IMG/VR virus record: IMGVR_UViG_3300029267_003703
Span: 1 to 64,000 of that record
Length of the DNA: 64,000 nucleotides
Origin: a virus
Strand: one strand, 5' to 3'
Shown here: positions 1 through 64,000 of the stretch, in pieces
Layout of the letters: each line of letters opens with the position of its first letter
Position numbering within the stretch: position 1 is the first letter of the stretch
Made by a program: the position numbers and the translations under genes
The notes under the pieces: generated by a model
What the model was told of the DNA's origin: nothing
What the model saw: the letters and a program-made list of their open reading frames with translations, nothing else
Databases searched by the model: none

Positions 1-510
1 GCCGGGATGGACGCGGCTAAGATCTTCGGGGGCAACAAGAAAACCCAGAGAGAGGTTCAGAATCTTGTTGCGTCCGGAAGGGTTGAGGAAGCCGTAGAGG
101 TTCTATCCGCAGAAAGCGGAGCCGACTTCAGTACGGAAGAGCGCGACCAGTTGCGCAAGAGCCTGATCGAGGCCAGCGGAAGCAGTGCAAAGGCCATCCG
201 AGGCAAACGGGGGGAGCTCCTCGGGTACGAAGCCGGGGAGAAGCTGGAAGGGGACGAGCTGGCCGCCACGATCAAGCGAGGTCGCGCCGGCGTCTTGGAG
301 ATTGGGCAGAAGAAGGCGGAGGAGAAAGAGGCCGCTTCTCGGCAAAAGGACGCAGAAAAGGACCCGAGCTACAAGATCTTGTCGACCATTGAGCAGCACC
401 TGGCCGTGATAGCGGAAGATAAGACCGGCAAGAGATTGGGCGAGTTGATCGATGCGCAGTACCAGTCGGCGAACAAGATAGTGAGCGCCATACAAGAAGA
501 GAAAGACTAG
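1..510 (+). CDS. C-terminal part of an upstream protein (partial, function unknown)
   Basis: The reading frame is open to the window edge, and the first ATG (base 7) has no visible ribosome binding site. This is probably the C-terminus of a longer protein. The visible 167 residues are highly charged and helical, rich in Lys, Glu and Ala, with a short coiled-coil-like stretch near residues 95-120. The next gene follows its TAG with no gap. Its place just before the baseplate genes would suit the end of a tape measure or another tail protein, but that is inferred from gene order only. Confidence 0.6.
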   Translation, partial: AGMDAAKIFGGNKKTQREVQNLVASGRVEEAVEVLSAESGADFSTEERDQLRKSLIEASGSSAKAIRGKRGELLGYEAGEKLEGDELAATIKRGRAGVLEIGQKKAEEKEAASRQKDAEKDPSYKILSTIEQHLAVIAEDKTGKRLGELIDAQYQSANKIVSAIQEEKD

Positions 511-777
511 ATGCTGTCGAAACTTCATCAGCCAACAAGTCCGTTCCCTGACGCAGTGCAGTGCGGGGCCTGCCGGGTCGAGGACTCCTTCAAGCTCTAC
601 AAGAACGGCTACGTCTACAACTTCGTGATGCGCAACCAGGTCGCAATAGAAGATCCGCACATCACCCTGATGAAGGCGCTGGCGTTCCAGATCCGTCATT
701 CCGTGCCGTACCCCGGTGGTGTACCATCGAGGACGCTGCGGGACTTCCTCATCAAGACGTCGGTGGTAGCTGTATGA
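511..777 (+). CDS. Small hypothetical protein in tail gene cluster
   Basis: An 88-residue protein that starts directly after the preceding stop codon and shares ATGA with the HNH gene behind it. It has two cysteines as C-G-A-C near residue 19 and an aromatic-rich middle, but no fold I can name. Gene order suggests it once lay directly before the large tail protein and that the HNH gene was inserted between them. A baseplate or tail-completion role is possible but only inferred. Confidence 0.6.
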   Translation: MLSKLHQPTSPFPDAVQCGACRVEDSFKLYKNGYVYNFVMRNQVAIEDPHITLMKALAFQIRHSVPYPGGVPSRTLRDFLIKTSVVAV

Positions 778-1271
778 ACCGGTTCTGGGAGAAAGTAGAG
801 AAGTCAGAGGATGGCTGCTGGGCCTGGGTTGGTGCCCTCAGCTCTGGATACGGCTCCTTCAAGTACGGAGAACGTAACCACAAGGCTCATCGAGTGTCGT
901 GGGCGCTTCACAACGGGCCCGTTCCCGAAGGAAAGTGCGTCCTCCACCACTGCGACAATCCCAGATGCGTTCGTCCTGATCACCTATACATAGGGGACAA
1001 GAAAGACAACGCGCAGGATAGAGAGAACCGTAATCGGTCGAATCACGCTGTCGGCAGTAGGCACGGCAGGCACACCCATCCTGGCCAAACGTGCGGAGCT
1101 AGGAACGGTAGGGCGAAGCTGACGGAGCAACAAGTTCGTGAGCTTCTGAATGCGCACTTCAAGCAGGGCATGAGGAAGACGGATCTGGCTCGGCAGTACG
1201 ACTTGAGCAAGACGACCGTCGGCCACATTGTGAGCGGTAAGCTCTGGCCTCACGTAGAAGGAAGGGTATAG
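774..1271 (+). CDS. HNH homing endonuclease with C-terminal helix-turn-helix
   Basis: A 165-residue free-standing homing-type nuclease of the HNH_3 kind. It begins with a C-W-A-W-x-G / G-Y-G-x-F motif. The nuclease core is L-H-H-C-D-N-P-x-C-V-x-P-D-H-L near residues 60-74, followed by G-x-x-x-x-N. The C-terminal 45 residues form an AP2/HTH-like DNA-binding region (L-T-E-x-Q-V ... L-A-x-x-Y-x-x-S-x-x-T-V). The longer open frame starting at 561 is a shadow; ATG 774 overlaps the previous stop as ATGA. The gene sits tightly between two tail genes and appears to have displaced the start codon of the next one. It probably cuts homing-free relatives of this locus and adds nothing to the virion. Confidence 0.9.
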   Translation: MNRFWEKVEKSEDGCWAWVGALSSGYGSFKYGERNHKAHRVSWALHNGPVPEGKCVLHHCDNPRCVRPDHLYIGDKKDNAQDRENRNRSNHAVGSRHGRHTHPGQTCGARNGRAKLTEQQVRELLNAHFKQGMRKTDLARQYDLSKTTVGHIVSGKLWPHVEGRV

Positions 1272-3211
1272 CCACGACCGTTTTCATCGAGCTCACCACG
1301 AACGCCTTCGAGAAGGTGTTCAAGGACCAGTCGAGCAACAAGACGGGAGCTCGTAGGGGGGCTGGAGCCGACTCTGTTCGCCGCCCGCTTCGGGGGCTCG
1401 AGGTCAAGGACGACACGCACGCCGTCATCCGTGTTCTTCGATCGACCGGGCAAGAGGTCCCGCTGGTCACTTCCAGCTACTTGGGCGGTGAGGGCCCTGC
1501 CTATACCAACTTCATCTTGCAGAGTGTGTCGGAGCAACGGCAGGAAAAGTCGCAGATCGTCGAGACGTTCGGCGAGGACTACATCTTCTTCTTCGGTGAG
1601 CGTCCTCGGATGCTGGCAGTAGACGCGGTGCTGCTCAACTCTTTCGACTTCAACTGGGAGGCCGAGTTCTGGGAGAACTACAATTTGTACCTCCGAGGCA
1701 CCAAGTGCGCCGAGCTCGGGGCCCGCGTCTACTTGTTCTACGACGACAACATCGTCGAGGGCTACATGATGGGGGCGCAGGCATCGAAGAGCTCGCAGAT
1801 CCCCATGCAGGTGACCATGAGCTTCACCATGGTGCTCACCAACTACTCGAACATCTCGTTCATCCGGTCCTCGAGGTACCCGGTTCGTCCGATGGCCACC
1901 AAAAGCTACTCGGAGAACAACCCGGAGGACTACCAGGTCATCGGCTTGGACACTTCGAAGAACCCAGGGTGGCTCCAACCGAAGAGGCGCACTGCCCTAA
2001 CACCAGAAGACAAGTTCCGAGAAGCACCAGTCGACAGAAGGTTGAAGAGTCGTACGGACATCACCGATAACGTCGACGAGTGGACAGGAGACCGACGGGT
2101 CATCCCTCTCGACTGGGAGAGTATCCGCGACGCCGAGCGGGCGGAGGCAGCCAGACTCGAGGACCAGGCCATCATCGAGGCGTGCAAGCGCGGGGCACTC
2201 GCGGACAACCCAGACTTCCTACGCAACACTGGTCTTGCCGGCGCCGGCGCCGGCTCCGCCATTCGCTCCCAGGTCGGTGTGGGGGCAAGTGCCCGGGCTG
2301 GGATAGGCGCGGGGGCAGGCGCTTGGGCAGGGGCAGGCGTCAACGCGGGCGCAGGCGCAGGGGCATACGCCGGAGCGGGCGCCTGGGTGGGCGCCGGCGT
2401 CGGAGCGGGTGGAACCTGGTCGGGCTCCGGAACCTGGTCGAAGTCGAGCTCGGGCGCGGGCGCCGGCTACTACGGCGGGCAGGGCGTAGGCTACGACCCC
2501 TTCAACCCGTTCATCACGAACCCTGGTGGGGCCATTGGCTACTACGCCGGCGCGGGCTACTACGGGCCCGGACAGAGCGGCACACAGGGCTACGGCTCTG
2601 GCAGCGCGGTCGCCAGCCAGGGTGGGGGCTACGTTGCAGGTGCGGGCGCCGGCGTCGGGTGGACCCCGGGGCAGGGCGTGTCGTCGGGCTCGTACGCGTA
2701 CTCTGGGCAGATCCCTTCGGAGAACCTGCCGTCGAACCAGAACTACTCTGGCAGCGCATGGATGCCCTACTCCACTCCGCAGGCCCCGGCCAGTTCCAGC
2801 CAGCGCGCTCAGGGGGCCTACTCTGGGGGGTTCTTCGGGGGCAGGTTTGGCGCGCAGGGCTACGCGGCCGCGGGCTACGCGTCGAGCTCGGGCGGCGGCA
2901 CGGCGTCGCAGCAGTACTACGCCGGCGCGTACGCAGGGTGGGACCCTATCAACGGCGGTCAGTCGTCGACTTGGAGCGGCAAGTCACCCACCGGCCGCGG
3001 CCTGCCGCCTGGGCAGCCCGGCGGCGGACTGTTCGGCGTCAGCGCGGTTCCTGGCAATCTCGGAGGTGGACCCATCGATCCGAGGACCGGCAAGCCCTGG
3101 TCCACCAACATCATCAAGGGCGCCTACAAGCAGGGCGCCTCTCAGTCGAACCCCTATGGGCGCGTTGACCAGGCCACCTGTGACGCGTACCGAGACGCAG
3201 GAATGCTATGA
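1268..3211 (+). CDS. Large baseplate/tail protein with silk-like Gly-Ala-Tyr C-terminus
   Basis: The first standard start is GTG 1316 (631 aa). The frame, however, reads as normal protein sequence back to an ATA codon at 1268 that overlaps the HNH stop (ATAG) and lies five bases after AAGGA (1258-1262), so I favour a 647 aa product. Residues up to about 300 form an ordered domain. It contains a V-K-D-D-T-H-A-V-I-R-V segment and a long aromatic stretch (W-E-A-E-F-W-E-N-Y) of the type seen in tail and baseplate connector proteins. From about nucleotide 2236 to 2950 the protein becomes low-complexity, dominated by GAGA, GAGS, AGAY and GYYG units. It overlaps the next gene by ATGA. The structural assignment rests on context. 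Confidence 0.8.
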   Translation: MATTVFIELTTNAFEKVFKDQSSNKTGARRGAGADSVRRPLRGLEVKDDTHAVIRVLRSTGQEVPLVTSSYLGGEGPAYTNFILQSVSEQRQEKSQIVETFGEDYIFFFGERPRMLAVDAVLLNSFDFNWEAEFWENYNLYLRGTKCAELGARVYLFYDDNIVEGYMMGAQASKSSQIPMQVTMSFTMVLTNYSNISFIRSSRYPVRPMATKSYSENNPEDYQVIGLDTSKNPGWLQPKRRTALTPEDKFREAPVDRRLKSRTDITDNVDEWTGDRRVIPLDWESIRDAERAEAARLEDQAIIEACKRGALADNPDFLRNTGLAGAGAGSAIRSQVGVGASARAGIGAGAGAWAGAGVNAGAGAGAYAGAGAWVGAGVGAGGTWSGSGTWSKSSSGAGAGYYGGQGVGYDPFNPFITNPGGAIGYYAGAGYYGPGQSGTQGYGSGSAVASQGGGYVAGAGAGVGWTPGQGVSSGSYAYSGQIPSENLPSNQNYSGSAWMPYSTPQAPASSSQRAQGAYSGGFFGGRFGAQGYAAAGYASSSGGGTASQQYYAGAYAGWDPINGGQSSTWSGKSPTGRGLPPGQPGGGLFGVSAVPGNLGGGPIDPRTGKPWSTNIIKGAYKQGASQSNPYGRVDQATCDAYRDAGML

Positions 3212-6200
3212 CAGCCGTCGCCAGCAGGCTGAGTATTCGGGCCTTCATCGAAGGGGCGGAGGTGCCGGTCGTTGCTGTTCAGGTGAACTCTGCGCCGAAC
3301 AGCGCTATGGCAGCAAGCCTTCAGGTTCCTCCCCTTTCCGAAGGCCTCAAGATCCTGCCCCGTTCTCTCGTCCACGTCTTCTTCGACGACTTTGCTGGTC
3401 CCCACATCAACTCCGAGTTCATCAATCAGCAGGCCAACCGTCCCGAGAACGCCACTACCCAGATGATTCAGGACGAAGGGACCATGGCGGGCTACCGCTT
3501 GCTGTACGTTGGGGAGGTAGTAGGGGTGCAGTGGTCCAAACGCGCCACGACGCGTTCCCTCGTTCTGCACCTGCTTGACCTTTCGAGCTACTGGGATACG
3601 GCGTACCAGTGGATGAACACGGACATCTTCGGTCCGGGGTACAAGGCGGTCTTCTCCGGGGGCGGTACCGACATGTTCACCGACTTCCTCGCTTCCGCCA
3701 GTGAGATCGTCACCGGGCAGCTCAATTACGGCATCCGCAAAGGCAGCGTGCAGTACCCGGCCCTGCGCGGTCTTCTTGGTGGCATCGTTCGGCTGCTTGA
3801 GAAGATCGGCGGCTCGTACATGCAGGGCAACAACTACCCCGGCTCGAACGCTTTCTTCTCTCTTGCCGAGCTACGGCTACATGTCACCCAGATGATCAGC
3901 GCGTACGACAAGGACCCGACCGCAAGCCGGCTGCTCGGGGGGAGCTGGGACGGGTTGTTCGGCCGCACGATCGGCAACCTTGGTGACCACACGAACATGC
4001 GCCAAGTGATCAACGCGCTGGCGCCCGCCATCTTCCACGAGACGTACGCGCAGCCCTGCCCGCTGTACACGCCGGGCTCCGGAGGAACCGTCAGCGGCTA
4101 CAAGCGCACGACCGTCATGGCCAGCGCGCAGACGCAGGTCTTCGCACTCAAAGGGCGAGAGCTCGCTATAGGCATTGAGGAGCTCATCAACCGTCTCGAT
4201 GTTCCGAGCACTTCCAGGGCGTCGATCCTTAGCACCATTCGGGGCTTGACCAATCAGTGTCGGGTGGCCTCCAACACGGTGCGGGACAAGAATGCCAGGC
4301 AGGTGCGCCAGCACTTCAGTCAGGCAACCACGAAACTGGGACAGGCGGCAGGAGCGGCCTCGAGGTGGAAGCCGGGCACTCGCGCGGACACGCAGCTCAG
4401 GTCGCATCTGAGCGCGGCGGCCTCGAAGCTGCGTGCCATCAAGAGTTTGACCATCAGCGAGACGGCCAAGAAGGACGCCATCCCAGCACGGCTGCACCAG
4501 CAGATCATGCGACCGGACATCTGGTTCGGGCCGCCTCCCCGATGCAACGTCATCTTCCCGGAGCACTACACGCAGCTCGACTACCAACGGATGTTCTTGC
4601 AGGAGCCGACGCGCCTACTGCTCAAGACCCACGAGGAGTTCTACGGAGAGGACGAGCTGTTCGACAAGTTCTACTTTGCTCCGTATGCCAAGGGCCTGAA
4701 GGGCAAGAACAAGAACCTGCTCGTCAACATGCTGCGCCGAGACATACTCGAGCACGAGCTGTACACCGGCATCCTGCCCGTCTACGAGAAGATGGGGGAG
4801 TTCAGCATCTTCGCTGCACAGACGGGGGCAGTGAACGGCAAGCGCGCGAAGGTGGGCGCTGCCCAGCGCACGTCCAACTTCCTGTACTTCAAGTATCGTT
4901 TCGAGCCCCGCCAGCTCTCAGTTACCATGCGGTTCAACCCGTACATCGCGTGCGGGTTTCCGTGCCTGGTCATCGACAAGTACATGGACCAGGACCTGAT
5001 TCAGAGGCACAAGGCCATCATCGAGGAGAACGGTGGAACCTTCCCTCAGGACCAGGCCAAGTACTTCGGTACGCACTTCCTTGGCAACGCCATGAACGTG
5101 ACCCACTCCCTCCAGCAGGACCGCGGTGGCATCACGTTGGTGCAAATGAACTACGCCAGGCAGGCCGACGAGAAGACCGAGTTCCTCGGGATGCACCAGG
5201 GCGACGACCGCGTGAAGTCGTACAAGCGCTACGAGAACGATGCCCTTCGCAAGACGGACGTGGCGTCGACGACGGCGCCGAGGATTGGGTCGCTGGGCCC
5301 GGCGTTCGGTCAGATCACGCAGGTCGTGGACGTGACCGGGGAGTTCGGCCCGCAGACGACCGGTGGCACCTCGTTCTTCCCATCGCTGCCCATGTACTTG
5401 TCTCGACGCAAGGGCGAGGCCGCGCTTCCGCAGGTGCAGGTTGGAGTGGCGTTGCCGGCCCGAGCATTCGGCCCCGACGTGGAGAAGCTGTTCGACTTCC
5501 CTGACCAGATCGTCAAGTTCAGGGCGTACCGGGTTACGGAGGAGATACCGCGGTACCGACGGGAGATCACCAACCTGCCTCCGGAGGAGCTCATCCGGCC
5601 GGGCTGGTACGGCGACATCTGGCACCCCGGCAACATCGGCAAGGCCTACCAGTTCTTCTTGGCCACCGGGTCCATCTGCGACCAGCAGCAGATCCTCGAT
5701 GCCAACGGGCAGGAGCCGGCGCACAACACGGCGACGGACGGAGAGGCCACGGTGGTCGACCCGCTCGACGCGGAGGCCTCCACTGGCAACGAGCAGGAGT
5801 TCGTGGACACGGCGCCGGCGGTTCTGTCTCTCATGCGCAAGTACGGCCTCGACAGGCAGGGCAACAAGGTCAACTGGGTTCAGGTGCTCGATGGTGTCGA
5901 GTTCCTCATGCACGTCTACTCGTACGTGAAGCAGAACCCCGAGATCAGCGTCGACGACTTCATCCGCAGCTACACCTGGCGCCCCATCGCGACGATGCTC
6001 GAGATGTTTGGGACCCCCGACTTGGCCTACAAGTACGACCCGGACGCCAGGGCGCAAGTAGTGGATGAGGGGATCGAGGGGTTCCACAGTCGGGCGTTCA
6101 TGCCGAGGGGCATGAGCTTCGAGAACTTGAACGGCAACCAGTCTGGTGACTTCTCGGGGGACATCTTCACCCTTGTGCCTACAGACGTGGAGAAGATGAT

Positions 6201-6324
6201 CGGCGTCAGCAGAGACGACAAGTCTTCTCTGTTCTCCATGCGGGGCGACGTGCGAAAACAGAAGCAGGACGCGGTGCTCGAGTACCTGTCCTCCCTGTTG
6301 TACGCCAGAGCCATTCTCGGGTAG
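3208..6324 (+). CDS. Large tail/baseplate hub-type structural protein
   Basis: A 1038-residue protein translationally coupled to the previous gene by ATGA. It contains alternating beta-rich and helical regions with no signal peptide or TM segment. A helical region at about residues 310-430 is rich in Ala, Gln and Arg. Residues 520-680 hold the R-F-N-P-Y-I-x-x-G-F-P type stretch often found in baseplate hub or tail proteins that carry a barrel fold. Size, position behind the other baseplate protein and absence of catalytic motifs argue for a structural hub or tail-tip component. I cannot assign it to a named T4 or P2 homologue with certainty. Confidence 0.75.
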   Translation: MTAVASRLSIRAFIEGAEVPVVAVQVNSAPNSAMAASLQVPPLSEGLKILPRSLVHVFFDDFAGPHINSEFINQQANRPENATTQMIQDEGTMAGYRLLYVGEVVGVQWSKRATTRSLVLHLLDLSSYWDTAYQWMNTDIFGPGYKAVFSGGGTDMFTDFLASASEIVTGQLNYGIRKGSVQYPALRGLLGGIVRLLEKIGGSYMQGNNYPGSNAFFSLAELRLHVTQMISAYDKDPTASRLLGGSWDGLFGRTIGNLGDHTNMRQVINALAPAIFHETYAQPCPLYTPGSGGTVSGYKRTTVMASAQTQVFALKGRELAIGIEELINRLDVPSTSRASILSTIRGLTNQCRVASNTVRDKNARQVRQHFSQATTKLGQAAGAASRWKPGTRADTQLRSHLSAAASKLRAIKSLTISETAKKDAIPARLHQQIMRPDIWFGPPPRCNVIFPEHYTQLDYQRMFLQEPTRLLLKTHEEFYGEDELFDKFYFAPYAKGLKGKNKNLLVNMLRRDILEHELYTGILPVYEKMGEFSIFAAQTGAVNGKRAKVGAAQRTSNFLYFKYRFEPRQLSVTMRFNPYIACGFPCLVIDKYMDQDLIQRHKAIIEENGGTFPQDQAKYFGTHFLGNAMNVTHSLQQDRGGITLVQMNYARQADEKTEFLGMHQGDDRVKSYKRYENDALRKTDVASTTAPRIGSLGPAFGQITQVVDVTGEFGPQTTGGTSFFPSLPMYLSRRKGEAALPQVQVGVALPARAFGPDVEKLFDFPDQIVKFRAYRVTEEIPRYRREITNLPPEELIRPGWYGDIWHPGNIGKAYQFFLATGSICDQQQILDANGQEPAHNTATDGEATVVDPLDAEASTGNEQEFVDTAPAVLSLMRKYGLDRQGNKVNWVQVLDGVEFLMHVYSYVKQNPEISVDDFIRSYTWRPIATMLEMFGTPDLAYKYDPDARAQVVDEGIEGFHSRAFMPRGMSFENLNGNQSGDFSGDIFTLVPTDVEKMIGVSRDDKSSLFSMRGDVRKQKQDAVLEYLSSLLYARAILG

Positions 6325-6331
6325 CCTGCCC

Positions 6332-6712
6332 ATGATGTACGCGGGCATGAAAGAAGAGCTGCTGGAGATCACCAAGGCCGCGGCCTGCAGGGCGAGGATG
6401 ACCGTCGCGCAGACGCGTCAAGGTCGACGTCCAATGCGGGTGGAGACGCTGCTCAAGAAGGACAAGGAAGGCTCCTTGTTCAAAGAGTCAGGCAGCTACG
6501 CTCTTGAGGCCGGCGGGCCGCAGGGCACTTCTACTCCCTTCCCCGATGAGGGGCTGAAGGGGACCCCCATCGCCCTTCTTCGTGGGAAGCCTCGCAAAGG
6601 GGACGTGCCCAGCGTCAAGGACGAGATGGGATCCGTCGATCGAATCGACGGCCGAGGCAGCGCGTACACTCAGGTGTCCCCCAGCACACAGGTAGACGGG
6701 GTCGAGATATGA
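6332..6712 (+). CDS. Small protein with MKEELLEI-type leader
   Basis: A 126-residue protein of unknown function. Its N-terminus contains M-K-E-E-L-L-E-I-T-K-A-A, a short amphipathic leader that recurs on several other small proteins here (6709, inside 7448, 50794, 51959). The remainder is hydrophilic, rich in Gly, Lys, Pro and Ser, and likely extended. Several ATG codons cluster at the start (6332, 6335, 6347) with no strong Shine-Dalgarno, so the exact start is uncertain. It shares ATGA with the next gene. A virion-packaged or assembly role is inferred from the leader and neighbours. Confidence 0.7.
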   Translation: MMYAGMKEELLEITKAAACRARMTVAQTRQGRRPMRVETLLKKDKEGSLFKESGSYALEAGGPQGTSTPFPDEGLKGTPIALLRGKPRKGDVPSVKDEMGSVDRIDGRGSAYTQVSPSTQVDGVEI

Positions 6713-7467
6713 AGATCGCAGAAGCGCTGCTGAAGATTGCGAGCGACGATCGCCCGCCGACCGTGGAAGAGACCCGCGACGCCATACGCCGGCTCAAGCG
6801 CATCAACGAGTCGGACCCGTCGCTGGGCCACAAGCTCCGGTACGCCGGGCTCGGTGCCGTGGCCGCGCCCGTGATGGCGGCTATCACCGGGGCCATCGCC
6901 GGCAAGCCCTCGTTGTCCGGGCCGCTGAAGCAGAAGGCGCGGCAGCTCGCCGCCCAGTCCGTTGGCGGAGCGGCCATGTTCGGCGCCATTCCTATCCTGC
7001 GAGGTCAGATCGACCGGCAGATGGAGCGGAGCAAGATCGAAGACTTCCTCGAAGGGCACAAGAAGACGTACGTCACACCGAAGGGGAACCTGCGGCGGCT
7101 GTCGGGCGGGCGTGCGGACCTGTTCCGCCGCTTGGCGGCGAAGTACCCCGACGCCATCGAACCGGAGAAGGTGGCCAAGGTCCTGACCATGAAGGGGCGC
7201 AAGCGGATCAAGGAAAAGAACTTCGCGATCCCCTCCGAGAGCGGCCCCGGCGGCACTGGCCGATACCCAATCCACGACGTCACGCACGCCAAGGCGGCCA
7301 TTCAGATGGTCGGCAAGCACGGAACTCCTGAGGAGAAGGCCAAGGTGTACAACGCCGTGGCCAAGAAGTACCCCGGGCTGGCGACCAGATCATCTGTCAT
7401 AGACAAGGCTGCCAGTGCCATGACCGCTGAACTGTTGGAGATCTGCCATGCCTGCCTGGGTTCATGA
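6709..7467 (+). CDS. DUF6582-like virion-type protein with LLKIA leader and hydrophobic segments
   Basis: A 252-residue protein that starts M-K-I-A-E-A-L-L-K-I-A, the leader type of this cluster. Residues 44-62 and 83-98 are hydrophobic, Ala/Gly-rich, possibly membrane-active. Residues 180-230 carry the pattern F-A-I-P ... R-Y-P-I-H-D ... H-A-x-x-A-I ... G-T-P-E-E-K-x-K-V-x-x-A-V ... Y-P, which matches the DUF6582 family common in phage prohead and structural loci. The last 15 residues repeat an E-L-L-E-I motif. The next gene overlaps by 20 bases. Membrane activity is inferred only from composition. Confidence 0.75.
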   Translation: MKIAEALLKIASDDRPPTVEETRDAIRRLKRINESDPSLGHKLRYAGLGAVAAPVMAAITGAIAGKPSLSGPLKQKARQLAAQSVGGAAMFGAIPILRGQIDRQMERSKIEDFLEGHKKTYVTPKGNLRRLSGGRADLFRRLAAKYPDAIEPEKVAKVLTMKGRKRIKEKNFAIPSESGPGGTGRYPIHDVTHAKAAIQMVGKHGTPEEKAKVYNAVAKKYPGLATRSSVIDKAASAMTAELLEICHACLGS

Positions 7468-8563
7468 TCGCGCTCAGCACCTGTTGGCCAAGAACCCGAA
7501 CATGCCCAAGAGCATGGCGTTCGCCTTGGCGACGGATCAAGGGCACGCTACTGGGAAGACCCCCAAGAAGTACGGCACTCTGGAGGGGCGCAAGCGGGCC
7601 AAGCAGAAGTACGACAAGCCCCGCAAGGAGTATGTGAAGACTCCGAACCCCGGCAACTTGGAGACGCCGAAACTCGAGAGTAGGGAGAAGACCGCCATGT
7701 ACGACTTCATGAAACAGGAACTGCTCGAGATCACACAGGGCAGTCAGGAGAAGACCGCGTCGGGGTGCGTCATCGACTTCGACAACGACGGCAACCGAAT
7801 GGGCGTCGAGTGGCACGAGGATGCGCTGGCCCGCATCATGGGTTTGCCTCGAACGTCCGGCTCCATCATGGGCAAGACTGGAGCTGCTCGTTGGGTGAAG
7901 GAGCTAGGCGACCCCGCCGTTCTGAGGGGCATGAAGGCCCGGTTGAAGTCAGTCATTGGTCGTACGCATGAGGGGAGCAACTACGGCGACTATGTCAAAG
8001 AGCAGGGCACTAAGACGTTGGATATGATGGCGAGTAGGGGCAAGGGCGGTACAGGTCCTGCTGGCGGCAGCTTGACCCGCGGTTTGCGCAAGCAGCTGAA
8101 TCCGGGGGCTGTTGCGTCCAACAAGGGGTCCATCGATGACCTGGTCAACGCCAATGCGTCTGCTCAACAGGTGTCAAAGAGAAAACACTGGATGCAGCCC
8201 AAAGAGTTCCGTAATCAGAAGACCTCTTCAGTCAAGCTGTCAGCCATGAAGGAGGCGTTCAAGCGCTCCTACTATCACGGCACAGGGCCGTGGGGGCCGA
8301 CGTTCATGAAGACCGACAAGATGCCGGACCCGTCCCGGGTCGCACAGTCGCAGATGCCCGCCCAGCAGGCCATCGAGAACATGAGCGGCAAGGTGGCCGG
8401 GGCCGCGATCACCCCGGCGGCGCGCCTGGCAACTTCCATGCAGGTGGGTCGCCCGCCGGCGGCGCTGTCCAAGGTCGGGCCAAGCGTGGCGCAAGTTGGT
8501 AAGATCAAGGGGCCTGGTTCTGGTACGGCGCTGCCCGGCGCCAAGGAAGGAGGCTCGGTATGA
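7448..8563 (+). CDS. Three-part small-domain protein with internal leader motifs
   Basis: A 371-residue protein built of three parts. Residues 1-45 form a small conserved phage/host domain (M-P-A-W-V-H-D-R-A ... N-P-x-M-P-K-S-x-A-F-A-x-A-T). A second part begins at Met 84 (ATG 7697) with M-K-Q-E-L-L-E-I, flanked on both sides by E-K-T-A, and a third at Met 267 (ATG 8246) with M-K-E-A-F-K. Both internal Mets resemble the N-termini of independent genes, and 7697 has GGGAGAAG ahead of it. The gene may be a fusion, or internal starts may make shorter products. The SD GGAG before ATG 7448 is well spaced. Confidence 0.75.
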   Translation: MPAWVHDRAQHLLAKNPNMPKSMAFALATDQGHATGKTPKKYGTLEGRKRAKQKYDKPRKEYVKTPNPGNLETPKLESREKTAMYDFMKQELLEITQGSQEKTASGCVIDFDNDGNRMGVEWHEDALARIMGLPRTSGSIMGKTGAARWVKELGDPAVLRGMKARLKSVIGRTHEGSNYGDYVKEQGTKTLDMMASRGKGGTGPAGGSLTRGLRKQLNPGAVASNKGSIDDLVNANASAQQVSKRKHWMQPKEFRNQKTSSVKLSAMKEAFKRSYYHGTGPWGPTFMKTDKMPDPSRVAQSQMPAQQAIENMSGKVAGAAITPAARLATSMQVGRPPAALSKVGPSVAQVGKIKGPGSGTALPGAKEGGSV

Positions 8564-8709
8564 AGGGCAAGGTAGAGCAAGCTCCGATCAACAAGATGGC
8601 CGCGCTCAACGCGTGGCGAGAGACGGCTGACCGACTCCAGAAGGAGGCGATGAAGCTCAAGCCGGACACGCTTCGGCAGAAGGTGGCGGCGCTCAAGATC
8701 GGCCAGTGA
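8560..8709 (+). CDS. 49-residue basic helical protein
   Basis: A short gene whose ATG overlaps the preceding TGA (ATGA), with AAGGAAGGAGG about seven bases upstream. The 49-residue product is basic and predicted helical, ending in R-Q-K-V-A-A-L-K-I. It contains an I-N-K-M-A-A-L-N-A-W segment and ends with a KI motif loosely like the leader seen on its neighbours. It is too small to classify. Strong SD, operon position and GC-biased third codon positions support it as a real gene. Confidence 0.6.
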   Translation: MKGKVEQAPINKMAALNAWRETADRLQKEAMKLKPDTLRQKVAALKIGQ

Positions 8710-8737
8710 TCGGTCATAAGGGCTGTGGAGGTTCCAC

Positions 8738-9607
8738 ATGCCCCGAAGAAAGAAGAAAGAGAAAGCAGCAATGGAAGACGGCGACCCCAGGGAAGAGGAG
8801 AAGGCGGCACAGATGTTCGCCCAGGGCCTCATGGGCGCTTCTTCTACACCCCCACCACCCCAAGTCGACCCAGTGCAGCAGGTAGCTGCCGACCAGAAGA
8901 AGCTCAACAGGAGGCAGCAGGACCTGGAGCTTTGGCACAAGTGGGATCAGGGCGGGCGAAAGCCCGAAGACCTTGCGCCGCTGCTTCAGCACTTCGAGGG
9001 GATGAAGCAACAACAGCTTCGCACCAAGAAGTTCGGGCCGCAGGTGCAGCCAGATGCGCTCGCGGCCGAAGTGGACAAGCGGATGATTCAGCGTCTCGAG
9101 ACGTTCAACCCGCGGTACGGCACCGCGCTGTCCACGCATGTGTTTCCCGGCATCCGCTCTTCTAGCCGTTGGGGTAACATTCACGCCAACACCCGCGCGC
9201 TCCCGGAAGCTGACATGCAACAGATCAGCCCTCTGCAGGCCGCGCGCGACGAGCTGCATGAGCAGCTCGGCCGGCCACCCACCCACGAGGAGATCGCGGC
9301 CCACGCGAAGATGCCCCTCAAGCGCGTGAACAAGATCCTCACCTCCGCCGATCAACGAGACGTCCTTCAGAGCTCGTTCGAGGCGGACCCCACGCCGCGG
9401 GCCCAGCCCCGGGACGTGGAGATCCGAGACCCCTTCTACCGAACCCTTGAGGGCCCCGAGAGGGAGGTCTTCGCTCACTGGTACGGCCTCGACGGCCGCC
9501 CCCAGATTCGCAGCGGAAAGCAGCTCGCCAAGAAGCTCGGCAAGAGCGAAAGCGAGATCTCACACATGCGGACTCGTATCTTCAACAAGTACAAGTCCTA
9601 CCTCTGA
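8738..9607 (+). CDS. Divergent sigma-70-like protein in the structural module
   Basis: A 289-residue protein with a lysine-rich N-terminus. Residues 60-135 resemble sigma region 2 in order and spacing, with E-T-F-N-P-R-Y-G-T-A-L-S-T-H-V at 127-141 aligning with the F-D-P-x-x-G-x-x-F-S-T-Y motif of region 2. A region 3-like segment follows: L-H-E-Q-L-G-R-P-P-T-H-E-E-I-A-A-H-A. The last 60 residues look like region 4: a helix-turn-helix with G-K-Q-L-A-K-K-L-G-K-S-E-S-E-I-S, then R-x-R-I-F. Similar sigma-like proteins occur in structural loci of other phages. It could redirect host RNA polymerase after injection, or be a virion protein that has lost that activity. Which one is unknown. Confidence 0.8.
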   Translation: MPRRKKKEKAAMEDGDPREEEKAAQMFAQGLMGASSTPPPPQVDPVQQVAADQKKLNRRQQDLELWHKWDQGGRKPEDLAPLLQHFEGMKQQQLRTKKFGPQVQPDALAAEVDKRMIQRLETFNPRYGTALSTHVFPGIRSSSRWGNIHANTRALPEADMQQISPLQAARDELHEQLGRPPTHEEIAAHAKMPLKRVNKILTSADQRDVLQSSFEADPTPRAQPRDVEIRDPFYRTLEGPEREVFAHWYGLDGRPQIRSGKQLAKKLGKSESEISHMRTRIFNKYKSYL

Positions 9608-9634
9608 TCCCCAGCACAAGTAGACCTTCAACAG

Positions 9635-9651
9635 CGGCCACATCGTGGCCG
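9635..9651 (+). other. Stem-loop just upstream of the DUF932-like gene
   Basis: A perfect inverted repeat, CGGCCAC-atc-GTGGCCG, with a 7 bp stem and 3-base loop, directly abuts the ribosome binding site GAAGGAG of the gene starting at 9664. It could be an mRNA-stabilising hairpin or a translation control element. There is no T-run, so it is not an intrinsic terminator. Confidence 0.5.
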
Positions 9652-9663
9652 AAGGAGACAGCT

Positions 9664-10824
9664 ATGGCCATTCGAATGGTTCACCACGACGGGCGGAACT
9701 ATCAGGACGCGGTTTCGGAAGCCGCCAAGCACGCCCGAGGGAAGATGGAACTGATGCTCGAGCGTGGTGCGCAGCGCACGAAGGAGGCGATGGAGCGCGT
9801 CGAAGCGTCAGTCCCCACAGACTTCATGGACAAGGGCAAGGACCTCGAGTTGGAGCTCAAGCGGCACGAGGTCGAAGGCAAGACGATCTTCAACCTGCTC
9901 ATGCAGGGCAAGTACGTGCCGGGCGGCACCACCATCCACCGTCACGCCCTCGGTCAGATCCGGGAGCGTTCGGGCGCCCCTGACATGAAGTACATCGACC
10001 GGATGCTCGCCGGCAACGAGGACCAGCAGGACCGCGTCGTCGACTTGCTCAATGAGCATCTTCACAAGGACGTCGGGGACGACCGCAACTTGGTGCGGAC
10101 GGTGAACTCTCAGGCGCTCGGGTTCTTGTCCGACCAGTACAAGCGGTTCGACAGCCCCTCCCTCTTCAACCTGTTCCTCGACGTGGCGCAGAAGAACGGC
10201 GCCGTGCTCGTCGGGGGCGACAGCACGTCTATTCGGCACACCATGCGCGCCTTCATTCCTCACGTCTTTGAGCCCGTGAAGGACGAGGTCCTTTGCATCG
10301 GCGTGGAGATGCTCAATGGCGACTTCGGCGGTAGCCGGTTCGTCGTGCGCATGATCATCAACCGTCTGTGGTGCACGAACTTGGCGACGATGATGCACGG
10401 GATCAAGAAGACGCACATCGGCGCCAGGCTGCCCGAGGACGTCGTGTTCAGCGACAAGACCATGAAGCTCGACACGGAGCTGCTGGTCAGTGCCAGCAAC
10501 GACGTCATCAAGTCGATGCTTCAGCCCGAGCGGGTCGACGCGGTTCTGCAGGCCATCAAGACGGCCTCCGAGGCGGAGCTCGAGTGGCGGGACGCGGAGA
10601 AGCTCCTCGCCAAGCATCTGCGCAAGCCCGAGCTCGAGATGGCGCAGCAGATGTTCGAGACCAAGCAAGACGACCCGACCGGGCCGGTACCCCCCGCCAA
10701 GAGCTTCTACAAGGCCGCCCAGATTCTGTCGTGGCAGGCCAACCAGGTGGAGGGCGAGCGGCGGCTCGACCTGATGCAGGCTTCCGGTCAGCTCATGGAC
10801 AGGTTCCTGCCCAAGGCCGCCTGA
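9664..10824 (+). CDS. DUF932-like phage protein
   Basis: A 386-residue protein resembling the DUF932 family of phage and plasmid proteins. The features are N-S-Q-A-L-G-F-L-S-D-Q-Y-K-R-F-D near residues 142-157, a G-x-x-F-G-G-S-R-F-V-V-R segment near 218-230, and R-L-W-C-T-N-L-A near 235-242. The C-terminus is helical and Gln-rich. The biochemical role of DUF932 proteins is not established. The gene has a clear SD (AAGGAG) preceded by a stem-loop, and its end overlaps the -35 box of the promoter for the next gene. It may be co-transcribed with the sigma-like gene. Confidence 0.75.
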   Translation: MAIRMVHHDGRNYQDAVSEAAKHARGKMELMLERGAQRTKEAMERVEASVPTDFMDKGKDLELELKRHEVEGKTIFNLLMQGKYVPGGTTIHRHALGQIRERSGAPDMKYIDRMLAGNEDQQDRVVDLLNEHLHKDVGDDRNLVRTVNSQALGFLSDQYKRFDSPSLFNLFLDVAQKNGAVLVGGDSTSIRHTMRAFIPHVFEPVKDEVLCIGVEMLNGDFGGSRFVVRMIINRLWCTNLATMMHGIKKTHIGARLPEDVVFSDKTMKLDTELLVSASNDVIKSMLQPERVDAVLQAIKTASEAELEWRDAEKLLAKHLRKPELEMAQQMFETKQDDPTGPVPPAKSFYKAAQILSWQANQVEGERRLDLMQASGQLMDRFLPKAA

Positions 10825-10827
10825 TTC

Positions 10828-10856
10828 TTGAGCGCGGCCGCCGGCGCTGGTAGTCT
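10828..10856 (+). promoter_or_regulatory. Candidate sigma-70-type promoter, near-leaderless
   Basis: TTGAGC (10828-10833), a 17-base spacer and TAGTCT (10851-10856) preceded by TGG, as in an extended -10. The ATG of the next gene is only 10 bases after the -10 box, so the transcript would have a leader of a few bases at most. Confidence 0.45.
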
Positions 10857-10866
10857 TCACCTCGGA

Positions 10867-11067
10867 ATGGCTACCAGCGCACGGCTCGAACGACTGACGC
10901 AACTTCAAGCCTCTGTTCAGAAGTGGGCGGACAACAGACGCGAGAAGATTCAAAAGATCATTGATTCCCACAAGAAGATGTTGAAGTCTCGGGGTAGTAC
11001 GGCCAGCCGCGCCTCTGAAGCGGCTGAGTCAATCGTGGTCGATGAGATCACGGACTTCCTATCGTGA
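10867..11067 (+). CDS. Small basic helical protein
   Basis: A 66-residue protein. ATG 10867 is preferred over the upstream in-frame TTG because it follows a good promoter at leaderless distance, whereas the TTG lies inside the -35 box. The product is basic, helical and Gln/Lys-rich, with an acidic C-terminus. There is no recognisable domain. The following small coiled-coil gene begins within a few bases. Confidence 0.6.
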   Translation: MATSARLERLTQLQASVQKWADNRREKIQKIIDSHKKMLKSRGSTASRASEAAESIVVDEITDFLS

Positions 11068-11075
11068 GGCCCCCG

Positions 11076-11372
11076 ATGACAGAAGAAGTTCCCAAGAAGG
11101 TGATTGAGGACGCGGACAAGTACCAGCTTTTGCTGCTGGCCAGCCAGTACCAGAACCTCCAGCTCCAGCTTCAGGTCTTGCAGCGCGACGCCCTCACGGC
11201 GCAGCAGCAGATCGCCAAGAAGCAGCAGGAGCTGGTGGACTTCCGAAGGCATGTCGGGGAGAAGTACGAGGTCGACTTGACCAAGATGACGCTCGACCCC
11301 GAGACCAGCGAGTTCGTTCCCATCCCGGCGAACATCCCCTTCCAAGTGCAGAAACCAGAAGGTGCAGGATGA
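11076..11372 (+). CDS. Small coiled-coil protein
   Basis: A 98-residue protein. ATG 11076 has GAGG six bases upstream; the in-frame GTG 11064, which overlaps the previous stop, is the alternative. Residues 15-60 form a Gln/Leu-rich coiled coil, followed by V-D-L-T-K-M-T-L-D-P-E-T-S-E-F. The same layout (coiled coil, then a Y-E-L-D-P-E-T segment) is seen in the gene at 40767, suggesting two distantly related small structural or chaperone proteins. It overlaps the next gene by ATGA. Confidence 0.7.
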   Translation: MTEEVPKKVIEDADKYQLLLLASQYQNLQLQLQVLQRDALTAQQQIAKKQQELVDFRRHVGEKYEVDLTKMTLDPETSEFVPIPANIPFQVQKPEGAG

Positions 11373-12316
11373 GAGTTTACCCCGGCGTCGCCTCCTTTTC
11401 TCTTTACCTACCGACTTCCGATTGGGAGGGGAGGTACAACGCCTACGGCGTGGAGGTCAGCCGGGGCAACAGCGGTGTGTACGAGCCCATGACGGTGGGC
11501 GTGACGTACTCGCAGGCCAGCTTCCAGATCCCGGAGCTCGTGCAGTACGACGTGGCGGGCAGGAATCTGGAGCTGCTCGTCAACGGAAGCCAAGAGGTCA
11601 CCGTCTCGTTCACGAGTCCTGACCCTGCGGACGTGCTCGCCGCGTTGGTGGGCGCGGCACCCTCCATCATGACGGCCGAGAACGTGGACGGCAGCATCGT
11701 CGTCAGCACAGTCAGCACGGGCATCGGGTCGTCCCTACAGATCGTCGGCGGGGACGCGGCGCCGGCGCTGTACCACGACACTACGGTGCCGACGAAGGTC
11801 TTCTACGGCACGGACGCCCATCGCCCCCTTACCGCGGGGGTGCAGACCTACCAGTTCGTGGACCCGTTCCGCTCCGACACCAACGTCTACCGCTTCTACT
11901 ACTTCAACACGCTCACCTCGGCCCGCGGCCCGCTCAGCCCTGACTACTCGGGCAGAGCGTCGTACAAGCGGCCGCGCGAGGAGATGATCGTCGGATCGCT
12001 CGAGCTGCTCGATTCACAGGGCAGGCCCAGGACGAACAAGGAAGTTCTCGTTTACGTGGACCGGGACCCGTCGAATCGAATCATCACGCCCGACAAGGTG
12101 CAGGCGTGGACCGATGATACCGGAACGGTGTCGTTCCTGTTGCTGCGCGGGCTCGAGTGCACCTTGTCGATCGTGGGCACCGGCCTGATGCGCAAGATCC
12201 GGGTCCCCGCGGAGGGAGAGACGTTCAACCTGCTCGCGCCTGAGGTCGGCGTCGAGCCGGACAACTTCCAGGTGCAGGTACCGAACATCCAGGTGGGCGC
12301 TCGAAGGACTTTGTGA
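11369..12316 (+). CDS. Beta-rich structural protein (putative virion)
   Basis: A 315-residue protein, Val/Thr/Ser-rich with short strands and no TM helix or catalytic motif. A likely jelly-roll or Ig-like region spans residues 1-170 and a second beta domain 205-300 (G-S-L-E-L-L-D-S-Q-G-R-P-x-T-N-K-E-V-L-V). The latter resembles carboxypeptidase-regulatory or Ig-like modules used as decoration. Its position among virion-type genes supports a structural role; a named homologue is not recognised. Confidence 0.65.
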   Translation: MRVYPGVASFSLYLPTSDWEGRYNAYGVEVSRGNSGVYEPMTVGVTYSQASFQIPELVQYDVAGRNLELLVNGSQEVTVSFTSPDPADVLAALVGAAPSIMTAENVDGSIVVSTVSTGIGSSLQIVGGDAAPALYHDTTVPTKVFYGTDAHRPLTAGVQTYQFVDPFRSDTNVYRFYYFNTLTSARGPLSPDYSGRASYKRPREEMIVGSLELLDSQGRPRTNKEVLVYVDRDPSNRIITPDKVQAWTDDTGTVSFLLLRGLECTLSIVGTGLMRKIRVPAEGETFNLLAPEVGVEPDNFQVQVPNIQVGARRTL

Positions 12317-12573
12317 TGGCTGAGGTGGTCATCTTCCATCAGGACCTGCATTCCAGGGCCGCGTCTGGCTGGAAGCACAAGACCACCAAGTTCGCCCCTG
12401 GCACGTCCGTCAAGTACTACCTAGCGCGCTTCCCCGGGCTGTCCGGATCGAGAACGAACAGGCAACTGAGGGTAGGCAAGTTGCAGGAGGGAAAGAGGGT
12501 CTGGGTGAAGGTTCGGACGAGCTACGTTTTGAAAGAGGGGGAGAACATCGCCCTCACACCGAAGGAGTGGTGA
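12316..12573 (+). CDS. Small basic beta protein
   Basis: An 85-residue basic protein whose ATG overlaps the previous TGA by one base (GTG 12313 is a weaker option). It is rich in Lys, Arg and aromatic residues with predicted strands and no cysteines. It is flanked by two beta-rich structural genes and may be an accessory of them. No function can be assigned. Confidence 0.6.
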   Translation: MAEVVIFHQDLHSRAASGWKHKTTKFAPGTSVKYYLARFPGLSGSRTNRQLRVGKLQEGKRVWVKVRTSYVLKEGENIALTPKEW

Positions 12574-12576
12574 CCC

Positions 12577-13464
12577 ATGCCGTTCGTCAACGTCAAGCTG
12601 CACACGGTCGAAAAGCAAGGCACCCACGAGCACATCCCGAACGTGTCCGTCCGCCTGTTCAACCAGTGGGGCAGCGCTCTTCTGACCATGTACGACAGCG
12701 GGCCCACCGGCGTCGTCGAGACCATCGTGCCTACGGAGCTCGGCCCGTTCACGGCGCGCATGTTCAAGATCGGGTACGCTTGGGGCCCGCCAGTGGCGCT
12801 CGACATCACTGAGGACAGCGAGTGGGATCTGTACGGCGAGAAGCTCAAGGACCCGGTCTCCGCAGACCCTCGCGTGTGCGTGGCCAGCGGCTACTTCCGG
12901 GACGCCACGAACCAGCCACATGTCGGCATCGACTTGCACTTCCTGCCCGTGTTCGACCCTCTGCTCGTCGACGGCAACGCAGTGCTCAAGGAGCGCACCC
13001 TCGTGCACTCGGACGAGGACGGCTACATCGAGATCCCATTGATCCGCGGTGCCCAGTACGAGGTGACCATCGAAGGCATCGACGAGTGCACGCGACGGAT
13101 CAACGTCCCCGACCAGTTTTCTTGCAATCTACCGGATCTGCTGTTCGCGTTCGTCAAGACAGTCTTGGTGGTGCCGAACCCGGCCGAGCTCGCCGTCGGC
13201 GCCGCGCTCGACTTGGACGTGACGGTCCTGGCATCCAGCGGTGTCCCGCTCGATGGGACGGCCACTTCTGACGTCCTTTGGACCTTGGAGCAGTCCGTTA
13301 CCAACCCCGTCGTCGGCATGAACGTCCTGCCGGACAAGATCACGCTCACGGGGCTCGTGCCCGGCGCCGCCCGTCTCATCCCACAACGGATCGACCAGTC
13401 CATCATCTCGATCCCCTATCAGCCGCTGAATCTCCAGTCGGTACCCATCACGGTGATTCCATGA
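12577..13464 (+). CDS. Beta-rich structural protein with Ig-like modules
   Basis: A 295-residue protein. Residues 1-90 contain the pattern I-P-N-V-S-V-R-L-F-N-x-W-G and residues 100-190 a repeated version (V-A-S-G-Y-F-R-D-A-T-N-Q-P-H-V-G-I-D), both like carboxypeptidase-regulatory Ig-like modules. Residues 200-295 look like a Big-type Ig domain (V-V-P-N-P-A-E-L-A-V-G). Such modules decorate capsids and tails of other phages. AAGGAG lies nine bases before the ATG. The stop overlaps the next start (ATGA). Confidence 0.65.
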   Translation: MPFVNVKLHTVEKQGTHEHIPNVSVRLFNQWGSALLTMYDSGPTGVVETIVPTELGPFTARMFKIGYAWGPPVALDITEDSEWDLYGEKLKDPVSADPRVCVASGYFRDATNQPHVGIDLHFLPVFDPLLVDGNAVLKERTLVHSDEDGYIEIPLIRGAQYEVTIEGIDECTRRINVPDQFSCNLPDLLFAFVKTVLVVPNPAELAVGAALDLDVTVLASSGVPLDGTATSDVLWTLEQSVTNPVVGMNVLPDKITLTGLVPGAARLIPQRIDQSIISIPYQPLNLQSVPITVIP

Positions 13465-13988
13465 ATCATGAGGACATGTTCGAGAACCCGGCCCTGCGGC
13501 GAATCCCCATGGCGCCGGCCATCGCTGCTCTGCGCATCGCAATGAGCCACCCACCCACGCACTACGTCGTCTCGCACGCGGTCATGAAGCTGCTCGAGAA
13601 GTGGCTGCTCACGGGCAAGAAGGAGCCGCTGCTCCTGCACATGAACACGTTGCAGGACGAGGTGGAGCGTGCGCGCAAGTCCTTCTTGGTCTGGGAGAAG
13701 GAGCCCGATCCTCCCCCGGTCAAGAAGAAGGGCGTCACGATCAAGCCCAAGAAGCCGAAGGGCCCCTTGTACACGTACATGGCGACCAGGGCCCTTTTGT
13801 GCGCAACGACGGTCGCCATCAACGGCAACCCCGAAGAGATGGTGGACATGCTCGAATGTCTCGACGACGTCCCAAGCTCGTACGGAGACTCCGATGGAGA
13901 AGACGCCGAGTCGCTCACATCCGTGCTCGAGAGCCTCGACATGATCTTTCATCGGAGTCACTGGGCGAAGATAGCAAAGGCTTCCTAA
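13461..13988 (+). CDS. Hypothetical protein, possible first half of a frameshift pair
   Basis: A 175-residue protein starting at ATG 13461 (ATGA overlap). It has a helical N-terminal half, a basic linker (P-P-V-K-K-K-G-V-T-I-K-P-K-K) near residue 88 and an acidic C-terminus. The next ORF lies in the -1 frame, overlaps this one, reads as coding sequence across the junction and has no standard start there. The two could be a frameshift-linked pair, such as the tail assembly chaperones of other phages, but no canonical slippery heptamer is visible. Confidence 0.65.
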   Translation: MNHEDMFENPALRRIPMAPAIAALRIAMSHPPTHYVVSHAVMKLLEKWLLTGKKEPLLLHMNTLQDEVERARKSFLVWEKEPDPPPVKKKGVTIKPKKPKGPLYTYMATRALLCATTVAINGNPEEMVDMLECLDDVPSSYGDSDGEDAESLTSVLESLDMIFHRSHWAKIAKAS

Positions 13989-14098
13989 GCCTCCCGTCCG
14001 GGCAGCCGCTCGCGACGTACAGGCAGGAGGTCTCCGACTCCTTCTCGGAGGAGTATCCGGAGCCCTTTGACCCTGAGCACTACCTGTATCACGCCCGC

Positions 14099-14506
14099 TT
14101 GTTGTGGGTGGGCGTGATACGTCGCGCCATTCGAGACTGGGTGCTCAACCGTCGGAGCAAGGTTTTGTCCAAACGGGCCGTTGCTCGCGACGCGTACATC
14201 TGGCTCTTCGTGGAGGGGCCAGGGCACCCTCATTGGCGCGAGCGCGGGGAGGAGGGGGTCATCATGAGCTTCTTGGGCCTGTGCAAGGCCATGGACCTGG
14301 ACCCCGTGGCTCTGCGAGAGGGCATCAAGCTGCTCGACAAGGACAGCATGAAGAGCCGCATGTCTGAGACCAGGCAGAACGTGTCGGAGAGCGACTCGTA
14401 CAGCAGCTCCGTGCCCTGCCTGTGCCACGGGCTGCTTATCGACGACGACGAGTTGCCGAGCGATACTTCCTCGGACTACTACGACTACGTCGTCGGCGAG
14501 GACTAG
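14099..14506 (+). CDS. Small helical protein (phage HTH-like family), start uncertain
   Basis: This open frame shows GC-biased coding periodicity from about 13961, but the first standard starts are TTG 14099, GTG 14108 and ATG 14264. ATG 14264 has a strong SD but would remove half of the recognisable domain. Residues from 14108 onward (G-V-I-R-R-A-I-R-D-W-V-L ... R-D-A-Y-I-W-L-F ... M-S-F-L-G-L-C-K-A-M-D-L-D-P) fit a small helical, HTH-like domain common in phage accessory proteins. The C-terminus is very acidic with Tyr and Asp repeats. An AGGAGG lies at 14025-14030 with no start behind it. Frameshift entry from the previous gene or a non-standard start is possible. Confidence 0.6.
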   Translation: MLWVGVIRRAIRDWVLNRRSKVLSKRAVARDAYIWLFVEGPGHPHWRERGEEGVIMSFLGLCKAMDLDPVALREGIKLLDKDSMKSRMSETRQNVSESDSYSSSVPCLCHGLLIDDDELPSDTSSDYYDYVVGED

Positions 14507-17065
14507 ATGCCCTACACCACACAAGAGATAGAGGATGCGGTCGCCAAGTTCCTGCGCCCCGAGGTACGGCACCCCGTGGATGCGGCGAGCGGGGTACGCA
14601 AGACGGACGTGTCCTTCACGGACCTGCAGGAGGCGGCGGCGAGCGTGTTCGTCATGGAGCCGGACTCCGTCTTCTACGTGACGTACTTGGCGTCGAAGAA
14701 GACGGTGAGTCCCGTGAACACGCTGCGAGACGACGTCCAGGAGATCTACGACCAGTTCGACAGTCTGCTTCGACAGCCTCCGCAACCCCTCGACGACCTG
14801 AGCACCCTGGCCAACGCGGCCTCTGCCCTGACGAAGATGGAGGCGGTGTCGAAGAACTCCGCCCCCAAGAATCTGTCGACCGTGTCCTCCTACGCGCTGT
14901 ACGAGACGAACGTCAACCAGTTCTTGGAGAGGATCAAACCCAGCATCGTCCACAACTCGGACGTGGTGCAGACCACCAAGGATCTGCGGTCCACATTGCC
15001 GGGGCGCGTCGCGGGGCTGTCGGCTCAGCTCCAAGACATCACGACGCGCGTCCAGTTCATGCACGCGGCCCTCGACGACTACCAGGCGCTCAAGCTGCCC
15101 AGCGTCTTGACCACGAACGTGCTGACGCGTGCCCGACGGCTCGTGAACAACCGCTACGTGGAACTCGAGAGCAAGACGCTCGAAGAGAGGCAGGAGGGGC
15201 TGCGGGACCTGGCACTGGAGCTCATCAGCTCCAAGGGCGTCGTCAGGCAGCTCGGGCAGTTCTCGTCGCCCACGGATCGGGTGACCATGGTCGGTTCGGC
15301 CAGCGGCTTTGCCGACGCCGACCACCCGTGCGAGCCGGCGAATGTGGAGACCCTTTCGGACCGCCTCAATGTCCAGGCCGCCGCCAATGTCCTGACCTTC
15401 GAGCTCAACGGCGGGGCCCCGTTCAACGTGACCTTGCCGGTGACTTCGGACGAGATCGTGTTGCGCGGAAGCGCGTTTGAGCCCTTCAACATCAGCGGGG
15501 GGACGCCTGCGCACATCGAGCAGCGGGCAGTGCAAGCGCCGTACACGTTCTCTGTCCTGTCCGAGCTCCACCTGACGGTGAGGACCGCTACTACACCCAC
15601 CGGGGACTTGCAGGTCGACATTCCTGCCGGCACCTACACGGACGGTCAGTTGGCGGCGGTCATCAACGGCGGCATCACTGCGTCGGCTTTCGCTGGGCAG
15701 TTTTTTGCCTTCGCGTTGGTGGGCGGGGGCTTCGCTATTGAGTCGTCCGCCCTTGGCCCTCTCAACTTCATCGCCGTGTCGAACGGTGCTGCAAACGCCG
15801 CTCTCGGTCTGACGGCGGGGCAGAACGGCTCGGGCACGCTGGACAACAGCTTCATGGAAGTGCGAACAGGGGTCAGCACGGCCTTCATCGCACTGACCAC
15901 GGGGGTCAGGTCTGCGCAAGACGTAGTCGATGAGATCAACGCGGTGCTCATCCCCTCCTCTGTGAGCGCCGAAGCGCGCGTGGTTGAAGTGTACCCGTCG
16001 GCGGGCAACAAGCAGTACATCGTCGAGGTCTTCAGCTCAGACACCGCGCCCGGCGCCGATCTCGAAGTCACGGGTGTCCGAGAGTCTCTCGGCATGCAGG
16101 GCGTCGCGGGGCGGGGGGACGGGCTGTTCACCATCGACTCTCTTGAGGGGGCGCTACGAGGTTCCGCAGCGCTCACCGCGGAAGTCGACATCGAGTCGGT
16201 GGAGACGTCTGGGGCCCGTAAGCTCGTGCTCACGTCGAAGGACACGACGGCCAGCTCGGCCATCTCCGTGTCCGGTTCAGCCGCCTCGGCTACGTTCTCC
16301 ACGACCATCAGCATCGGCACTTCTTCGTGGGTGCAGATGTCGGACCCTTCGAAGGAGGTGAAGTCCGGCGACCTGTTTCAGTACCGAGACCAGCTCGGCA
16401 ACTTGGTGCTCGAGGAGCCTATCGTGTCGGTGAGCGAAGACCTGCTTCAGCTCACGACTCCGCTGCCCGTTACCGCGACCGTTCCTTTCACCCCCGCGCC
16501 CGTCTGGGTGACCATCGCCCGCGCCGGCAACTCCGCCTTCACAGCCTTCCAGGCTGGGTTGGAGCTTTGGATGTCGCGAGACTTCACTCAAACACTGAGT
16601 GAGCTGACGCGCTACGCGAACGCCACGCTGGCCGACAAGAATCCATCAAGCGCGGAGATAAGTGCAGTGAAGGGGCAACTACAGGTGATCCTCGACGCCT
16701 TGGACGCTCTCGTTCCCGTGCTCGAGGGCTACAGCATCAGCAGCTCTGCTGGTATCACCGACCTCATCCGCGACTACTCCGAGAAGGGGGCCGACCGCGC
16801 GCTCGACACGCTGCTCGAGTGCCGGTTCGGCGACTTCTTCGGCATGAGCGCAGACGACTCTTCTTACGCCGGCAACTTGATGTCCGGCCTCCGGGACCTG
16901 GCCCGCATGGACTACCCCATCGACCGGCGCGATCGGCTCCGTGGGGGGGAGGAGCGGGTGTTCGCGAGAACAGAGGGAGAAGACCCGGAGTTCGAGTACG
17001 ACGAATCCCAGCTGGATCCAGGCTTCTACAGCCCGGACGAAGTTGGCCAGCCCGACACGTTCTAG
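14507..17065 (+). CDS. Large structural protein (852 aa)
   Basis: The protein begins directly after the previous TAG. Residues 1-260 are helical with heptad-like patterns and residues 780-852 are acidic. The central 270-680 are beta-rich with repeated strand-turn units (e.g. T-G-D-L-Q-V-D-I-P-A-G-T-Y near 365). A D-V-V-D-E-I-N-A-V-L segment near 490 resembles the D-x-V-D-A-I-N pattern also found in the baseplate J-like protein at 26380. It is likely a tail, neck or fibre-associated virion protein. No enzymatic motif is present. Confidence 0.65.
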   Translation: MPYTTQEIEDAVAKFLRPEVRHPVDAASGVRKTDVSFTDLQEAAASVFVMEPDSVFYVTYLASKKTVSPVNTLRDDVQEIYDQFDSLLRQPPQPLDDLSTLANAASALTKMEAVSKNSAPKNLSTVSSYALYETNVNQFLERIKPSIVHNSDVVQTTKDLRSTLPGRVAGLSAQLQDITTRVQFMHAALDDYQALKLPSVLTTNVLTRARRLVNNRYVELESKTLEERQEGLRDLALELISSKGVVRQLGQFSSPTDRVTMVGSASGFADADHPCEPANVETLSDRLNVQAAANVLTFELNGGAPFNVTLPVTSDEIVLRGSAFEPFNISGGTPAHIEQRAVQAPYTFSVLSELHLTVRTATTPTGDLQVDIPAGTYTDGQLAAVINGGITASAFAGQFFAFALVGGGFAIESSALGPLNFIAVSNGAANAALGLTAGQNGSGTLDNSFMEVRTGVSTAFIALTTGVRSAQDVVDEINAVLIPSSVSAEARVVEVYPSAGNKQYIVEVFSSDTAPGADLEVTGVRESLGMQGVAGRGDGLFTIDSLEGALRGSAALTAEVDIESVETSGARKLVLTSKDTTASSAISVSGSAASATFSTTISIGTSSWVQMSDPSKEVKSGDLFQYRDQLGNLVLEEPIVSVSEDLLQLTTPLPVTATVPFTPAPVWVTIARAGNSAFTAFQAGLELWMSRDFTQTLSELTRYANATLADKNPSSAEISAVKGQLQVILDALDALVPVLEGYSISSSAGITDLIRDYSEKGADRALDTLLECRFGDFFGMSADDSSYAGNLMSGLRDLARMDYPIDRRDRLRGGEERVFARTEGEDPEFEYDESQLDPGFYSPDEVGQPDTF

Positions 17066-17092
17066 TAACCAGTACAACAGAAGGAGGAAGAC

Positions 17093-17308
17093 ATGGGCTA
17101 CTCTGCTCAGATGAGCAAGCTCAATGCGGAGCACTACGTTTGGATCCGGGAGTTGATCACTCCCCACGCTACGGACGCAGGCATCGGCCCCGAGTTTGAC
17201 CTGTACCGCATCTCCAGCACCGGCCCTCCCACGAGCCTGGTCACTTTCACGGTCGGGGACGCCAGCGGGTGCATCGACGTGACTTTCCGATCACAGGACA
17301 TCGAGTAA
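17093..17308 (+). CDS. Small hypothetical protein
   Basis: A 71-residue protein preceded by a strong SD (AAGGAGG) that opens the accessory/nucleotide-metabolism run. It is mixed alpha/beta with no motif I can name. Its TAA overlaps the ATG of the next gene by one base (TAATG). Confidence 0.6.
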   Translation: MGYSAQMSKLNAEHYVWIRELITPHATDAGIGPEFDLYRISSTGPPTSLVTFTVGDASGCIDVTFRSQDIE

Positions 17309-17565
17309 TGACCGACGACGAGCGCGACCTTCTACGCTGCGCGGCGCTGCTTCGGCAGTTCGTGACAGAGGCTATGGAGCAGCTGGGCGCGCCCGGTAAG
17401 GACAACGTCAAGGACGCGCTCAAGTACCTCAAGGACCGGCAGGTAACCGCTGTTTACCCGCTGGAGCCCTTCGATGACGAGGACACCGAAGCCGCGGCTC
17501 ACCGCATCTTCGGCAACTACATCTACAACCAGGTCTTCGATAGACCGCCGTGGAGAAGAAAGTAA
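17308..17565 (+). CDS. Small acidic hypothetical protein
   Basis: An 85-residue protein. ATG 17308 is favoured over the upstream in-frame ATG 17269 because it overlaps the previous stop (TAATG). It is helical and acidic in the middle (F-D-D-E-D-T-E-A-A-A). No domain is recognised. Confidence 0.6.
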   Translation: MTDDERDLLRCAALLRQFVTEAMEQLGAPGKDNVKDALKYLKDRQVTAVYPLEPFDDEDTEAAAHRIFGNYIYNQVFDRPPWRRK

Positions 17566-17831
17566 TGGCAAGAATCATCACCAAAGAGCAGTTCTTGGCC
17601 CACGCGGCCGTTCGCGCTCTTCTTCTACCGATGCTCGTCACAGACCCTGACGAGTCCGACAGGCGGCAGCTCCTGCTCGCCCGCGCCGACAAGCTGATCG
17701 GCCTCGACCCCCGGGACCGCACTCGCAGCACTTCCATGAAGGTCGCCGAGGAGATCCTCCAGATGTTCGAGGGCGAGATCGTGGGGGAGTCCACACGCCC
17801 CGAGCAGCCGACCGTTCCGGAGGGCGCATGA
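17565..17831 (+). CDS. Small hypothetical protein
   Basis: An 88-residue helical protein. The start at 17565 overlaps the previous TAA; the in-frame ATG 17550 is the alternative. It is Leu/Arg-rich with an acidic C-terminus and overlaps the deoxyribonucleotidase gene by ATGA. No function is assigned. Confidence 0.6.
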   Translation: MARIITKEQFLAHAAVRALLLPMLVTDPDESDRRQLLLARADKLIGLDPRDRTRSTSMKVAEEILQMFEGEIVGESTRPEQPTVPEGA

Positions 17832-18394
17832 TCATCCTCCTCGACTGCGACGATGTCCTTGCGCAGTTCACCCAGGGCGTCATCGATGTGCTGAACGCCA
17901 AGGGCGGCTACGACTTCGACATCAACGACTGCACCGACTGGGACATGGCCCATTCGTTGGGCATCTCCAACAACTCCGTCTTCGGCATCGCCAGCGAGGA
18001 GGACTTCTGCACGAACCTCAACATGATGCCGGGCGCGCAGGAGGCGGTGGAGAAGCTCAAGGCGTACGGCCCCCTGTACGTGGTGACTTCCCCCATCCAC
18101 ACCTCGAAGACTTGGCAGTTCGAGCGAACCAGGTGGCTCTGGGAGCACTTTGAGATCAGGGCGTCGAACGTCATCCATGCCAGCGCCAAGCGACTCATCC
18201 GAGGTGACTTCTTCGTCGACGACCGTGCTGACCACGTCGAGGCTTGGCAGGAAGAGAACGAAGACGGCTGGGCTTTCGTACTCGATGTGCCTTGGCCCCG
18301 GCAACAGGAGGTGCAGGACATCCACAGGTGCAGAAACTGGGATGAGCTGTTGATGCACGCCAACGAGTGCTGGGAGAGGGAAGGGAAGCGATGA
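17828..18394 (+). CDS. 5'(3')-deoxyribonucleotidase (HAD superfamily)
   Basis: A 188-residue protein of the NT5C-like HAD family, which dephosphorylates deoxynucleoside monophosphates in the cytoplasm. The catalytic motif D-C-D-D-V is at residues 6-10 (D6 nucleophile, D8 acid/base). The second motif V-V-T-S-P near residue 86 supplies the conserved Thr/Ser. The last motif F-F-V-D-D-R-A-D-H near residue 126 gives the metal-binding aspartates. Length and motif order fit the family. It is translationally coupled to the dNMP kinase gene, so the two may tune the dNTP pool. Confidence 0.85.
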   Translation: MIILLDCDDVLAQFTQGVIDVLNAKGGYDFDINDCTDWDMAHSLGISNNSVFGIASEEDFCTNLNMMPGAQEAVEKLKAYGPLYVVTSPIHTSKTWQFERTRWLWEHFEIRASNVIHASAKRLIRGDFFVDDRADHVEAWQEENEDGWAFVLDVPWPRQQEVQDIHRCRNWDELLMHANECWEREGKR

Positions 18395-19137
18395 TCATCG
18401 GACTGACTGGGTACCCGCCCGGCGGCAGTGGCAAGAGCACCGTCGCCGACTTCTTGTGCAAGGAGTACGGCTTCGTCGAGGTGGCTTTGGCCGACCCCCT
18501 CAAGCGCATCTGCGCGCAGGTGTATGGGTGGCCCGAAGACGTTCTGTGGGGGCCGAGCGAGAACCGCAACGTACCGGACCCGCTGTACCCTCGGCACAAG
18601 TACAATCCCAAGTTCTCGACCAATCAGGACGGGGTACCGGGGATATACTTTGACACGTACGATGGTCGACGGTTCGAACCGCAGTACCTCACCCCCCGCC
18701 ACGCGCTTCAGCAGATCGGGGACTGGGGGCGCGGTTGCTACGAGGACACGTGGGTGGACATCGCGCTCCGCGACTGCAAACGGCTGCTCGGCCCGCAGAA
18801 CCTCAAGTACGACCGGAAGCGCGGGGTCTACCTAGAGGACGATCGGCGTACCTGGGACGAGCAGGAGTACGACGACATCCGCGGGGCCGTCATCTCGGAC
18901 GTCCGCTACGACTCCGAGGCCAGGGCCATCAGGAACACCGGCGGGAAGATCTGGGCCATCATCAGACCCGGCGCCGGGTTCAAGGGCGAAGCAGGCAAGC
19001 ACTCTTCGGAGGCGGGCATCTCTGAGGAGCTCGTAGACTTCTGCGTCAAGAACGACAAGGGGTTCGGCTGGCTCAGGCAGCAAGTGCGGACTCTCATGAA
19101 CCAGGAGAAAAAGAATGCCGAAAGTAGAGGAGTATGA
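18391..19137 (+). CDS. Deoxynucleoside monophosphate kinase-like P-loop protein
   Basis: A 248-residue P-loop kinase, starting at ATG 18391, which overlaps the previous stop. The Walker A motif is G-x-x-P-G-G-S-G-K-S-T at residues 7-17. It is followed by the L-A-D-P-L-K segment typical of T4 gp1-type dNMP kinases (residues 36-41) and Q-Q-I-G-D-W-G-R near 107-114. It should phosphorylate dNMPs to dNDPs, providing DNA precursors. The C-terminus overlaps the YkgJ-type gene by 23 bases. Confidence 0.85.
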   Translation: MIIGLTGYPPGGSGKSTVADFLCKEYGFVEVALADPLKRICAQVYGWPEDVLWGPSENRNVPDPLYPRHKYNPKFSTNQDGVPGIYFDTYDGRRFEPQYLTPRHALQQIGDWGRGCYEDTWVDIALRDCKRLLGPQNLKYDRKRGVYLEDDRRTWDEQEYDDIRGAVISDVRYDSEARAIRNTGGKIWAIIRPGAGFKGEAGKHSSEAGISEELVDFCVKNDKGFGWLRQQVRTLMNQEKKNAESRGV

Positions 19138-19771
19138 CTGCCAGAAGTGTGGCGCGTGCTGCGCCTTCTTCGTAGAGCCTGAGATCGAGGAGTGCAAAGA
19201 CCCGAAGCCGGGGGAGCTGTACATGAAGGCCCGCCCGGCGGTCCTGAACGCCCCGCTGTTCAAGAGGGACCTAGAGCGGATGCCCAAGCGCATCCGGCAG
19301 CAGCTCGTCAGGTTCAGCAAGTTTCGTAGGCGGGACCCCGACATGGACCAGGTCGATACTGGGATGCGGCTCCCGGCGAAGAAGACCAAGTTCGGCTACG
19401 CCTGCAAGTTCTTCAAGGGCGAGATCGGTGGCCCTTGCTCATGTGGTATCTACGCCCACCGACCGTTCCACTGCCGCTACTTCATCCCCGACCCCGACAA
19501 CCCCGTCTGTGTGCTCTCTCGCACGGCCTTCGGCCTCGAGAAGAAGAAGATCTCGGAGTGGAAGTGCGGCGGCTGCAACAGCTACCAGCACATGCTGCTA
19601 CTCCCGTTCATCAAGAGGCCGCGCAAGTCCCGGACCCAGCTGTACTACGAAGAGGTTCGGTCCGGTCTGAAGAGGCCCGCTGGGGACTACATCAAGAAGA
19701 GTCTTCGTACTCTCGAAAGAGAGGGGAAGGCGCCGAAAGGGTCGAAGTATGAAAAGGTCTTGGCCACCTGA
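19115..19771 (+). CDS. YkgJ-type Cys-cluster protein (zinc/iron-chelating domain)
   Basis: A 218-residue protein of the YkgJ family. The C-x2-C-x2-C-C cluster is at residues 9-16 and a later C-S-C-G-I-Y-x-x-R-P-x-x-C-R-x-F near 109-125 completes the usual metal site. A further C-G-G-C-N pair lies near residue 150. YkgJ proteins are thought to bind an Fe-S cluster or zinc; their role is unknown. The basic C-terminus may bind nucleic acid. Start at 19115 overlaps the kinase gene. Confidence 0.8.
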   Translation: MPKVEEYDCQKCGACCAFFVEPEIEECKDPKPGELYMKARPAVLNAPLFKRDLERMPKRIRQQLVRFSKFRRRDPDMDQVDTGMRLPAKKTKFGYACKFFKGEIGGPCSCGIYAHRPFHCRYFIPDPDNPVCVLSRTAFGLEKKKISEWKCGGCNSYQHMLLLPFIKRPRKSRTQLYYEEVRSGLKRPAGDYIKKSLRTLEREGKAPKGSKYEKVLAT

Positions 19772-19967
19772 GCCCGTCAAACCTAAAGCCTTCGACGAAG
19801 GCTACCCCTGCTGCGACTGGTCCTTCACCGTCGTGAAGAACTGCACCTGTTGCAGGCACGGGGACGGCCCTTGCGAGACCTGCGGCACCACCAACGAACG
19901 CGACTACAAGCACAAGACGAGGGGAGGAAAGGGAGTCGTCGCGCGAATCCCGAACAGAAGAACATGA
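19749..19967 (+). CDS. Small Cys-rich putative zinc-binding protein
   Basis: A 72-residue basic protein with C-C near residue 21 and then C-T-C-C-R-H-G-D-G-P-C-E-T-C-G, enough cysteines for one zinc or Fe-S site. It overlaps the YkgJ-type gene and shares ATGA with RNase HII. It may be an accessory factor of its Cys-rich neighbour. Function unknown. Confidence 0.65.
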   Translation: MKRSWPPEPVKPKAFDEGYPCCDWSFTVVKNCTCCRHGDGPCETCGTTNERDYKHKTRGGKGVVARIPNRRT

Positions 19968-20611
19968 CCTACGAGCGATACAGACAGGAGCTCGAGTACA
20001 CCGGGGCCCGCTGCGTCATCGGCATCGACGAGGTCGGTGTCGGGGCGTGGGCGGGGCCCGTGTACGTAGGCGGCGTGCTGCTTGGAGTCGACACCGTCAT
20101 CCCGGGGGTGAAGGACTCCAAGCAGCTCAGTCACGAGCAGAGGTGCGAGCTGCGCAAGGAGATCCTCAAGTACGAGTGCATGTGCAAGTCGTTCGAGCCC
20201 GAGGAGATCGACGTGCTCGGCATCCAGACGTGCATCGACTTGGCCGTGCGCATCATCGCGGGGCGCCTGAGCAAGTTCATGCCGCGCGAGCACGTGCTCG
20301 TCGTGTTCGACGGCGACCGGCTGCCCCGCGACCTCAACTTCGCCGCACCTCACTCCGACATCTCGATGCAGGCCATCGCGCTGCCCAAGGCCGACACGTT
20401 CGTGCCGGCCGTCAGCGCGGCCAGCATCATCGCCAAGGTCAACCGCGACCGAGCGATGACCATCGAGCCTGACCCCGGCTACGGCTTCGCGGACCACAAG
20501 GGGTACGGCACCAAGCAGCACCGCGAAGCACTGGACCGACTCGGCCCGTCCGACTTCCACCGCTTTTCCTACAAGCCCGTCGCCGAGTCTTACCGCGCCC
20601 ACAACAGCTAG
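19964..20611 (+). CDS. rnhB: Ribonuclease HII
   Basis: A 215-residue enzyme that cuts the RNA strand of RNA-DNA hybrids and single ribonucleotides in DNA. Family motifs are complete: G-I-D-E-V-G-x-G-x-x-A-G-P-V at residues 20-33 (D22, E23), D-S-K-Q-L-S at 51-56, F-D-G-D near 115-118 and A-S-I-I-A-K-V-N-R-D-R at 153-163. The usual family A (D-E-A-G-R-G) is D-E-V-G-V-G here. The ATG overlaps the previous stop, and the longer upstream frame is a shadow. Phage-encoded RNase HII is less common than RNase HI; it would remove primers during replication. Confidence 0.9.
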   Translation: MTYERYRQELEYTGARCVIGIDEVGVGAWAGPVYVGGVLLGVDTVIPGVKDSKQLSHEQRCELRKEILKYECMCKSFEPEEIDVLGIQTCIDLAVRIIAGRLSKFMPREHVLVVFDGDRLPRDLNFAAPHSDISMQAIALPKADTFVPAVSAASIIAKVNRDRAMTIEPDPGYGFADHKGYGTKQHREALDRLGPSDFHRFSYKPVAESYRAHNS

Positions 20612-20619
20612 GAGACAGC

Positions 20620-20778
20620 ATGATTCAGTTCTTCGAGACCGCCATGGGACGGCGGTTTTACGAGAGCACTGTGCCCGAGCTCGTCGAGCAGCTCAAAAGA
20701 CTCAACAGCAACATCGAGAAGCTCATCGAGCAGAACAAGGAGAAAGAAGATGTCGAACACGAAACTGGTCCTCGTTGA
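20620..20778 (+). CDS. 52-residue small phage protein (FFETxMGRxFYE type)
   Basis: A short gene with GGAG seven bases before the ATG. The 52-residue product starts M-I-Q-F-F-E-T-A-M-G-R-R-F-Y-E, followed by V-P-E-L-V-E-Q-L-K-R-L and a charged helical tail. I recognise this N-terminal pattern as a small conserved phage protein of unknown function. It overlaps the next gene by 29 bases. Confidence 0.65.
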   Translation: MIQFFETAMGRRFYESTVPELVEQLKRLNSNIEKLIEQNKEKEDVEHETGPR

Positions 20779-21400
20779 AGTTCGCGAGGTCATCTACAAC
20801 TACCACACCGTCACCCTGGAAGTGCCCGACGAGATCGGGGTCACCGACGAGCGCATCAAGCAGTTCGCGGAACAGCAGTTCGGGGAGCACATGGAGCTGT
20901 TCGACTGCGACGACTCGGAGCAGCAGGAGTACGACTGCACGATCATCAAGGGGATCGACAAGGAGCTCCTGGAGCAGCACCGGAAGCACGACGAGAGAAG
21001 CATCACGTTCTCGTGCACGTTCCGGCGTTGGCACGAGGCGACGCCGCTCGTGGAGCTCGATGCGGCCAACTTGGCCAACGCCACTGGCTATCTCGGGGAC
21101 GGAGAGCGCGGTGTCTACTACCGCATCAAGGAGATCAGCACGTTCTTCTACGCGTCGGCGCTCATCGTCACGCCCGAGGGCTCCGAGTACCTGTTCAAGG
21201 ACTACAAGTCCGGCAACGAGCTCAGGCTCGTCGACCACTGCCAAGACGAGTGCGGGCACTGGTGCAGCCAACACGACGTTGAGGTGGAGCCTCCGCCGCC
21301 GCGGTTCGGGGGAAGCGTCGAGCAAAGCGCAAGCCCAGCCTACCGACCGACGACCGGTTCGGCCTGCTCGTGGATGGAGAGTTCTGATGTGGAGCGGTAG
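20750..21400 (+). CDS. Hypothetical protein
   Basis: A 216-residue alpha/beta protein. The ATG is preceded by AAGGAGAAAGAAG. Residues 1-110 have regular beta strands and acidic helices, and residues 120-165 contain an aromatic strand pair. A C-x3-C-x4-C cluster (C-Q-D-E-C-G-H-W-C) near residue 165 could bind a metal. The C-terminus is low complexity, rich in Ser and Pro. It overlaps the next gene by 14 bases. No family is recognised. Confidence 0.6.
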   Translation: MSNTKLVLVEVREVIYNYHTVTLEVPDEIGVTDERIKQFAEQQFGEHMELFDCDDSEQQEYDCTIIKGIDKELLEQHRKHDERSITFSCTFRRWHEATPLVELDAANLANATGYLGDGERGVYYRIKEISTFFYASALIVTPEGSEYLFKDYKSGNELRLVDHCQDECGHWCSQHDVEVEPPPPRFGGSVEQSASPAYRPTTGSACSWMESSDVER

Positions 21401-22463
21401 CACCATCAGGCATCTACAGGACGAGGCGGCCCGCAAGGCCGCCGTGTTCGGCAAGCGCCCATACGTCCCCTTCGACCATGACGAGATCGATCGGTACGGC
21501 GACGAGCCCATCCCCTTCCCCAACATCGGAAGCTACGACCCGCCCGGCTGGGAGAAAGCTGGAGACGAGAACGGGGACATCATCAATCTGTTCGTGGACA
21601 GCTCCGGGTGGGGTAGCCCGTGCGAGTCCGCCCTCACCCTCGATCAGCTCAAGCAAAAGCTCCACGAGCTCCAAGACAGCGACGAGACCTACGGCTACGC
21701 CATCACCGAGGTCGGCCAGTTCCAGTTCTACATCACCGCGTTCAAGAGGACCGGTGAGCCCGAAGAGGAAGAGGTCGACGAGGAGGCGGCTGAGAGCGCG
21801 TGGGAGTATGAGAAGCAGCTCGAGCATATCCGTGACGGGGGCCTGTCGATGCACCTCAGGTCGGACATCACTGCCGCGGAGACTCCGGACGAAGAGGAGG
21901 ACTGGGCCCACAAGGTGTGGCGCTGGCTGTGGGAGAACGACCAGGAGGCGTTGATCCTCGTCGACGACTACAGCTACATGCCGAACCTCACATGGCGCCG
22001 CGTCCTGCCGGCCATTGTCGACATGGACATGCTCGACCCCGAGTCGGACTTGATCCTGCGCGATGTGGACCTTGATGGTTACCGCTTGCTCATGTGCGAC
22101 TGCCGAGAGCCTCACCGGCAAGGCAGGCCCCAGCAGGCCATCTACTACCGGCTGGTTCACCCAGACGGCTGGATCGTGTTCGAAGGCTCCGACTTTGGGG
22201 CCAACGAGACCGACAGCGACGACACCGTTCGAAGCCTCATCAGCTTCCTCACGCTGCGGAAGGGCGACACTGACGATGAGTACTTCAAGGACTACACCCC
22301 AGAGCAGCTCGAGTGGCGGGACTCATCTGCTGAAGAGCTCAGCATGTGGGGGGTGGAGCCCGAACAGCTCGAGGACGATCCATTCACCATGTACGAGGTC
22401 GACGGCGAGATGACCGTGTTCAAGCCGTGGGGCTACGAAGGGGCGGAGAAGGGCCGTGAGTAG
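21387..22463 (+). CDS. Acidic hypothetical protein (358 aa)
   Basis: ATG 21387 is chosen because it opens just inside the end of the previous gene; the longer frame from 20775 is a shadow. The product is very acidic and Trp-rich. The middle (residues 120-170) is dominated by Glu and Asp, and later strands contain D-L-D-G-Y-R-L-L-M-C-D-C-R. It overlaps the following gene by eight bases. It could be a DNA-mimic-like or early accessory protein, but that is speculation from composition. Confidence 0.65.
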   Translation: MWSGSTIRHLQDEAARKAAVFGKRPYVPFDHDEIDRYGDEPIPFPNIGSYDPPGWEKAGDENGDIINLFVDSSGWGSPCESALTLDQLKQKLHELQDSDETYGYAITEVGQFQFYITAFKRTGEPEEEEVDEEAAESAWEYEKQLEHIRDGGLSMHLRSDITAAETPDEEEDWAHKVWRWLWENDQEALILVDDYSYMPNLTWRRVLPAIVDMDMLDPESDLILRDVDLDGYRLLMCDCREPHRQGRPQQAIYYRLVHPDGWIVFEGSDFGANETDSDDTVRSLISFLTLRKGDTDDEYFKDYTPEQLEWRDSSAEELSMWGVEPEQLEDDPFTMYEVDGEMTVFKPWGYEGAEKGRE

Positions 22464-22968
22464 GAAAGACTACCGGGCTCTGGACCCCGCCCTAAGCGAG
22501 CAGGGGTGGGAGGTGGAGTTGACGAGCAACGGGCACGTCAAGGCTACCCCGCCGGGCAAGGAGCAACAGATTGTGCACTACTCCAAGTCCAGCGACCCAA
22601 GAGCGTTCAAGAACACCCTTCAGAACCTTCGAAGGTCGGGGTTCGTGTGGCCCTGGCCCACGGAGTCCTATCGAGTCTCTGACGGCGAGGAGGCGGAGGA
22701 AGAACAGGAGGAAGTAGAAGTGGAACAAGCAGCAGAGGCACAGGTGACGGATCTGCCAGTGCTTGATCCGGACCGACTCTACTACGAGTTGAAGGAGGCC
22801 CGAACCTACGCGGCACTGGCGAAGGAGGCGCTGGAAGAGTCCAAGCGCAAGTTCGAAGAAGCACAGAAGGCCCTTCGGGGCTCCGAAGAAGAGTACGAGC
22901 TCGCCATCGAGCAGATGAAGACCTGCAAGCATCTGTTCGACACGGCGTTCCACGAGGAGAAGCTATGA
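22456..22968 (+). CDS. Protein with small RNA-binding-like N-terminal domain and coiled coil
   Basis: A 170-residue protein starting at GTG 22456. Residues 1-70 show a compact alpha-beta pattern (D-P-A-L-S-E-Q-G-W-E-V-E ... G-H-V-K-A-x-P-P-G) that resembles the small HicA/dsRBD-like domains found on many phage accessory proteins. An acidic linker follows (residues 78-92), then a C-terminal coiled coil. It is overlapped by the next start (ATGA). Binding of nucleic acid is suggested by the fold pattern only. Confidence 0.6.
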   Translation: MSRKDYRALDPALSEQGWEVELTSNGHVKATPPGKEQQIVHYSKSSDPRAFKNTLQNLRRSGFVWPWPTESYRVSDGEEAEEEQEEVEVEQAAEAQVTDLPVLDPDRLYYELKEARTYAALAKEALEESKRKFEEAQKALRGSEEEYELAIEQMKTCKHLFDTAFHEEKL

Positions 22969-23273
22969 AACAGCGGATGAACGCCTACGACGAGAAGGTC
23001 CTACACGAGTTTCTCGACAAGAAGGGCATCAAGACTGGCGGGCCCACCAAGAAGGTCCGGGTCCGTCTCGCAGCTCTCACACGAGTCGAGTACAGCTGTG
23101 TGCTCGAGGTTCCGGCGAACTACCCCGAGTTCGCTGGCGAGCTGGTCGACCACTTTTACGCCGACGTGGAGGGTAGCGAGTACAACGAGGACCCCGACTT
23201 TTGGGAGAAGGGGCACTGCTTCGTGGAGGAGGTGAAGGATGGGAAGGACGGGCAAGAGGGCGGAGAAGGTTGA
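22965..23273 (+). CDS. Small hypothetical protein
   Basis: A 102-residue protein overlapping its neighbours at both ends. It has a basic N-terminus and an acidic C-terminus. The central R-V-R-L-A-A-L-T-R-V-E-Y-S-C-V-L-E-V strand pair resembles small beta proteins. No domain is recognised. Confidence 0.6.
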   Translation: MKQRMNAYDEKVLHEFLDKKGIKTGGPTKKVRVRLAALTRVEYSCVLEVPANYPEFAGELVDHFYADVEGSEYNEDPDFWEKGHCFVEEVKDGKDGQEGGEG

Positions 23274-23541
23274 ACCGGAGACCCTCAAAGAGATGCAGAT
23301 GCGAGGGGGGACTTGGGCAGCCTACCAGAACCACGACATGGGGCACTCGAACTTGGGGCACATTGTGTGCCTGCAGTACGGTCCGGGTTGCACCTTCGAA
23401 ACGCCGCCCGAACGCATGCCGGACTCGCCGCGGATGGGCGTCATGTGGCGGTATGGCCTGATCGGGACGGTGAACATGGGCACGGGGGAGATCGAGCCGA
23501 AAGGAGGCAAGGATGTCGTACTACACGCTGGTAGGGACTAG
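23239..23541 (+). CDS. Small hypothetical protein
   Basis: A 100-residue protein that overlaps the preceding gene by 35 bases and the following one by 29. It is rich in Gly and Met, with H-D-M-G-H and M-G-H type repeats (H-D-M-G-H-S-N-L-G-H) near residue 33. The function is unknown, and the histidines could bind a metal. Confidence 0.55.
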   Translation: MGRTGKRAEKVEPETLKEMQMRGGTWAAYQNHDMGHSNLGHIVCLQYGPGCTFETPPERMPDSPRMGVMWRYGLIGTVNMGTGEIEPKGGKDVVLHAGRD

Positions 23542-23863
23542 GGCGGGCAAAAGCCCGGCCGAAGACTACTTCGAGATGCCCAATGAGGAGCGGCCGGATG
23601 ACGGTTTGCTCGTGCCCCTTGGGTACGAGCCGTGGCCTTCCGCGAACTGTCCGGATTGCGCGCAGAAGGGCCGTGAGCACCCGCTCGTTTGGGCAGAAGC
23701 TGGGTTCGTGCCAGGGCACCGCGTGTGCCTTTGGTGCGGAAGTCACTTCGAACTGACCACAGACCGTGCTCTCTACAGAGAGGAACACTTGCATGCGCCT
23801 CGCGAAGACACCGCCTCTCTGTGGGTGCTTCGACGCGCGCGGTTCTACAGGAGGAGAGGATGA
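23513..23863 (+). CDS. Small zinc-ribbon-like protein
   Basis: A 116-residue protein with C-P-D-C-A near residue 46 and C-L-W-C-G near 73, the two knuckles of a zinc ribbon. The C-terminal third is basic. The start has AAGGAGG upstream (A-A-A-G-G-A-G-G-C-A-A-G-G). It overlaps the next gene by ATGA. Likely nucleic acid- or protein-binding; function unknown. Confidence 0.6.
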   Translation: MSYYTLVGTRAGKSPAEDYFEMPNEERPDDGLLVPLGYEPWPSANCPDCAQKGREHPLVWAEAGFVPGHRVCLWCGSHFELTTDRALYREEHLHAPREDTASLWVLRRARFYRRRG

Positions 23864-24411
23864 GTGAGTACCGTTGGTACGTGCGCCAGATGTGGATCGG
23901 CGTGCGAGTGGCGGTGCCCAAGCCCTGGATCACTTCCGACTACCATGCCAGTGAGCTCGTCGGCGTGATCATCAGGTCCGGCCACGTGCGGGCGGTCGGC
24001 CACTTCTGCCACACGTACGTCTCGTATCTGGGCAAGAAGCGGTACGCCGCCGGCGCCGAGGATCGCATCTACCCGTTCCACTCACTGACGCTCGAACCGG
24101 GTGAGGAGCCCAAGAAGCTCGAGCTCGTCTTCATCGGCTGGTGCTCCGACAAGGATACGCCAGCCTTCATCACCGGATCGTTCACGCCATTGAGCCTGGT
24201 GGGGGCGGCCAAGGACCCGGACAACGTCGAGGTCATCCCATCAAAGCTGTGGCTTCCGCAGTGGACCCCCGAGTACCTGCGGAAGATGTGGGAGACCCAG
24301 GGGGTGCTGCGAGCAGTAGAAGAACGCCAGAAGGAACTGTGCCGGCGCGGGCTCAATGAGGTGAGGCGCGAGGCCGAGGAAAGGAGGACGCGTGAGCTCG
24401 AACAGGAATGA
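23860..24411 (+). CDS. Hypothetical protein
   Basis: A 183-residue protein. ATG 23860 follows GGAGGAGAGG, and the upstream frame is a shadow. It is aromatic and beta-rich over residues 1-120, with a charged helical C-terminus (residues 140-183). No recognisable motif. It overlaps the next gene by 20 bases. Confidence 0.6.
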   Translation: MSEYRWYVRQMWIGVRVAVPKPWITSDYHASELVGVIIRSGHVRAVGHFCHTYVSYLGKKRYAAGAEDRIYPFHSLTLEPGEEPKKLELVFIGWCSDKDTPAFITGSFTPLSLVGAAKDPDNVEVIPSKLWLPQWTPEYLRKMWETQGVLRAVEERQKELCRRGLNEVRREAEERRTRELEQE

Positions 24412-24640
24412 CCACTCTTGGGTGACACAGGAGATGTTCGACAAGAAGCTCGAGGAGCTTCTGGACAAGGAGACCGGAGGTTCGCTCCTGATGATTCCAG
24501 GACTGTACGAAGTCGTCAGCGAGCACTTCAACAACGCGGTGCTCGAGGCGTTGGAAGAAGAAAGAGACCCCAAGATGGGGCTCGAGCGCGGGGGTCCGGA
24601 CGACGAGGACGATGACTGGGAAGACCCGGAGGACCCGTGA
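24392..24640 (+). CDS. Small acidic hypothetical protein
   Basis: An 82-residue protein starting at GTG 24392, chosen because AAAGGAGG lies about six bases upstream. It is helical and acidic, ending in a run of Asp and Glu. It shares GTGA with the GIY-YIG gene. Function unknown. Confidence 0.6.
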   Translation: MSSNRNDHSWVTQEMFDKKLEELLDKETGGSLLMIPGLYEVVSEHFNNAVLEALEEERDPKMGLERGGPDDEDDDWEDPEDP

Positions 24641-24957
24641 AGGCCCCCCAGTGGCACTTCTACGTCCTTCTGTGCCGTGACAACACCTACTACGCCGGCA
24701 TCACCACGAACCTGGAGGCCCGGCTCCGGCGACACAACGACGGCAAGGGGTCGAAGTACACGCGGGTCCGCTTGCCAGTTCGGTACGTTTTCCACATGAC
24801 CTCCGAGCACATGGACGAGCGCTTGGCCAAGCGCGTCGAGGCCTCCTTCAAGAAGCTCGACAGAGGAGCCAAGGAACGGTTCATGAACAGGGAGGGGAAG
24901 ACGTTCGACAGGCTCACCCGGGCCCTCGGATACGCCTGCTGTACCACCTTCGCCTGA
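24637..24957 (+). CDS. GIY-YIG nuclease superfamily protein (YhbQ-like)
   Basis: A 106-residue single-domain GIY-YIG protein starting at GTG 24637. F-Y-V-L-L-C and Y-Y-A-G-I-T-T stand for the GIY and YIG motifs (residues 8-23), followed by L-x-x-R-L-R-R-H-N-x-G-K-G-x-K-Y-T-R-x-R-L-P, as in the bacterial UPF0213/YhbQ family. The conserved Arg, Glu (E83-K-A-like position) and Asn-like residues are partly visible. It is the last gene before a strong terminator. It may act in DNA processing; a host-derived origin is possible. Confidence 0.8.
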   Translation: MKAPQWHFYVLLCRDNTYYAGITTNLEARLRRHNDGKGSKYTRVRLPVRYVFHMTSEHMDERLAKRVEASFKKLDRGAKERFMNREGKTFDRLTRALGYACCTTFA

Positions 24958-24963
24958 CGGCGC

Positions 24964-24993
24964 GACGGGGGCGCGACCCGCCCCCGTCTTTTT
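24964..24993 (+). terminator. Strong intrinsic terminator
   Basis: A perfect 10 bp GC-rich stem (GACGGGGGCG / CGCCCCCGTC) with a 5-base loop is followed at once by TTTTT. It sits seven bases after the GIY-YIG stop and closes the forward transcript of the accessory cluster. Confidence 0.9.
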
Positions 24994-25076
24994 AGCTACT
25001 GCTTTCTGTCGTTTGGGGTGGTACGCTGCCGACGACGGAAAGGCGCAGCGAGATGGGCTACGAGGACGCCAAAGCA

Positions 25077-25110
25077 TTGACTTGATCTTCTTTTCTATCT
25101 ACTCCATACT
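25077..25110 (+). promoter_or_regulatory. Candidate sigma-70-type promoter for the baseplate operon
   Basis: Two overlapping solutions with 17-base spacers: TTGACT (25077) with TACTCC (25100), or TTGATC (25082) with CATACT (25105). It lies 84 bases after the terminator, and the -10 ends nine bases before ATG 25120, so the transcript would be nearly leaderless. A second weaker box, TGGTACGCT (25019-25027), lies upstream. The remaining gap holds only a 10-codon ORF. Confidence 0.55.
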
Positions 25111-25119
25111 GCTCAGAAG

Positions 25120-25431
25120 ATGACACAAGAAGGCAACAGGTTGTCCGACGAGGAGCGCAAGGGACTGCCCGCTCGCGTGGACATCTCCAACGCCTACGCG
25201 TTCATCAAGGGAAGCGAGGCTCAAGACAGTCTTGCGGCCCTCACGTTCGACGAGATGATGCAGAGGCAGGTCGACCGCCTGGAGGGAAAAGACGGCGGCC
25301 GGTCCGCGATCGAGCGCATCACCGAGATCGAGAACCGCCTGAACGCAGTCGTCGAGCAGGCGAAAGAGCAGGAGGAGAGCGATGTCGATGCCGAGGACAA
25401 CGTCAACACCGAGGCGAACCCCAGTCAATAA
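25120..25431 (+). CDS. Small hypothetical protein, first gene of baseplate operon
   Basis: A 103-residue acidic, helical protein directly behind the promoter. Its C-terminal half (V-D-R-L-E-G-K-D ... I-E-N-R-L-N-A-V-V-E-Q-A) has a coiled-coil pattern. The next gene starts inside its last 50 bases in another frame. No family is recognised. Confidence 0.65.
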   Translation: MTQEGNRLSDEERKGLPARVDISNAYAFIKGSEAQDSLAALTFDEMMQRQVDRLEGKDGGRSAIERITEIENRLNAVVEQAKEQEESDVDAEDNVNTEANPSQ

Positions 25432-25663
25432 TGGGGTCGTTCAGCGGCCCGTGGCAGTGGAGCAAGCCCAGCTCGAGGTGCTCGGCCAGAACTACCACAT
25501 GCGGCTGGAGAGGTCGGAGGATCGGGTGAGGGCCGAGATCGACGCGGTCGGCATCGACCTGTTCGGCTTCTCCGTCGAGCACGTCCGGTTCAACATGGTC
25601 GCGTCCATCACGGCCCTGGCCAACTACTTCGCCAAGAACCGCCTGTCGGACCTCGCTCACTAG
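25382..25663 (+). CDS. Small hypothetical protein, overlapping start
   Basis: A 93-residue protein whose ATG is preceded by AGGAGGAG with good spacing inside the previous gene. Residues 20-93 look like one compact alpha/beta domain ending in H-V-R-F-N-M-V-A-S-I-T-A-L-A-N-Y-F. The N-terminal 20 residues are basic and likely disordered. No known family; a baseplate accessory role would fit the location. Confidence 0.6.
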   Translation: MSMPRTTSTPRRTPVNNGVVQRPVAVEQAQLEVLGQNYHMRLERSEDRVRAEIDAVGIDLFGFSVEHVRFNMVASITALANYFAKNRLSDLAH

Positions 25664-25673
25664 CCGGTTCCTT

Positions 25674-25700
25674 TTGGCGCCTTCGCCTTTCTGGTAGGGT
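25674..25700 (+). promoter_or_regulatory. Candidate extended -10 promoter before the gp25-like gene
   Basis: TTGGCG (25674-25679), a 15-base spacer and TAGGGT (25695-25700) preceded by CTGG. The GTG start at 25710 follows after nine bases. The short spacer makes the -35 doubtful, but the TGG-TAnnnT form matches boxes in other gaps. Confidence 0.35.
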
Positions 25701-25709
25701 AGACGCACC

Positions 25710-26372
25710 GTGACCGTCGACTTTCAAGTAGTCTACCCGCAGGACATCGTGCAGCTCACGCAAGTCAAAGAGCTGTTCGGCTATGACCCCAGGGCACTGT
25801 TCGTAGAGGGGAAAGACTTCCGCCGAGTGGAGGAAGTGCGGATCAACGACCAGATCTCCCCTCGGTACTCCATCATCTCGAAGAACCAGCTGGTCGCGCA
25901 GGTTCCCGATTCTGAGCTGGACCGGGACATCGATGAGGTATCGGTGCTGTCCGCGCGCCTCACCGTCACCCCAACGAGCATGTTGAGGTTTCGCATAGCT
26001 ACGGGTGCGGGCTCTGGCAAGGTCGAAGGGTTCATGCGGCTGCTCCAGCTGTATGTGAAGGTCCTTCTGACCACCCCCGGCACGGACATCTGGATGCCTG
26101 GGATCGGGGGTGGCCTTCTTCAGAAGGTGGGAGGCACGGTGAGCAGGAAAGATGAGGGGCGCGGGCTCATCTCCGAGGCCGTCATCTGCTGCGACAACAC
26201 GACGAGACAGATCATCGCCCTGCAGGCCCAGCAGCAGCTCCCTCCGGAGGAACGTCTGCTGTCGGCGAAGGTGGTCGCATCCGACTACGACCCGACCCTG
26301 CAGATGCTGACCGTCAGTCCGAAGATCGTGAGCCACGCCGGCGTGACCGGCTACGCCACGCTCGTCCTTTGA
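25710..26372 (+). CDS. gp25/GPW-like baseplate wedge protein
   Basis: A 220-residue protein starting at GTG 25710. The central L-L-Q-L-Y-V-K-V-L-L-T-T-P-G-T-D-I-W-M-P-G-I-G-G-G-L region (residues 112-140) matches the gp25/GPW signature, in which a helix ends in a L-L-x-T-P-G-E turn followed by a P-x-x-G-x-G-L segment. The protein is longer than T4 gp25, with extra N-terminal strands. Its position directly before the J-like wedge gene is the usual gp25-gp6 order. Confidence 0.75.
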   Translation: MTVDFQVVYPQDIVQLTQVKELFGYDPRALFVEGKDFRRVEEVRINDQISPRYSIISKNQLVAQVPDSELDRDIDEVSVLSARLTVTPTSMLRFRIATGAGSGKVEGFMRLLQLYVKVLLTTPGTDIWMPGIGGGLLQKVGGTVSRKDEGRGLISEAVICCDNTTRQIIALQAQQQLPPEERLLSAKVVASDYDPTLQMLTVSPKIVSHAGVTGYATLVL

Positions 26373-26379
26373 GGTAGGC

Positions 26380-29300
26380 ATGGCACTGCGAGACTACGAG
26401 GCGTTCCTCCGCGAAAGGCTGCAGATCTGGGATCCCAATGTGGACGTGTCCCCGGGGTCCCCGATCGATGTCGAGGTCATTCAGCCGCTGCTTGGGCGGA
26501 TCGGCAACGACCCGTTCTCGTCCAACCTTCCTCTGTTCATTCGGGAGAGGTTGGCGCAGGAGTGGCCGAACATGAACACGTCGGAGGGCAGCGCCCTCGT
26601 GGACCTGTTGGTCAAGGGCTCCGAGCTCATCTTCGACCCGGTCGTCCGGGAGACCAACCGCATCGCGCTGTCGCAGTCGCTCAAGGACCCTGAGCTGCTG
26701 ACCACGGAAGAGGCCGACGCCCTGGCCGCCAACACGTTCTCCAACCGGACCCGGGGCGAGCTCGCTGTCGGCAAGGTGCGGGTGCGCTACGGTTCTCCTC
26801 GAGGCGTGAACGTCTCCCCGACCGACTACTTCCTGTCCAAGACGGGTCTTTTGTTCTACGCCACCAGCAAGCAGACCATCACGTCGCAAGAGATGCTGCT
26901 CAACCAGGAGGGCAACGAGTACTTCTTCGACGTGAACGCCATCGCGGAGGCCCCAGGTACGGCCTACAACATCGGTCCGGGAGAGATCTCCAGGGCACCG
27001 ACTCTTCAGGGCGCTTCGAGCGTCACGAACAAGACCAAGTTCGGGGGAGGGCTGGACTCCGAAGGCGCTCTCGAGTTCATCACGCGCACGGACCAGGAGC
27101 TCAGCCATCGCAGCATGGGCGTGCTGCGCGGCATCATCCACAAGCTCACTGAAGAGTTCGGCGGCATCACTCGAATCAACGTGGTCGGCTTCAACGACCC
27201 GGAGATGCAGCGCGACATCGTCAAGGGCGGGGGGCTTGGGCCCATCGTCACCTCGGGGGAGAACGCCTACAGCTTCCCAGACGGCTTGAACGGGGCAACC
27301 ACTAGGCGCATCCGCGTGACCGACCCCGTCGACTTTCGCCTGCTCATCGGCTCGCCGAACTTGGAGGTGGAGGACTACGTGCTGACAGTGCACGGTGCGT
27401 TTGCTGCGCCGCCGAGCATCCAAGACCTCGACATCACTCGAGTCATCAACGACCGCACACTCGAAGTGCGGCAGTCTCTGTTCGTGACGGGCCCCGACGC
27501 GCACCCGTGGGGTCTTCGGAAGAAGAGCATCACCTTGTCGAGCATCCCCGGGGGCATCGTCTTCCCGGACGGGGCGAACGGCGAGGTCAACATCGAAGAC
27601 AACGAGATTCACATCGGCGGTCTGACCGACATCTACATCAAGGGCAGCTCCTTCGAGGACGGGTCCTTGGTACTCGACGCGGTCACGGACGACCAGCCGA
27701 TCGCTGCCGGAACGCAGGCATTCATCCCGAACACCGCCGGCGTGGGGCAAAGGACCGTGGTCCTGCAGACCTACACGAGCGTGGGCCCGCCCACGCAGAC
27801 GGGGGAGCTGTACTACATCCGAGATACGGACCCCGTCTACAACCTGTTCCGCGGCACCATCAACTTGGGCTGGGTCTTCCAGGTCACAGAGCCCTCTTCG
27901 GTGGCGGGCTTCTATCGGATCGTGGCAGTCGAGCACGTGACCGACCCTCTCGACATTCACTACGGCCGCGCGCGGTTGACCTTGGACGCTGACGCCGGCA
28001 ACGGCAGCGGTGTTCAAGTCAACGACGTGGTGTGGAAGATTCAGGACGACGTCGACGTCGAGCTCGCGGAGCCGAAGGAGACGAAGATCTCTGGAAACGA
28101 CTTGCAGACGGGTGTCGGTTCCGACCTCGTATCCACCGCCACCGGGCACAACTTCGACGCGCTTGGCGTGGCCGTGGACGACATCTTGCGCATCTACGAC
28201 GGGCCTGATGCAGGGGACTACAAGATCATCGCCGTGCCCGCGCCGTTCACCTTGGTGCAGCTCGCGTCCCCTTTGATCACCACCAAGACCGGTTTGAAGT
28301 ACACGATCTTCCGTCCGAACGCCGCCGGCGGGATGAACATGCCGCTCATCCGCGTGCAGACGATCGACGTGCTCGACTCGAACCAGCAGCCCACTGGCTC
28401 GACTGTTCCTTTTGGGGCCCCGGTCTACGCCGAGACCAAGTCCTTCTCCAACGCGTTGAGGGGCAAAAAGGTCGAGATCCAAGACGGGACCCTTGGTATT
28501 GTGGGCCGGGCCTTCCCGACGAGCCTGTCACCGGCGCCGAACCTCGACAACACGGGGGTGGAGGGAAAGGCCCTGCACATTCGGTGGCAAGTACAAGGCA
28601 CCCTCGACAAAGACCCGCTCATCAGGTTCACCGATGTGCCGATGCCTGCGGTTGGTCCTGTCTCTCTCCAAGAGGTGGTCGACGCCATCAACACGCACAT
28701 GTCGAACCCCGCCATCGCCGGGGTGGCCCCCGCCTACATCGTCAGCGAGAACCGGCTCGGTATCGCTCCAGTGGCCCCGTACACGGAAGTCGACAGCTCC
28801 ACCGGCGGCCCGCTGCTGTCCTGCTACGAGAACTTGTTCGGAACGGGGGTCAGATGGCGGGAGCCTCTCACGTCCAGAGACGTTCGATCGGACGAGTTTC
28901 TGACACGGTACTACCCCAATCTGGGGTGGATAGATGACCGGCTTGGCATCGATAAGCGGACGGACGTGGTGGATGTGCTGAACGGCTACCAGGTCGGCAG
29001 CTACCCGATCATGAGGGACCCCTGGATCCTCACTCAGGTGGCGGACCCTGAGTCTGGCCTCATCGTCGACACGGACCTGAACCCGGAGTCGGACAGAAGG
29101 GTGCGTGTGGGAGCTCGATCCATCGGGTACGGCCGCTTCTACTTCCTTGAGCCGGTCACCATCGAGTTCAATCAGGACACAGAGGGGACCGTAAGCCTGG
29201 ACGACGGGACCATCCTTACCTTCCGTCCGGATCCTCTCATCAGTGCTGTGCGCATCCCGGCGCCGCCGAGCTCGATCGAGCCCAAGGATGGGTTCGTGAC

Positions 29301-30546
29301 CGCCTACGTTCTGCCGGATGGTACGTTCAACAGCCCGAATGCCGAGTTCGTCAGCATGGGCATCCAGAGCGGGGACATCATCCGCATCGACAGGATGGAC
29401 GTTCCGGTGTCCGGCCCGCTCACTGACCCGGTCCTGGCAATTGCGGACAAGACTCTCGTCTTTTCTGTGGACGGTCACGCCGACGTGACCATCACGCTCC
29501 TGCAAACGGACAACCTGGGCAACATCGGGCGGCAGGAGCTCGCCGACCAGATCAACTCGGCCCTCGGCGTGCCCGCGGTAATCATCGACAGCGCCAATCG
29601 CCTGACCCTGTCCGGGGACGTACCTGTGGTCCTGCGGTTCGACGACGACACGGCCAACTCCGGCATCTACGCCATCCCAGGCATGCAGGCCATCGTCACC
29701 GAGGACACCAGCAACACCTCGGACATGTTCGGGGACTACCTCATCCTTCGGGTGGTGGATGAGCAGACCCTCAGGTTCAGGGCTATTCAGGGGCCGGCCG
29801 GCATCGTCACCACCTCTCCCTTCCAACACTACTCGATCGTTCGGCCGGGCGCGCAGCGCATCACCAGCACGCAGATGCAGCAGAACGAAGGTCCGGCGGG
29901 CCTGTACTACGCTGACGTGGAGATGGCGTCCAACGGCACGGGCGACTTGTACAACGTCGAGGCGGGCCTCGAGATGCAGATCGAGGGCTACTACACGTAC
30001 GGCTACTACTTGAGCACGAACAACGAGGTTCTCACGTTCTCGGACGCTGAGGAGCCGGTCATGACGCTGCCCCCGGTCTACTTCCCCGTGGGCACTTCCG
30101 ATGACCTGCGCAACGCCGTCAGGATCATCTTCCAGAACTTGCAGGTCAACTACCAGACGCAGAGCTTGGTGAGCGACGCTCAGAGCTACACCATGAGCGA
30201 GATCGAGCGCGACGTTTGCCAGAACCCGCTGGTCAAGCACCTGATCCCGCACTTCGTACGTCTGGACCTGGTCTACGAAGGCGGGTCGAAGGCGTCTGTG
30301 CTGCTGCCGGACGTCGAGGCGTACATTCGCAACACCTACCCCAACCAGCCCCTCGAGGCCACGGGCGTCCAGAAGCTGGCGCAGAACAGGGGCGCCACGT
30401 CGGTGGAGGGGCCGCTCGACCTCATCGCGGTGGTACACCGCACCGACCGGACGGTGTGGTTGGACTGGTCGCAGAATCGGGTCAGCACCGGCCGCCTCTC
30501 TGCCTTCATCCCCGACGTTCTGAACCTCGAGCGCAGAAGCGCCTAG
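26380..30546 (+). CDS. J-like/gp6-like baseplate wedge protein (1388 aa)
   Basis: A very large member of the baseplate J family. The N-terminal R-D-Y-E-A-F-L-R-E-R-L-Q and P-G-S-P-I-D-V-E segments are typical of its start. Residues 60-240 carry the conserved core (A-x-x-L-A-x-N, then Y-N-I-G-P-G-E-I near 199). The central part is repetitive, with copies of D-A-L-G-V-A-V-D-D-I-L-R-I-Y and A-G-D-Y-K-I-I-A-V motifs, and with D-A-I-N-type helix segments near 770 and 1065. The C-terminus resembles the wedge contact region. SD GAGG is eight bases before the ATG. Its TAG shares the palindrome CTAG with the reverse gene behind it. Confidence 0.85.
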   Translation: MALRDYEAFLRERLQIWDPNVDVSPGSPIDVEVIQPLLGRIGNDPFSSNLPLFIRERLAQEWPNMNTSEGSALVDLLVKGSELIFDPVVRETNRIALSQSLKDPELLTTEEADALAANTFSNRTRGELAVGKVRVRYGSPRGVNVSPTDYFLSKTGLLFYATSKQTITSQEMLLNQEGNEYFFDVNAIAEAPGTAYNIGPGEISRAPTLQGASSVTNKTKFGGGLDSEGALEFITRTDQELSHRSMGVLRGIIHKLTEEFGGITRINVVGFNDPEMQRDIVKGGGLGPIVTSGENAYSFPDGLNGATTRRIRVTDPVDFRLLIGSPNLEVEDYVLTVHGAFAAPPSIQDLDITRVINDRTLEVRQSLFVTGPDAHPWGLRKKSITLSSIPGGIVFPDGANGEVNIEDNEIHIGGLTDIYIKGSSFEDGSLVLDAVTDDQPIAAGTQAFIPNTAGVGQRTVVLQTYTSVGPPTQTGELYYIRDTDPVYNLFRGTINLGWVFQVTEPSSVAGFYRIVAVEHVTDPLDIHYGRARLTLDADAGNGSGVQVNDVVWKIQDDVDVELAEPKETKISGNDLQTGVGSDLVSTATGHNFDALGVAVDDILRIYDGPDAGDYKIIAVPAPFTLVQLASPLITTKTGLKYTIFRPNAAGGMNMPLIRVQTIDVLDSNQQPTGSTVPFGAPVYAETKSFSNALRGKKVEIQDGTLGIVGRAFPTSLSPAPNLDNTGVEGKALHIRWQVQGTLDKDPLIRFTDVPMPAVGPVSLQEVVDAINTHMSNPAIAGVAPAYIVSENRLGIAPVAPYTEVDSSTGGPLLSCYENLFGTGVRWREPLTSRDVRSDEFLTRYYPNLGWIDDRLGIDKRTDVVDVLNGYQVGSYPIMRDPWILTQVADPESGLIVDTDLNPESDRRVRVGARSIGYGRFYFLEPVTIEFNQDTEGTVSLDDGTILTFRPDPLISAVRIPAPPSSIEPKDGFVTAYVLPDGTFNSPNAEFVSMGIQSGDIIRIDRMDVPVSGPLTDPVLAIADKTLVFSVDGHADVTITLLQTDNLGNIGRQELADQINSALGVPAVIIDSANRLTLSGDVPVVLRFDDDTANSGIYAIPGMQAIVTEDTSNTSDMFGDYLILRVVDEQTLRFRAIQGPAGIVTTSPFQHYSIVRPGAQRITSTQMQQNEGPAGLYYADVEMASNGTGDLYNVEAGLEMQIEGYYTYGYYLSTNNEVLTFSDAEEPVMTLPPVYFPVGTSDDLRNAVRIIFQNLQVNYQTQSLVSDAQSYTMSEIERDVCQNPLVKHLIPHFVRLDLVYEGGSKASVLLPDVEAYIRNTYPNQPLEATGVQKLAQNRGATSVEGPLDLIAVVHRTDRTVWLDWSQNRVSTGRLSAFIPDVLNLERRSA

Positions 30547-30851
30547 CTTCCGATGATCGGGATGTCAGGCGGAACCCGTGCGGGGTTCCCCCGCTCTACC
30601 TCCAGGCCAGAGTGGGGGTCGAACAAGTTCCCGCACGAGCCGCACCTCAGTACCGCCCGCGGCACGAGCGTGCCCTGTCCGAAGATGTGCTCTTTGGACA
30701 GGAACTCCTTGTGTCGTTTGCCTCCGCAGCGGGGGCACGTCTCGTACTGCCGGTACAGGGCTTCGTACTTCCGGTTCTCTCCGGACAGATCGTCCTCATA
30801 CCCTTCAATTGCCTTGCGAACCTGCTCTGGGGTCAGGGTGACACACGTCAT
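30543..30851 (-). CDS. Reverse-strand zinc-ribbon protein (moron-like)
   Basis: A 102-residue protein and the only reverse gene inside the forward tail module. C-P-R-C-G near residue 39 and C-G-S-C-G near residue 70 give a clear zinc ribbon. An N-terminal helix (V-R-K-A-I-E-G-Y) precedes it. Its TAG lies on the opposite strand of the same CTAG that ends the J-like gene. No Shine-Dalgarno is visible, and TATACC lies eight bases upstream of the ATG, so it is probably leaderless. It looks like an independently expressed moron. Confidence 0.75.
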   Translation of the reverse strand: MTCVTLTPEQVRKAIEGYEDDLSGENRKYEALYRQYETCPRCGGKRHKEFLSKEHIFGQGTLVPRAVLRCGSCGNLFDPHSGLEVERGNPARVPPDIPIIGS

Positions 30852-30867
30852 TGGCCGATGGTATAAC
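30838..30867. promoter_or_regulatory. Overlapping divergent promoters between reverse zinc-ribbon gene and tail-fibre operon
   Basis: Forward: GTGACA (30838-30843), an 18-base spacer and TATAAC (30862-30867), 19 bases before ATG 30887, which has GGAG. Reverse: TATACC (complement of 30860-30865), eight bases before ATG 30851, with a poorer -35 (TTGACT at 14 bases). The two -10 boxes overlap and face opposite ways. Base 30860 is the first base of the overlapping reverse box. Confidence 0.55.
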
Positions 30868-30886
30868 GGGGGGCGTAGGAGTCAAC

Positions 30887-31789
30887 ATGGCCTGGAGTGC
30901 TGCTTTTCGAATTGACCAAGTCGGGGGAGCTGGTCCAGCGCCCGGCCCGGACCTTGCCAGGACAGACCTTTGGCAGGTCCATAGGGTAGACCTGACTCCC
31001 ACCATGGCCCCGCCGGGGGCCATCTACGAGTGGTCCTTCGTCTCCCGGCCGCCCGGGTCAACGGCGGAGTTTTTGGACCCCGGCACCGGCCTGCCGAACC
31101 CAAACCACGCCACCCCCTACTTCGTCCCCGACGTGTGGGGGACGTTCCTCGTACGCCTGGTACTGAATCAGGGCTCCATTCCGGAGAACGTTCTCGTTGC
31201 GGCCGTCAAGTTCAATCACGACGGGCGCGTCATGCAGTGCGGCTGGCGCTACCCGGGCTTCGGTGAGCAGCAGGACTACGCCAGCGATCCTCGAGGGTGG
31301 GCCACGGCGGTCGAGAACATCTTCGACAGCATCTGCGCTTCGCTGTCTGTTTTCATCGAGGTCGGGGGGACCAGCGCTGCCAGCGCAGGGCTTCGTGAAG
31401 CCGATCTATCTTCCAAGGACCAGAAGAGGACCAGATACCGCTCGATCGACCACACCGACACCGAGCTCGCTACTCTGGCCTCGGAAGTCATCGACAAGAA
31501 GAACTATCTTGGCGGCGTCCTGGCTCTTCTACGATACGACGATGGAGGGGACGTTTATCGACTGGCGTTCCTGGATCCGGTAACAGAGTCGATAGTTACC
31601 CACTGGTCGATGGAGGACTTGTGCTCCAGCGAGCTCACCGGGCCCATCCCGTACGCCTTGGCAGTTCGCGGCCATTACGTGGCCGTTGTTTGCGACCAGG
31701 CGGTGATCTTGTGCGATCCATCCATGGACCTCATCGTGCCGGGGTGCATGACCAACTGGCCCCCCGTGGTCACCATCCCCGAAGTCTAG
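30887..31789 (+). CDS. Tail module protein with beta-rich N-terminus
   Basis: A 300-residue protein. ATG 30887 is chosen over TTG 30851 because GGAG lies five bases upstream and the promoter is between them. Residues 20-110 form an Ig/PKD-like module (A-I-Y-E-W-S-F-V-S-R-P-P-G-S-T-A). Residues 195-300 are alpha/beta with repeated W and H, perhaps a head-tail or fibre connector. It opens the fibre gene run. No family assignment is possible from sequence reading. Confidence 0.65.
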   Translation: MAWSAAFRIDQVGGAGPAPGPDLARTDLWQVHRVDLTPTMAPPGAIYEWSFVSRPPGSTAEFLDPGTGLPNPNHATPYFVPDVWGTFLVRLVLNQGSIPENVLVAAVKFNHDGRVMQCGWRYPGFGEQQDYASDPRGWATAVENIFDSICASLSVFIEVGGTSAASAGLREADLSSKDQKRTRYRSIDHTDTELATLASEVIDKKNYLGGVLALLRYDDGGDVYRLAFLDPVTESIVTHWSMEDLCSSELTGPIPYALAVRGHYVAVVCDQAVILCDPSMDLIVPGCMTNWPPVVTIPEV

Positions 31790-31798
31790 GAGGTCAAG

Positions 31799-31987
31799 AT
31801 GGCGGTCCCCTACGAAGTCATCACTTGCCCGGACCCCCCGTACACGTTCAGTCCCAACTCTCGCGCCGTCATCATCATCGAGGACGGCAAACCCCGGGTC
31901 TTCATCTCCGATCCCGACAAGGACAAGGTCTACACGGCCGAGACCTGTCTGTTGTCGGACATCACGGCCAACACAGCGGCCGTCTAG
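31799..31987 (+). CDS. Small hypothetical protein (62 aa)
   Basis: A short ORF with TAGGAGGTCAAG before its ATG (strong SD). The product is beta-rich and small (residues 12-45 hold a strand-turn-strand pattern), ending in N-T-A-A-V. It sits between two fibre-associated genes and may be an accessory or chaperone; unknown. Confidence 0.6.
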   Translation: MAVPYEVITCPDPPYTFSPNSRAVIIIEDGKPRVFISDPDKDKVYTAETCLLSDITANTAAV

Positions 31988-31993
31988 GTACTC

Positions 31994-33418
31994 ATGGCGA
32001 TTCAGGCAACCACAGCATGGCAGGGAGAGGCGGGGGATCTTCCTCAAGGCATCGCGGTCGACGAGGCGGGGTACGTCTGGGTCGCCTTGAGAGGGGCCGA
32101 CAAGGTGGTGAAGCTCGGGTGGGATGCCCTGTCGGCCATCCTGTCCTTCGAGGGGCAACGCCTGACGCAGCCCGGCCCCGCGGAGCTGCTGTTCGACGGA
32201 ACCTACGTCTGGGCTTCGCACAGCTACGTCGACTACGAGACGCCCGGCCCCACAGTCCTGAGCGACACCGTTTCGCGCGTCTCGGCCAGTACTGACCAGG
32301 TCGTGGACGTGCTGCTCGAGCTCGAGATCTGCGACGAGGAGGCCATTCAAGTAGGAGCTGGCCCCTCGAGGATGTGCTGGGACGGCATGTACGTTTGGCT
32401 GAGCGCCAAGGCCCACATGGACATCTTCGCGCAAAGCCTAGCAGGCTCACAAGTCGTGACGATGGACGTTCCCTTGCCCATACAGATCAACCCCGTGTCG
32501 ATGGAGGTGTCGACGGGAGTACCGCCGCACTTCATGGGGGAGCTCCTTGCGGTGCCGTGGGTCCCGCTTCTTTCGGGCATCGACGTGACGACCTACCCCG
32601 TCGCCTTCGATAACATGCGGGGGCTCTGGTTCTCTTTCTACCAAGAAGTGCATGTTGGGGCAGCCACGCTGCCTTCTGTTTGCGTCTTCCGGATCCCGCA
32701 GAACTGCTCTCGTGGAGAGTACGATGAGCTGGCGCTTCGGCACATGCCGGCTGGTGCCCTTCTTACTATCTCCGACCCATCTAGTTCTGGGTGCAACATC
32801 CAAACAGAAGATGCTGGCGCCGGCGTCATCGAGGCCATGCTCGGCACCTCGGACGGTGACGTGCCAACGTGGAACGCGGCGACAGAAAAGTGGGTGCCCG
32901 GCCCTCCGGGGGCGGCCACAGACGTGCGCGTCAAGGTCACCGCGGCGGACACGACGACCGACTACCTCTTCAACAAGATCGCGGCCGGCTCGAACATCTC
33001 GCTCAACGTTCTCAACCCTGGCGCCAACGAGCAGCTCGAGATCAGTGCGGTGGGCGGCTCCGGCAGCCTCACCGGCACCTACACCAATGGGGGAGGTGTC
33101 GTCGCAGGAGACGCCGTGTACATCTCGGGTACCGATACGGTTGGTCGCGCTGACGCATCCGGCCTGTCGACGGCGCCTTGTGTAGGCTTCGCTGTGGCTG
33201 TTGGCGCGAGCGTGACGGTCCAGTATGCTGGCGAGGTAACATTGCCCAGTCCGGTTCTGGTGGCCGGGGCAGAGTACTACCTCGCCGCTTCCGCCGGGCA
33301 GATCACGACAACGGCCCCAACAGGAGCGAACAGAGTGCTGCAAAAGATCGGGTACGCCAAGAGTTCGACGGTCCTCGTGTTGAACCCGGACAACTCGTAC
33401 GCCGTTCTGGCAGCATAG
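31994..33418 (+). CDS. Fibre protein: beta-propeller-like N-terminus and phage fibre C-terminal domain
   Basis: A 474-residue protein. Residues 1-245 contain NHL/propeller-like strands (G-I-A-V-D-E-A-G-Y-V-W-V-A). Residues 270-350 are Gly/Ala-rich with strand motifs. The C-terminal 120 residues (G-D-A-V-Y-I-S-G-T-D-T-V ... Q-I-T-T-T-A-P-T-G-A-N) form a fibre or spike module also found at the end of the 1195 aa fibre at 33680. The propeller-like part may bind a receptor or another tail part. Confidence 0.7.
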   Translation: MAIQATTAWQGEAGDLPQGIAVDEAGYVWVALRGADKVVKLGWDALSAILSFEGQRLTQPGPAELLFDGTYVWASHSYVDYETPGPTVLSDTVSRVSASTDQVVDVLLELEICDEEAIQVGAGPSRMCWDGMYVWLSAKAHMDIFAQSLAGSQVVTMDVPLPIQINPVSMEVSTGVPPHFMGELLAVPWVPLLSGIDVTTYPVAFDNMRGLWFSFYQEVHVGAATLPSVCVFRIPQNCSRGEYDELALRHMPAGALLTISDPSSSGCNIQTEDAGAGVIEAMLGTSDGDVPTWNAATEKWVPGPPGAATDVRVKVTAADTTTDYLFNKIAAGSNISLNVLNPGANEQLEISAVGGSGSLTGTYTNGGGVVAGDAVYISGTDTVGRADASGLSTAPCVGFAVAVGASVTVQYAGEVTLPSPVLVAGAEYYLAASAGQITTTAPTGANRVLQKIGYAKSSTVLVLNPDNSYAVLAA

Positions 33419-33431
33419 GTGGAGGAAGAGC

Positions 33432-33662
33432 ATGGCACGTTTCAAGTATCTCGGTGAGCCGCCCCGTCCCAGTCTGGTCACTTCCTACGGCCCCTGTTTG
33501 AAGATTCGGATCCGTAAGCAGGACGGCACCGTTGAGACTTTGGAGCCTGTCTCCCCGGCGACTTCGTTCGTCATCGGGGAAGATATTGGACACGAGATCA
33601 CCGACCCGCGTGTTCTGAGGCATATGAGGGCAGAGACAACCCGCTTCGAAGAGATCGTGTGA
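33432..33662 (+). CDS. Small fibre-associated protein
   Basis: A 76-residue protein with GGAGGAAG before the ATG. It is basic at the N-terminus, with mixed strands and a C-terminal helix (R-V-L-R-H-M-R-A-E-T). It lies between two fibre genes and could be a fibre chaperone or connector. No family is recognised. Confidence 0.6.
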   Translation: MARFKYLGEPPRPSLVTSYGPCLKIRIRKQDGTVETLEPVSPATSFVIGEDIGHEITDPRVLRHMRAETTRFEEIV

Positions 33663-33679
33663 GTCGGAGGTAACAAGAC

Positions 33680-36600
33680 ATGGCAGACCTGAGAGCACTC
33701 GTTATTCCCACAACCGGAGCGGGAGCGGGCAACTACGCCCACCTGCTCGACGGCGACCAGCTCCAAGTTGGAGCGGGCATCAAGGGGACCTCCGGCACCA
33801 ACGTGCTGGTCATCTCCGACGCCAGTGGCAGCGGAACCATTCGCGTTCCTGCCGCACAGACCCTTGAGGTCACCAACATCGACGTCGGCGGACCGATCTA
33901 CATTGGCCAGAACGGCGCCACGGCCGTGCAGGTTGGCCAAGCCGGCATCACCATCGATGTCGGTACGCCTTCGGACGCCACGGCCACCATCAACTTGAAC
34001 GGCAATGTCCTTACGCGTGGCACAGAAACCGTCGTCGGAACCAGCGAGTTCCAGGAAGATGCTACGTTCCAGGGGGATGTTACCTTCGGCGTGCAGTCGA
34101 CGACGGAGACCGACACGGTCACCTTCGCCTCGCACACTCGCATCACGTCGAACATGATCTTCGGCCTCGCCAACCGCCGCATCGCAATGGAAGACGGCGC
34201 GCTCGACACGACAGCGTACCAGTTCACCGTCAGCGGCGGCGACGGCGGCGCGTACGATTCTGTCGCCCCCGGCGATGGTGGTGGGTTGGGCATCTACGGC
34301 GGTTCGGGCGGGGCGTACCCGGCAGGAACCGGTGGAGACGGCGGCAGCATCGTCATTACCGGCGGAACAGGTGGCACGGGCAGCACGCAGGGCGATGGCG
34401 GCGACGTCGAGATCAAGCCCGGCGCCGGCACCAACTACGGCAGCGTCATCGTTGGCCACGCTACGCCCAGCGAGGCGTATCTGCTGTTCCTGAGCAGCAA
34501 CGATGTTTCTCCCACGCAGGCAGACGGCCCCGGCTTCCGCATCAGCAGCTCAGGCAACATGCAGTTCTGCAACGCCGGAGGCACCTGGACCAGCTTTGCG
34601 GCGGGCGACACCCTCCCCACCGGCACCAACGATGGCGATCGTCTCGAGTACGCGTCGGGGTCTCCCGGAAGTTGGCAGGTGGTGCAGGACATCCACATGG
34701 CCAGCACCGGCGACCGCACCATCGACGTTCGAAGTGCGGCGACGGCGAGGTCTTTGACCATCGCGGCGGGCACCACCACCACGGCAGACGCGGCGGGCGC
34801 CAACCTCTACTTGATCGGTGGGGCGGCCCTTGGGACCGGCATCGGCGGCGGCGTGTCTGTTTCGGGCGCCCAAAACGGGACCGGAGGCCCGGGCGGTTTG
34901 GTGGCGATCAGCGGCGGTAACTCCACCGCCATGGACGGCGGCGACGTCACGGTTGTCGGCGGAACTGCCGCTGCTGGGGCGGGTGACGGCGGCAACCTCA
35001 CCCTTGCCGGCGGCGGTACGACCGGGGGGAGTCGGGGAACCGTCTACACGTACGGTCCTTGGGAGCTCAAGTCCTCCTCGTCCAGCGTGTACGCTGTGGT
35101 CAATCTTCAGTGCACCAATGTCACCAACAGCGCTGACGGCTACACCACCGGTACCCGCTTCCTCGACAACGTCGGCATGATCTGGGCGTACAAGGGCGAC
35201 GGCTACCTCATCACGCAAGAGAACGCGGACGCAGCTTCTGTCGGCGGTCCGATGACCCTTCAGGGCGGCCGTGGAACGGGCGCCGGCGGCGGCGCGTTGA
35301 ATCTGTACGGCGGCAACGCCGAAACCACTGGCGCCGGCGGCACCGTCACTATCACAGGCGGTGCCGGAGGTGCGACATCGGGCAACGGTGGTTCGGTAGC
35401 TGTGAACGCCGGAACAACCACTACCTCCGGTGCGGGCGGAAACATCACCCTCACAGCGAGCTCGGCTGCTACTAGCGGGCTCGGGGGCAACATCACGGGA
35501 ACCGCCGGTAACAGTGCTGGTGCCGGCGGTGCCGGTGGGCACGTCAACTTCGACGCCGGCCAAGGTACCGGCACGGGCGATGGCGGTTACGTCAGGATTC
35601 GTGCTTCGAAGGGTGGTGCGGGCGGCAATGGCGGCGACGCCACGGTCCAGGCCGGCGATGGAGGCACCTCGACTGGCGACGGCGGTGACGTGTTCCTGAT
35701 CCCGGGAGTCGGAGACGGGGATGGTGTTGCTGGCAAAGCTATCGTCGGCAGCGCGTCCATGGACCAGTCGCATCTGTTGTTCTGGACCACGGATGGCCTT
35801 CCCGACACCACGGATGGACCCGGCATCCGGTATAACGCCGACACCGACGCGATGGAGTACAACGATGCGTCGGTAGCGGATTGGACTCCCTTCGCAGGTG
35901 GTGGTGGTGGATTCGTCAACGCAGGTAGCGACGATTATCAAATCCTGTACTGGGATGAGTCGGGTGATCAGGAGTGGAAGCCCACCAGTGAGCTTCAACT
36001 CCCGAATGGGGACAATCGTGGCATCTACATCGAAGCCGATTCCACGGCGCGCACGTTGACTGTGGCGGGTTCTTCTGGTCTCGCTGCCACGAACAGTGGT
36101 GGCGACCTCGCTCTCATCGGCGGTCCCGGCAAGACGACCGGAACGGGCGGCAGCGTGCGAATCGCTGGCGGATACACCGGTTCTGGCGGAACCATGGGCG
36201 ACGTCTACCTTGACGGCGGCTACTTCGACGGAGTCTACGGAAACATCTACGTCGGCAGCCTCAACACAGGCGGCACTTCGGAAGTGTTGCAGTTCGGCGC
36301 TTCCGGGGGCAACCAATTGCAGATCGACTTCACCAACAATGGCAACAGCCGGGTGATCAGTTCCATCACGTTCGACCCGTCTTCTGACCGTGAGGTCAAC
36401 ATGGCAGCCGCCGCAGGCAAGGGCGCCACGCTTAGCCTGGTCGGCCAGGACAGCACGGACAACGATGGCGGCGACGTTCAGGTTCTTGCCGGAGCCGCCA
36501 GCCCTGGTGCGGGCAGCGGCGGCAGCGTCTTGATACGAGCGGGCGAAGCCAACGCTGGAACTGGCGGCTCTGTCACCGTCAATGCCGGATCCGGGATCCT

Positions 36601-37267
36601 TGCCGGCGGCAATGTGATCATCGGCGCGGGCGACACGGCAAACGTGTATCTCGAGGGCAGTACTGACGGCATCCGCTACGACACGTCGACTCACAAGCTG
36701 TACGCCATCGGTTCGGGCGTTATCAACCTCGTCACGACCAATGACACGGAGCTCGAGTTCAACGGCGTTGCCGTTCCTCACGACGCCAACATCACGGGCG
36801 CCAACTTCGCCAAGCTGTTCGACGGCTCCGACCTCACAGGCCTCGGACTCCACACCCATGGTGGAACGGGGACCGGCGGTGAGTTCACGGCCACGGCCAA
36901 CGAGGGCGCCGTTGTCGGCGTCGCCTATGACAGCACAGACGCTGGGGCGTTCAACGTCGACATCGGCGCCAACTTGGGCGTCGACACCACCCCGTACCCC
37001 ATCGGCTTCGCGGTTGCCGCCTCCACGGCCGGCAACCCCGTTCGCCTGGTGAACTCGGGTGAGGTCACCGTTCCGGGAACCCAGTTCACGGGCGGGGCTC
37101 CCACGGCAGCGGACGTCGGCAAGCCGGTGTACGCTTCCGCCACGGCCGGTCAGGTCACGTTGACTGCCCCCACGGGCGCAAACATCTACCGCACGAGGGT
37201 CGGTTACCTGACCTCCCCCACCACGGTCGCCATCAACATCGGCGACCCGGTCTTCCTTGCTGCGTAA
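33680..37267 (+). CDS. Very long Gly-rich tail fibre protein
   Basis: A 1195-residue protein. The N-terminus (about residues 1-190) has strand-turn units that begin with a repeated D-x-T-F motif (V-T-F, F-Q-G-D-V-T-F). From about 190 to 1000 it is dominated by G-G-x-G-G, S-G-G and T-G-G-D-G-G repeats separated by beta strands. There are also G-P-G-F-R-I and G-I-R-Y segments of the type found in fibre chains. The C-terminal 130 residues repeat the domain found in the gene at 31994. The Gly-rich array would form extended strands or polyglycine-II-like helices in a trimer. SD GGAGG is nine bases before the ATG. No catalytic motif. Confidence 0.75.
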   Translation: MADLRALVIPTTGAGAGNYAHLLDGDQLQVGAGIKGTSGTNVLVISDASGSGTIRVPAAQTLEVTNIDVGGPIYIGQNGATAVQVGQAGITIDVGTPSDATATINLNGNVLTRGTETVVGTSEFQEDATFQGDVTFGVQSTTETDTVTFASHTRITSNMIFGLANRRIAMEDGALDTTAYQFTVSGGDGGAYDSVAPGDGGGLGIYGGSGGAYPAGTGGDGGSIVITGGTGGTGSTQGDGGDVEIKPGAGTNYGSVIVGHATPSEAYLLFLSSNDVSPTQADGPGFRISSSGNMQFCNAGGTWTSFAAGDTLPTGTNDGDRLEYASGSPGSWQVVQDIHMASTGDRTIDVRSAATARSLTIAAGTTTTADAAGANLYLIGGAALGTGIGGGVSVSGAQNGTGGPGGLVAISGGNSTAMDGGDVTVVGGTAAAGAGDGGNLTLAGGGTTGGSRGTVYTYGPWELKSSSSSVYAVVNLQCTNVTNSADGYTTGTRFLDNVGMIWAYKGDGYLITQENADAASVGGPMTLQGGRGTGAGGGALNLYGGNAETTGAGGTVTITGGAGGATSGNGGSVAVNAGTTTTSGAGGNITLTASSAATSGLGGNITGTAGNSAGAGGAGGHVNFDAGQGTGTGDGGYVRIRASKGGAGGNGGDATVQAGDGGTSTGDGGDVFLIPGVGDGDGVAGKAIVGSASMDQSHLLFWTTDGLPDTTDGPGIRYNADTDAMEYNDASVADWTPFAGGGGGFVNAGSDDYQILYWDESGDQEWKPTSELQLPNGDNRGIYIEADSTARTLTVAGSSGLAATNSGGDLALIGGPGKTTGTGGSVRIAGGYTGSGGTMGDVYLDGGYFDGVYGNIYVGSLNTGGTSEVLQFGASGGNQLQIDFTNNGNSRVISSITFDPSSDREVNMAAAAGKGATLSLVGQDSTDNDGGDVQVLAGAASPGAGSGGSVLIRAGEANAGTGGSVTVNAGSGILAGGNVIIGAGDTANVYLEGSTDGIRYDTSTHKLYAIGSGVINLVTTNDTELEFNGVAVPHDANITGANFAKLFDGSDLTGLGLHTHGGTGTGGEFTATANEGAVVGVAYDSTDAGAFNVDIGANLGVDTTPYPIGFAVAASTAGNPVRLVNSGEVTVPGTQFTGGAPTAADVGKPVYASATAGQVTLTAPTGANIYRTRVGYLTSPTTVAINIGDPVFLAA
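34225..36650 (+). repeat. Gly-rich coding repeats in the fibre gene
   Basis: Scattered blocks of GGN-rich codons code for repeated units such as G-G-D-G-G-x-V and T-G-G-x-G-G-x-V-T-I. The densest blocks are about 34225-34450, 34770-35050, 35240-35720 and 36420-36650. They vary in sequence and do not form a perfect tandem. Confidence 0.5.
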
Positions 37268-37282
37268 GTAGCGGGCTGACCT

Positions 37283-37312
37283 GGGCGGCGGGGTGTGACA
37301 GCTCCGCCGCCC
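37283..37312 (+). other. GC-rich stem-loop between two fibre genes
   Basis: A 9 bp perfect stem (GGGCGGCGG / CCGCCGCCC) with a 12-base loop in the only larger gap (37268-37345) of the fibre run. There is no T-run behind it, so it is not a standard terminator. It may stabilise or attenuate the mRNA, or guide processing between fibre transcripts. Confidence 0.5.
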
Positions 37313-37345
37313 GCCACGTCTTCGGACGAGTAGGAGATAGAGAAG

Positions 37346-40300
37346 ATGGCTCTCGAGCGCGCGATCACCATCAACAACAGTACTGGCGGCTCTCCGATCG
37401 GGGCGTTCGCAACCATCAACGATGGAGACACGCTGCTCGTTGCCGAGGGCATCCAGTCGACCCAAACGGACATCACCATCACCCCGAACAGCGGGCAGGT
37501 GAAGCTTGTGGGCAACGCCCCGGTCATCAACTCTGGGTACTCCGGAGCCGACCAGGACGTCACCTTGTGGTTCGTGCGGGGCACCGGTGCCAACGTCGGC
37601 ATTCGATGGGGCCAGACCGGCACCCAGACCATGGAGATTACCAACGACGGCACCAATTGGTACTCCATCGCTACCGCCGGATCCTCCTTGATTGGCTACA
37701 CGGAGGCCGCTGCCAACTATTCTACGGCTCTTGGCTCTGGTACCGCTGCTGCCGGCGCCCACGCAAACTCCGTCCTCGTAGGCTTTGAAGCTGGCGCTGC
37801 TTTGACTGGGGCCGACAACGTCATTATCGGCTATCGAGCCGGAAAGGCGATGACAACTGGCATCAACTCGGTGATCATCGGGTCCGGTGCTGCTGCACTA
37901 ACAGCAGGATCTGCTGAAGACAACGTCATCATCGGTAAGGGGGCGTTTGCTGCCAACACCGGTACATCAGACCAGAACATCATTATCGGTTCTGGGGCAG
38001 CGGCGAACTATAGCTCATCCAACGGCCACAACATAGTGGTTGGGTACCAGGCCGGTGCTGGTCTGGACACGGAATCGTATTGCACGATAATTGGATACCA
38101 GGCTGGTGCGACGGTGGGTGGCGGCAACGCCATCGCCATCGGGTATCAGGCAGGATATCAGATAGGGAGTTACTCGGTTGCCATAGGCGATCAGGCCCTC
38201 TACGCTGCAACGGCGACCAACAACGACGTGGTTGCAATAGGCCGTCAAGCTGGCCGCAACTCTAACGGTTACGGAACGGTTTACATAGGGCAGTATGCCG
38301 GGCGCAACGCTAACGGTGGCTATAACGTTGGCATCGGGTACACCGCTTTGGAGATGAGTGGAGCGAGTTATGCGGGGTTCAACGTCGGCATCGGGTACAG
38401 GACATTAGCCATCTTGAGTTCCGGTGATAGGAACGTGGCGCTTGGCTACCAGGCAATGGACGTTTCCACCAGTGCATCGAACTCAGTAGCCATCGGCAAC
38501 TCAGCGTTAGGGTCGAATACGACCTATAGCGGCAACGTTGCGATTGGGTCGAACGCGATGAGTGGGGCCAACGGTGGCACCGAAAACGTCGCCGTTGGGG
38601 CGTACGCAGGAGCCAGCATCACCACCAGCTACGGAGTCGCCGTTGGCTCGTATGCGGCATACAATCGAACGTCGTTCTTGAATGGAGTCGCTCTGGGGAG
38701 GCAGGCCGGAAGTGGGGGCAGCGGCTCGGACTGTGTGTACATTGGAGAACGCACTGGAGAAAGTGTCACCGGCGACAATAACGTCGCCATAGGGTACAAC
38801 TCACAACGGTATGCGCGCACTGGCACAAGCTCCAACAACATATCCATCGGGTACGAGTCCCTCAGGAGCAACACAACAAGCGCTGCCAACGACAACATCG
38901 CGTTTGGCTATCGGGCCTTGTACAGCACGGTAGCAACAGGCAACATCGCCCTTGGGAGGATGGCTGGGTACTCAAACACCACCGATAACTACCAAGTGTA
39001 CATCGGGTGGGGCGCGGGGCTGGACAGCAACTTCAACTGTGAGGGGAACGTAGGTGTCGGCTACCATGCGCTTTACAACGTACGCGGCATTGGGAGCGGT
39101 GGCTGCGGACGGAACACGGCAGTCGGGTATCAGTCCCTCGAAGCCCTCACAATCAACACCACGGACACGCAGGCGATCAGCAACACCGCGATTGGCTATC
39201 AGTCAGGCCTCAACATTGGGGATGCTGCCGATTACAACACGGCACTTGGTGCAGAGGCAATCGGCAGTGGGGCGTTGACCGCCAACAACAATACGGCAGT
39301 TGGCTTCCAGTCCCTGTACAACGTGACAGGTGGGGGCAACACTGCCGTGGGGACTGCGAGTGGAGACTCCATCACGAGCGGCGAGAATAACGTTTGCGTA
39401 GGGTACAACGCAGACGTATCCGCAAGCACTGACACGAACGAGATCGCAATCGGCTACGCTGTGACAGGCAAGGGGTCGAACACAACGGTGCTCGGCAACA
39501 CATCCGTGACCGACACCTACGTTCGAGGCAACCTACGGGTCGGCAACGAATCCACTGCCGCAAAGTACCTCTACTTCCAGAACAGCACAGGCGCTACTCA
39601 GCCTGGTTTCCGGTGGTCGGGATCGGCCGTCGAATGGTCGAACGACGGTACCAGCTGGTACACGTTTGCGGCGGGAGGCACGTCGCTTACCGGTTACACC
39701 CAGTCCGCATCGCCATACGGTACTGCGCTCGGAAGCGGGACTGCTTCTTCCGGTGCCGCCCTGAACATGACCCTGCTCGGCTACCAGGCCGGTGCGTCGC
39801 TTACAACTAATGGCGACGACAACACCCTGTTGGGGTTTCAGGCTGGCTCCTCGATCACTTCTGGGTATCAGAACGTATGCGTTGGGTCCAATACCGCCGT
39901 CAATGCTACGGCGAGCCTACAAGTGGCTGTGGGGTACAACGCGAGGGTCACGACCAGCCAGCCAGGGAGCATGCAATTCGGCAATGGTACCAACACGTAT
40001 GCCAGTCGGACGGCACAGTTCGGGGATGCCTTCTACCAGTACATCCTGTACGCAAACAGCTACCAAAGCTATTCAGACGTGTCGCTGAAACAAGACATCG
40101 AATCGCTTTCCTCCGATGAGGGACTATCACTCATCCAAAAGCTTCGACCCGTATCCTTCCGCATGAAAACAGGCACAACTGAATACGAAAAGCGGAAGCG
40201 GTTTGGACTCATTGCCCAAGAAGTAAAGCTTGCGGTGGAGGAAGCCGGGGTTGGAGCGCGTAGCGTATACTTCGACGAAGGTGAGATCTGGGGGCTGGAC

Positions 40301-40399
40301 TACAACCAGTTTGTAGCCCCATTGATCAAGTCAGTACAAGAACTATCCACGATGGTGAAAGAGCTTCAAGCAGAGGTGGCTCTGCTGAAAGGAACGTGA
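37346..40399 (+). CDS. Trimeric YadA-like fibre with peptidase S74 C-terminal chaperone
   Basis: A 1017-residue protein. An N-terminal attachment region (about 1-95) is followed by dozens of loose repeats of the YadA-head type (N-x-V-A-I-G-x-x-A, G-Y-x-A-G, V-A-I-G-Y), which form trimeric left-handed beta-rolls. The C-terminal 108 residues are a peptidase S74 intramolecular chaperone: S910-D-x-x-x-K915, with Ser and Lys five apart as in the endosialidase catalytic dyad, followed by L-I-Q-K-L-R-P-V-x-F and G-L-I-A-Q-E-V. It should trimerise the fibre and then cut itself off. Codon usage is more AT-rich than the neighbouring fibre genes. SD GGAG is ten bases before ATG. Confidence 0.85.
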   Translation: MALERAITINNSTGGSPIGAFATINDGDTLLVAEGIQSTQTDITITPNSGQVKLVGNAPVINSGYSGADQDVTLWFVRGTGANVGIRWGQTGTQTMEITNDGTNWYSIATAGSSLIGYTEAAANYSTALGSGTAAAGAHANSVLVGFEAGAALTGADNVIIGYRAGKAMTTGINSVIIGSGAAALTAGSAEDNVIIGKGAFAANTGTSDQNIIIGSGAAANYSSSNGHNIVVGYQAGAGLDTESYCTIIGYQAGATVGGGNAIAIGYQAGYQIGSYSVAIGDQALYAATATNNDVVAIGRQAGRNSNGYGTVYIGQYAGRNANGGYNVGIGYTALEMSGASYAGFNVGIGYRTLAILSSGDRNVALGYQAMDVSTSASNSVAIGNSALGSNTTYSGNVAIGSNAMSGANGGTENVAVGAYAGASITTSYGVAVGSYAAYNRTSFLNGVALGRQAGSGGSGSDCVYIGERTGESVTGDNNVAIGYNSQRYARTGTSSNNISIGYESLRSNTTSAANDNIAFGYRALYSTVATGNIALGRMAGYSNTTDNYQVYIGWGAGLDSNFNCEGNVGVGYHALYNVRGIGSGGCGRNTAVGYQSLEALTINTTDTQAISNTAIGYQSGLNIGDAADYNTALGAEAIGSGALTANNNTAVGFQSLYNVTGGGNTAVGTASGDSITSGENNVCVGYNADVSASTDTNEIAIGYAVTGKGSNTTVLGNTSVTDTYVRGNLRVGNESTAAKYLYFQNSTGATQPGFRWSGSAVEWSNDGTSWYTFAAGGTSLTGYTQSASPYGTALGSGTASSGAALNMTLLGYQAGASLTTNGDDNTLLGFQAGSSITSGYQNVCVGSNTAVNATASLQVAVGYNARVTTSQPGSMQFGNGTNTYASRTAQFGDAFYQYILYANSYQSYSDVSLKQDIESLSSDEGLSLIQKLRPVSFRMKTGTTEYEKRKRFGLIAQEVKLAVEEAGVGARSVYFDEGEIWGLDYNQFVAPLIKSVQELSTMVKELQAEVALLKGT

Positions 40400-40400
40400 T

Positions 40401-40715
40401 ATGGCACTTCAGATCGCAAAAGAGACCCCCTCTGGAGTCAGCGTGGAGTATTGGCGGATCAACCCGGTCATGACGATCGACATGGTGGAGCGCAAGGTGT
40501 ACGCCAGGCTGATGGCCTACGTGTCGCAGGCCGCGCGTACGGGCGGCAAGAGGGAGGTCGTGATGGCCGACGAAGTCGTCGGCTTTGACGCCGTTCAGCG
40601 GATCGTGCTCGATGGTGCCGACTTCGGGACGGCCCTTGCGGCGGGTGAGTTCCGAGACGTCATGTACGCGAAGCTCAAGACCGAGGACTTCTTCAGCGGG
40701 GCCGACGACGTCTAG
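40401..40715 (+). CDS. Small hypothetical protein
   Basis: A 104-residue protein that begins immediately after the fibre stop. It is alpha/beta with a helical middle (M-V-E-R-K-V-Y-A-R-L-M-A-Y-V) and acidic C-terminus. It could be an assembly chaperone or attachment protein for the S74 fibre. No known family. Confidence 0.55.
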   Translation: MALQIAKETPSGVSVEYWRINPVMTIDMVERKVYARLMAYVSQAARTGGKREVVMADEVVGFDAVQRIVLDGADFGTALAAGEFRDVMYAKLKTEDFFSGADDV

Positions 40716-40720
40716 TCTTG

Positions 40721-40742
40721 TACTTCCTTCTGTTTGGAAGTA
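40721..40742 (+). other. Inverted repeat before the coiled-coil gene
   Basis: TACTTCC / GGAAGTA, a perfect 7 bp stem with an 8-base T-rich loop, in the 51-base gap before ATG 40767. It is AT-richer than the surroundings and is not followed by a T-run. It could be a weak terminator, a regulator-binding site or an mRNA hairpin. Confidence 0.45.
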
Positions 40743-40766
40743 ACTTTCCGGCAGGAGGAAGAACAC

Positions 40767-41150
40767 ATGGCGCAGAAGAAGAGCAGTGTAAGGAAGACCA
40801 TGGCGCAAAAGACCGCGAAGAAGGCTGCGAGTCCCGGTACCCCTCTCCCGTCCGGCGGGAAGAAGGTCACACCGAAAGACAAGAAGGCCGTCGACGAGAT
40901 GAAAAAGGCGCTCGACGAGCAGCGTGAAGTTGTCGTGAGAGCGGCCGTTCAGTACGAGCAGGCCAAGACGATCCACAACCAGCAGGTCGCCAAGCTCTTG
41001 CAGCTCGATGGCGAGCTCACCGAGAAGGTCAAGTCGATGCTCGACAAGTACGAGCTCGATCCCGAGACCAAGAACTACAGCTACAACTTCGACAGGGGCA
41101 CCTTCACGGAAGTCGAGCCCCAGCAGCCGCCGTCGGCCCCCAAGGAGTAG
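40767..41150 (+). CDS. Small Lys-rich coiled-coil protein
   Basis: A 127-residue protein. ATG 40767 is preferred to 40734 because AGGAGGAAG lies six bases upstream. The N-terminus is basic and Ala/Lys-rich, followed by a coiled coil (residues 50-95) and a Y-E-L-D-P-E-T-K-N-Y segment. The same arrangement is seen in the gene at 11076, suggesting two distant paralogues. A structural or assembly role is likely. Confidence 0.7.
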   Translation: MAQKKSSVRKTMAQKTAKKAASPGTPLPSGGKKVTPKDKKAVDEMKKALDEQREVVVRAAVQYEQAKTIHNQQVAKLLQLDGELTEKVKSMLDKYELDPETKNYSYNFDRGTFTEVEPQQPPSAPKE

Positions 41151-41153
41151 TAG

Positions 41154-44100
41154 ATGGCGTGCACGCCTCCAGGCTGGAGTACCCAGGCATGGGGCTGGAC
41201 CCCTTGGGGTAGTCTTCCTGGGGGCAACATCCCGTTCCACGAGCCCTTCACGACGTACTGTGTGGGGCCGTGCGGCGAGATGGAGGACATCCTGGCGTAC
41301 CTGCCGGTGTCCATCTCTGGCGACTTCGGAACGAAGCTACCTGATCAAGACCTGTGCATGTGGAGCATTGCCGGCCCTTCCGGCGTGGCGATCCCCACGG
41401 TGCTCACGATCGAGCACGTTCCGGACCCGAACTCTCCGGCGCCGGCGGGCACGCCCCCAAGCTGGACGCTCGAGCTCACGGCCGAGCTCGTCTCCCTCCC
41501 CACGGAAGTGGAGAACAGCGTTGAGCACGTTTGGTTTGGTGTGTGGGACGAGGACGGCAACTCGGTCGGCATCTACGTGTCGCAGACGCAGATTGGATGG
41601 GGGCCACGCGTGGGCGAGCAGCCCATCGGCATTCTGACCCCCGCGCAGCTCAACGGGTTCCACCTTGAGGAAGGTGTTTTCTACACCTTCCGCATCTCGG
41701 TCAACGACACGACGCAGGCCGTCTTCATCTACATCACGAAGACGGACGACCTTCTACAGCCCGGAGGCACCCACGCTTTGCGGGCCATCGTGCCGCTGCC
41801 AGGGCAGGTCGGCAGCCACACGGAAGCGACGACCGTCAGCGTGCGCGGCAGCGCCGGGCACGAGGTGCACATCTGCCTCGACTCCATCTGTCTGGCTCCC
41901 GCGTTCATGGCCCCGAACATGCCGCCGATTGCGGACGCCGGCGAGGAGCAGGAGATCAAGCTCTGCACCCTCGGCGAGCTCGACGGCACCGGCAGCTACG
42001 ACCCTGAAGGCTCCCCGCTCATCTACTACTGGCGGCTGACGGACGGCCCCGTGGCCAGCCAGTACGTGTTCGAGGGTCTGGACGGAAGCACCCAGCCACT
42101 TGCTATCCCTACCGGCTTCACGAACATCCTGAGCACCACGCTCATGGACGACGAGTTCCTGAGCAAGGGGCTGCCGATTGGGATCGGTTCAGGGGACGTG
42201 CTTCTCATCGAGGGCATCGCCTACGACATCATCGCCGTCAACGCGACGGAGATCACCATCAGCGGCGAGTTCCTCGAGGACAACTGGAGCGCCAAGTACT
42301 TCAAGGTGCTCAAGCAGTCCATCCTCGACGACCCCTCGAGCCCGACTCCGCACTTCTACCCGGACGCCCCGGGCTTCTACCGTTTCGAGCTCATGGTCAG
42401 CGACGGCGGCATCTTCTCGGAGCCGGACGTGACGGTGGTCGCCGTCCGCGAGTCCCCCATGCCCCGGGGCTGCACGCCGAACGTGGGGTTCATCTGGACC
42501 AACCTGTCCGACTTCTGGTCACTGGTAGAAGAAAGAGAAGTGATCGAGACCGTGTGGAGCGCGATCACGCAGATCGCCGCTGGTCAGCTGCTCACTTTGT
42601 GGCAGGTGGACTACAACAAGAGCCTGCGAGACATCCAGCGCTCGATGGTTCGCAAGTGGCTCTACTACGACCTGCTCATTCAGGAGCCCTTCTACGACCT
42701 GACCGAAGTCAAGAAGATGGACAACACGACCGGCTTCCTGACGGGCGCCGGCGGCGTAGTGCAGCCTCCTCCGTTGGGCGGTGTGACCTACGACTTGGAC
42801 GCGGACTACAGCGGCGAGGACATCCAAGAGCACGACTGGCTCATCCTCGAGGGCGTGGGCTACCGAATCAAGAAGACCTCGGTCGTCGGCGGCGTGACGC
42901 GTCTGACTCTGTACGATGCCATTTACAACAACCCGCCCATCCCTTCTCTGCCGGACTGGACCATCGCACGGCCGACCACGAGCTCCCAGATCGACTTCTG
43001 GAGCGGGCTGGTGGTCGCCGGCGACAATGCCTTCGTCGAGGTGCTGAACAACGAGACGGGTGAGGTGTTGTACCTGCAGGTCGACGTGCTCGGTGCGGCT
43101 CCGGAGAAGCCGGGCGGCGTCGCCTTGGACCCCACGGAGTACCTGCCGTACACCGACAACGACCTGTACACGCTGCACTTCATCGCGGTCTTCCGGCGGA
43201 AGTACACGCCGATCAACGACCGCATCCTGGACGTGCCGTACCTGCAGGTCATCCTCAAGGACCCGCCCGAAGACCAGGTACTTCAGCGCAACGTCGACTT
43301 CTTCATCGACATGTTCCGTGACCGTAAGTGCCTGCGCTTCGACAGCGTGTTCGTGCACGAGGAGCCCGGGTCAACGGTCCCCATCATCATCGTCGACGAC
43401 CCGACCCCGCCGGCGAGGTTGTGGGCTGAGTTCACGTACATCGACAACCGCCAGGTCATCGAGTCGAACTTCGGCGTCGCTGCGGACTTCACCCTCGACG
43501 ACCTCGAGAAGATCCAAGCGGCCTCCCCCGGAGACTTGGACTATCTGTCGGCAGTTCAAGGGCTCTGGTACGTCTTCTTCCACGCGCCCACGCCGTACAA
43601 TCTGCGCATCGGAACGCAGATTCTTCTTGGTCTGCCGTTCTCGGAAGAAGATGGGCTGATAGAGGAGATCAGGCCCAACTTCTCCGCGGCCGGCACGCGC
43701 GTCTTGATTCGGGACAAGGAGGAGACGGGCATCGTCCGATCCTACACCTACCAAGATGGGCTGGACTTGGAGATCAACCCGGAGACGGGGGTCGAGTACG
43801 TGGAGGGCGACTCGATCCAGAAGTTCGCTCCGCTGTCCACGGGCGTGGTCGTCTATGACTACCTGAACAACCCGCAGTGGATGTCGGTCCTCATCAGTCA
43901 GGGCGTGTTTCGGGAGATCGAGAAGTTCCACAAGTTCTTCGTACGCATCGAGAGCCCTGCCTTCTCTTTGGCCGGCGCCGTGGCGGCGCGCAAGCTGGCG
44001 CTGGCGGTCAAGCCCATGCGTACCTATCCCCTTACTGCGGTTCGGTACGAGGTCGGGCCCGACGACATCGACATTACGGACATCATGGCCCTGACGGTCA

Positions 44101-45038
44101 AGCTCGGGCTGCACGACGGCCCATGCTTCGACTTGTGGGGGTCGGCCAACATCTGGAATGAGGGCGATCCCGGCGTGGTCACCATCTTCCCGCCTCCGGA
44201 TGGACGGCCTGATCTGTTGACGGCACCCCCGGTGCCCGGCGTGGACACCTTCACTCATCACGAGAACCAGCCTTGGCCTCCGGCCCCTTGGTACTCGAGC
44301 TGGGAGTCGGAGTACACGACGCACGAGCAGCATGACGTCGGTATGGCGGGGCTGGACAAGGCAGGAGGCTTCCACGCCCCCATCGTGTGGCCGCAGTTCC
44401 TGGACCCGAACCCTGTGCCCCTCGAGTCCTGGGACTTCGAGCTCGAGGCCATCAGGTTGTACTTCGAGCTCGATGGGGCGGCCGAGGCGACGCCCACGTA
44501 CGACCTCGACATTCTGGTCAACAGCTTCGTCGTGCTCACCCTTCCGTTCACGGTCATCTGGCAGACCAACCCGCACGGCGGCAACGACTTCTTCGAGCTG
44601 CGCCACGTCCTGCCGGCGTCCCTCACCATCAATTCTGGTGACACGGTTCAGGTGCGCCTCTCCCCCAGCGGCGTCGGCACGGGTAACCCGAACTGGACCA
44701 ACGTCGAGGGTCTGCTCTTCGGCAAGTATCTGTACGAGAACCCCGATCTGATGTGGGGCTACGGCTATCAAGACCTGTGCCCTGACGACGAGATCCAGCT
44801 CACGCACTACATGGCGTGGGCCTCGCCCATGATGGTGCAGTACAACACCATCTTTTCCTACGGCCTGCCGGTGTACCCGGCTTACGTGGACCCGGTCACG
44901 AGCACCATCGTGCTGGACCTGGGCAACCCCACTCTGAGCGTGCCTCCCGGCAGCGGCCTACCCGGCTGGAGCTTCGGGCAGGTTTTGAATCCGCCCCCGC
45001 CCCCGTATACTGGGTACGCATCCATCAAGGTGATCTGA
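41154..45038 (+). CDS. Giant tail/fibre protein with PKD-like domain (1294 aa)
   Basis: The longest protein of the fibre module. Residues 45-245 look like a jelly-roll or LamG-type domain (T-L-E-L-T-A-E-L-V-S-L). Residues 262-425 hold a PKD-like module (P-P-I-A-D-A-G-E-E-Q-E, then L-D-G-T-G-S-Y-D-P-E-G) that appears to be split by an inserted domain of about 80 residues. The rest alternates beta-rich and helical parts, with W-rich segments near 460-500 and a strand-rich C-terminus. PKD and jelly-roll domains favour a cell-surface-binding role. The ATG follows the previous stop by three bases. Confidence 0.7.
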   Translation: MACTPPGWSTQAWGWTPWGSLPGGNIPFHEPFTTYCVGPCGEMEDILAYLPVSISGDFGTKLPDQDLCMWSIAGPSGVAIPTVLTIEHVPDPNSPAPAGTPPSWTLELTAELVSLPTEVENSVEHVWFGVWDEDGNSVGIYVSQTQIGWGPRVGEQPIGILTPAQLNGFHLEEGVFYTFRISVNDTTQAVFIYITKTDDLLQPGGTHALRAIVPLPGQVGSHTEATTVSVRGSAGHEVHICLDSICLAPAFMAPNMPPIADAGEEQEIKLCTLGELDGTGSYDPEGSPLIYYWRLTDGPVASQYVFEGLDGSTQPLAIPTGFTNILSTTLMDDEFLSKGLPIGIGSGDVLLIEGIAYDIIAVNATEITISGEFLEDNWSAKYFKVLKQSILDDPSSPTPHFYPDAPGFYRFELMVSDGGIFSEPDVTVVAVRESPMPRGCTPNVGFIWTNLSDFWSLVEEREVIETVWSAITQIAAGQLLTLWQVDYNKSLRDIQRSMVRKWLYYDLLIQEPFYDLTEVKKMDNTTGFLTGAGGVVQPPPLGGVTYDLDADYSGEDIQEHDWLILEGVGYRIKKTSVVGGVTRLTLYDAIYNNPPIPSLPDWTIARPTTSSQIDFWSGLVVAGDNAFVEVLNNETGEVLYLQVDVLGAAPEKPGGVALDPTEYLPYTDNDLYTLHFIAVFRRKYTPINDRILDVPYLQVILKDPPEDQVLQRNVDFFIDMFRDRKCLRFDSVFVHEEPGSTVPIIIVDDPTPPARLWAEFTYIDNRQVIESNFGVAADFTLDDLEKIQAASPGDLDYLSAVQGLWYVFFHAPTPYNLRIGTQILLGLPFSEEDGLIEEIRPNFSAAGTRVLIRDKEETGIVRSYTYQDGLDLEINPETGVEYVEGDSIQKFAPLSTGVVVYDYLNNPQWMSVLISQGVFREIEKFHKFFVRIESPAFSLAGAVAARKLALAVKPMRTYPLTAVRYEVGPDDIDITDIMALTVKLGLHDGPCFDLWGSANIWNEGDPGVVTIFPPPDGRPDLLTAPPVPGVDTFTHHENQPWPPAPWYSSWESEYTTHEQHDVGMAGLDKAGGFHAPIVWPQFLDPNPVPLESWDFELEAIRLYFELDGAAEATPTYDLDILVNSFVVLTLPFTVIWQTNPHGGNDFFELRHVLPASLTINSGDTVQVRLSPSGVGTGNPNWTNVEGLLFGKYLYENPDLMWGYGYQDLCPDDEIQLTHYMAWASPMMVQYNTIFSYGLPVYPAYVDPVTSTIVLDLGNPTLSVPPGSGLPGWSFGQVLNPPPPPYTGYASIKVI

Positions 45039-45748
45039 TGCCCTTCAGCGAAGACATCGACCTCAAGGTCAACGTTCGAATCGAGGCCCGAGAGCGCGGC
45101 AAGCTCGTGCGCGTCCACGAGAGCCACAACATCTTCCTGAACACGGGGCGCGACTGGCTTCGTCAGCTGATGTCCTTTCGAGAGGCGCCGGATCCGATGC
45201 CTCCGGAAGGCGTGTACGTCGACCCGTGTCAGGGCGGCACCGTACCGTACTACAACAGTCGGCACTCTCTCATCAGGTACATGGCCTTGGGCATCGGTGG
45301 CTCCAAGCAGATCTATCCGGCCGCGGAGTTCTTGGTGCCGCCGCTCAGCCACTACCAACCGCAGTCCTTCTTGCAGACGGACACCGACCCGCTGGTCTTC
45401 AAGCTCGAGATTCCGGTCGTGCTGGACCTTCTCGGTCAGCCCGTGCCGCCGCCGGCAGTGGGCCCGAAGTGGCTGGGGCAGATAGCCAATCCAGTTTTGC
45501 TCGGCACAGGCCCAGGGCACGTGAAGTACACCCGCTTGTTCGCGGAGGCCGAGATCTCTGTTCCTCCATTCGACAACGTCCCTCTCTCGGAGATCGGTCT
45601 GTACATCGACGATCCGGACCCGAACTACATACTGACGAAGCCTGACCCGGTCGCACCCCCGTACAACCTGGTCGCCTACGACCAGTTCAACACCATCGTG
45701 AAGACCAACGCCATCGCCCTGCAGGTCGATTGGACGTTCCGCATCTGA
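45038..45748 (+). CDS. Tail/fibre-associated protein
   Basis: A 236-residue protein. Start at 45038 overlaps the previous TGA (TGATG). Residues 5-60 contain V-N-V-R-I-E-A-R-E-R-G-K-L-V-R and a Trp/Arg-rich patch; residues 80-160 are Pro-rich; the C-terminus has strands with F-x-I ends. It is probably a fibre connector or baseplate-attached protein. No known family. Confidence 0.65.
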   Translation: MPFSEDIDLKVNVRIEARERGKLVRVHESHNIFLNTGRDWLRQLMSFREAPDPMPPEGVYVDPCQGGTVPYYNSRHSLIRYMALGIGGSKQIYPAAEFLVPPLSHYQPQSFLQTDTDPLVFKLEIPVVLDLLGQPVPPPAVGPKWLGQIANPVLLGTGPGHVKYTRLFAEAEISVPPFDNVPLSEIGLYIDDPDPNYILTKPDPVAPPYNLVAYDQFNTIVKTNAIALQVDWTFRI

Positions 45749-45755
45749 GGTTGCA

Positions 45756-48440
45756 ATGACGATCTACCGGCTCACCGACATCGACTCCGACGACTACGTC
45801 CGCGCAGCCTTCTCCGGGCCCATCCCCCAGGTCGGTGTCGTCGAGTGGATCAACAACACCCCTGGGAGCCTCACACAGGCCCCGGTGAACGCTCCCCCGA
45901 TCGCCCCAAACCCCTATCCAGGCACGCACTTCGTTGCGGACAAAGAGGATGCGTACGACGGCAACGCCAACCGGGCCCACGGAGCGTTGGCAGAGGGCAT
46001 CGACGACCTCGACAACATCATGCATCGGGCCGTGGCGATCCCGTCGTACGTCGACTGGACGCCCGCCGTTGGCGCGCACCCTACGTTCACCATTCCGCCG
46101 GTGTCCGGCCCCGTCTACTTGGGCGCTCCTATGTCCCCCGGCAACCTGGACCACATCTCGTTGGTGTACGCCAGCAACCACGCTGCGGTTCTCGACGGAG
46201 CCGGCAACCGCATCGTGGCCTCGGGGCTCGTACCCGGTATCGGGGCCGGGTCCCTGATCAACGGGTTCTCCCCGGGCACCGGCGTCGACATTACGTGGAG
46301 CGCCCCGGTCACCGGGGACGCCGCCACTGTCTACCGCATCTACTACGGAAAGAAGAACAGTCTCGGCGCGCTTGGCCGCGGCGATCTGAGCCGGCTGGCC
46401 GTGTTCAACACCGAGGCGGTGGGCGCGGCCGTGCAGCAAGTCCTCAAGCTTCTGCACGCCCCCGCAGCTCTCGGGCAGCAGTGGAACGACCCGTGGCAAA
46501 CGACGATCTACGACGTCGCTTTCGGGGGCTTCAACTCTCGGTACAATCGAGCGACGCAGGCCCTGACGGACGAGACCGCGTTGCAAACGTCCCTGGCCGC
46601 GCTCGAATGGGGCATCCCCGACGTGACGCTCGACACCCCGGGGGGCGGCTCTTGGCTAGAACGTACTGGCCCGGCCCCCTTGTCCATCAGCCACAAGGCT
46701 GCGGGCGAGTACTACCTCGACAAGTTCGACGCCATGTGGCGCGCGGTGAACCTTGACGTGAACGCGGCACCCAAGTACGGAGGCTCTTCCGGCTTCGTGA
46801 TGGTGGGCGCTCGAGGAACGTTCACCGGCATCACGGCTACGCAAAGGGCTCGGGGTCTGGCGGGGTTCCTCCATACGACCATGCTCGGCATGACGTCCGG
46901 ATCTTCCTACGCACCGTTCCTTTACACCTGCGTGAGTGACGGGGCGGCGGGGACCCTTTCGTGGACGACGCCGCCGGGGTCCATCACCACCACCGAGCTC
47001 GAGCTCACCGTGGACTCTGCCGACTTTTTCTGGAAGACGGTCGGTGTCGACAGCCGGACAGGCATCTGCTGCGGCGTTGACATGATCGAGCTTCGGAACG
47101 TTTCCGGTACTCAGACCGGGGTGTACGTCATCTATGCGCTGAACGCCGGGAATGCTCGAAAGTGTTACCTGCGGCACTTGTCAGGCCATCAGGTCACGGT
47201 GGCTTCTCTCGACACGGACGTCACCTACCGGCTGCACAACGTCATCCACTACACCAGCGACGGCGTGTCGGAGATGGAGTGGAACCTGGCGTTTGTTGGT
47301 GGCTTCTCCCACCAGCCGGCTGTGCAGCTGTACGGGTCCGGGTACTTCCAGGCCCCTCTCATGGGCATGGCAGGGGCCACCCCCCTGCTACCGCCTATGC
47401 CTTTCAGTGTGTGGGGTACAGAGGGGCAGGCGATCCCCTCGCTGTGGTGGGGCGGTCGGGCCCTCAATGTTGACCCGGCCAGCGACCAGACTCCCCTCAT
47501 ACCGAAGGGCATGTTGATGCCCAACGGCAACGTCTGGGCACCCGGGCTGTTCGTCGACGACATCGGTCGCTACGACTTCATGAACCCGACTCTCCCCATT
47601 GACGTGCACTCGAACATCCGCCTCGACACAGGGCTCGGGTTGGTCGCCGACGGCCTGTTCACTCTCGGGTTGGCCCCAAGGTCGGGCACTGGCATTACGT
47701 GCGATGGCGACTTCACATTGACCCCGCCGACGGCCAAGTTGACCGCACCGTTCGTCGACGTGTTGGACACGCTTACCGCTGCCGTGGTCGACACTCCATC
47801 CGCGCTTGTCGACGTACTGGACGTGACGGAAGTGCGCAGCATGCCCGGGACATACGTTCTGTTCTCTCACGACCTGCGGGGCGGCCCCGGTGTAGAGCTC
47901 CTCTTCAATCGCGCGAACGTCGACTACATCAAGTCGCGCAGCGGCGGCACCCCCGTCTACATGGAGGACGGCTTGTTTTCCATGGGGGCCGCGTCGTTCG
48001 ACAACAGAACTCAGTGGGTCAGGTCTACGGAGCTGGTGTCGTTCGTCACGGCAAACACCATGGCCGTCGAAGTCGCGAACGCCGACATGCCGTACAGAGA
48101 CATTCGGGTGGACGGCACGTGGGGCGGTGGCACGGCCCTGTGGTACCTGCAGTTGGAGCTCAACGCCACGAAGTTGGTTCATGGTACCGTGCACTACGTT
48201 ACGGTGCGGGGCGACTTCAACATGGCCGGCCCGGGTATCCAGATTGAGTTTGTGGGTACCAGCGGCACGTTGGTCGTCACTGACTCATCCGACCCGCCCG
48301 CTCCACAATACGCCTTGTCGGCGTCTGGAGGCGACCAGACGGCAACATTCAAGTTGTTCGTGGCTGCGCAGGGCGGCATCGCCGGTACGCCGGCCGGCAA
48401 GGTGGTATACGTTGAGCGGATGGGCCAGCTGCTCACCTAG
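45756..48440 (+). CDS. Tail fibre/receptor-binding protein (894 aa)
   Basis: The N-terminal 95 residues include D-D-L-D-N-I-M-H-R-A, a helical attachment region often found in fibre proteins. The middle is beta-rich, with a fibronectin-like strand pattern near residues 165-200 (G-V-D-I-T-W-S-A-P-V-T-G-D). Residues 330-520 contain a Trp/aromatic-rich module and the C-terminus (about 600-894) further beta modules. Its large size, last position in the fibre run and absence of enzyme motifs suit a distal receptor-binding fibre. GAGG lies six bases before the ATG. It is followed by the lysis genes. Confidence 0.7.
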   Translation: MTIYRLTDIDSDDYVRAAFSGPIPQVGVVEWINNTPGSLTQAPVNAPPIAPNPYPGTHFVADKEDAYDGNANRAHGALAEGIDDLDNIMHRAVAIPSYVDWTPAVGAHPTFTIPPVSGPVYLGAPMSPGNLDHISLVYASNHAAVLDGAGNRIVASGLVPGIGAGSLINGFSPGTGVDITWSAPVTGDAATVYRIYYGKKNSLGALGRGDLSRLAVFNTEAVGAAVQQVLKLLHAPAALGQQWNDPWQTTIYDVAFGGFNSRYNRATQALTDETALQTSLAALEWGIPDVTLDTPGGGSWLERTGPAPLSISHKAAGEYYLDKFDAMWRAVNLDVNAAPKYGGSSGFVMVGARGTFTGITATQRARGLAGFLHTTMLGMTSGSSYAPFLYTCVSDGAAGTLSWTTPPGSITTTELELTVDSADFFWKTVGVDSRTGICCGVDMIELRNVSGTQTGVYVIYALNAGNARKCYLRHLSGHQVTVASLDTDVTYRLHNVIHYTSDGVSEMEWNLAFVGGFSHQPAVQLYGSGYFQAPLMGMAGATPLLPPMPFSVWGTEGQAIPSLWWGGRALNVDPASDQTPLIPKGMLMPNGNVWAPGLFVDDIGRYDFMNPTLPIDVHSNIRLDTGLGLVADGLFTLGLAPRSGTGITCDGDFTLTPPTAKLTAPFVDVLDTLTAAVVDTPSALVDVLDVTEVRSMPGTYVLFSHDLRGGPGVELLFNRANVDYIKSRSGGTPVYMEDGLFSMGAASFDNRTQWVRSTELVSFVTANTMAVEVANADMPYRDIRVDGTWGGGTALWYLQLELNATKLVHGTVHYVTVRGDFNMAGPGIQIEFVGTSGTLVVTDSSDPPAPQYALSASGGDQTATFKLFVAAQGGIAGTPAGKVVYVERMGQLLT

Positions 48441-48448
48441 GAGGTATC

Positions 48449-48790
48449 ATGGACTTCGGACTCGACACGTTCCTCAGTTGGCAGACCGCACTGTTTGCCT
48501 GCGGCATCTACGCGGTCGTCTTCATCCTGCGTCGGCTCGTGGAGTTCTTCTACAAGAAGGCGAAGTACCAGGAGTGGTGGAAGCTCACCCTCACCCTCTT
48601 CCCCGGGGCGCTCGGCGCGCTTGCCGGGGTGTTCCTGACCGCGTTCCCGTACCCGGAGGTGCTCACCAACGGCACCGGGCGAGGGGTGTACGGTCTGGTG
48701 ATTGGCCTTGCTTCAGGCGTCATCTACCGGATCGTCAAGCGCATCATCAAGCAGAAGTTCCCACAGGCGTTTGAAGAGAAGAAGGAATGA
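48449..48790 (+). CDS. Holin-like small membrane protein (3 TM)
   Basis: A 113-residue protein with three hydrophobic segments at about residues 12-30, 46-68 and 80-98, connected by short charged loops, and a Lys/Glu-rich tail. This is the size and topology of a class I holin. It has a strong SD (TAGGAGGTATC) and lies directly after the fibres and before a single-TM coiled-coil protein. A holin role is inferred from topology and context; an unrelated small membrane protein is possible. Confidence 0.65.
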   Translation: MDFGLDTFLSWQTALFACGIYAVVFILRRLVEFFYKKAKYQEWWKLTLTLFPGALGALAGVFLTAFPYPEVLTNGTGRGVYGLVIGLASGVIYRIVKRIIKQKFPQAFEEKKE

Positions 48791-49122
48791 CCTTCTTTAG
48801 GGCATGGGCGTGGTTCAAGAAGTGGGGAGGTTGGGTCTTCGGCGGCCTAGCTTCCCTGGTCGCCATGCTCATCTTCTGGCGGAGGGAGCAGGCGGTCAAA
48901 CCTTCGATCCGCGAGGTTGAAGATGCCGTCGAAGAAGAGGCGGAGCGCAAGAAGCGCGAGGAAGCTGCAAAAGGCGAGCGCCAGGAAAACGTAGTCCACG
49001 AGGAAGCCTCTGGTAAACGAGAGGCCATCATAACCGAACTCGAGGGCAACGCCGAAGGCAAAGACGACCCCGACAAGGTTGCCGAGTTCTTGAAGGATGT
49101 CGGCGACGAGATGAGGCACTGA
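48787..49122 (+). CDS. Single-TM coiled-coil protein (spanin-like)
   Basis: A 111-residue protein overlapping the holin-like gene (ATGA). An N-terminal TM segment at about residues 13-29 (G-W-V-F-G-G-L-A-S-L-V-A) precedes a long charged coiled coil rich in Glu, Lys and Arg. An inner-membrane protein with a long coiled coil is the topology of an i-spanin. No lipoprotein partner is visible within the gene. A spanin role is inferred only. Confidence 0.55.
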   Translation: MTFFRAWAWFKKWGGWVFGGLASLVAMLIFWRREQAVKPSIREVEDAVEEEAERKKREEAAKGERQENVVHEEASGKREAIITELEGNAEGKDDPDKVAEFLKDVGDEMRH

Positions 49123-49355
49123 TGGCAACACCGACCGAAGAGTACATGGGGTACGCCGCCCGCATCATGGTGGTGCTCAACAACCACTCCGGGCCGGGGG
49201 AGTCAGAGGAGATCAGCCCTCTGCGTGAGGAGCTGACTCGTTTGGCCGAGGCGTTTCCGGATGAGATCGGCCCCCTCGACAAGTCCGCATCGGCGGTGGT
49301 CCAGTGGGTCATCGCCGGCTACGGGAGCGAGGTGTACACGCCTCCGGAGGTGTGA
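49122..49355 (+). CDS. Small hypothetical protein
   Basis: A 77-residue acidic protein that overlaps the previous gene by one base. It has mixed helices with P-P-E-V at its end, and no TM or cysteine. Position in the lysis block could make it a lysis accessory, but nothing in the sequence shows this. Confidence 0.55.
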   Translation: MATPTEEYMGYAARIMVVLNNHSGPGESEEISPLREELTRLAEAFPDEIGPLDKSASAVVQWVIAGYGSEVYTPPEV

Positions 49356-49356
49356 C

Positions 49357-50124
49357 GTGGAAGCTGCCAAGATCGTTCTGAACCTTCCCGAGAAGCCCGG
49401 CCAAGATCGAGAGGAGACCCTCATCGAACTGGTGAAGGCCGGGGAGTACCTGCCCATTCAATGGTGCGCGTTTCGCAGCTCTCACAAGGGGCACAACGCC
49501 ATCATCTTGTGCACGGCTGACGCGCTTCAGGTGGGGACGCCCGAAGACTCCCTGCGCATCAACGTGACGCACACCGGCGCGCAGCGCATCGCCGACATCC
49601 TCGGCTTGCGGCTGCCGACCACCAAGATCGCAGACCTCATCCACCAAGAGGCCACCGTCCGCATCACCCCCTGCACGCAGACGCCTGACGCGCGCATGGC
49701 GGACACCTCGAGGATGTACCAGCACAGCCGCGCGGTCGGTGCCAAGACCAAGGGGCGCGGCGGGCTGACGTCTACCGTGGGCAAGGATTGGGTGTTGACC
49801 AACCGGCTCAAGGGCAAGCCCGACAAGGGCGCGAACTTCGGCTGGCACGTGGAGAAGGGCAGCTACTACAGCCCAGGCGGGCTACCGGTGCTTCAGCCCC
49901 TCGGCCTGGCCCACAACCGGCATCACGTGGACTACTCGCAGGTTCTGCGGCTCATCCACCCCGTCGTGACAGTGGACGGCAAGGACATGAACCTCGACGA
50001 CGTTCTTCAGGACGATGAGCTCAGCGGTCTCGTCAGCGACGAGGGGCCGCTTGAGATCGTCCGGCATCCAGGGGTCGAGCCCCCGAAGCACGTTACGCCG
50101 CCGCCCCTTGCCTGCGGCGCTTGA
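49357..50124 (+). CDS. Conserved phage/bacterial protein of unknown function, candidate lysis gene
   Basis: A 255-residue protein starting at GTG 49357. It contains R-I-A-D-I-L-G-L-R-L-P-T-T-K-I-A-D-L-I near residues 82-100 and D-A-R-M-A near 110. A G-K-D-W-V-L-T-N-R-L motif follows near 143, and N-R-H-H-V-D-Y-S-Q-V near 189. From memory this set (LPT-x-x-IADLI, W-V-L-x-N-R-L, H-x-V-D-Y-S-Q) marks a conserved protein of phages and bacteria without known activity. It lies directly behind the holin-like and coiled-coil membrane genes, where an endolysin would be expected, and no other endolysin is visible in the window. The H-H-x-D triad could be catalytic. It overlaps the reverse exonuclease gene by 32 bases. 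Confidence 0.65.
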   Translation: MEAAKIVLNLPEKPGQDREETLIELVKAGEYLPIQWCAFRSSHKGHNAIILCTADALQVGTPEDSLRINVTHTGAQRIADILGLRLPTTKIADLIHQEATVRITPCTQTPDARMADTSRMYQHSRAVGAKTKGRGGLTSTVGKDWVLTNRLKGKPDKGANFGWHVEKGSYYSPGGLPVLQPLGLAHNRHHVDYSQVLRLIHPVVTVDGKDMNLDDVLQDDELSGLVSDEGPLEIVRHPGVEPPKHVTPPPLACGA

Positions 50125-50719
50125 AGTACGCCTCGCTCTGCTGCTGTTGAGCGAACTGCTTCGGCAGAATCTTCTCGAGCTCGTCCGGCAGCATCCCCGA
50201 CTTGACCATCTTCACGAGCACCTCGCCGCACGCCCGGGCGTCGGCCGTGGCCTCGTGCGCGTCCTCGAGGACGACTCCCCAGCGGTTGCACACGTCTCCG
50301 AGCTTGCCCCCACGGGCGAACTTGTTCAGGACGCGGTCGATGGTCATCGTGCACAGGATGGCGTCGGGCTTTGGCATCTCGAAGCCCAGCCGCTCGAACT
50401 CCTGCTGCAGCATCCGCTCATCGAAGCTGGAGTTGTGCGCGACCCACACGGGGTAGCGGAGGAGCTGCTCGCTGATCTCCTCTACCATCTCCTCGAAGCG
50501 GTACGCGGTGGCCAGCTTCTCCATCGTCAGGTGATTGATGTCAAGGGCCTCTCGGACCTGTGGGTCATTCGGGTCGGCGTGCTTTGGCCGGATCATGGTG
50601 TCCCAGACTTCTACTTCCCTCCCATCTTCGAAGAAGACCAGAGACAGTTCGACGATCTCGTCGGTCTTGCGGAAGCCTGTGGTTTCAGTGTCGAACGCCA
50701 TTACTCTTTCGTGCCACAT
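50093..50719 (-). CDS. DnaQ-like 3'-5' exonuclease (DEDDh)
   Basis: A 208-residue protein of the DNA polymerase III epsilon family. Exo I is F-D-T-E-T-T-G at residues 9-15 (D10, E12). Exo II is A-H-N-S-S-F-D at 93-99. The third motif H-E-A-T-A-D-A-R supplies the His and the last Asp, making it DEDDh. The C-terminus is Gln/Arg-rich. It is expressed divergently from the zincin-like gene; TTGCTT-N17-TAGATG lies eight bases before its ATG. It may proofread or degrade DNA, and is separate from the proofreading domain of the phage polymerase. Confidence 0.85.
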   Translation of the reverse strand: MWHERVMAFDTETTGFRKTDEIVELSLVFFEDGREVEVWDTMIRPKHADPNDPQVREALDINHLTMEKLATAYRFEEMVEEISEQLLRYPVWVAHNSSFDERMLQQEFERLGFEMPKPDAILCTMTIDRVLNKFARGGKLGDVCNRWGVVLEDAHEATADARACGEVLVKMVKSGMLPDELEKILPKQFAQQQQSEAYFKRRRQGAAA

Positions 50720-50727
50720 GGTCTATT

Positions 50728-50756
50728 CATCTATCAGAAGATGAAAGAAGAAGCAA
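50728..50756 (-). promoter_or_regulatory. Candidate leaderless promoter for the DnaQ-like gene
   Basis: On the reverse strand: TTGCTT (complement of 50751-50756), 17-base spacer, TAGATG (complement of 50728-50733), eight bases before ATG 50719. No SD lies between, so the transcript would be leaderless or nearly so. Confidence 0.5.
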
Positions 50757-50757
50757 C

Positions 50758-50787
50758 TTGTCTGTTTTGCCCCTCGGCGAGTAGACT
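50758..50787 (+). promoter_or_regulatory. Candidate leaderless promoter for the zincin-like gene
   Basis: TTGTCT (50758-50763), 18-base spacer, TAGACT (50782-50787), with ATG 50794 six bases after the -10. Transcription would begin about at the A of the ATG. There is no SD in the gap. Divergent from the reverse promoter in the same intergenic space. Confidence 0.5.
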
Positions 50788-50793
50788 GCGAGC

Positions 50794-51447
50794 ATGCAGC
50801 CCGCCGTCTATGAATCGTGCGCCCGATCGCTGCTGAAGATTGCGGCCACGAACCAGCAGATGCACGAAGCCATCTCGAAGATGGCGCCCAAGGGCGTGCA
50901 CGTGATGACGGACCCGACGAGGGGCCGAGTGCGAGAGAACTGGGGAGGCGGGGTGTTCGGGCCTCACCACCTACTCGAGGAGGCGCTGGGCCCCAGCCTC
51001 AAGAAGAGGCTGCCCAAGGGCAAGATCGTCATGACCTCTTCGGGCAGAGACCCCACTACGCTGGCGCACGAGATGGGCCACGCCCAGTTCGACGAGTCGC
51101 TCATCGGGCGGACTGTGCAGAACCCGTACGTGCGGGGGCTGAGCTCCCGTCTTGCCCCCATTGTGGGGGCCGGGGTCGGGTACGCTGCCGGTGCGGCTAC
51201 GCGCAGTCCTCTCGCGGGTGCCGCCGCCGGCGCAGCGGTGTCGGGCATCGGGCATCTGCCGACCCTTTTGAGTGAGGGCATGGCCAGCATGAAGGCGGTG
51301 GACAACCTGCGCGCCGCCGGCGCAAGCGACGCCCAGGTGGCGGCAGCCAAGCGCGACATGGGCAGGTGGCTCCTCACCTACATGAAGGACCCTGCCTTGC
51401 ACATGGCCGCAGGCGTGATTGCTGGTGGGGCCGGCGGTGCCGCATGA
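50794..51447 (+). CDS. Zincin-like (HEMGH) protein with LLKIA leader and hydrophobic segments
   Basis: A 217-residue protein. The N-terminus carries S-L-L-K-I-A, the leader shared with the virion-type cluster at 6-8 kb. H-E-M-G-H at residues 92-96, preceded by P-T-T-L-A, is a complete HExxH zinc-metallopeptidase motif. Two Gly/Ala-rich hydrophobic segments (about residues 123-155 and 203-217) could be membrane-associated. A third zinc ligand is not obvious, so activity is unproven. It shares ATGA with the deaminase gene and probably starts a short transcript from its own promoter. Confidence 0.75.
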   Translation: MQPAVYESCARSLLKIAATNQQMHEAISKMAPKGVHVMTDPTRGRVRENWGGGVFGPHHLLEEALGPSLKKRLPKGKIVMTSSGRDPTTLAHEMGHAQFDESLIGRTVQNPYVRGLSSRLAPIVGAGVGYAAGAATRSPLAGAAAGAAVSGIGHLPTLLSEGMASMKAVDNLRAAGASDAQVAAAKRDMGRWLLTYMKDPALHMAAGVIAGGAGGAA

Positions 51448-51962
51448 GTTGGGACGGTGACGAAGTGGACACGAAGGTAGAAGGTAAGGGGCGGCCCGAG
51501 AAGTCCCCTCATCGCCTGGCGGTGACCCGCCCATCTTGGGACGAGTACTTCCTGAACATCGCCGAGGCCGTGTCAGCCCGTAGCCACGACGCGGAGACCA
51601 AGGTCGGCTGTGTCATCGTTGACGTCGAACATCGAGTCTTGGCTACGGGGTACAACGGCTACCCGCCCGGGTACAGCGACGAGCTGCTCCCGAACATCCG
51701 ACCGTACAAGTACAAGTACATGGTGCACGCGGAGATGAACGCCATTGCGAGCTCGCGCGCGGACCTGCGCGGCGGCACCTTGTACTGCACCAGCACACCG
51801 TGCAACGACTGCGCGAAGGCAATCGTTACGGCCGGCATCAAGCGTGTCGTGTGCGCCAAAGCGTACTCGATGCACGACGGGGTCGCAGCAGAGGCCCTCG
51901 ATCTTCTTCGGATGGGCGGGGTCGAGGCTGTGGTAGGCCTGCCCGTGGAGTCTGTCGGATGA
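51444..51962 (+). CDS. Deoxycytidylate deaminase (dCMP deaminase)
   Basis: A 172-residue zinc enzyme that turns dCMP into dUMP. H-A-E-M-N-A-I at residues 95-101 supplies the first zinc ligand and the catalytic Glu, and P-C-N-D-C at 119-123 the two Cys ligands. The G-Y-N-G-Y-P-P-G segment (residues 69-76) is typical of the family. ATG 51444 overlaps the previous stop; the longer upstream frame is a shadow. Together with the kinase and nucleotidase genes it completes a deoxynucleotide salvage set, although no thymidylate synthase is in the window. Confidence 0.9.
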   Translation: MSWDGDEVDTKVEGKGRPEKSPHRLAVTRPSWDEYFLNIAEAVSARSHDAETKVGCVIVDVEHRVLATGYNGYPPGYSDELLPNIRPYKYKYMVHAEMNAIASSRADLRGGTLYCTSTPCNDCAKAIVTAGIKRVVCAKAYSMHDGVAAEALDLLRMGGVEAVVGLPVESVG

Positions 51963-52111
51963 GCTACAGTGCGATGAAAGAGGGGCTGCTCAAGATCGCG
52001 GTTGATCCTGCGGCAGTTGGGGCCTTCGGACTAGTAACGCGATGCACGGGCACAGCCTGCCTGGGAACTTGCGCCCACCAAAGTTGCCCCACGCAGGCAA
52101 GGAGGCGTTGA
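51959..52111 (+). CDS. MKEGLLKIA-leader ORF, probable 5' part of a frameshifted gene
   Basis: A 50-codon ORF starting ATG 51959 (overlaps the deaminase stop). It encodes M-S-Y-S-A-M-K-E-G-L-L-K-I-A, the recurring leader, and then leaves a plausible reading for a Cys/Arg-rich tail. The next ORF (52042, frame -1) reads as the natural continuation after a hydrophobic Ala/Gly linker. The sequence therefore looks like one gene split by a frameshift between about 52006 and 52108. Confidence 0.5.
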   Translation: MSYSAMKEGLLKIAVDPAAVGAFGLVTRCTGTACLGTCAHQSCPTQARRR

Positions 52112-52359
52112 AGGCTGGCCTGATCGCGTCCGTCCCACTGGCCCTGACCGGAGCAGCCATCCTTGCCCACCCTCAGTCCCGCAGAGAGATTCAGGATCCA
52201 CGGCTCTACTCCAACATTCGCGGCGGGCTCACCGGGGAGTCGGCGGAGGAGCGGGTGCGCGCTCACAAGGACATCGAGCGGAGCAACCGAGGCAAGGGCG
52301 TGTGGCGCGCCATGAAGGCTGGCTTCTCCCGCTCAGGGGCTAAAAAGAAGAGCGACTGA
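52042..52359 (+). CDS. 3' part of the leader gene, single hydrophobic segment
   Basis: A 105-codon ORF. A hydrophobic stretch of about 17 residues (A-S-V-P-L-A-L-T-G-A-A-I-L-A) near residue 30 is flanked by basic residues, and the C-terminus is basic. No SD precedes ATG 52042. The frame is open upstream to 52006, overlapping the leader ORF. A single product of leader plus TM-like segment plus basic tail is the likely ancestral form. Similar layout is seen in the proteins at 6709 and 50794. Confidence 0.55.
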   Translation: MHGHSLPGNLRPPKLPHAGKEALKAGLIASVPLALTGAAILAHPQSRREIQDPRLYSNIRGGLTGESAEERVRAHKDIERSNRGKGVWRAMKAGFSRSGAKKKSD

Positions 52360-52364
52360 GCGCT

Positions 52365-52595
52365 CTATCGGGCGGGGTAGTCAGCAGCGCCGAGGATGAC
52401 GCTGCTGTCGTCGGGGTCGCGGTAGACCTTCAAGTACACGCGCCGGCCGACGATCTGGCCGAGCGCGTTCTTGAGCAAGACCACCTGCGAGGCAGGGGTC
52501 CTTGGGTCTGCCACCGCGCACAGCAGCGCGTTGCACGCTGCTGTGGCCTCCCGCTGTTCGGTGGGGGAGAGCTTCCACCATGGTTTCTTTCCCAT
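52365..52595 (-). CDS. Small reverse hypothetical protein
   Basis: A 76-residue basic protein, start ATG 52595 preferred over 52667 because the longer form would cover the forward promoter of the next gene. The layout P-W-W-K-L-S-P-x-E-Q is followed by helical segments and A-L-C-A-V. It faces the end of the leader gene and the start of a structural gene. No family is recognised. Confidence 0.55.
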   Translation of the reverse strand: MGKKPWWKLSPTEQREATAACNALLCAVADPRTPASQVVLLKNALGQIVGRRVYLKVYRDPDDSSVILGAADYPAR

Positions 52596-52613
52596 CACTA
52601 CTCTTGTGCCCGC

Positions 52614-52643
52614 TTCCCATCGAGTGTTGCCCGCTGGTAGGAT
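52614..52643 (+). promoter_or_regulatory. Candidate promoter before the structural gene at 52684
   Basis: TTCCCA (52614-52619), 18-base spacer, TAGGAT (52638-52643) preceded by CTGG. About 40 bases of leader with AGGAGG precede the ATG, so this one is not leaderless. Confidence 0.4.
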
Positions 52644-52683
52644 CGTGGGGCAAGACGTTGCCATCACACCTCAGGAGGTTCCA

Positions 52684-53667
52684 ATGGCATCTGGAAGTGG
52701 ACTGTTTTCGAACAAGGGGCCGCTCAAGCCTCACCTCACTGAGGGCAAGGGCGGCGTTGCTGGTGAAGTTGCGGACCTTCGAAGGGACGTAGGGGCCGCT
52801 CTTGGCGGCCTAGCGGCCTTGGCGGTCAACCATTGGGACTCGCCGCCAGCGGCTGACACCGACGGCATCAAGACGAGCGTGGCGAGCTCCGATGTGGCTG
52901 TGGAGTACACCGGTGACGACTTCGACGGCGCCGAGTTCTTGGTTGTGACGGGCACTCGTGACCTCGACGAGCTCACGTACGGCGCCGGCGGGGCGCTCGA
53001 CGGCGAGACCTTGTGGGTCAAGGTCGGGGCGTCCGGGGTGCTGCAACACATCACTCTTGCCGCTCCTGCGGACAAGGCCGCGGTGGCGACGCAGCTCACG
53101 GCCTTTACCGGCATCACGGCCACGGTTGACGGCGCGGACCACCTGGTGCTCACCAGCGCGACGCTGCCCATTCACATCGTGCGCGCGACCGGTAACCTAC
53201 TCGAGGATCTCGGGCTCGAACTCGGTGTCGGCGTGATGGTGGGGGCTCGGCCGTTCACGGTCACGACCTCCGACTCTGCGGCGACGTGGGCCGGCAACTT
53301 CACGGTGTGGGGCCGGGACGTTCGCGGGCGTCTTCTCAGCGAGACGAAGGCCTTGGCGAACAACACGACGATCTCTACCACCACCCACTTCAAGTCGATC
53401 GAGAAGTGGGCGGTGGACCCGCAGAACAACGCGGCCGGTACCCTGTTGGCGGGCTTCGGCGCCACGCTCGGCCTCGAGGCCGCGCCGAAGATGCGTTCGG
53501 GCCGCCTCGTGATCATGCAGGAGCTCGAGGATGGGGCTGCGCCGGCGGCGGCGGGCGCGTTGTCGCTGCCCTCAGCCAACCCGCCGTACGGCGCGTATAC
53601 CCCCAACAGTGCTCCCAACGGGGCGCGGGACTTCACGCTCTACTTCGAGGCCGACCCGACCATCTAG
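52684..53667 (+). CDS. Putative structural/decoration protein (327 aa)
   Basis: Its own promoter and a strong SD (AGGAGGTTCCA) suggest high expression. The N-terminus is Gly-rich and then helical (V-A-D-L-R-R-D-V-G-A-A-L), and the rest is beta-rich with Thr/Ala/Gly (residues 60-327). Residues 185-240 contain T-V-W-G-R-D-V-R-G-R-L-L-S-E-T-K-A. Composition and lack of a catalytic motif suit a decoration or tail-associated virion protein, but no homologue can be named. Its TAG shares CTAG with the reverse gene behind it. Confidence 0.6.
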   Translation: MASGSGLFSNKGPLKPHLTEGKGGVAGEVADLRRDVGAALGGLAALAVNHWDSPPAADTDGIKTSVASSDVAVEYTGDDFDGAEFLVVTGTRDLDELTYGAGGALDGETLWVKVGASGVLQHITLAAPADKAAVATQLTAFTGITATVDGADHLVLTSATLPIHIVRATGNLLEDLGLELGVGVMVGARPFTVTTSDSAATWAGNFTVWGRDVRGRLLSETKALANNTTISTTTHFKSIEKWAVDPQNNAAGTLLAGFGATLGLEAAPKMRSGRLVIMQELEDGAAPAAAGALSLPSANPPYGAYTPNSAPNGARDFTLYFEADPTI

Positions 53668-54108
53668 TTGAGCAACTGCTGCTCGTCCTTCTTCTCCACC
53701 AACAGATACGGGTTGCGCGTGCAGCCCGGCATGTGCTCCTCGAACACGCGGATTACCCACTGGTTGAGGATGTCGGCCGTGGCGGTCGCGTCTCTCGCTC
53801 CTGCGGCAGTCAGGGCTTTCAGCTGAGCGCTGGTCACGTCTGCCAGCAGGGAGGGGTGGTCGGCTACTGCCCTGACCGCGGACAGTACGCGGGCTACCTC
53901 CTTCACCCCCTCTGCGCTGACTGAGGCCAGCAGCAGCGCCGAGTCTTCGGGCTGCGTCTTTTGGATGACGAGGCCCGCAAGGTAGCGTTTGAACGGTGCG
54001 GGGAGGTTGTGGTCCGGCACGAGCTTCTCCAGGAAGAACTCGAACAGGGTGCGGTCGAACTTCCCCCCCTACGGTCTCCAGCTTCTCAAGGTCGAATTGT
54101 ACTTTCAT
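53664..54108 (-). CDS. Reverse helical protein, frame interrupted at a G7 run
   Basis: ATG 54108 on the reverse strand has a perfect SD (AGGAGG) nine bases upstream and opens M-K-V-Q-F-D-L-E-K-L-E. At a run of seven G (forward 54063-54069) the frame switches: the frame that carries the rest of the product (E-F-F-L-E-K-L-V-P-D, ending at CTA 53664) is restored if one G is removed. The corrected product would be about 147 residues, helical, with Ala-rich helices and D-A-T-A-T near its middle. Without the correction, translation would enter a low-complexity shadow frame. GTG 54020 would start a shorter version of 118 residues. Confidence 0.6.
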
Positions 54109-54131
54109 CTGTTTTCCCTCCTGGTATTCTA
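54102..54131. promoter_or_regulatory. Divergent overlapping promoters at 54.1 kb
   Basis: Forward: CTTTCA (54102-54107), 17-base spacer, TATTCT (54125-54130) preceded by CTGG, seven bases before ATG 54138. Reverse: TAGAAT (complement of 54126-54131), then AGGAGG and ATG 54108. The two -10 boxes overlap almost exactly and point in opposite directions. The reverse -35 is not clear. Confidence 0.5.
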
Positions 54132-54137
54132 CCTCAC

Positions 54138-54596
54138 ATGAGAACTTCAACGGTCTTGTGCCTGGTTTTGCCGCTGGTTTGCTCGCCCGCGTACGCACAA
54201 GAGGTGACCCCTCCAACACCGCCAACAGTCCCGCCAGGCGGGGACAAGATCGAGTACCTAGAAAAAGACGCTCCGGCTCCTTACCCAGGCTTCCTCTACG
54301 ACGCGGACACGGCAGTGCGGTGGGGCAACTGGCTCACGTTCTGGAAGAAGAGGTACGTCATCGACATGACCGAACAGAAGAAGGTCTGCGGCATCCGAGA
54401 GGACACGCAAACCAAGATTCATCTGATCGAAGTCGAGGCAAGGAACCGGATCATAGAAGAGCAGCGCAGGCGCCTCGAGGAGGTGGAGAATCCTCCGTGG
54501 TACGAGACCCAGTGGTTTGGGGTGGGGGCGGGGGCCACCGGCGCGTTCGGCCTGACGCTGCTGTCAATCTGGGCTGTGGGGCAGGCTGCTAAGTAA
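54138..54596 (+). CDS. Exported protein with N-terminal signal peptide and C-terminal TM (spanin-like?)
   Basis: A 152-residue protein. A signal peptide ends at A-Y-A-Q (residue 20), a type I site. A Pro-rich segment (residues 22-35) and a coiled coil (about 90-118) lie in the middle. A C-terminal TM segment follows at about 130-147 (G-A-T-G-A-F-G-L-T-L-L-S-I-W). There is no lipobox. Such a periplasmic, inner-membrane-anchored coiled-coil protein could act in lysis or membrane fusion, as an atypical spanin, but this is inferred. A leaderless promoter lies seven bases before the ATG. The TAA overlaps the reverse gene behind it by eight bases. Confidence 0.6.
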   Translation: MRTSTVLCLVLPLVCSPAYAQEVTPPTPPTVPPGGDKIEYLEKDAPAPYPGFLYDADTAVRWGNWLTFWKKRYVIDMTEQKKVCGIREDTQTKIHLIEVEARNRIIEEQRRRLEEVENPPWYETQWFGVGAGATGAFGLTLLSIWAVGQAAK

Positions 54597-54771
54597 GCTC
54601 GAGGCGCTCGAGCAGCCGCTTGTTGGCCTCGGGGGAGTTGGACGGGGGGACGCCGACGGCGCGCAGCGCGAGCACGCGCTCACCCGGCTGCATAGTGGCT
54701 ACCTCTCCTTCGTACTCCACCACTTCCTGCGCGGTGGGACGGCGCGCGGTGTGCCACGGCTGCGCCGGCAC
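54589..54771 (-). CDS. Small reverse hypothetical protein (60 aa)
   Basis: It starts at GTG 54771 with AGGAAGG upstream. The 60-residue product is acidic/basic mixed and helical (E-R-V-L-A-L-R, then N-K-R-L-L-E-R-L-E-L). It ends inside the tail of the forward exported-protein gene. It is the last gene of the long reverse replication block. Function unknown. Confidence 0.55.
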   Translation of the reverse strand: MPAQPWHTARRPTAQEVVEYEGEVATMQPGERVLALRAVGVPPSNSPEANKRLLERLELT

Positions 54772-54776
54772 CCTTC

Positions 54777-55391
54777 CTATCCGTTTCCCTCCTGGTCTCC
54801 GTTGTCGAACTGGTCGGCGCCGGCGAAGGACTCCTGCAGATAGTCCTGCACCTTCATGCCCTCGTAGGCCGCCTCGGCGATCATGCCGGTGCCGATGAGC
54901 AGGGCCTTGAGCATCCGGTCCTGGACTTGGGCGTTCTTCTGCATGCCGTCGACCATCTCCACCAGTGCCTCGATGTTCTTGTTGGCGTCGGAGAGCTGGG
55001 ACTTGAGCTCCTCGAGGGCGGCCGCGCTGGCCGCGGAGACGGGCTCCGCCTTTGTGGAGGTGGCCACCGGTGCGGCTTTGGGCTTCTCTTCCTCCTCGGT
55101 CTTCTTGCTGGTGTTGCGGGGTGTGCGCTTGGAGGTGGACTCGTTCGACGGCGTCCGCGCTGCTGCCTTCTTGCTTCCGCTGCCCACGGTCTTGGCTGCG
55201 TGCTCAGCGATCTTCTCGGCTTGCTCCTTGGGCTTCATGCCGTCGTACGCGCTCTTCTCTTTCGGGGTGCTGAGCATCCCGATGGCCTCGGCCGCCATGC
55301 GCCGGGGCCAGCCGCTCATGGCAGCGAGGTCGTCCACACTCAGAGCGGCTACTTCTTCCGGGGTCATCTTCTTCACTTGGGCAAACGCCAT
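54777..55391 (-). CDS. Helical protein with disordered linker and coiled coil
   Basis: A 204-residue protein. The N-terminal third has two helices (T-P-E-E-V-A-A-L-S-V-D-D-L-A) and a second short domain (residues 44-60). Residues 65-115 are a charged, Lys/Ser/Thr-rich linker. A coiled coil (L-E-E-L-K-S-Q-L-S-D-A-N-K-N) follows. The C-terminus is helical and acidic. There is no recognisable enzyme motif. A DNA-binding or replication accessory role is possible. Confidence 0.55.
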   Translation of the reverse strand: MAFAQVKKMTPEEVAALSVDDLAAMSGWPRRMAAEAIGMLSTPKEKSAYDGMKPKEQAEKIAEHAAKTVGSGSKKAAARTPSNESTSKRTPRNTSKKTEEEEKPKAAPVATSTKAEPVSAASAAALEELKSQLSDANKNIEALVEMVDGMQKNAQVQDRMLKALLIGTGMIAEAAYEGMKVQDYLQESFAGADQFDNGDQEGNG

Positions 55392-55394
55392 GGT

Positions 55395-55805
55395 TCATTC
55401 CCTCCGTTCGTCGATCTCTTCTTCCGACTCAGGGTTCATCAAGATGCACGCCACGACCTGAGTGTCAGTGCACGTGCGGCACGCGATGTCGATGACCGGC
55501 AGGCCCTTCTTCCGTTTGATCTGGGCCGTCAGTCCTGCTGTCCTGTCCTTGTAGGTCCACTTCTTGAGGTCCTGGGCGGGGCAGGTAAGCTGCGTTCGCA
55601 GCTGCGTCCAGTAGTCCAGGATGAAGTTCATCCATCCGTTTCGCCAGGAGTCGAACACGTTCTCGACCTCCGGCGGTTCTTCCCTTCCGGTGATGTAGGC
55701 TATCAGCTCCTCTCTGCTGGCCTCCGAGGGCACGGTTAGGCCCTTGGCTCGGCACACTTGGTACAGTTCTGTTCTGTTCACTTGTTGGTAGTAGCTGTCA
55801 TCCAT
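55395..55805 (-). CDS. SAP-like domain protein
   Basis: A 136-residue protein. Residues 10-40 (R-T-E-L-Y-Q-V-C-R-A-K-G-L, then S-R-E-E-L-I-A-Y-I) have the helix-loop-helix pattern of a SAP or similar DNA-binding helix pair. A Trp-rich middle (W-R-N-G-W-M-N-F) and a C-R-T-C / C pair near residue 108 follow. The C-terminus is very acidic. It could tether recombination proteins to DNA; inferred. Confidence 0.6.
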   Translation of the reverse strand: MDDSYYQQVNRTELYQVCRAKGLTVPSEASREELIAYITGREEPPEVENVFDSWRNGWMNFILDYWTQLRTQLTCPAQDLKKWTYKDRTAGLTAQIKRKKGLPVIDIACRTCTDTQVVACILMNPESEEEIDERRE

Positions 55806-55806
55806 G

Positions 55807-56280
55807 TCACCCTCCCAGAAGGGAGATGCTCGGCTCCTCCTTCTCCATGTCGTAAAGTCGAATCGTAACGCGTTCTTCTTCTCCCGCAGCGTTCGGGCTC
55901 TTGGTCAGGATCACCACCATGAACTGGCTGTCGTCGATGCCGCAAACGTCGGCGAGGACATCCTCCAGAAGTTTGACTCTATTGGTGGCGTCCATCTTCT
56001 TGTAACGCGTTCTCGACTGTTTTGGATACGTCTTGTTGAACAGGTTGTTGAAGAAGAAGACGAAGTGCACGATGTACGGGACGTTCTTCTTGATCTGCGC
56101 CAGCGACGACCCGTAGTGCTTGGTCAGGTACACCTTCGACTCCCGCTTGAACGCCTTGCCCTTGTCCGTGAGCCGCCGCCCGCCGCCGCGCACGATCTTG
56201 CCCCTGACTTTCACCGGGGGCACGTTCTCGTAGGCGTGGTTGGTGGTCGGCGGCATGTCCGGCAGGCGCAGCTCGATCAT
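55807..56280 (-). CDS. rusA: RusA-like Holliday junction resolvase
   Basis: A 157-residue RusA-family nuclease starting at ATG 56280, which overlaps the previous stop. P-P-T-T-N-H-A-Y at residues 10-17 is the typical start, followed by L-T-D-K-G-K-A-F. The core K-M-D-A-T-N-R-V-K-L-L-E-D-V-L lies at 95-109 and G-I-D-D-S-Q-F at 114-120. D97 and D116/D117 match two catalytic Asp; the third site (D72 of RusA) is Thr99 here, so activity may rely on a variant site. It would resolve four-way junctions in phage recombination and packaging. Confidence 0.8.
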   Translation of the reverse strand: MIELRLPDMPPTTNHAYENVPPVKVRGKIVRGGGRRLTDKGKAFKRESKVYLTKHYGSSLAQIKKNVPYIVHFVFFFNNLFNKTYPKQSRTRYKKMDATNRVKLLEDVLADVCGIDDSQFMVVILTKSPNAAGEEERVTIRLYDMEKEEPSISLLGG

Positions 56281-56861
56281 TGCCAACCCCTGCCCATGTT
56301 GCTCTCCCTGACCTGGCCGTCGAACTCCGTTTTGCGGATCTCGACTTGGCGGGAGATGACCTTGAGGTGCTCCTTGGCGGAGTTGGACCTGTCCCTGAGC
56401 AGCATACAGACCTGCTCTTGAACCTGGAGCTCAATGCGCAGGGGGCGGTACATTGGGTGCAGCTGGAGGTGGTCCTTCTTCTGCTCGACCGTCATCTTCT
56501 CCTTCGTGTTCTTGAGCCTCTTGTCCAGGTTCGTGCGGATGCGGGCGGCCACGTCGTCGATCTCGTTCTCCAGTTGGAGTAGGATGGCGTTGGACTCCGT
56601 GAGCCGTTGGTTCACGAACGTTGCCCAGCCCAGGTACTCCACGTAGCGCTCGGAGTACTCGGTGCCGGAGATGTCGGCCAGCTCCCCTTTCTTGATGGGC
56701 GAGGGGGCGTTGGCTTCCGTGACGCCCATCTGTTCGAGCCGCTGCACCGCGTCGTCGTAGGTGTCCCACTCGCGCTGTACCTGCTCGTTCTCCTGCTGGC
56801 TGATGGTGGGCGGAATGCGGAACTTGACTCCGCGGCTTACCGGCTGCCTTTTCTTTTCCAT
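56277..56861 (-). CDS. Coiled-coil recombination-module protein
   Basis: A 194-residue protein between the nuclease and RusA genes. It is almost wholly helical, with heptads at residues 25-55 and 90-150. It contains E-Y-S-E-R-Y-V-E-Y-L-G-W-A and several K-K-D-H-L segments. No cysteine cluster or catalytic motif. Its position in the RecA-RusA-nuclease run suggests an accessory or ssDNA-handling role; not proven. Confidence 0.6.
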   Translation of the reverse strand: MEKKRQPVSRGVKFRIPPTISQQENEQVQREWDTYDDAVQRLEQMGVTEANAPSPIKKGELADISGTEYSERYVEYLGWATFVNQRLTESNAILLQLENEIDDVAARIRTNLDKRLKNTKEKMTVEQKKDHLQLHPMYRPLRIELQVQEQVCMLLRDRSNSAKEHLKVISRQVEIRKTEFDGQVRESNMGRGWQ

Positions 56862-57685
56862 GCGCGCGTCTCCACATTCATGCCGGCTTGTAGCATCGCC
56901 ATCTCACCCGAGCGGTCCCTCGGTGAGCGGCGCCATGACGGGTGGCAAGTCCATGCGTACTTGCACCACTCGCACCAGATGCCCTCCTTGCGCGGTGGTA
57001 GTTCGCCCGCCTCGATGAGGGCGTTGAGCTCTACGATGCGGTCCACCACCCTGCTCCAGATCATCGGTGTGTACTTGACCAGGAACGGTCCGGCGGACGG
57101 CGTGATGTTCTCGTTGCCCTTGTTGTAGTACATGAGCCAGGTTGCTGGGAGGTCCAGGCAGGCCATGTACACGTGCACTTGGTCGAGGTGGTAGTCCCGG
57201 GGCTCGGTGAGCTTTTCGAACTGTGCGGCCGACTCGGTTTTGATCTCCAGCCCCATGCGTGCGATCGGGTTGCCATCCTTGAGGAAGGTGATGACGCCGT
57301 CGCACGAGCTGAAGATGTTCCAGTCGGCGGCCACTGTGTTGTTGTCGGGGTTGATCCGCACCTCGTCTTCGAACTGGTAGGAGTCGAACTTGCCATCCAT
57401 CTCGTGCATGGCTGCTTGGATGCCGGCGTGCACCCAGTGCCCATGCTCGAACTTCTTGCGCCAGACCCGCCCGATGACCCCCTTTTTCTCCGTGCCGGTC
57501 ATCGTGTAGGCGGCGGAGCGCAAGCACCCCGTGATCTCGGAGGCATGCACGCCGGCAGGACGGTCGTGGTCGTCACGCTCGTCCATGAACCGTTCGTACG
57601 CATCCGAGAAGCCGCGGAACAAGTGCCCGTGCTCCTCCCAGTTCTCTTCCCGTTCGCCGTCTGCGATCGTCAGCAGACTCATCAT
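56837..57685 (-). CDS. PD-(D/E)XK nuclease with Cas4/AddB-like Fe-S cysteines
   Basis: A 282-residue nuclease. ATG 57685 is chosen because AAAGGAGG precedes it and the ATGA overlaps the previous stop; the longer frame is a shadow. Nuclease motifs: S-C-D-G at about 127-130 (D129), L-E-I-K-T at 146-150 (E147, K149), then Q-V-H-V-Y near 169-173. C54 (S-E-I-T-G-C-L-R-S-A-A-Y) and the C-terminal C-E-W-C-x5-C (C238, C241, C247) give the C / C-x2-C-x5-C pattern of the Fe-S cluster of Cas4 and AddB nucleases. It would trim DNA ends in recombination or replication. Confidence 0.8.
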   Translation of the reverse strand: MMSLLTIADGEREENWEEHGHLFRGFSDAYERFMDERDDHDRPAGVHASEITGCLRSAAYTMTGTEKKGVIGRVWRKKFEHGHWVHAGIQAAMHEMDGKFDSYQFEDEVRINPDNNTVAADWNIFSSCDGVITFLKDGNPIARMGLEIKTESAAQFEKLTEPRDYHLDQVHVYMACLDLPATWLMYYNKGNENITPSAGPFLVKYTPMIWSRVVDRIVELNALIEAGELPPRKEGIWCEWCKYAWTCHPSWRRSPRDRSGEMAMLQAGMNVETRAWKRKGSR

Positions 57686-58035
57686 TCCTCCTTTACCTTG
57701 TGTCTCCAGTAGTCGTAGGGGATGACGACCCACTGTTCTTCGACGTTGCGCTGCTCGTCCGTGAACTGGATCTGCATGAGCGGCACCTCGCCGAGTTCGC
57801 AGTGGCCGCGCACCTTCGCCAAGTCGCTGCGCTTGACGGAGAACGACTTCTTGCTCGTCATCTTCGCCTCGACGCGGAACTTGCCCTCCTTTCGTACGTC
57901 GTCCTTGTTCCAAGGCCCGCCTCCGGAGCCAGGCTGCCTGCGACCGCCGATGTCCTTGGCGATCTTGTGCTCCTGCCTCTCGGAGGCGCGCCTCGTCTTC
58001 TTGGCCTTTCGGCTCAGCCCCGTCGGAACAGACAT
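57682..58035 (-). CDS. Small PD-(D/E)XK protein (resolvase-like)
   Basis: A 117-residue protein starting at ATG 58035; the longer frame to 58887 is a shadow of the RecA gene. Motifs R-Q-E-H-K-I-A at residues 20-26 (E22), D46 in K-D-D-V and E56-A-K58 in V-E-A-K form a small PD-(D/E)XK site. The P-G-S-G-G-G / K-S-F-S-V-K layout resembles phage junction-resolvase-like or VRR/ASCH-adjacent nucleases. It may act on branched DNA with the neighbouring RecA, RusA and larger nuclease. It overlaps RecA by 22 bases. Confidence 0.7.
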   Translation of the reverse strand: MSVPTGLSRKAKKTRRASERQEHKIAKDIGGRRQPGSGGGPWNKDDVRKEGKFRVEAKMTSKKSFSVKRSDLAKVRGHCELGEVPLMQIQFTDEQRNVEEQWVVIPYDYWRHKVKEE

Positions 58036-59279
58036 GGCAGCCCCGTCACCTTGTTGGCGAGTACCTGCCTGACGTGGACCGACAGCTTCGGGTCCTCGTC
58101 CAGCAGGCGGATGAGCTCGGCGACACCATTGATGCCCTCGAGCAGGTTCGAGCCGTTGGCATCCAGCACGTTGATGCCACCGCGCTTCTCGACGAGCAGC
58201 CCGTTTTGAATGAGCGGCTCGATGAGCGAGGCGTTGACGTCGATCATCGACTTCATGGTGTTGTCGTTGAACATGAACTGGACCTTGCCCTTGCGGCCTT
58301 CCCGAACGCCCTCCTTCCCTTTCTGCGTCTCCCACTTGAACCACTTGCCGATCTGCGCCCCCTTGTCGGCGGAGCGGCCGGACTTGATCTTCTCGCCGTT
58401 CTCCACGATGACCGTGACGCTGTTGCCGTGCTTGACCGCCCAGCCGTCCTGGTTCTTGAACTTGCGACCGTAGGTGCTGGCTTCCATGTCGGCGCGCACC
58501 TGGCCCGTTGCGAGGATGGTGGTCTCGTGCTTGAGCCCCCCGAGCTCCGGGAGCTTGCGCTGGAGCTTGTGGTAGCGGTCGAAGAACTTGCGCTTGAGAA
58601 GGGCGCGGGCGGCCATCTTCTCCTTGTCGTCCATGTCCTTTTCGTACTCGGCTTCGGACGTGAGCACGCTCAGGGAGTCGATGCCGATGATGTGGTAGAA
58701 GCCGGTCTCCAGTGCCTTGAGAAGGATGGTGAGAACCTCTTCCCCGGAGCCGCCGGTTGCGATGTGGAACGTGCCGGTCTTCTCCATGAGCAAAGTGCGC
58801 TCCTCGAGAGTGAGCGGTTCCATGCCCAGCTGCCTGCGGCCCTCTTCCATGTCGTCGATGGTGGCGAGCGGCAATCCTACACGGCACCCGACCTTGCGCA
58901 TGAGCAGGTAGTCCGGCTTCGTCTCCACCCAGATGTGAAGGATGCGGGCGTCATCCCCGTAGATCGTCTGGTGGAACGCGTAGTAGTAGTCGAGCAGGAC
59001 GGTCTTGCCAGAGCCATCGGGGCCGACGATGAGTGTGACGGCGTCGGCAGGCAGCCCGCCCCCGGTGCCCACGTCCAGCCCCGCAATGCCGCACGGTCGC
59101 CGCAGCAGGCTGGTATGCCCGGAGTCCTCAACCGTTCCGATTGCGTTGAACCCCATGGCCTCGTTGACGGCGTTGGCGATGGCCGCGCTCCTCTGCGCGG
59201 TGGCGGGCTTGTTCGTTGACGGAGACCGCTTCGCGGGTTTCTTCGCCGCTTTCTTGGTGGCCGGTTTGCGCGACGCCAT
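58014..59279 (-). CDS. RecA/UvsX-like recombinase
   Basis: A 421-residue protein, start ATG 59279 (overlaps the zinc-ribbon stop). A basic, Ala/Lys/Pro-rich N-terminal 35 residues precede the core. Walker A is G-P-D-G-S-G-K-T at 86-93, Walker B H-I-I-G-I-D near 196-201, and a D-E-like D-D-M-E-E-G region lies between. A Lys/Gly-rich segment near 285-345 (R-E-G-R-K-G-K-V) could bind DNA. Length and motifs fit a RecA-type strand-exchange protein with an extended C-terminus. Confidence 0.85.
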   Translation of the reverse strand: MASRKPATKKAAKKPAKRSPSTNKPATAQRSAAIANAVNEAMGFNAIGTVEDSGHTSLLRRPCGIAGLDVGTGGGLPADAVTLIVGPDGSGKTVLLDYYYAFHQTIYGDDARILHIWVETKPDYLLMRKVGCRVGLPLATIDDMEEGRRQLGMEPLTLEERTLLMEKTGTFHIATGGSGEEVLTILLKALETGFYHIIGIDSLSVLTSEAEYEKDMDDKEKMAARALLKRKFFDRYHKLQRKLPELGGLKHETTILATGQVRADMEASTYGRKFKNQDGWAVKHGNSVTVIVENGEKIKSGRSADKGAQIGKWFKWETQKGKEGVREGRKGKVQFMFNDNTMKSMIDVNASLIEPLIQNGLLVEKRGGINVLDANGSNLLEGINGVAELIRLLDEDPKLSVHVRQVLANKVTGLPCLFRRG

Positions 59280-59446
59280 CACTTCTCCTCGATCTCGCCG
59301 GTCTCTTCGAAGGGCTCGGTGCCGCAGCTGGGGCACATGAGAACGTCACCATGCCTTTCGATCTTGGCGCCGCACTTGGGGCAGCCGCCGCTGGCGAACT
59401 TCTTCATCTTGTCGTTCTTCGACTCGTCGACTCCGTACTTGTCCAT
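59279..59446 (-). CDS. Small zinc-ribbon protein (55 aa)
   Basis: A short gene with GGAGGTTGAG before its ATG, ending in TGATG with RecA. C-P-K-C-G at residues 22-26 and C-P-S-C-G at 38-42 form a complete zinc ribbon within only 55 residues. It overlaps the RecA start and probably acts with RecA or the polymerase, by analogy with small zinc ribbons in phage replication loci. Function not proven. Confidence 0.7.
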   Translation of the reverse strand: MDKYGVDESKNDKMKKFASGGCPKCGAKIERHGDVLMCPSCGTEPFEETGEIEEK

Positions 59447-59447
59447 C

Positions 59448-59918
59448 TCAACCTCCTGTGGATGAGTTCTGCTTTGCCGTTTGCATGAGCTCTCGCATCT
59501 GCTTGAACCACTGCAGTCGTCGGCCCATCGTCATTCCCTCCAACAGGGCGTATACGTGGTACCCGTGCAGCTGTGCGAGGATCGCTTCCGCGTACCGATG
59601 CCCGGCGTAGATGTAGATGTCGTCCTCTTTGGTGACTCCGAAGCAGGACGTCAGTATGTTGGCGCAACGAGCCCCCCAGTCCCTTCGTTCGTTGGGGGAC
59701 TTGGGGAGCTCGCGCTCGTAGGTGTAGACCGGGTAGTCGGGCCGCATCACGTGGTGGAACGCGGACACGATGAGAACCCGGTCGTGTGCAAGGCACGCGT
59801 AGTCGTACGCGGCCCTGAAGAGGCTGCCGGTGTACAGCTCGCAAGCCGGGACGGGGGTGTCCCCCGTCTCGATCTTGCTTTTGCCGCACCCGACGAGCGC
59901 GATGGATTGCCCGCTCAC
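59448..59918 (-). CDS. DUF6884-like protein
   Basis: A 156-residue protein starting at GTG 59918, which overlaps the previous stop (GTGA). The N-terminal I-A-L-V-G-C-G-K-S-K is the mark of the DUF6884 family, followed by A-C-E-L-Y-T-G-S-L-F-R and a V-L-I-V-S-A-F-H region. The middle contains R-Y-A-E-A-I-L and a Met/Gly-rich segment. The function of DUF6884 is not established. A base- or nucleotide-processing role is often suggested for similar proteins, but not shown here. Confidence 0.7.
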   Translation of the reverse strand: MSGQSIALVGCGKSKIETGDTPVPACELYTGSLFRAAYDYACLAHDRVLIVSAFHHVMRPDYPVYTYERELPKSPNERRDWGARCANILTSCFGVTKEDDIYIYAGHRYAEAILAQLHGYHVYALLEGMTMGRRLQWFKQMRELMQTAKQNSSTGG

Positions 59919-60211
59919 TTCGCGGCCTTTGCTTCTTTGGCGGCTTCGTGCCTCGCCATGTTCATGGCGCTGTACTTGCGAACGCACCCGCACATCGGCA
60001 TGACCTCTCCGCAGTCCTCGCAGATCTTGCCCTTGCCGGTGCCGTTGCAGGCCATGCACCGGTAGTCCTTCGTCCTGAAGTTCCAGTCGTGCAGGCCCGT
60101 GCCTCCGCAGATGCGACAGGTCCGGTCCCCTGGCTCGCGGTGTGCGTCGATGGGTTCTGGGAAGGGCACGACTGGCAGCACCTTCGGCAGCCTGTACTTT
60201 CTCTTGCTCAC
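59915..60211 (-). CDS. DnaJ-type zinc-finger protein
   Basis: A 98-residue protein, start GTG 60211 (overlaps the polymerase stop). It contains C-R-I-C-G-G-T-G-L (residue 32), C-M-A-C-N-G-T-G-K-G-K (52) and C-E-D-C-G (64), CxxCxGxG-type repeats like the DnaJ central zinc finger. A C-G-C pair and a basic helix follow. Probably binds zinc and a protein partner near the polymerase. Function unknown. Confidence 0.7.
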   Translation of the reverse strand: MSKRKYRLPKVLPVVPFPEPIDAHREPGDRTCRICGGTGLHDWNFRTKDYRCMACNGTGKGKICEDCGEVMPMCGCVRKYSAMNMARHEAAKEAKAAK

Positions 60212-62265
60212 TTTGCCTCCGCCCAGTGAGCCCCTTTACCTGCGTCAGTGAGAAGCTCCACAGGAAGGTCGATCAAGAATGGGTGCTCCATGCGGTCCCT
60301 GATCTCCTCCATTGCCGCGTCGGCGGTTTCTGCTGGGCACTCGAAGACGATCTCGTCGTGCACCTGCAGAAGCATCCGGCAGCCGTACTTCTCTTCGAGG
60401 TTGGCCTCGTCGCACAGAATCATGGCCATCTTCGCCACGTCTGCCGCCGTGCCCTGAATGCGGACGTTGCCGGACTGTCGCTCGGCACGCCATCGCATCT
60501 GTTCGTCGTGAGCGTGGATGTCGGGCAGAACCCGACGGCGACCAAGGAAGGTGTGAGCGCAGGTCGTCTCCCGGACGATGTCGACGGAGTCCTCGAAGAA
60601 CTTCCGCACGGCCGGGTAGCGATCCATGTACGCTCCCATCTTCTCCTCGGCCTCGGCAACCGTGCACTTCAGCCGCTTGGCGAGCTCCCACTTCTTCATG
60701 CCGTAGTTCAGCCCGAAGCCGATGGTCTTGGCCGCGGACCTGGCATGAAGGCAGTCTTGCAGGTACTTGTGCTGAGCGAGGTCCTGTACTTTGAGCGCGC
60801 CCCACTCATCCTCGCTCATCTTCTTGGCCCGTTTGATGTCGTCGTACGGGAGGCCGAAGACCAGAGAGGCGTTGCCGATGTGGATGTCCCACCCCTTCTT
60901 GAAGATGTCGATCATGTCCTGTTCACCCGACAGCGCAGCGAGCAGGCGCATCTCCAACTGCTTGTAGTCGAAGACGATCATGACGTAGCCCGGAGGCACG
61001 ATGAATGCCTTGCGGATCTGGTAGATGTCGTCTTCCGGGTTCTTGATGTTCTGCAGGTTGGGGTCGGACGACGAGAGTCGGCCGGTCCGCGCCACGTCTT
61101 GGTTGAACTTGGTACGGATGCGGCCATCTTCGTCCAGACGATCGAGCAGGCCCTCCACGTAGGTGCCCTTCGTCTTGGTGATGTCGCGAACTGCGAGGAG
61201 CAGGTTGGCGACTGGGTCGTTGTACTTGTCGCTGAGGTAGGTGATGGTCGCTTCATCCGTGGAAGGCGATCGAACCCCGCCCTTGCCACCCTTCGTTCGC
61301 TTGAGCGGGGTGTACTTCATCACGTCGAAGAAGTACTCCCTGAGCTGCTTGGTGGAGTTGGGGTTGGTGAGCAGGGCCCCGGCCTTGTCGGCCTCGTGGG
61401 CGATCTGCCTGGTGAGCTCGGCGAGCCGCTCTTCCATGGGGGCTTTGAGCCCTTCGAGGAACTCGACGTCGATGACGACTCCGTTGCGCTCGCACTTCCA
61501 AAGCACCTTGGTGAACGGTACCTCGATGATGAAGAACAGGTCGGCCAGGGTACCGATGATGGTCCGATGGTTTGGGTCCATCTCTCGCATCATGGCATCC
61601 ATGCCGCAGTCGACCTCGACCTTCATGAGCAGCTCCTCGAGCTTCTCGAACAGCAGCAAGGTGCCGTAGGCGTCGTTCGAGGCGTACTCCGTCAGCAGGT
61701 CCCGGTCGTTCTCGTAGGCCCAGAGCAATGCGTCCTGTACCGACACGAACTTGCCGCCTGCCTCGACCTCTTCGGCCGTGGAGCCACGTGTGAGCTTGCC
61801 CCCTTTCTGGACCTTGAAGGTGTCCATGAAGTCCTTCCAGGTCCAGCCGAGGATGTGATCGCTGATGTACTTGAGCCGGTGCGGGTGCTCTTCGTACAGC
61901 AGCGCGTGCATGACTTGGATGTCGACGACTTGCCCTGCGAAGCGGATGCCTACGTTCGCCAGCATGTGCATGTCGAACTTGGCATTCGCGAACACCCAGC
62001 TGATACGTTCGTCGTCGAACAGCTTGTGGAAGCGGTGGAGAAGACCGGCGTGCAGGGTACAGCGGTGCACCTGCCCGTCGATCGACCTCCACGACAGCGA
62101 CCAGAACAGGGGCACGTCTCGTGTCTTGTTCAGGCCGGTGGTCTCCGTGTCGATTGCGATGACCCTGACCTTGCTCAGCGTCTCGATCAACTCGGAGGTG
62201 ATGGCGCCGTCGAGGCCGTCGTCGTAGAAGTACGCCGCCGGCATCCCAACGTTCAGGCTCCGCAT
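60208..62265 (-). CDS. Family A DNA polymerase with 3'-5' exonuclease
   Basis: A 685-residue replicative polymerase. The exonuclease domain has I-A-I-D-T-E-T-T-G at 36-44 (D39, E41), N-A-K-F-D near 94-98 and Y-A-S-N-D-A-Y as the Exo III (Y-x3-D). Polymerase motif A is F-D-Y-K-Q-L-E-M-R at 432-440 (D433). Motif B is R-S-A-A-K-T-I-G-F-G-L-N-Y-G at 509-522 (R509, K513, F517, Y521). Motif C is H-D-E at 636-638. There is no 5'-3' exonuclease domain, as in T7-like and many phage enzymes. It should copy phage DNA; a processivity factor is not visible. Confidence 0.92.
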   Translation of the reverse strand: MRSLNVGMPAAYFYDDGLDGAITSELIETLSKVRVIAIDTETTGLNKTRDVPLFWSLSWRSIDGQVHRCTLHAGLLHRFHKLFDDERISWVFANAKFDMHMLANVGIRFAGQVVDIQVMHALLYEEHPHRLKYISDHILGWTWKDFMDTFKVQKGGKLTRGSTAEEVEAGGKFVSVQDALLWAYENDRDLLTEYASNDAYGTLLLFEKLEELLMKVEVDCGMDAMMREMDPNHRTIIGTLADLFFIIEVPFTKVLWKCERNGVVIDVEFLEGLKAPMEERLAELTRQIAHEADKAGALLTNPNSTKQLREYFFDVMKYTPLKRTKGGKGGVRSPSTDEATITYLSDKYNDPVANLLLAVRDITKTKGTYVEGLLDRLDEDGRIRTKFNQDVARTGRLSSSDPNLQNIKNPEDDIYQIRKAFIVPPGYVMIVFDYKQLEMRLLAALSGEQDMIDIFKKGWDIHIGNASLVFGLPYDDIKRAKKMSEDEWGALKVQDLAQHKYLQDCLHARSAAKTIGFGLNYGMKKWELAKRLKCTVAEAEEKMGAYMDRYPAVRKFFEDSVDIVRETTCAHTFLGRRRVLPDIHAHDEQMRWRAERQSGNVRIQGTAADVAKMAMILCDEANLEEKYGCRMLLQVHDEIVFECPAETADAAMEEIRDRMEHPFLIDLPVELLTDAGKGAHWAEAK

Positions 62266-62286
62266 GTGCTCCTCCTGGGCGGCCTA

Positions 62287-63429
62287 CTACCGCTGTTGCC
62301 CGTACTCCCTGGTGGAGTTACTCGGGGTGCGCGTGACTTGTTTCGGGCCCAGGATGGCGACTTGGTCGGCCATGGGGGTCGGTCCGAGCAGCGTCGGGAG
62401 ATCGAACGGCTGGAGCATGAACTCGGCCTGCTCCTCCGTCAGCCCTTCTGGCAGTTCGATGGGGTGGGGCTCGCTGTAGTCGACGAGCTGGAACGTCTTG
62501 GTAGACTTGCGCCCCGGGGTCTGCGTCTCGACCATGGCGAAGTGCAGGTCCACGTCGAAGATGGATGCGGGCTGCGCGTCATCGCAGTTCTCGCACGCGT
62601 AGTACTTCTTCGGCAGTGTCGTCTGCTCGCAGTGTGGGCACAGGTACATCTCGTTGGCCTGCTTGTCGAGCGCTTCGATCTCCTCAGCGTCGAGCTGCGT
62701 CTTGCCGCGCTCGTAGAAGGGGTACTCGCACTCGGGGTTGCCACACACGACCGCTTCCCAGTGGATGCTGTTCTTCGTGCCGCAGTTCTTGCAGCTGTAG
62801 AAGATGGCCTTGGCAGTGTCGAGGATGATGCCGCGGTACGTGGAGCCGAAGTCCCAGCGCATCTTGCGGCAGGGAAGGGTCTCGGCTTGCGGATCGCGAC
62901 GAGAGCGCTGCCACGCCATGAACGCCGAGCCGTCGTTGCGTGTCTTGACTTGGCCGGTGCTCTTGTCGAGCTGCGGAAGCAGCTGATACTCGTGGTAGTG
63001 GATGAGCGAAACGGAGTGCTGCTGCCTGCGTCCGAGGTAGCCCTCCTTCCAGCGGCCCCGCTCGTCCTTCGTGCGTGCAGCCAGGTACAGGTCGCAGCCG
63101 TGGCAGGGCTCTGCACGATTCGAGTCGAAGAAGTACAGTCCACCGCTGCACGACGTGGACTTGTAGGTGCGTGTGTCGCGGTGCTCACGCCAGGTGAAGA
63201 ACGGCCAGTCTCCGACGACGACCTGGTCGTTGAGCAGCAGCTCTTGTCGGTACATCTGCGGCAGCAGGCGCACGATGTCCGGGGCGCGGCGGGTGCCGCT
63301 GGGGTAGTACGCGTCGTCCATCAGATGATACCCGAGCCGTCCTCCAGCTCCCCTCTGCCCCGTCTGGGCCATGAGGGCCATCATCTGCGTTACGTCGCCT
63401 TGTACGATGACAGGATCTTGTTCAGCCAT
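62287..63429 (-). CDS. Zinc-ribbon protein between primase and polymerase genes
   Basis: A 380-residue protein. Residues 32-52 have Y-H-L-M-D-D-A-Y-Y-P-S-G-T-R-R. Several CxxC pairs occur: C-H-G-C-D near 109, C-K-N-C-G near 212, C-G-N-P-E-C near 228, C-P-H-C-E near 262 and C-E-N-C-D near 277, so two or three zinc sites are possible. The C-terminal tail is Pro/Thr-rich. The location suits a helper of replication, such as an ssDNA-binding protein, but no OB-fold signature is clear. It overlaps the primase gene by 40 bases. Confidence 0.65.
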   Translation of the reverse strand: MAEQDPVIVQGDVTQMMALMAQTGQRGAGGRLGYHLMDDAYYPSGTRRAPDIVRLLPQMYRQELLLNDQVVVGDWPFFTWREHRDTRTYKSTSCSGGLYFFDSNRAEPCHGCDLYLAARTKDERGRWKEGYLGRRQQHSVSLIHYHEYQLLPQLDKSTGQVKTRNDGSAFMAWQRSRRDPQAETLPCRKMRWDFGSTYRGIILDTAKAIFYSCKNCGTKNSIHWEAVVCGNPECEYPFYERGKTQLDAEEIEALDKQANEMYLCPHCEQTTLPKKYYACENCDDAQPASIFDVDLHFAMVETQTPGRKSTKTFQLVDYSEPHPIELPEGLTEEQAEFMLQPFDLPTLLGPTPMADQVAILGPKQVTRTPSNSTREYGQQR

Positions 63430-64000
63430 TGCTTGTCACTCCTTGTTCTTGTGGCCCACAACTCAAAAGGCTCTGCGGATTGCACCGCGCCTACGACTTC
63501 ATCTGGGGGCATGTGGTCGGGCTGTTTCCCGTACGGCACGTCTGCCACCCGAACCGGGAAGGAACGGGACAGCTTTCGTCCGGCGATCAGGGTACCACTG
63601 AACCCCGCCTTGTCGCCATCAAACATCAGCACGACTCTTCTTCCCAGGCGGGACAGAATAGTGCACTGTTCATCGGTCAAACCAGAGCCGATAGTAGCGA
63701 CAACCTCGTGGATTCCTGCTTGGTGAACCCACATGCAGGCTTTGAATCCTTCGACTACTACCAGTGGCCCGTCGTTGAAAGTAAGAAGAGGGATGACCTG
63801 GTGCAGGTTCCAAAGAAGGACCTTGCGTTCGGTGCCGACCGTCGGCATGCCCCAGATCTTGTACTCTTCCTTGTAGATCTTGTACCGGCCGCCTTCTTCT
63901 CCTTCTGTTCTTCTTCCGCTGACACCCACCAGACGGCCGTGGATGTCACGCAGGGGGTAGGTAACGCGCATGTGTGTCTTGTCGAAGCCGACGTCGAAGT
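63390..64000 (-). CDS. DnaG-type primase, Toprim domain (partial)
   Basis: The ORF runs off the window. The visible 193 residues from ATG 63971 plus about ten more upstream (Y-F-D-V-G-F-D) match DnaG after its catalytic core start. G-P-L-V-V-V-E-G-F-K-A-C-M (Toprim Glu) lies near residue 67, and V-V-L-M-F-D-G-D-K-A-G near 112 gives the DxD pair. It primes DNA replication with the polymerase behind it. The N-terminal zinc-binding domain and any helicase domain would lie beyond the window. Confidence 0.8.
   Translation of the reverse strand, partial: FDVGFDKTHMRVTYPLRDIHGRLVGVSGRRTEGEEGGRYKIYKEEYKIWGMPTVGTERKVLLWNLHQVIPLLTFNDGPLVVVEGFKACMWVHQAGIHEVVATIGSGLTDEQCTILSRLGRRVVLMFDGDKAGFSGTLIAGRKLSRSFPVRVADVPYGKQPDHMPPDEVVGAVQSAEPFELWATRTRSDKQWLNKILSSYKAT

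Follow-up and report, generated by a model that had tools for sequence, protein, structure and literature searches.

Free-standing homing endonuclease genes of T4-like phages (mobE between nrdA and nrdB, and the seg and mob genes) lie between conserved genes, and the start of mobE overlaps the stop of the gene upstream (UAAUGA), an arrangement suggestive of translational coupling, according to the sections of PMC2988022 that deal with them. The HNH genes 7.7 and 2.8 of T7-like phages (Klebsiella phage vB_KpnP-VAC1, Shigella phage ESh6, Citrobacter phage CR44b) fit snugly between structural genes with overlaps of the ATGA or TAATG type, and their terminal Trp-Arg-His codons (TGGAGGCAY) give GGAGG just before the next ATG. 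The locus described below resembles both: an HNH gene lies between two conserved genes, its start overlaps the stop of the first, and its 3' end offers a Shine-Dalgarno-like stretch to the second. The most likely explanation, which we consider quite probable, is that insertion of the HNH gene at the start junction of a tail protein gene was accompanied by loss of the ATG of the latter, and that the protein is begun by re-initiation at a near-cognate codon, ATA 1268 or ACG 1274. This and all other readings are drawn from the sequences of uncultured viruses.

The window, i.e. the whole stretch of 64,000 bases that was analysed, comprises the first 64 kb of an IMG/VR virus record of 85,447 bases. 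On its plus strand a small conserved upstream gene (511-777), an ORF ending in TGA whose jackhmmer homologues adjoin the tail gene in most relatives, is followed by an HNH gene of 165 aa (774-1271, with ATG 774 and stop TAG 1269-1271) and by the gene of a large tail or baseplate protein (1268-3211, the 5' end being approximate). The HNH gene matches the Pfam family PF13392 (HNH_3) with E=3e-14 as well as PHROG endonuclease/HNH families; it is the only HNH_3 gene within the 85 kb record, and it forms a complete ORF of its own between two genes, outside any recognisable intron or intein. Its ATG shares four bases with the TGA of the upstream gene (ATGA, 774-777), which bears out an earlier sequence-only reading of this stretch, where the overlap had been pointed out. 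At the other end ATA 1268-1270 overlaps the stop TAG (ATAG), and AAGGA (1258-1262) stands five bases 5' of this ATA, both as that reading had described. The Shine-Dalgarno-like stretch AGAAGGAAGGG (1256-1266, plus strand), within the 3' end of the HNH gene, has an anti-Shine-Dalgarno pairing of -3.6 kcal/mol.

The tail protein gave no match in Pfam or PHROG. An AlphaFold model of the first 220 residues (mean pLDDT 71) showed by Foldseek a weak likeness to tail-tube and baseplate-hub proteins (E 8e-5 to 1e-3, TM about 0.35), and the N-terminal domain may, as the model weakly suggests, adopt a fold of this kind. Vibrio and Salmonella phages encode distant relatives, which bear the annotation hypothetical or structural. 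The C-terminal half (2240-3100) is of low complexity and rich in Gly, Ala, Tyr and Ser, like structural repeat proteins, and the C-termini of the relatives are different, shorter, or other low-complexity tails.

An in-frame scan agreed with the earlier claim that the first standard start of the tail gene is GTG 1316-1318, and neither ATG, GTG nor TTG occurs in the frame between the upstream stop, from which it is open at 1241 (30 bases into the HNH gene), and this codon. Codon scoring, trained on the genes of the window itself and applied to 69 called genes, placed the beginning of tail-gene coding at 1271, the 15 codons before GTG 1316 scoring positive. The sequence-only reading had taken the frame as open and coding-like back to 1271, which was right for the coding and too short for the open extent. 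A protein with a truncated N-terminus, begun at GTG 1316, would use the first standard codon in frame; such a start is nevertheless very unlikely, since the start codon of the relatives aligns with ACG 1274, 14 codons upstream. These 14 codons score as coding and are conserved in relatives (VFIELTTxAF is encoded upstream of the GTG), a Shine-Dalgarno sequence at usable spacing is absent before the GTG, and a different arbitrary truncation would have to be supposed for every other lineage that has a non-standard start. Relatives beginning at the GTG site, named earlier as what would speak for it, were looked for, and none does so.

Only two genes besides the tail gene were flagged for upstream coding among the 69, one explained by a frameshift at a G7 run and one by a non-gene upstream stretch. 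General use of odd starts by the virus was rejected, the tail gene being the only case among the 69 window genes. At the G7 run (about 54064-54070, within 53664-54110, minus strand) an ORF with an ATG at about 54109 shifts frame into a longer ORF, which may reflect an indel error, phase variation or frameshifting.

Scans of viral contigs and genomes yielded more than 50 tail loci, the upstream gene adjoining most of them. The site between these two conserved structural genes, occupied in the window, is without an HNH gene in about 20 relatives, where the genes abut (a gap of 15 bases or less). In these empty-site relatives the tail gene starts directly after the stop of the upstream gene and two codons before a conserved VFI, with ATG or rarely with GTG (L015, L041/L042, L083) or TTG (L068), as exemplified by L003 (TAATG AGC GTC TTC ATC GAG), the protein of which is 57% identical to that of the window. 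The window codon aligned to this start is ACG 1274, and ATA 1268 stands two codons upstream. The comparison with HNH-free loci, suggested with the sequence-only reading, thus confirmed a start just before VFI, at the position of ACG 1274 and not of ATA 1268; the idea that the HNH gene was inserted exactly over the ancestral ATG stood as regards exact insertion at the junction and loss of the ATG, and had to be given up as regards ATA as the ancestral position. Judged from these alignments, the gene at 774-1271 is a free-standing HNH gene, putatively a homing endonuclease, inserted exactly at a two-gene junction. The HNH genes of the window and L073 are 67% identical and their tail proteins about 50%, which fits the expectation for mobile genes.

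An insert at the junction was found in 16 distinct loci. Plus-strand HNH genes are present in the window, L024, L025, L056, L071 and L073, minus-strand HNH or SANT-like genes in L004, L005 (the upstream gene of these two was not found within reach), L006/L007, L008, L011 and L033, and other DNA in L022, L026, L028/L029 and L070. Five of the 16 are without a standard start: L073, L024, L028/L029 and L006/L007 have ATC at the conserved position, and the window, together with its near-identical contig L002, has ACG there and ATA upstream. In L071 an ATG stands one codon before the conserved start position. The standard start has therefore been lost repeatedly at this junction following insertion, mostly in favour of ATC. 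Repetition on this scale greatly exceeds the background, in view of the rarity of AUG replacement in bacteria, in which ancestral AUG starts became AUU in 1 of 61,358 cases and CUG in 2 (PMC5622118, whose rates refer to bacteria and annotated starts).

In a maximum-likelihood tree the five non-standard lineages were separate, and at least four changes were forced by well-supported branches. A standard start was missing in 5 of 16 occupied versus 0 of 20 empty-site tree rows (Fisher p=0.012, kinship ignored). A phylogenetically paired test of insertion against odd start was not significant, the independent pairs being too few, so the association between insert and start loss is suggestive. At twelve cultured-phage loci with related HNH genes the inspected downstream starts were ATG or GTG, none being AUC.

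Some further features of the junction were observed. In the minus-strand loci listed above TGATAG or TGATAGG stands mostly just before the tail start. The junction appears to be a hot spot at which several mobile genes insert, namely antisense HNH and/or SANT/HTH-like genes. L026 (2717-3006) and L028 (2685-2987) contain, in the interval between the upstream and tail genes, a homologous small extra gene of about 95 aa (MxLSIxIxDDG...), which fits snugly, with starts and stops overlapping or adjacent.

A sequencing or assembly error could conceal the ATG in the window, which is a metagenomic contig with only one near-identical contig for its own virus. That contig, L002, nevertheless carries the same bases at ATA and ACG, and two other non-standard cases, L006/L007 and L028/L029, are each represented by two contigs from different IMG/VR datasets with identical junction sequence within the pair; although such contigs may come from one shared sample, this speaks against assembly error, which we regard as highly improbable.

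A self-splicing intron holding the HNH gene, the excision of which would link the tail frame with the ATG upstream, might be thought of, as HNH genes are often found in introns and the HNH ATG occupies the position of the ancestral ATG. No Rfam family was detected, however, at gathering thresholds in the window or at relaxed thresholds in eight loci, the HNH ORF takes up the entire insert, and the HNH gene of L006/L007 is on the opposite strand, L028/L029 having another small gene. A group I or group II intron around the HNH gene was rejected because a recognisable intron RNA core was not found by Rfam, and the intron reading is scarcely credible. Hardly more can be said for programmed frameshifting that would fuse the inserted gene with the tail protein. 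The extension of the open tail frame into the HNH gene of the window would agree with it, but the frame of the insert is -1 in the window and L073, +1 in L024 and L028, and antisense in L006, and no slippery heptamer was recognised when the overlap was looked at by eye; the variable frame relation between lineages led to its rejection. A phage initiator tRNA for AUC was rejected too, as the window contains no tRNA and no initiator type was recognised in the other records examined. The records of L002 and of two ATC-start loci hold odd elongator-like tRNAs, none of which was recognised as an initiator; the tRNA-like genes in the records of L002, L073 and L024 (L175, L174 and L176, respectively) have odd anticodons or loops (AAU, AUA, 8-base loop).

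That a non-standard start was created by insertion, as first proposed for the window, is well supported by the relatives; for the exact codon, given then as ATA, ACG is a further candidate and the one that aligns with the starts of relatives. A start at ATA 1268-1270 is favoured by its being the sole in-frame AUN codon at the junction, by its overlap with the HNH stop, by AUC in the other lineages and by the tolerance of IF3, which allows a mismatch at the third codon base only (PMC10158994), and we would give it nearly an even chance. The conserved-position ACG 1274-1276 as the true start is a substantial possibility, though one that falls short of even. It is one base from ATG, the standard or ATC starts of relatives align with it two codons before VFI, and its surroundings (GCC ACG ACC GTT TTC ATC GAG CTC) differ from those of the TTG in L026 (GCC TTG ACC GTT TTC ATC GAG CTC) in the start codon. 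The aligned Shine-Dalgarno spacing from 1256-1266 also favours it, being 9 (alternatively 5 or 7) to the ACG, registers that suit, and 3 to the ATA, for which the registers are 3 or less. Against ACG stand the other non-standard starts at the junction, all AUC and none ACG, and the acceptance by IF3 of only Watson-Crick pairs at codon bases one and two (PMC10158994). A possible history, suggested by the junctions of the window and L073, is that the HNH gene once ended in ATGA, sharing the ATG of the tail gene; in the window, the ATG would then have lost two bases and two would have been gained upstream, giving ATA and TAG.

In the explanation preferred here, the HNH gene would have taken over the ATG overlapping the stop of the upstream gene, as once used by the tail gene, and the latter, its ATG lost, would begin at the near-cognate ATA 1268 or at ACG 1274 in the ancestral position. 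Against this it may be said that initiation at AUH or ACG is normally weak and that the gene concerned is structural. We infer that ribosomes terminating at the HNH stop re-initiate at the near-cognate codon, initiation and coupling alike, and that the Shine-Dalgarno-like sequence within the HNH 3' end assists them. In E. coli re-initiation is carried out by 30S subunits; a Shine-Dalgarno sequence promotes the process and IF3 reduces it (PMC2268962). The last 36 bases of the HNH genes showed stronger anti-Shine-Dalgarno pairing than their interiors (mean -3.5 versus -2.3 kcal/mol, p=0.01), and 16 of 68 HNH genes of the family end in ATGA, overlapping the next start. These 3' ends, together with the TGGAGGCAY of T7-like phages, suggest that the inserted gene tends to equip the gene behind it with a ribosome-binding site, and coupling of tail-gene initiation to the HNH stop is plausible. 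It would not be general, since L006/L007 have an antisense HNH gene and L028/L029 a non-HNH insert; for L006/L007 one has to suppose that initiation takes place in the ordinary way, at an ATC backed by a Shine-Dalgarno sequence. L002 (IMGVR_UViG_3300029258_003476, 99.9% identical) lacks 136 bp of window 734-869, with 4-bp microhomology, so that the upstream gene is without its final codons and the HNH gene without its start; the deletion is either real or a misassembly, and, if real, the tail gene would be translated without HNH translation.

When 80 HNH relatives were surveyed for downstream neighbours, a glycosyltransferase-like gene (weak Stealth_CR2 match) was found directly behind the HNH gene in L158/L159. 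Its first codon is ATC, in an overlap with the HNH stop (ATCTTAG), and a standard start follows only some 60 bases further on. The only HNH-free relative found for this gene (L173, 55% identical) has ATG at the position of the ATC (ATC TTA GTT ACT TTA GCC TAC TGC in L158/L159 versus ATG CTG ATT GCC CTT GCC TAC TGC in L173), which indicates that the same change arose in an unrelated gene and virus.

The repeated loss of the normal ATG at occupied junctions suggests that essential phage proteins encoded there probably start at codons not considered by gene finders. AUC, AUA and ACG almost never replace AUG in bacterial evolution (PMC5622118). It is tempting to speculate, as a tentative proposal held with less than even confidence, that mobile-gene insertion at start junctions repeatedly turns AUG into IF3-discriminated AUC (or AUA), that the essential proteins are then made via re-initiation, and that the changed codon may shield the site from re-cleavage. 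If true, the start-codon rules of gene finders miss real N-termini beside homing genes, and such loci would serve as a natural experiment both on the relaxation of start-codon choice by re-initiation and on the ways in which selfish genes limit harm to their hosts.

Compared with the known systems, the overlaps of the T4-like genes concern the start of the endonuclease itself, which is AUG except in mobA (GUG), unlike the situation in the window, and loss of a standard start downstream is not described for the mobE, seg and mob genes in the sections of PMC2988022 that treat them. The ShiLan HNH genes in phage methylase genes are likewise not part of an intron or intein, and the host gene has to tolerate them; they are inserted inside the gene in another frame, whereas the HNH gene of the window stands at the start codon (PMC11855218). 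The T7-like HNH genes share with the window type the Shine-Dalgarno-like sequence before the next start, but their downstream gene keeps its ATG in the examined phages, Xanthomonas phage SAC having GTG. In the latter (L185, PV012638.1) the annotated start of the SSB protein lies inside the HNH gene, and the real start is likely the GTG overlapping the HNH TGA. The infC gene of E. coli is an essential gene with an AUU start, of the AUH type (cited in PMC9845219). The window tail gene would resemble it in combining an AUH-type start with an essential function, but infC is autoregulated by IF3 and has no link to a mobile gene, whereas in the analysed phages AUC, AUA or ACG follow insertions.

Follow-up and report, generated by a model that had tools for sequence, protein, structure and literature searches.

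A recurrent N-terminal leader ending in K-x-A is a candidate capsid-targeting signal in a lineage of large tailed phages

In an uncultured phage and its relatives, otherwise unrelated proteins share a short leader peptide that closes with K-x-A, and in the head-assembly proteins of the relatives no residue pair is enriched more strongly than this one. The leader probably acts as a modular N-terminal capsid-targeting signal, at whose end the phage-encoded prohead protease cuts. A preliminary description of this DNA had proposed a packaging or processing signal. Sequence comparison supports processing of the leader at K-x-A well, this being the top pair in head proteins with a prohead-protease homolog encoded nearby. 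Packaging is supported indirectly, by adjoining virion genes, 23 unrelated protein bodies, synonymous variation within the leader and the presence of InPase, HExxH and sigma-factor bodies, types that phages are believed to inject.

Leader peptides and their genes in the window

The window is a stretch of 64,000 nucleotides, bases 1-64000 of an 85,447-base IMG/VR record, the remainder of which was analysed as well. Genes for a baseplate-J-like protein, for DNA polymerase A and for a fused beta-beta' RNA polymerase place the record in a tailed phage lineage, for which a tail-sheath match in one relative suggests a contractile tail. The RNA polymerase (77516-83926 of the record; L002 from 14016) is a 2136-aa protein that unites Rpb2 and Rpb1 domains in a single chain.

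The five peptides first noticed—MMYAGMKEELLEITKAA, MKIAEALLKIAS, the internal MYDFMKQELLEITQGSQEKTA, MQPAVYESCARSLLKIAA and MSYSAMKEGLLKIAV—are all present at the positions named for them, and the proteins that carry them are indeed otherwise unrelated. Searching the whole record for LL[KE]I[AT] returned five occurrences in proteins, four of them within the first 40 residues; shuffling the record's proteins with their composition preserved gave averages of 0.137 and 0.017, respectively. The peptides had also been called amphipathic, a property that does not set them apart: helical moments of the leaders range from 0.18 to 0.39, and the 90th percentile of random N-termini is 0.39. Overlooked at that stage were the K-x-A closing the motif, which is its most informative part, and a sixth, better example, MRGFIEEMEKQALTG, encoded beyond the window (gene 72482-73513 of the record). 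The window genes that carry or adjoin leaders are the following.

6332..6712, plus strand: CDS of 126 aa; MMYAGMKEELLEITKAA (6332-6382) as N-terminal leader, with cleavage predicted to follow K-A-A
6709..7467, plus strand: CDS of 252 aa; leader MKIAEALLKIA at 6709-6741 (MKIAEALLKIAS); C-terminal part is the mobile phage domain phrog_16160
7448..8563, plus strand: CDS of 371 aa; N-terminal MPAW..H domain, then the internal leader MYDFMKQELLEITQGSQEKTA (7697-7759)
8560..8709, plus strand: CDS of 49 aa; K-x-A occurs three times (NKMA, QKEA, QKVA)
8738..9607, plus strand: sigma-factor-like CDS in the leader cassette (Sigma70_r3, E 3.8e-9; phrog_351 sigma factor)
50794..51447, plus strand: CDS of 217 aa; leader MQPAVYESCARSLLKIA (50794-50844; peptide MQPAVYESCARSLLKIAA) and a zincin-like HEMGH motif
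51959..52111, plus strand: 50-aa ORF; leader MSYSAMKEGLLKIA (51959-52000; peptide MSYSAMKEGLLKIAV), stop/start codon overlaps couple it to the genes on either side

Two relatives have regions (G008, 77-73 kb; G007, 21-25 kb) syntenic with the cassette of 6332, 6709 and 7448 that follows the baseplate gene. Homologs of the first product in four relatives retain the leader and/or K-x-A ahead of the conserved body RxGRRxMxVxTLLKKxKEG, and a leader-to-leader alignment (LLEITKAAACRAR-MTV / FLDELQKIAASKGR-LSI / FFDELCKIAAAKSQ-FSV) places the K and the A of K-x-A in shared columns. Not every homolog of the window's proteins keeps the leader: the one at G013 98274 has only VGLVKNA, and that at G018 131081 was called without a leader, possibly through a start error. 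The G007 homolog of the second product carries MALSQSLAKIAQ at the aligned place (ALSQSLAKIAQ); an IMG/VR scan with this protein found no relative. Its phrog_16160 match (PHROG search, E 1.9e-6) covers residues 135-231 (KNFAIP...YPIHDxxHAKxAL...KYPG), a domain that in the relatives resides on different host proteins.

The internal leader of the third product is preceded by REKTA (ending at 7696) and followed by QEKTA (ending at 7759); the copy itself reads LEITQGS and lacks a K of its own, though flanked by EKTA. In the G011 homolog this position is taken by KKTASAIMFDGFADELSKIA, and in both proteins K-T-A precedes and K-x-A follows the internal leader, as expected of a two-module precursor. 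For the 49-aa protein encoded next, no homolog was found among the relatives. Homologs of the sigma-like protein bear leaders in G011 (FADELDKEA; L126:5529-6302) and in G007 (FLDHKQKVA). A leader on a protein with sigma-70 region 3, together with the phage-encoded fused RNA polymerase, suggests a virion-delivered sigma factor.

HE[LIM]GH homologs of the 50794 protein occur in the relatives, with leaders in two genomes; a protein at G013 126395 combines the leader MRDEFYKIA with HELGH. The family had no match in Pfam or NCBIfam. The 51959 ORF overlaps its neighbours through ATGA and TTGA. A frameshift was considered as the cause of its shortness and rejected, as the overlapping stop/start codons suffice. 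No homolog was found among the relatives, which makes the reality of this ORF less sure.

Leaders across the relatives

Using the portal-like gene (73540-75537 of the record) as an IMG/VR query, we recovered 49 relatives and took eight long ones (167-196 kb, from genomes near 190 kb) whole; their genes come from a home-made caller, so that the starts are predictions. The gene immediately upstream of the portal mostly opens with a leader of the AFRDELRKEA or GFLEQLQKEA type, the place occupied by MRGFIEEMEKQALTG in the present record. From the relatives a sharper consensus emerged, F-x-D-E-L-x-K-[IE]-A, lying at about residues 9-17 and starting mostly at residues 8-12. The LL[KE]I[AT] of this virus is a variant that fits it loosely: the window leaders match the strict consensus poorly, and only gene 72482, beyond the window, conforms.

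A position weight matrix trained on the starts of the genes upstream of the portal matched 78 proteins within residues 1-41; the windows further along gave 12, 8, 7 and 4 in turn. In held-out genomes, the strict pattern occurred 18 times in the first 35 residues, compared with 0.39 after shuffling and 0-1 in internal windows. The strong leaders amount to 34 proteins in 23 unrelated body groups. Codons for the fixed Leu and Ala all varied among them, and this synonymous variation argues that selection acts on the leader peptide. A neighbouring gene pair in G011 shares MYDLI[TS]MAAF.DE[LM].K[IL]A, which points to leaders having been copied between genes.

Leader genes lie close to the virion genes, at a median of 1.5 genes from a core late gene versus 9.0 for other genes (p 4e-11). 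Almost all stand beside late virion genes, and they often adjoin baseplate genes. Leaders occur on an InPase domain (Pfam, E 5e-39), on a papain-like protein of the C92 type, on a sigma factor and on a HELGH protein; most leader proteins had no match in PHROGs, Pfam or NCBIfam. Searching cultured phages with the leader peptide by tblastn gave no match, and searches of a library of open-access papers returned no description of a K-x-A leader.

The K-x-A site in head proteins and a candidate protease

The pentapeptides LEKTA and LEKLA, as well as VKTA, recur many times in the head operon of G013. Enrichment of K-x-A was not visible over whole proteomes and appeared only once proteins were grouped by family: 7 of 98 families were strongly enriched (p 1e-6 to 1e-28), all seven of them in the head operon, with the control pairs KA, K..A, A.K, R.A and E.A near or below expectation in most of these. 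Among about 1600 gapped pairs, K-x-A ranked first in the head-assembly proteins of every one of the eight genomes (p 1e-10 to 2e-17), and it was flat in the remaining proteome of each; counts pooled over homologs are non-independent, which per-genome testing reduces but does not remove. Applied blindly to T4 gp67, gp68 and gp22, the same method returned L.E first and I.E second, that is, the known gp21 site (L/I)xE.

Profiling 527 sites gave [LFM]-[EV]-K-[TLV]-A-[SA]-[AV], with information only within about four residues and in agreement with the leader end. The pair also ranks first in two cultured phages that are only distantly related, Salmonella phage Arash and Vibrio phage D69, and a marine clade has K-x-A in homologous head proteins. 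For the virus studied here, whose own protease and most of whose head operon fall outside the sequenced fragment, the case rests on the relatives and on one gene of the record, 70247-71701, with 10 K-x-A against 3.1 expected. Every one of the 10 major capsid protein sequences carries K-x-A a little ahead of its conserved core; the sole PDB match, phage G gp27, is uninformative on cleavage. Taken together, K-x-A is best read as a putative prohead-protease site of new specificity.

A candidate for the enzyme is encoded by a head-operon gene (G013, 42261-43961) homologous to phage G gp19 (hhalign 99.5%, E 2.7e-23). Through gp19 it is related to proteins annotated as head maturation protease or prohead core protease in Erwinia, Pseudomonas and Dickeya phages, and hence shows homology to annotated members of the head-maturation protease family. 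Its His (HHxNKD) and Ser ([VT]SM[GA]) motifs are conserved, as is expected of catalytic residues, and by comparison with T4 gp21 this His and Ser would be catalytic. The catalytic residues of gp21, which we take to be H85 and S140, are both present in its sequence. Aligning the candidate with gp21 by hhalign placed the same region together at a non-significant P of 0.33. PHROGs, Pfam and NCBIfam held no match for the candidate, and comparison with the HSTV-2 protease gave none. AlphaFold models of the full length and of the N-domain were of low confidence (pLDDT 54-60); Foldseek found no significant match between them and a known protease, and prohead proteases in BFVD were matched without significance.

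Two copies of the protease gene (G001, L119:2904-5759; G018, L107:4521-7385) are interrupted close to conserved motifs by intein-like insertions (CFPAGTxVxT), whose positions differ between the two, and a further copy (L159:8678-11485), about 400 residues over-long, may carry a similar one. Phage G gp19 itself (L187:6841-7743) is unannotated in its record and contains LVKTA, VVKIA, LEKVAS and LLKIAS.

Known systems, alternative readings and implications

The leader is best read as functioning like the T4 capsid-targeting sequence (CTS); descent from the latter is not claimed. As in the T4 CTS/gp21 system, a short N-terminal peptide on unrelated cargo ends in a prohead protease site, here a predicted one; scaffold proteins are full of the same site; and the protease is encoded among head genes. 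Two hallmarks of a T4-type leader were found: a short common N-terminal peptide on unrelated proteins (34 proteins, 23 bodies; enrichment in held-out genomes), and an end that matches a motif repeated in scaffold or core proteins (K-x-A first in 8/8 genomes, with agreeing profiles). Homology to the T4 CTS, as judged by similarity together with an (L/I)-x-E end, was not found: the leader is unrelated in sequence and ends in K-x-A, so it is no member of that group by descent. It further differs from T4 in being placed on at least 23 body types, in occurring internally as well, and in that its targeting and cleavage are predictions from sequence. In T4 IPIII, the first ten residues suffice for targeting, and the residues for targeting and for cutting are separable (PMC9026906), a precedent that makes it reasonable to ascribe both roles to the present leader.

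SPN3US gp245 cleaves after A-x-E and favours Ser at P1' (PMC10052503). The proteases gp245 (A-x-E) and phiKZ gp175 (S/A-x-E) resemble the present site in having P3 and P1 fixed and Ser favoured at P1', in the repetition of the motif in propeptides and in belonging to phages that encode a multisubunit RNA polymerase; they differ in P3/P1, which are K/A here. In the consulted parts of PMC5694885 and PMC10052503, neither SPN3US nor phiKZ is credited with one N-terminal leader shared by many cargo proteins, of the kind proposed here. The protease of the present lineage is homologous to the phage G gp19 family, but phage G differs in that K-x-A is weakly enriched in the head genes tested (17 vs 8.9, p 0.01). 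Iyer et al. 2017 predict that InPase and peptidase polyvalent proteins are packaged and injected (PMC5512222). The likeness to those proteins lies in an InPase domain with a leader, an HExxH peptidase-like protein with a leader and genes near virion genes, whereas the proteins here are mostly small, have a single domain and bear a leader of their own, unlike the giant multidomain polypeptides of that study (PMC5512222).

We infer that K-x-A is cut, on the C-terminal side of its A, that proteins reach the prohead by means of the leader and that the cargo is ejected. The leader helix (F-x-D-E-L-x-K-[IE]-A; in this virus LL[KE]I[AT]) would dock a late-made protein onto the assembling prohead core. 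The prohead protease, the phage G gp19 homolog, would then cleave after K-x-A and remove the leader; the same enzyme would shred core and scaffold proteins and trim about 28 residues off the major capsid protein. Freed cargo would remain in the head and leave it with the DNA. Internal copies such as that at 7697 sit between two modules with K-x-A on both sides, as in a small polyprotein.

The K-x-A evidence by itself does not show targeting. The site could be cut and the leader be a mere removable N-terminal extension, with recruitment left to the protein bodies, and K-x-A is indeed found in many contexts without F-x-D-E-L. Cleavage alone, however, needs neither F at -6 nor E at -3, and the upstream F-x-[DE]-E-[LM] is kept on 23 unrelated bodies, whereas scaffold-type K-x-A sites show weak preference there; we consider this reading unlikely. 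Just as unlikely, in our estimate, is an uncut docking helix for assembly of the core or of structures next to the baseplate, in which K-x-A would be a docking surface that recurs through repeated docking helices. A scaffold-like protein of the marine clade itself contains LLEELEKIA, and baseplate genes are often adjacent to leader genes, as such a helix would have it; but the K-x-A profile has no heptad pattern; it spans few residues, is asymmetric and continues beyond the A with a small residue, which is how P3-P1/P1' look in known prohead proteases (PMC10052503). That the enrichment method recovers the T4 cleavage site also speaks against docking. Least probable by a wide measure is chance or a functionless hitch-hiking duplication of 5' gene ends: leaders were copied between two neighbouring G011 genes, yet leader counts far exceed those in shuffled sequences, the peptide is kept despite synonymous codon turnover, and the internal copy is conserved at the corresponding place of the G011 homolog.

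A broader reading of the leader as a capsid-targeting signal, to which we give even chances, is a lineage-wide modular packaging code, with one K-x-A leader grafted onto dozens of unrelated proteins, so that the injected proteome would be readable from genomes. By this code, and with the same evenly balanced confidence, the sigma factor, the pyrophosphatase-like domain and the zincin-like and papain-like (C92) proteins would count as cargo, and the carried sigma factor may work with the fused beta-beta' RNA polymerase that the phage itself encodes. Which proteins travel in the phage head and are the first to be injected is known mostly from a few model phages, since finding them needs virion proteomics. 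Identifying the top gapped pair in head-operon proteins, which recovered the T4 site, may work in other phages. If the proposed role is true, prohead-protease specificity would extend from an acidic P1 (x-E) to K-x-A, and the predicted injected proteins of a whole group of uncultured large phages could be listed from sequence; among them, the leaders on sigma-factor homologs suggest that the genome may arrive together with a phage sigma factor.
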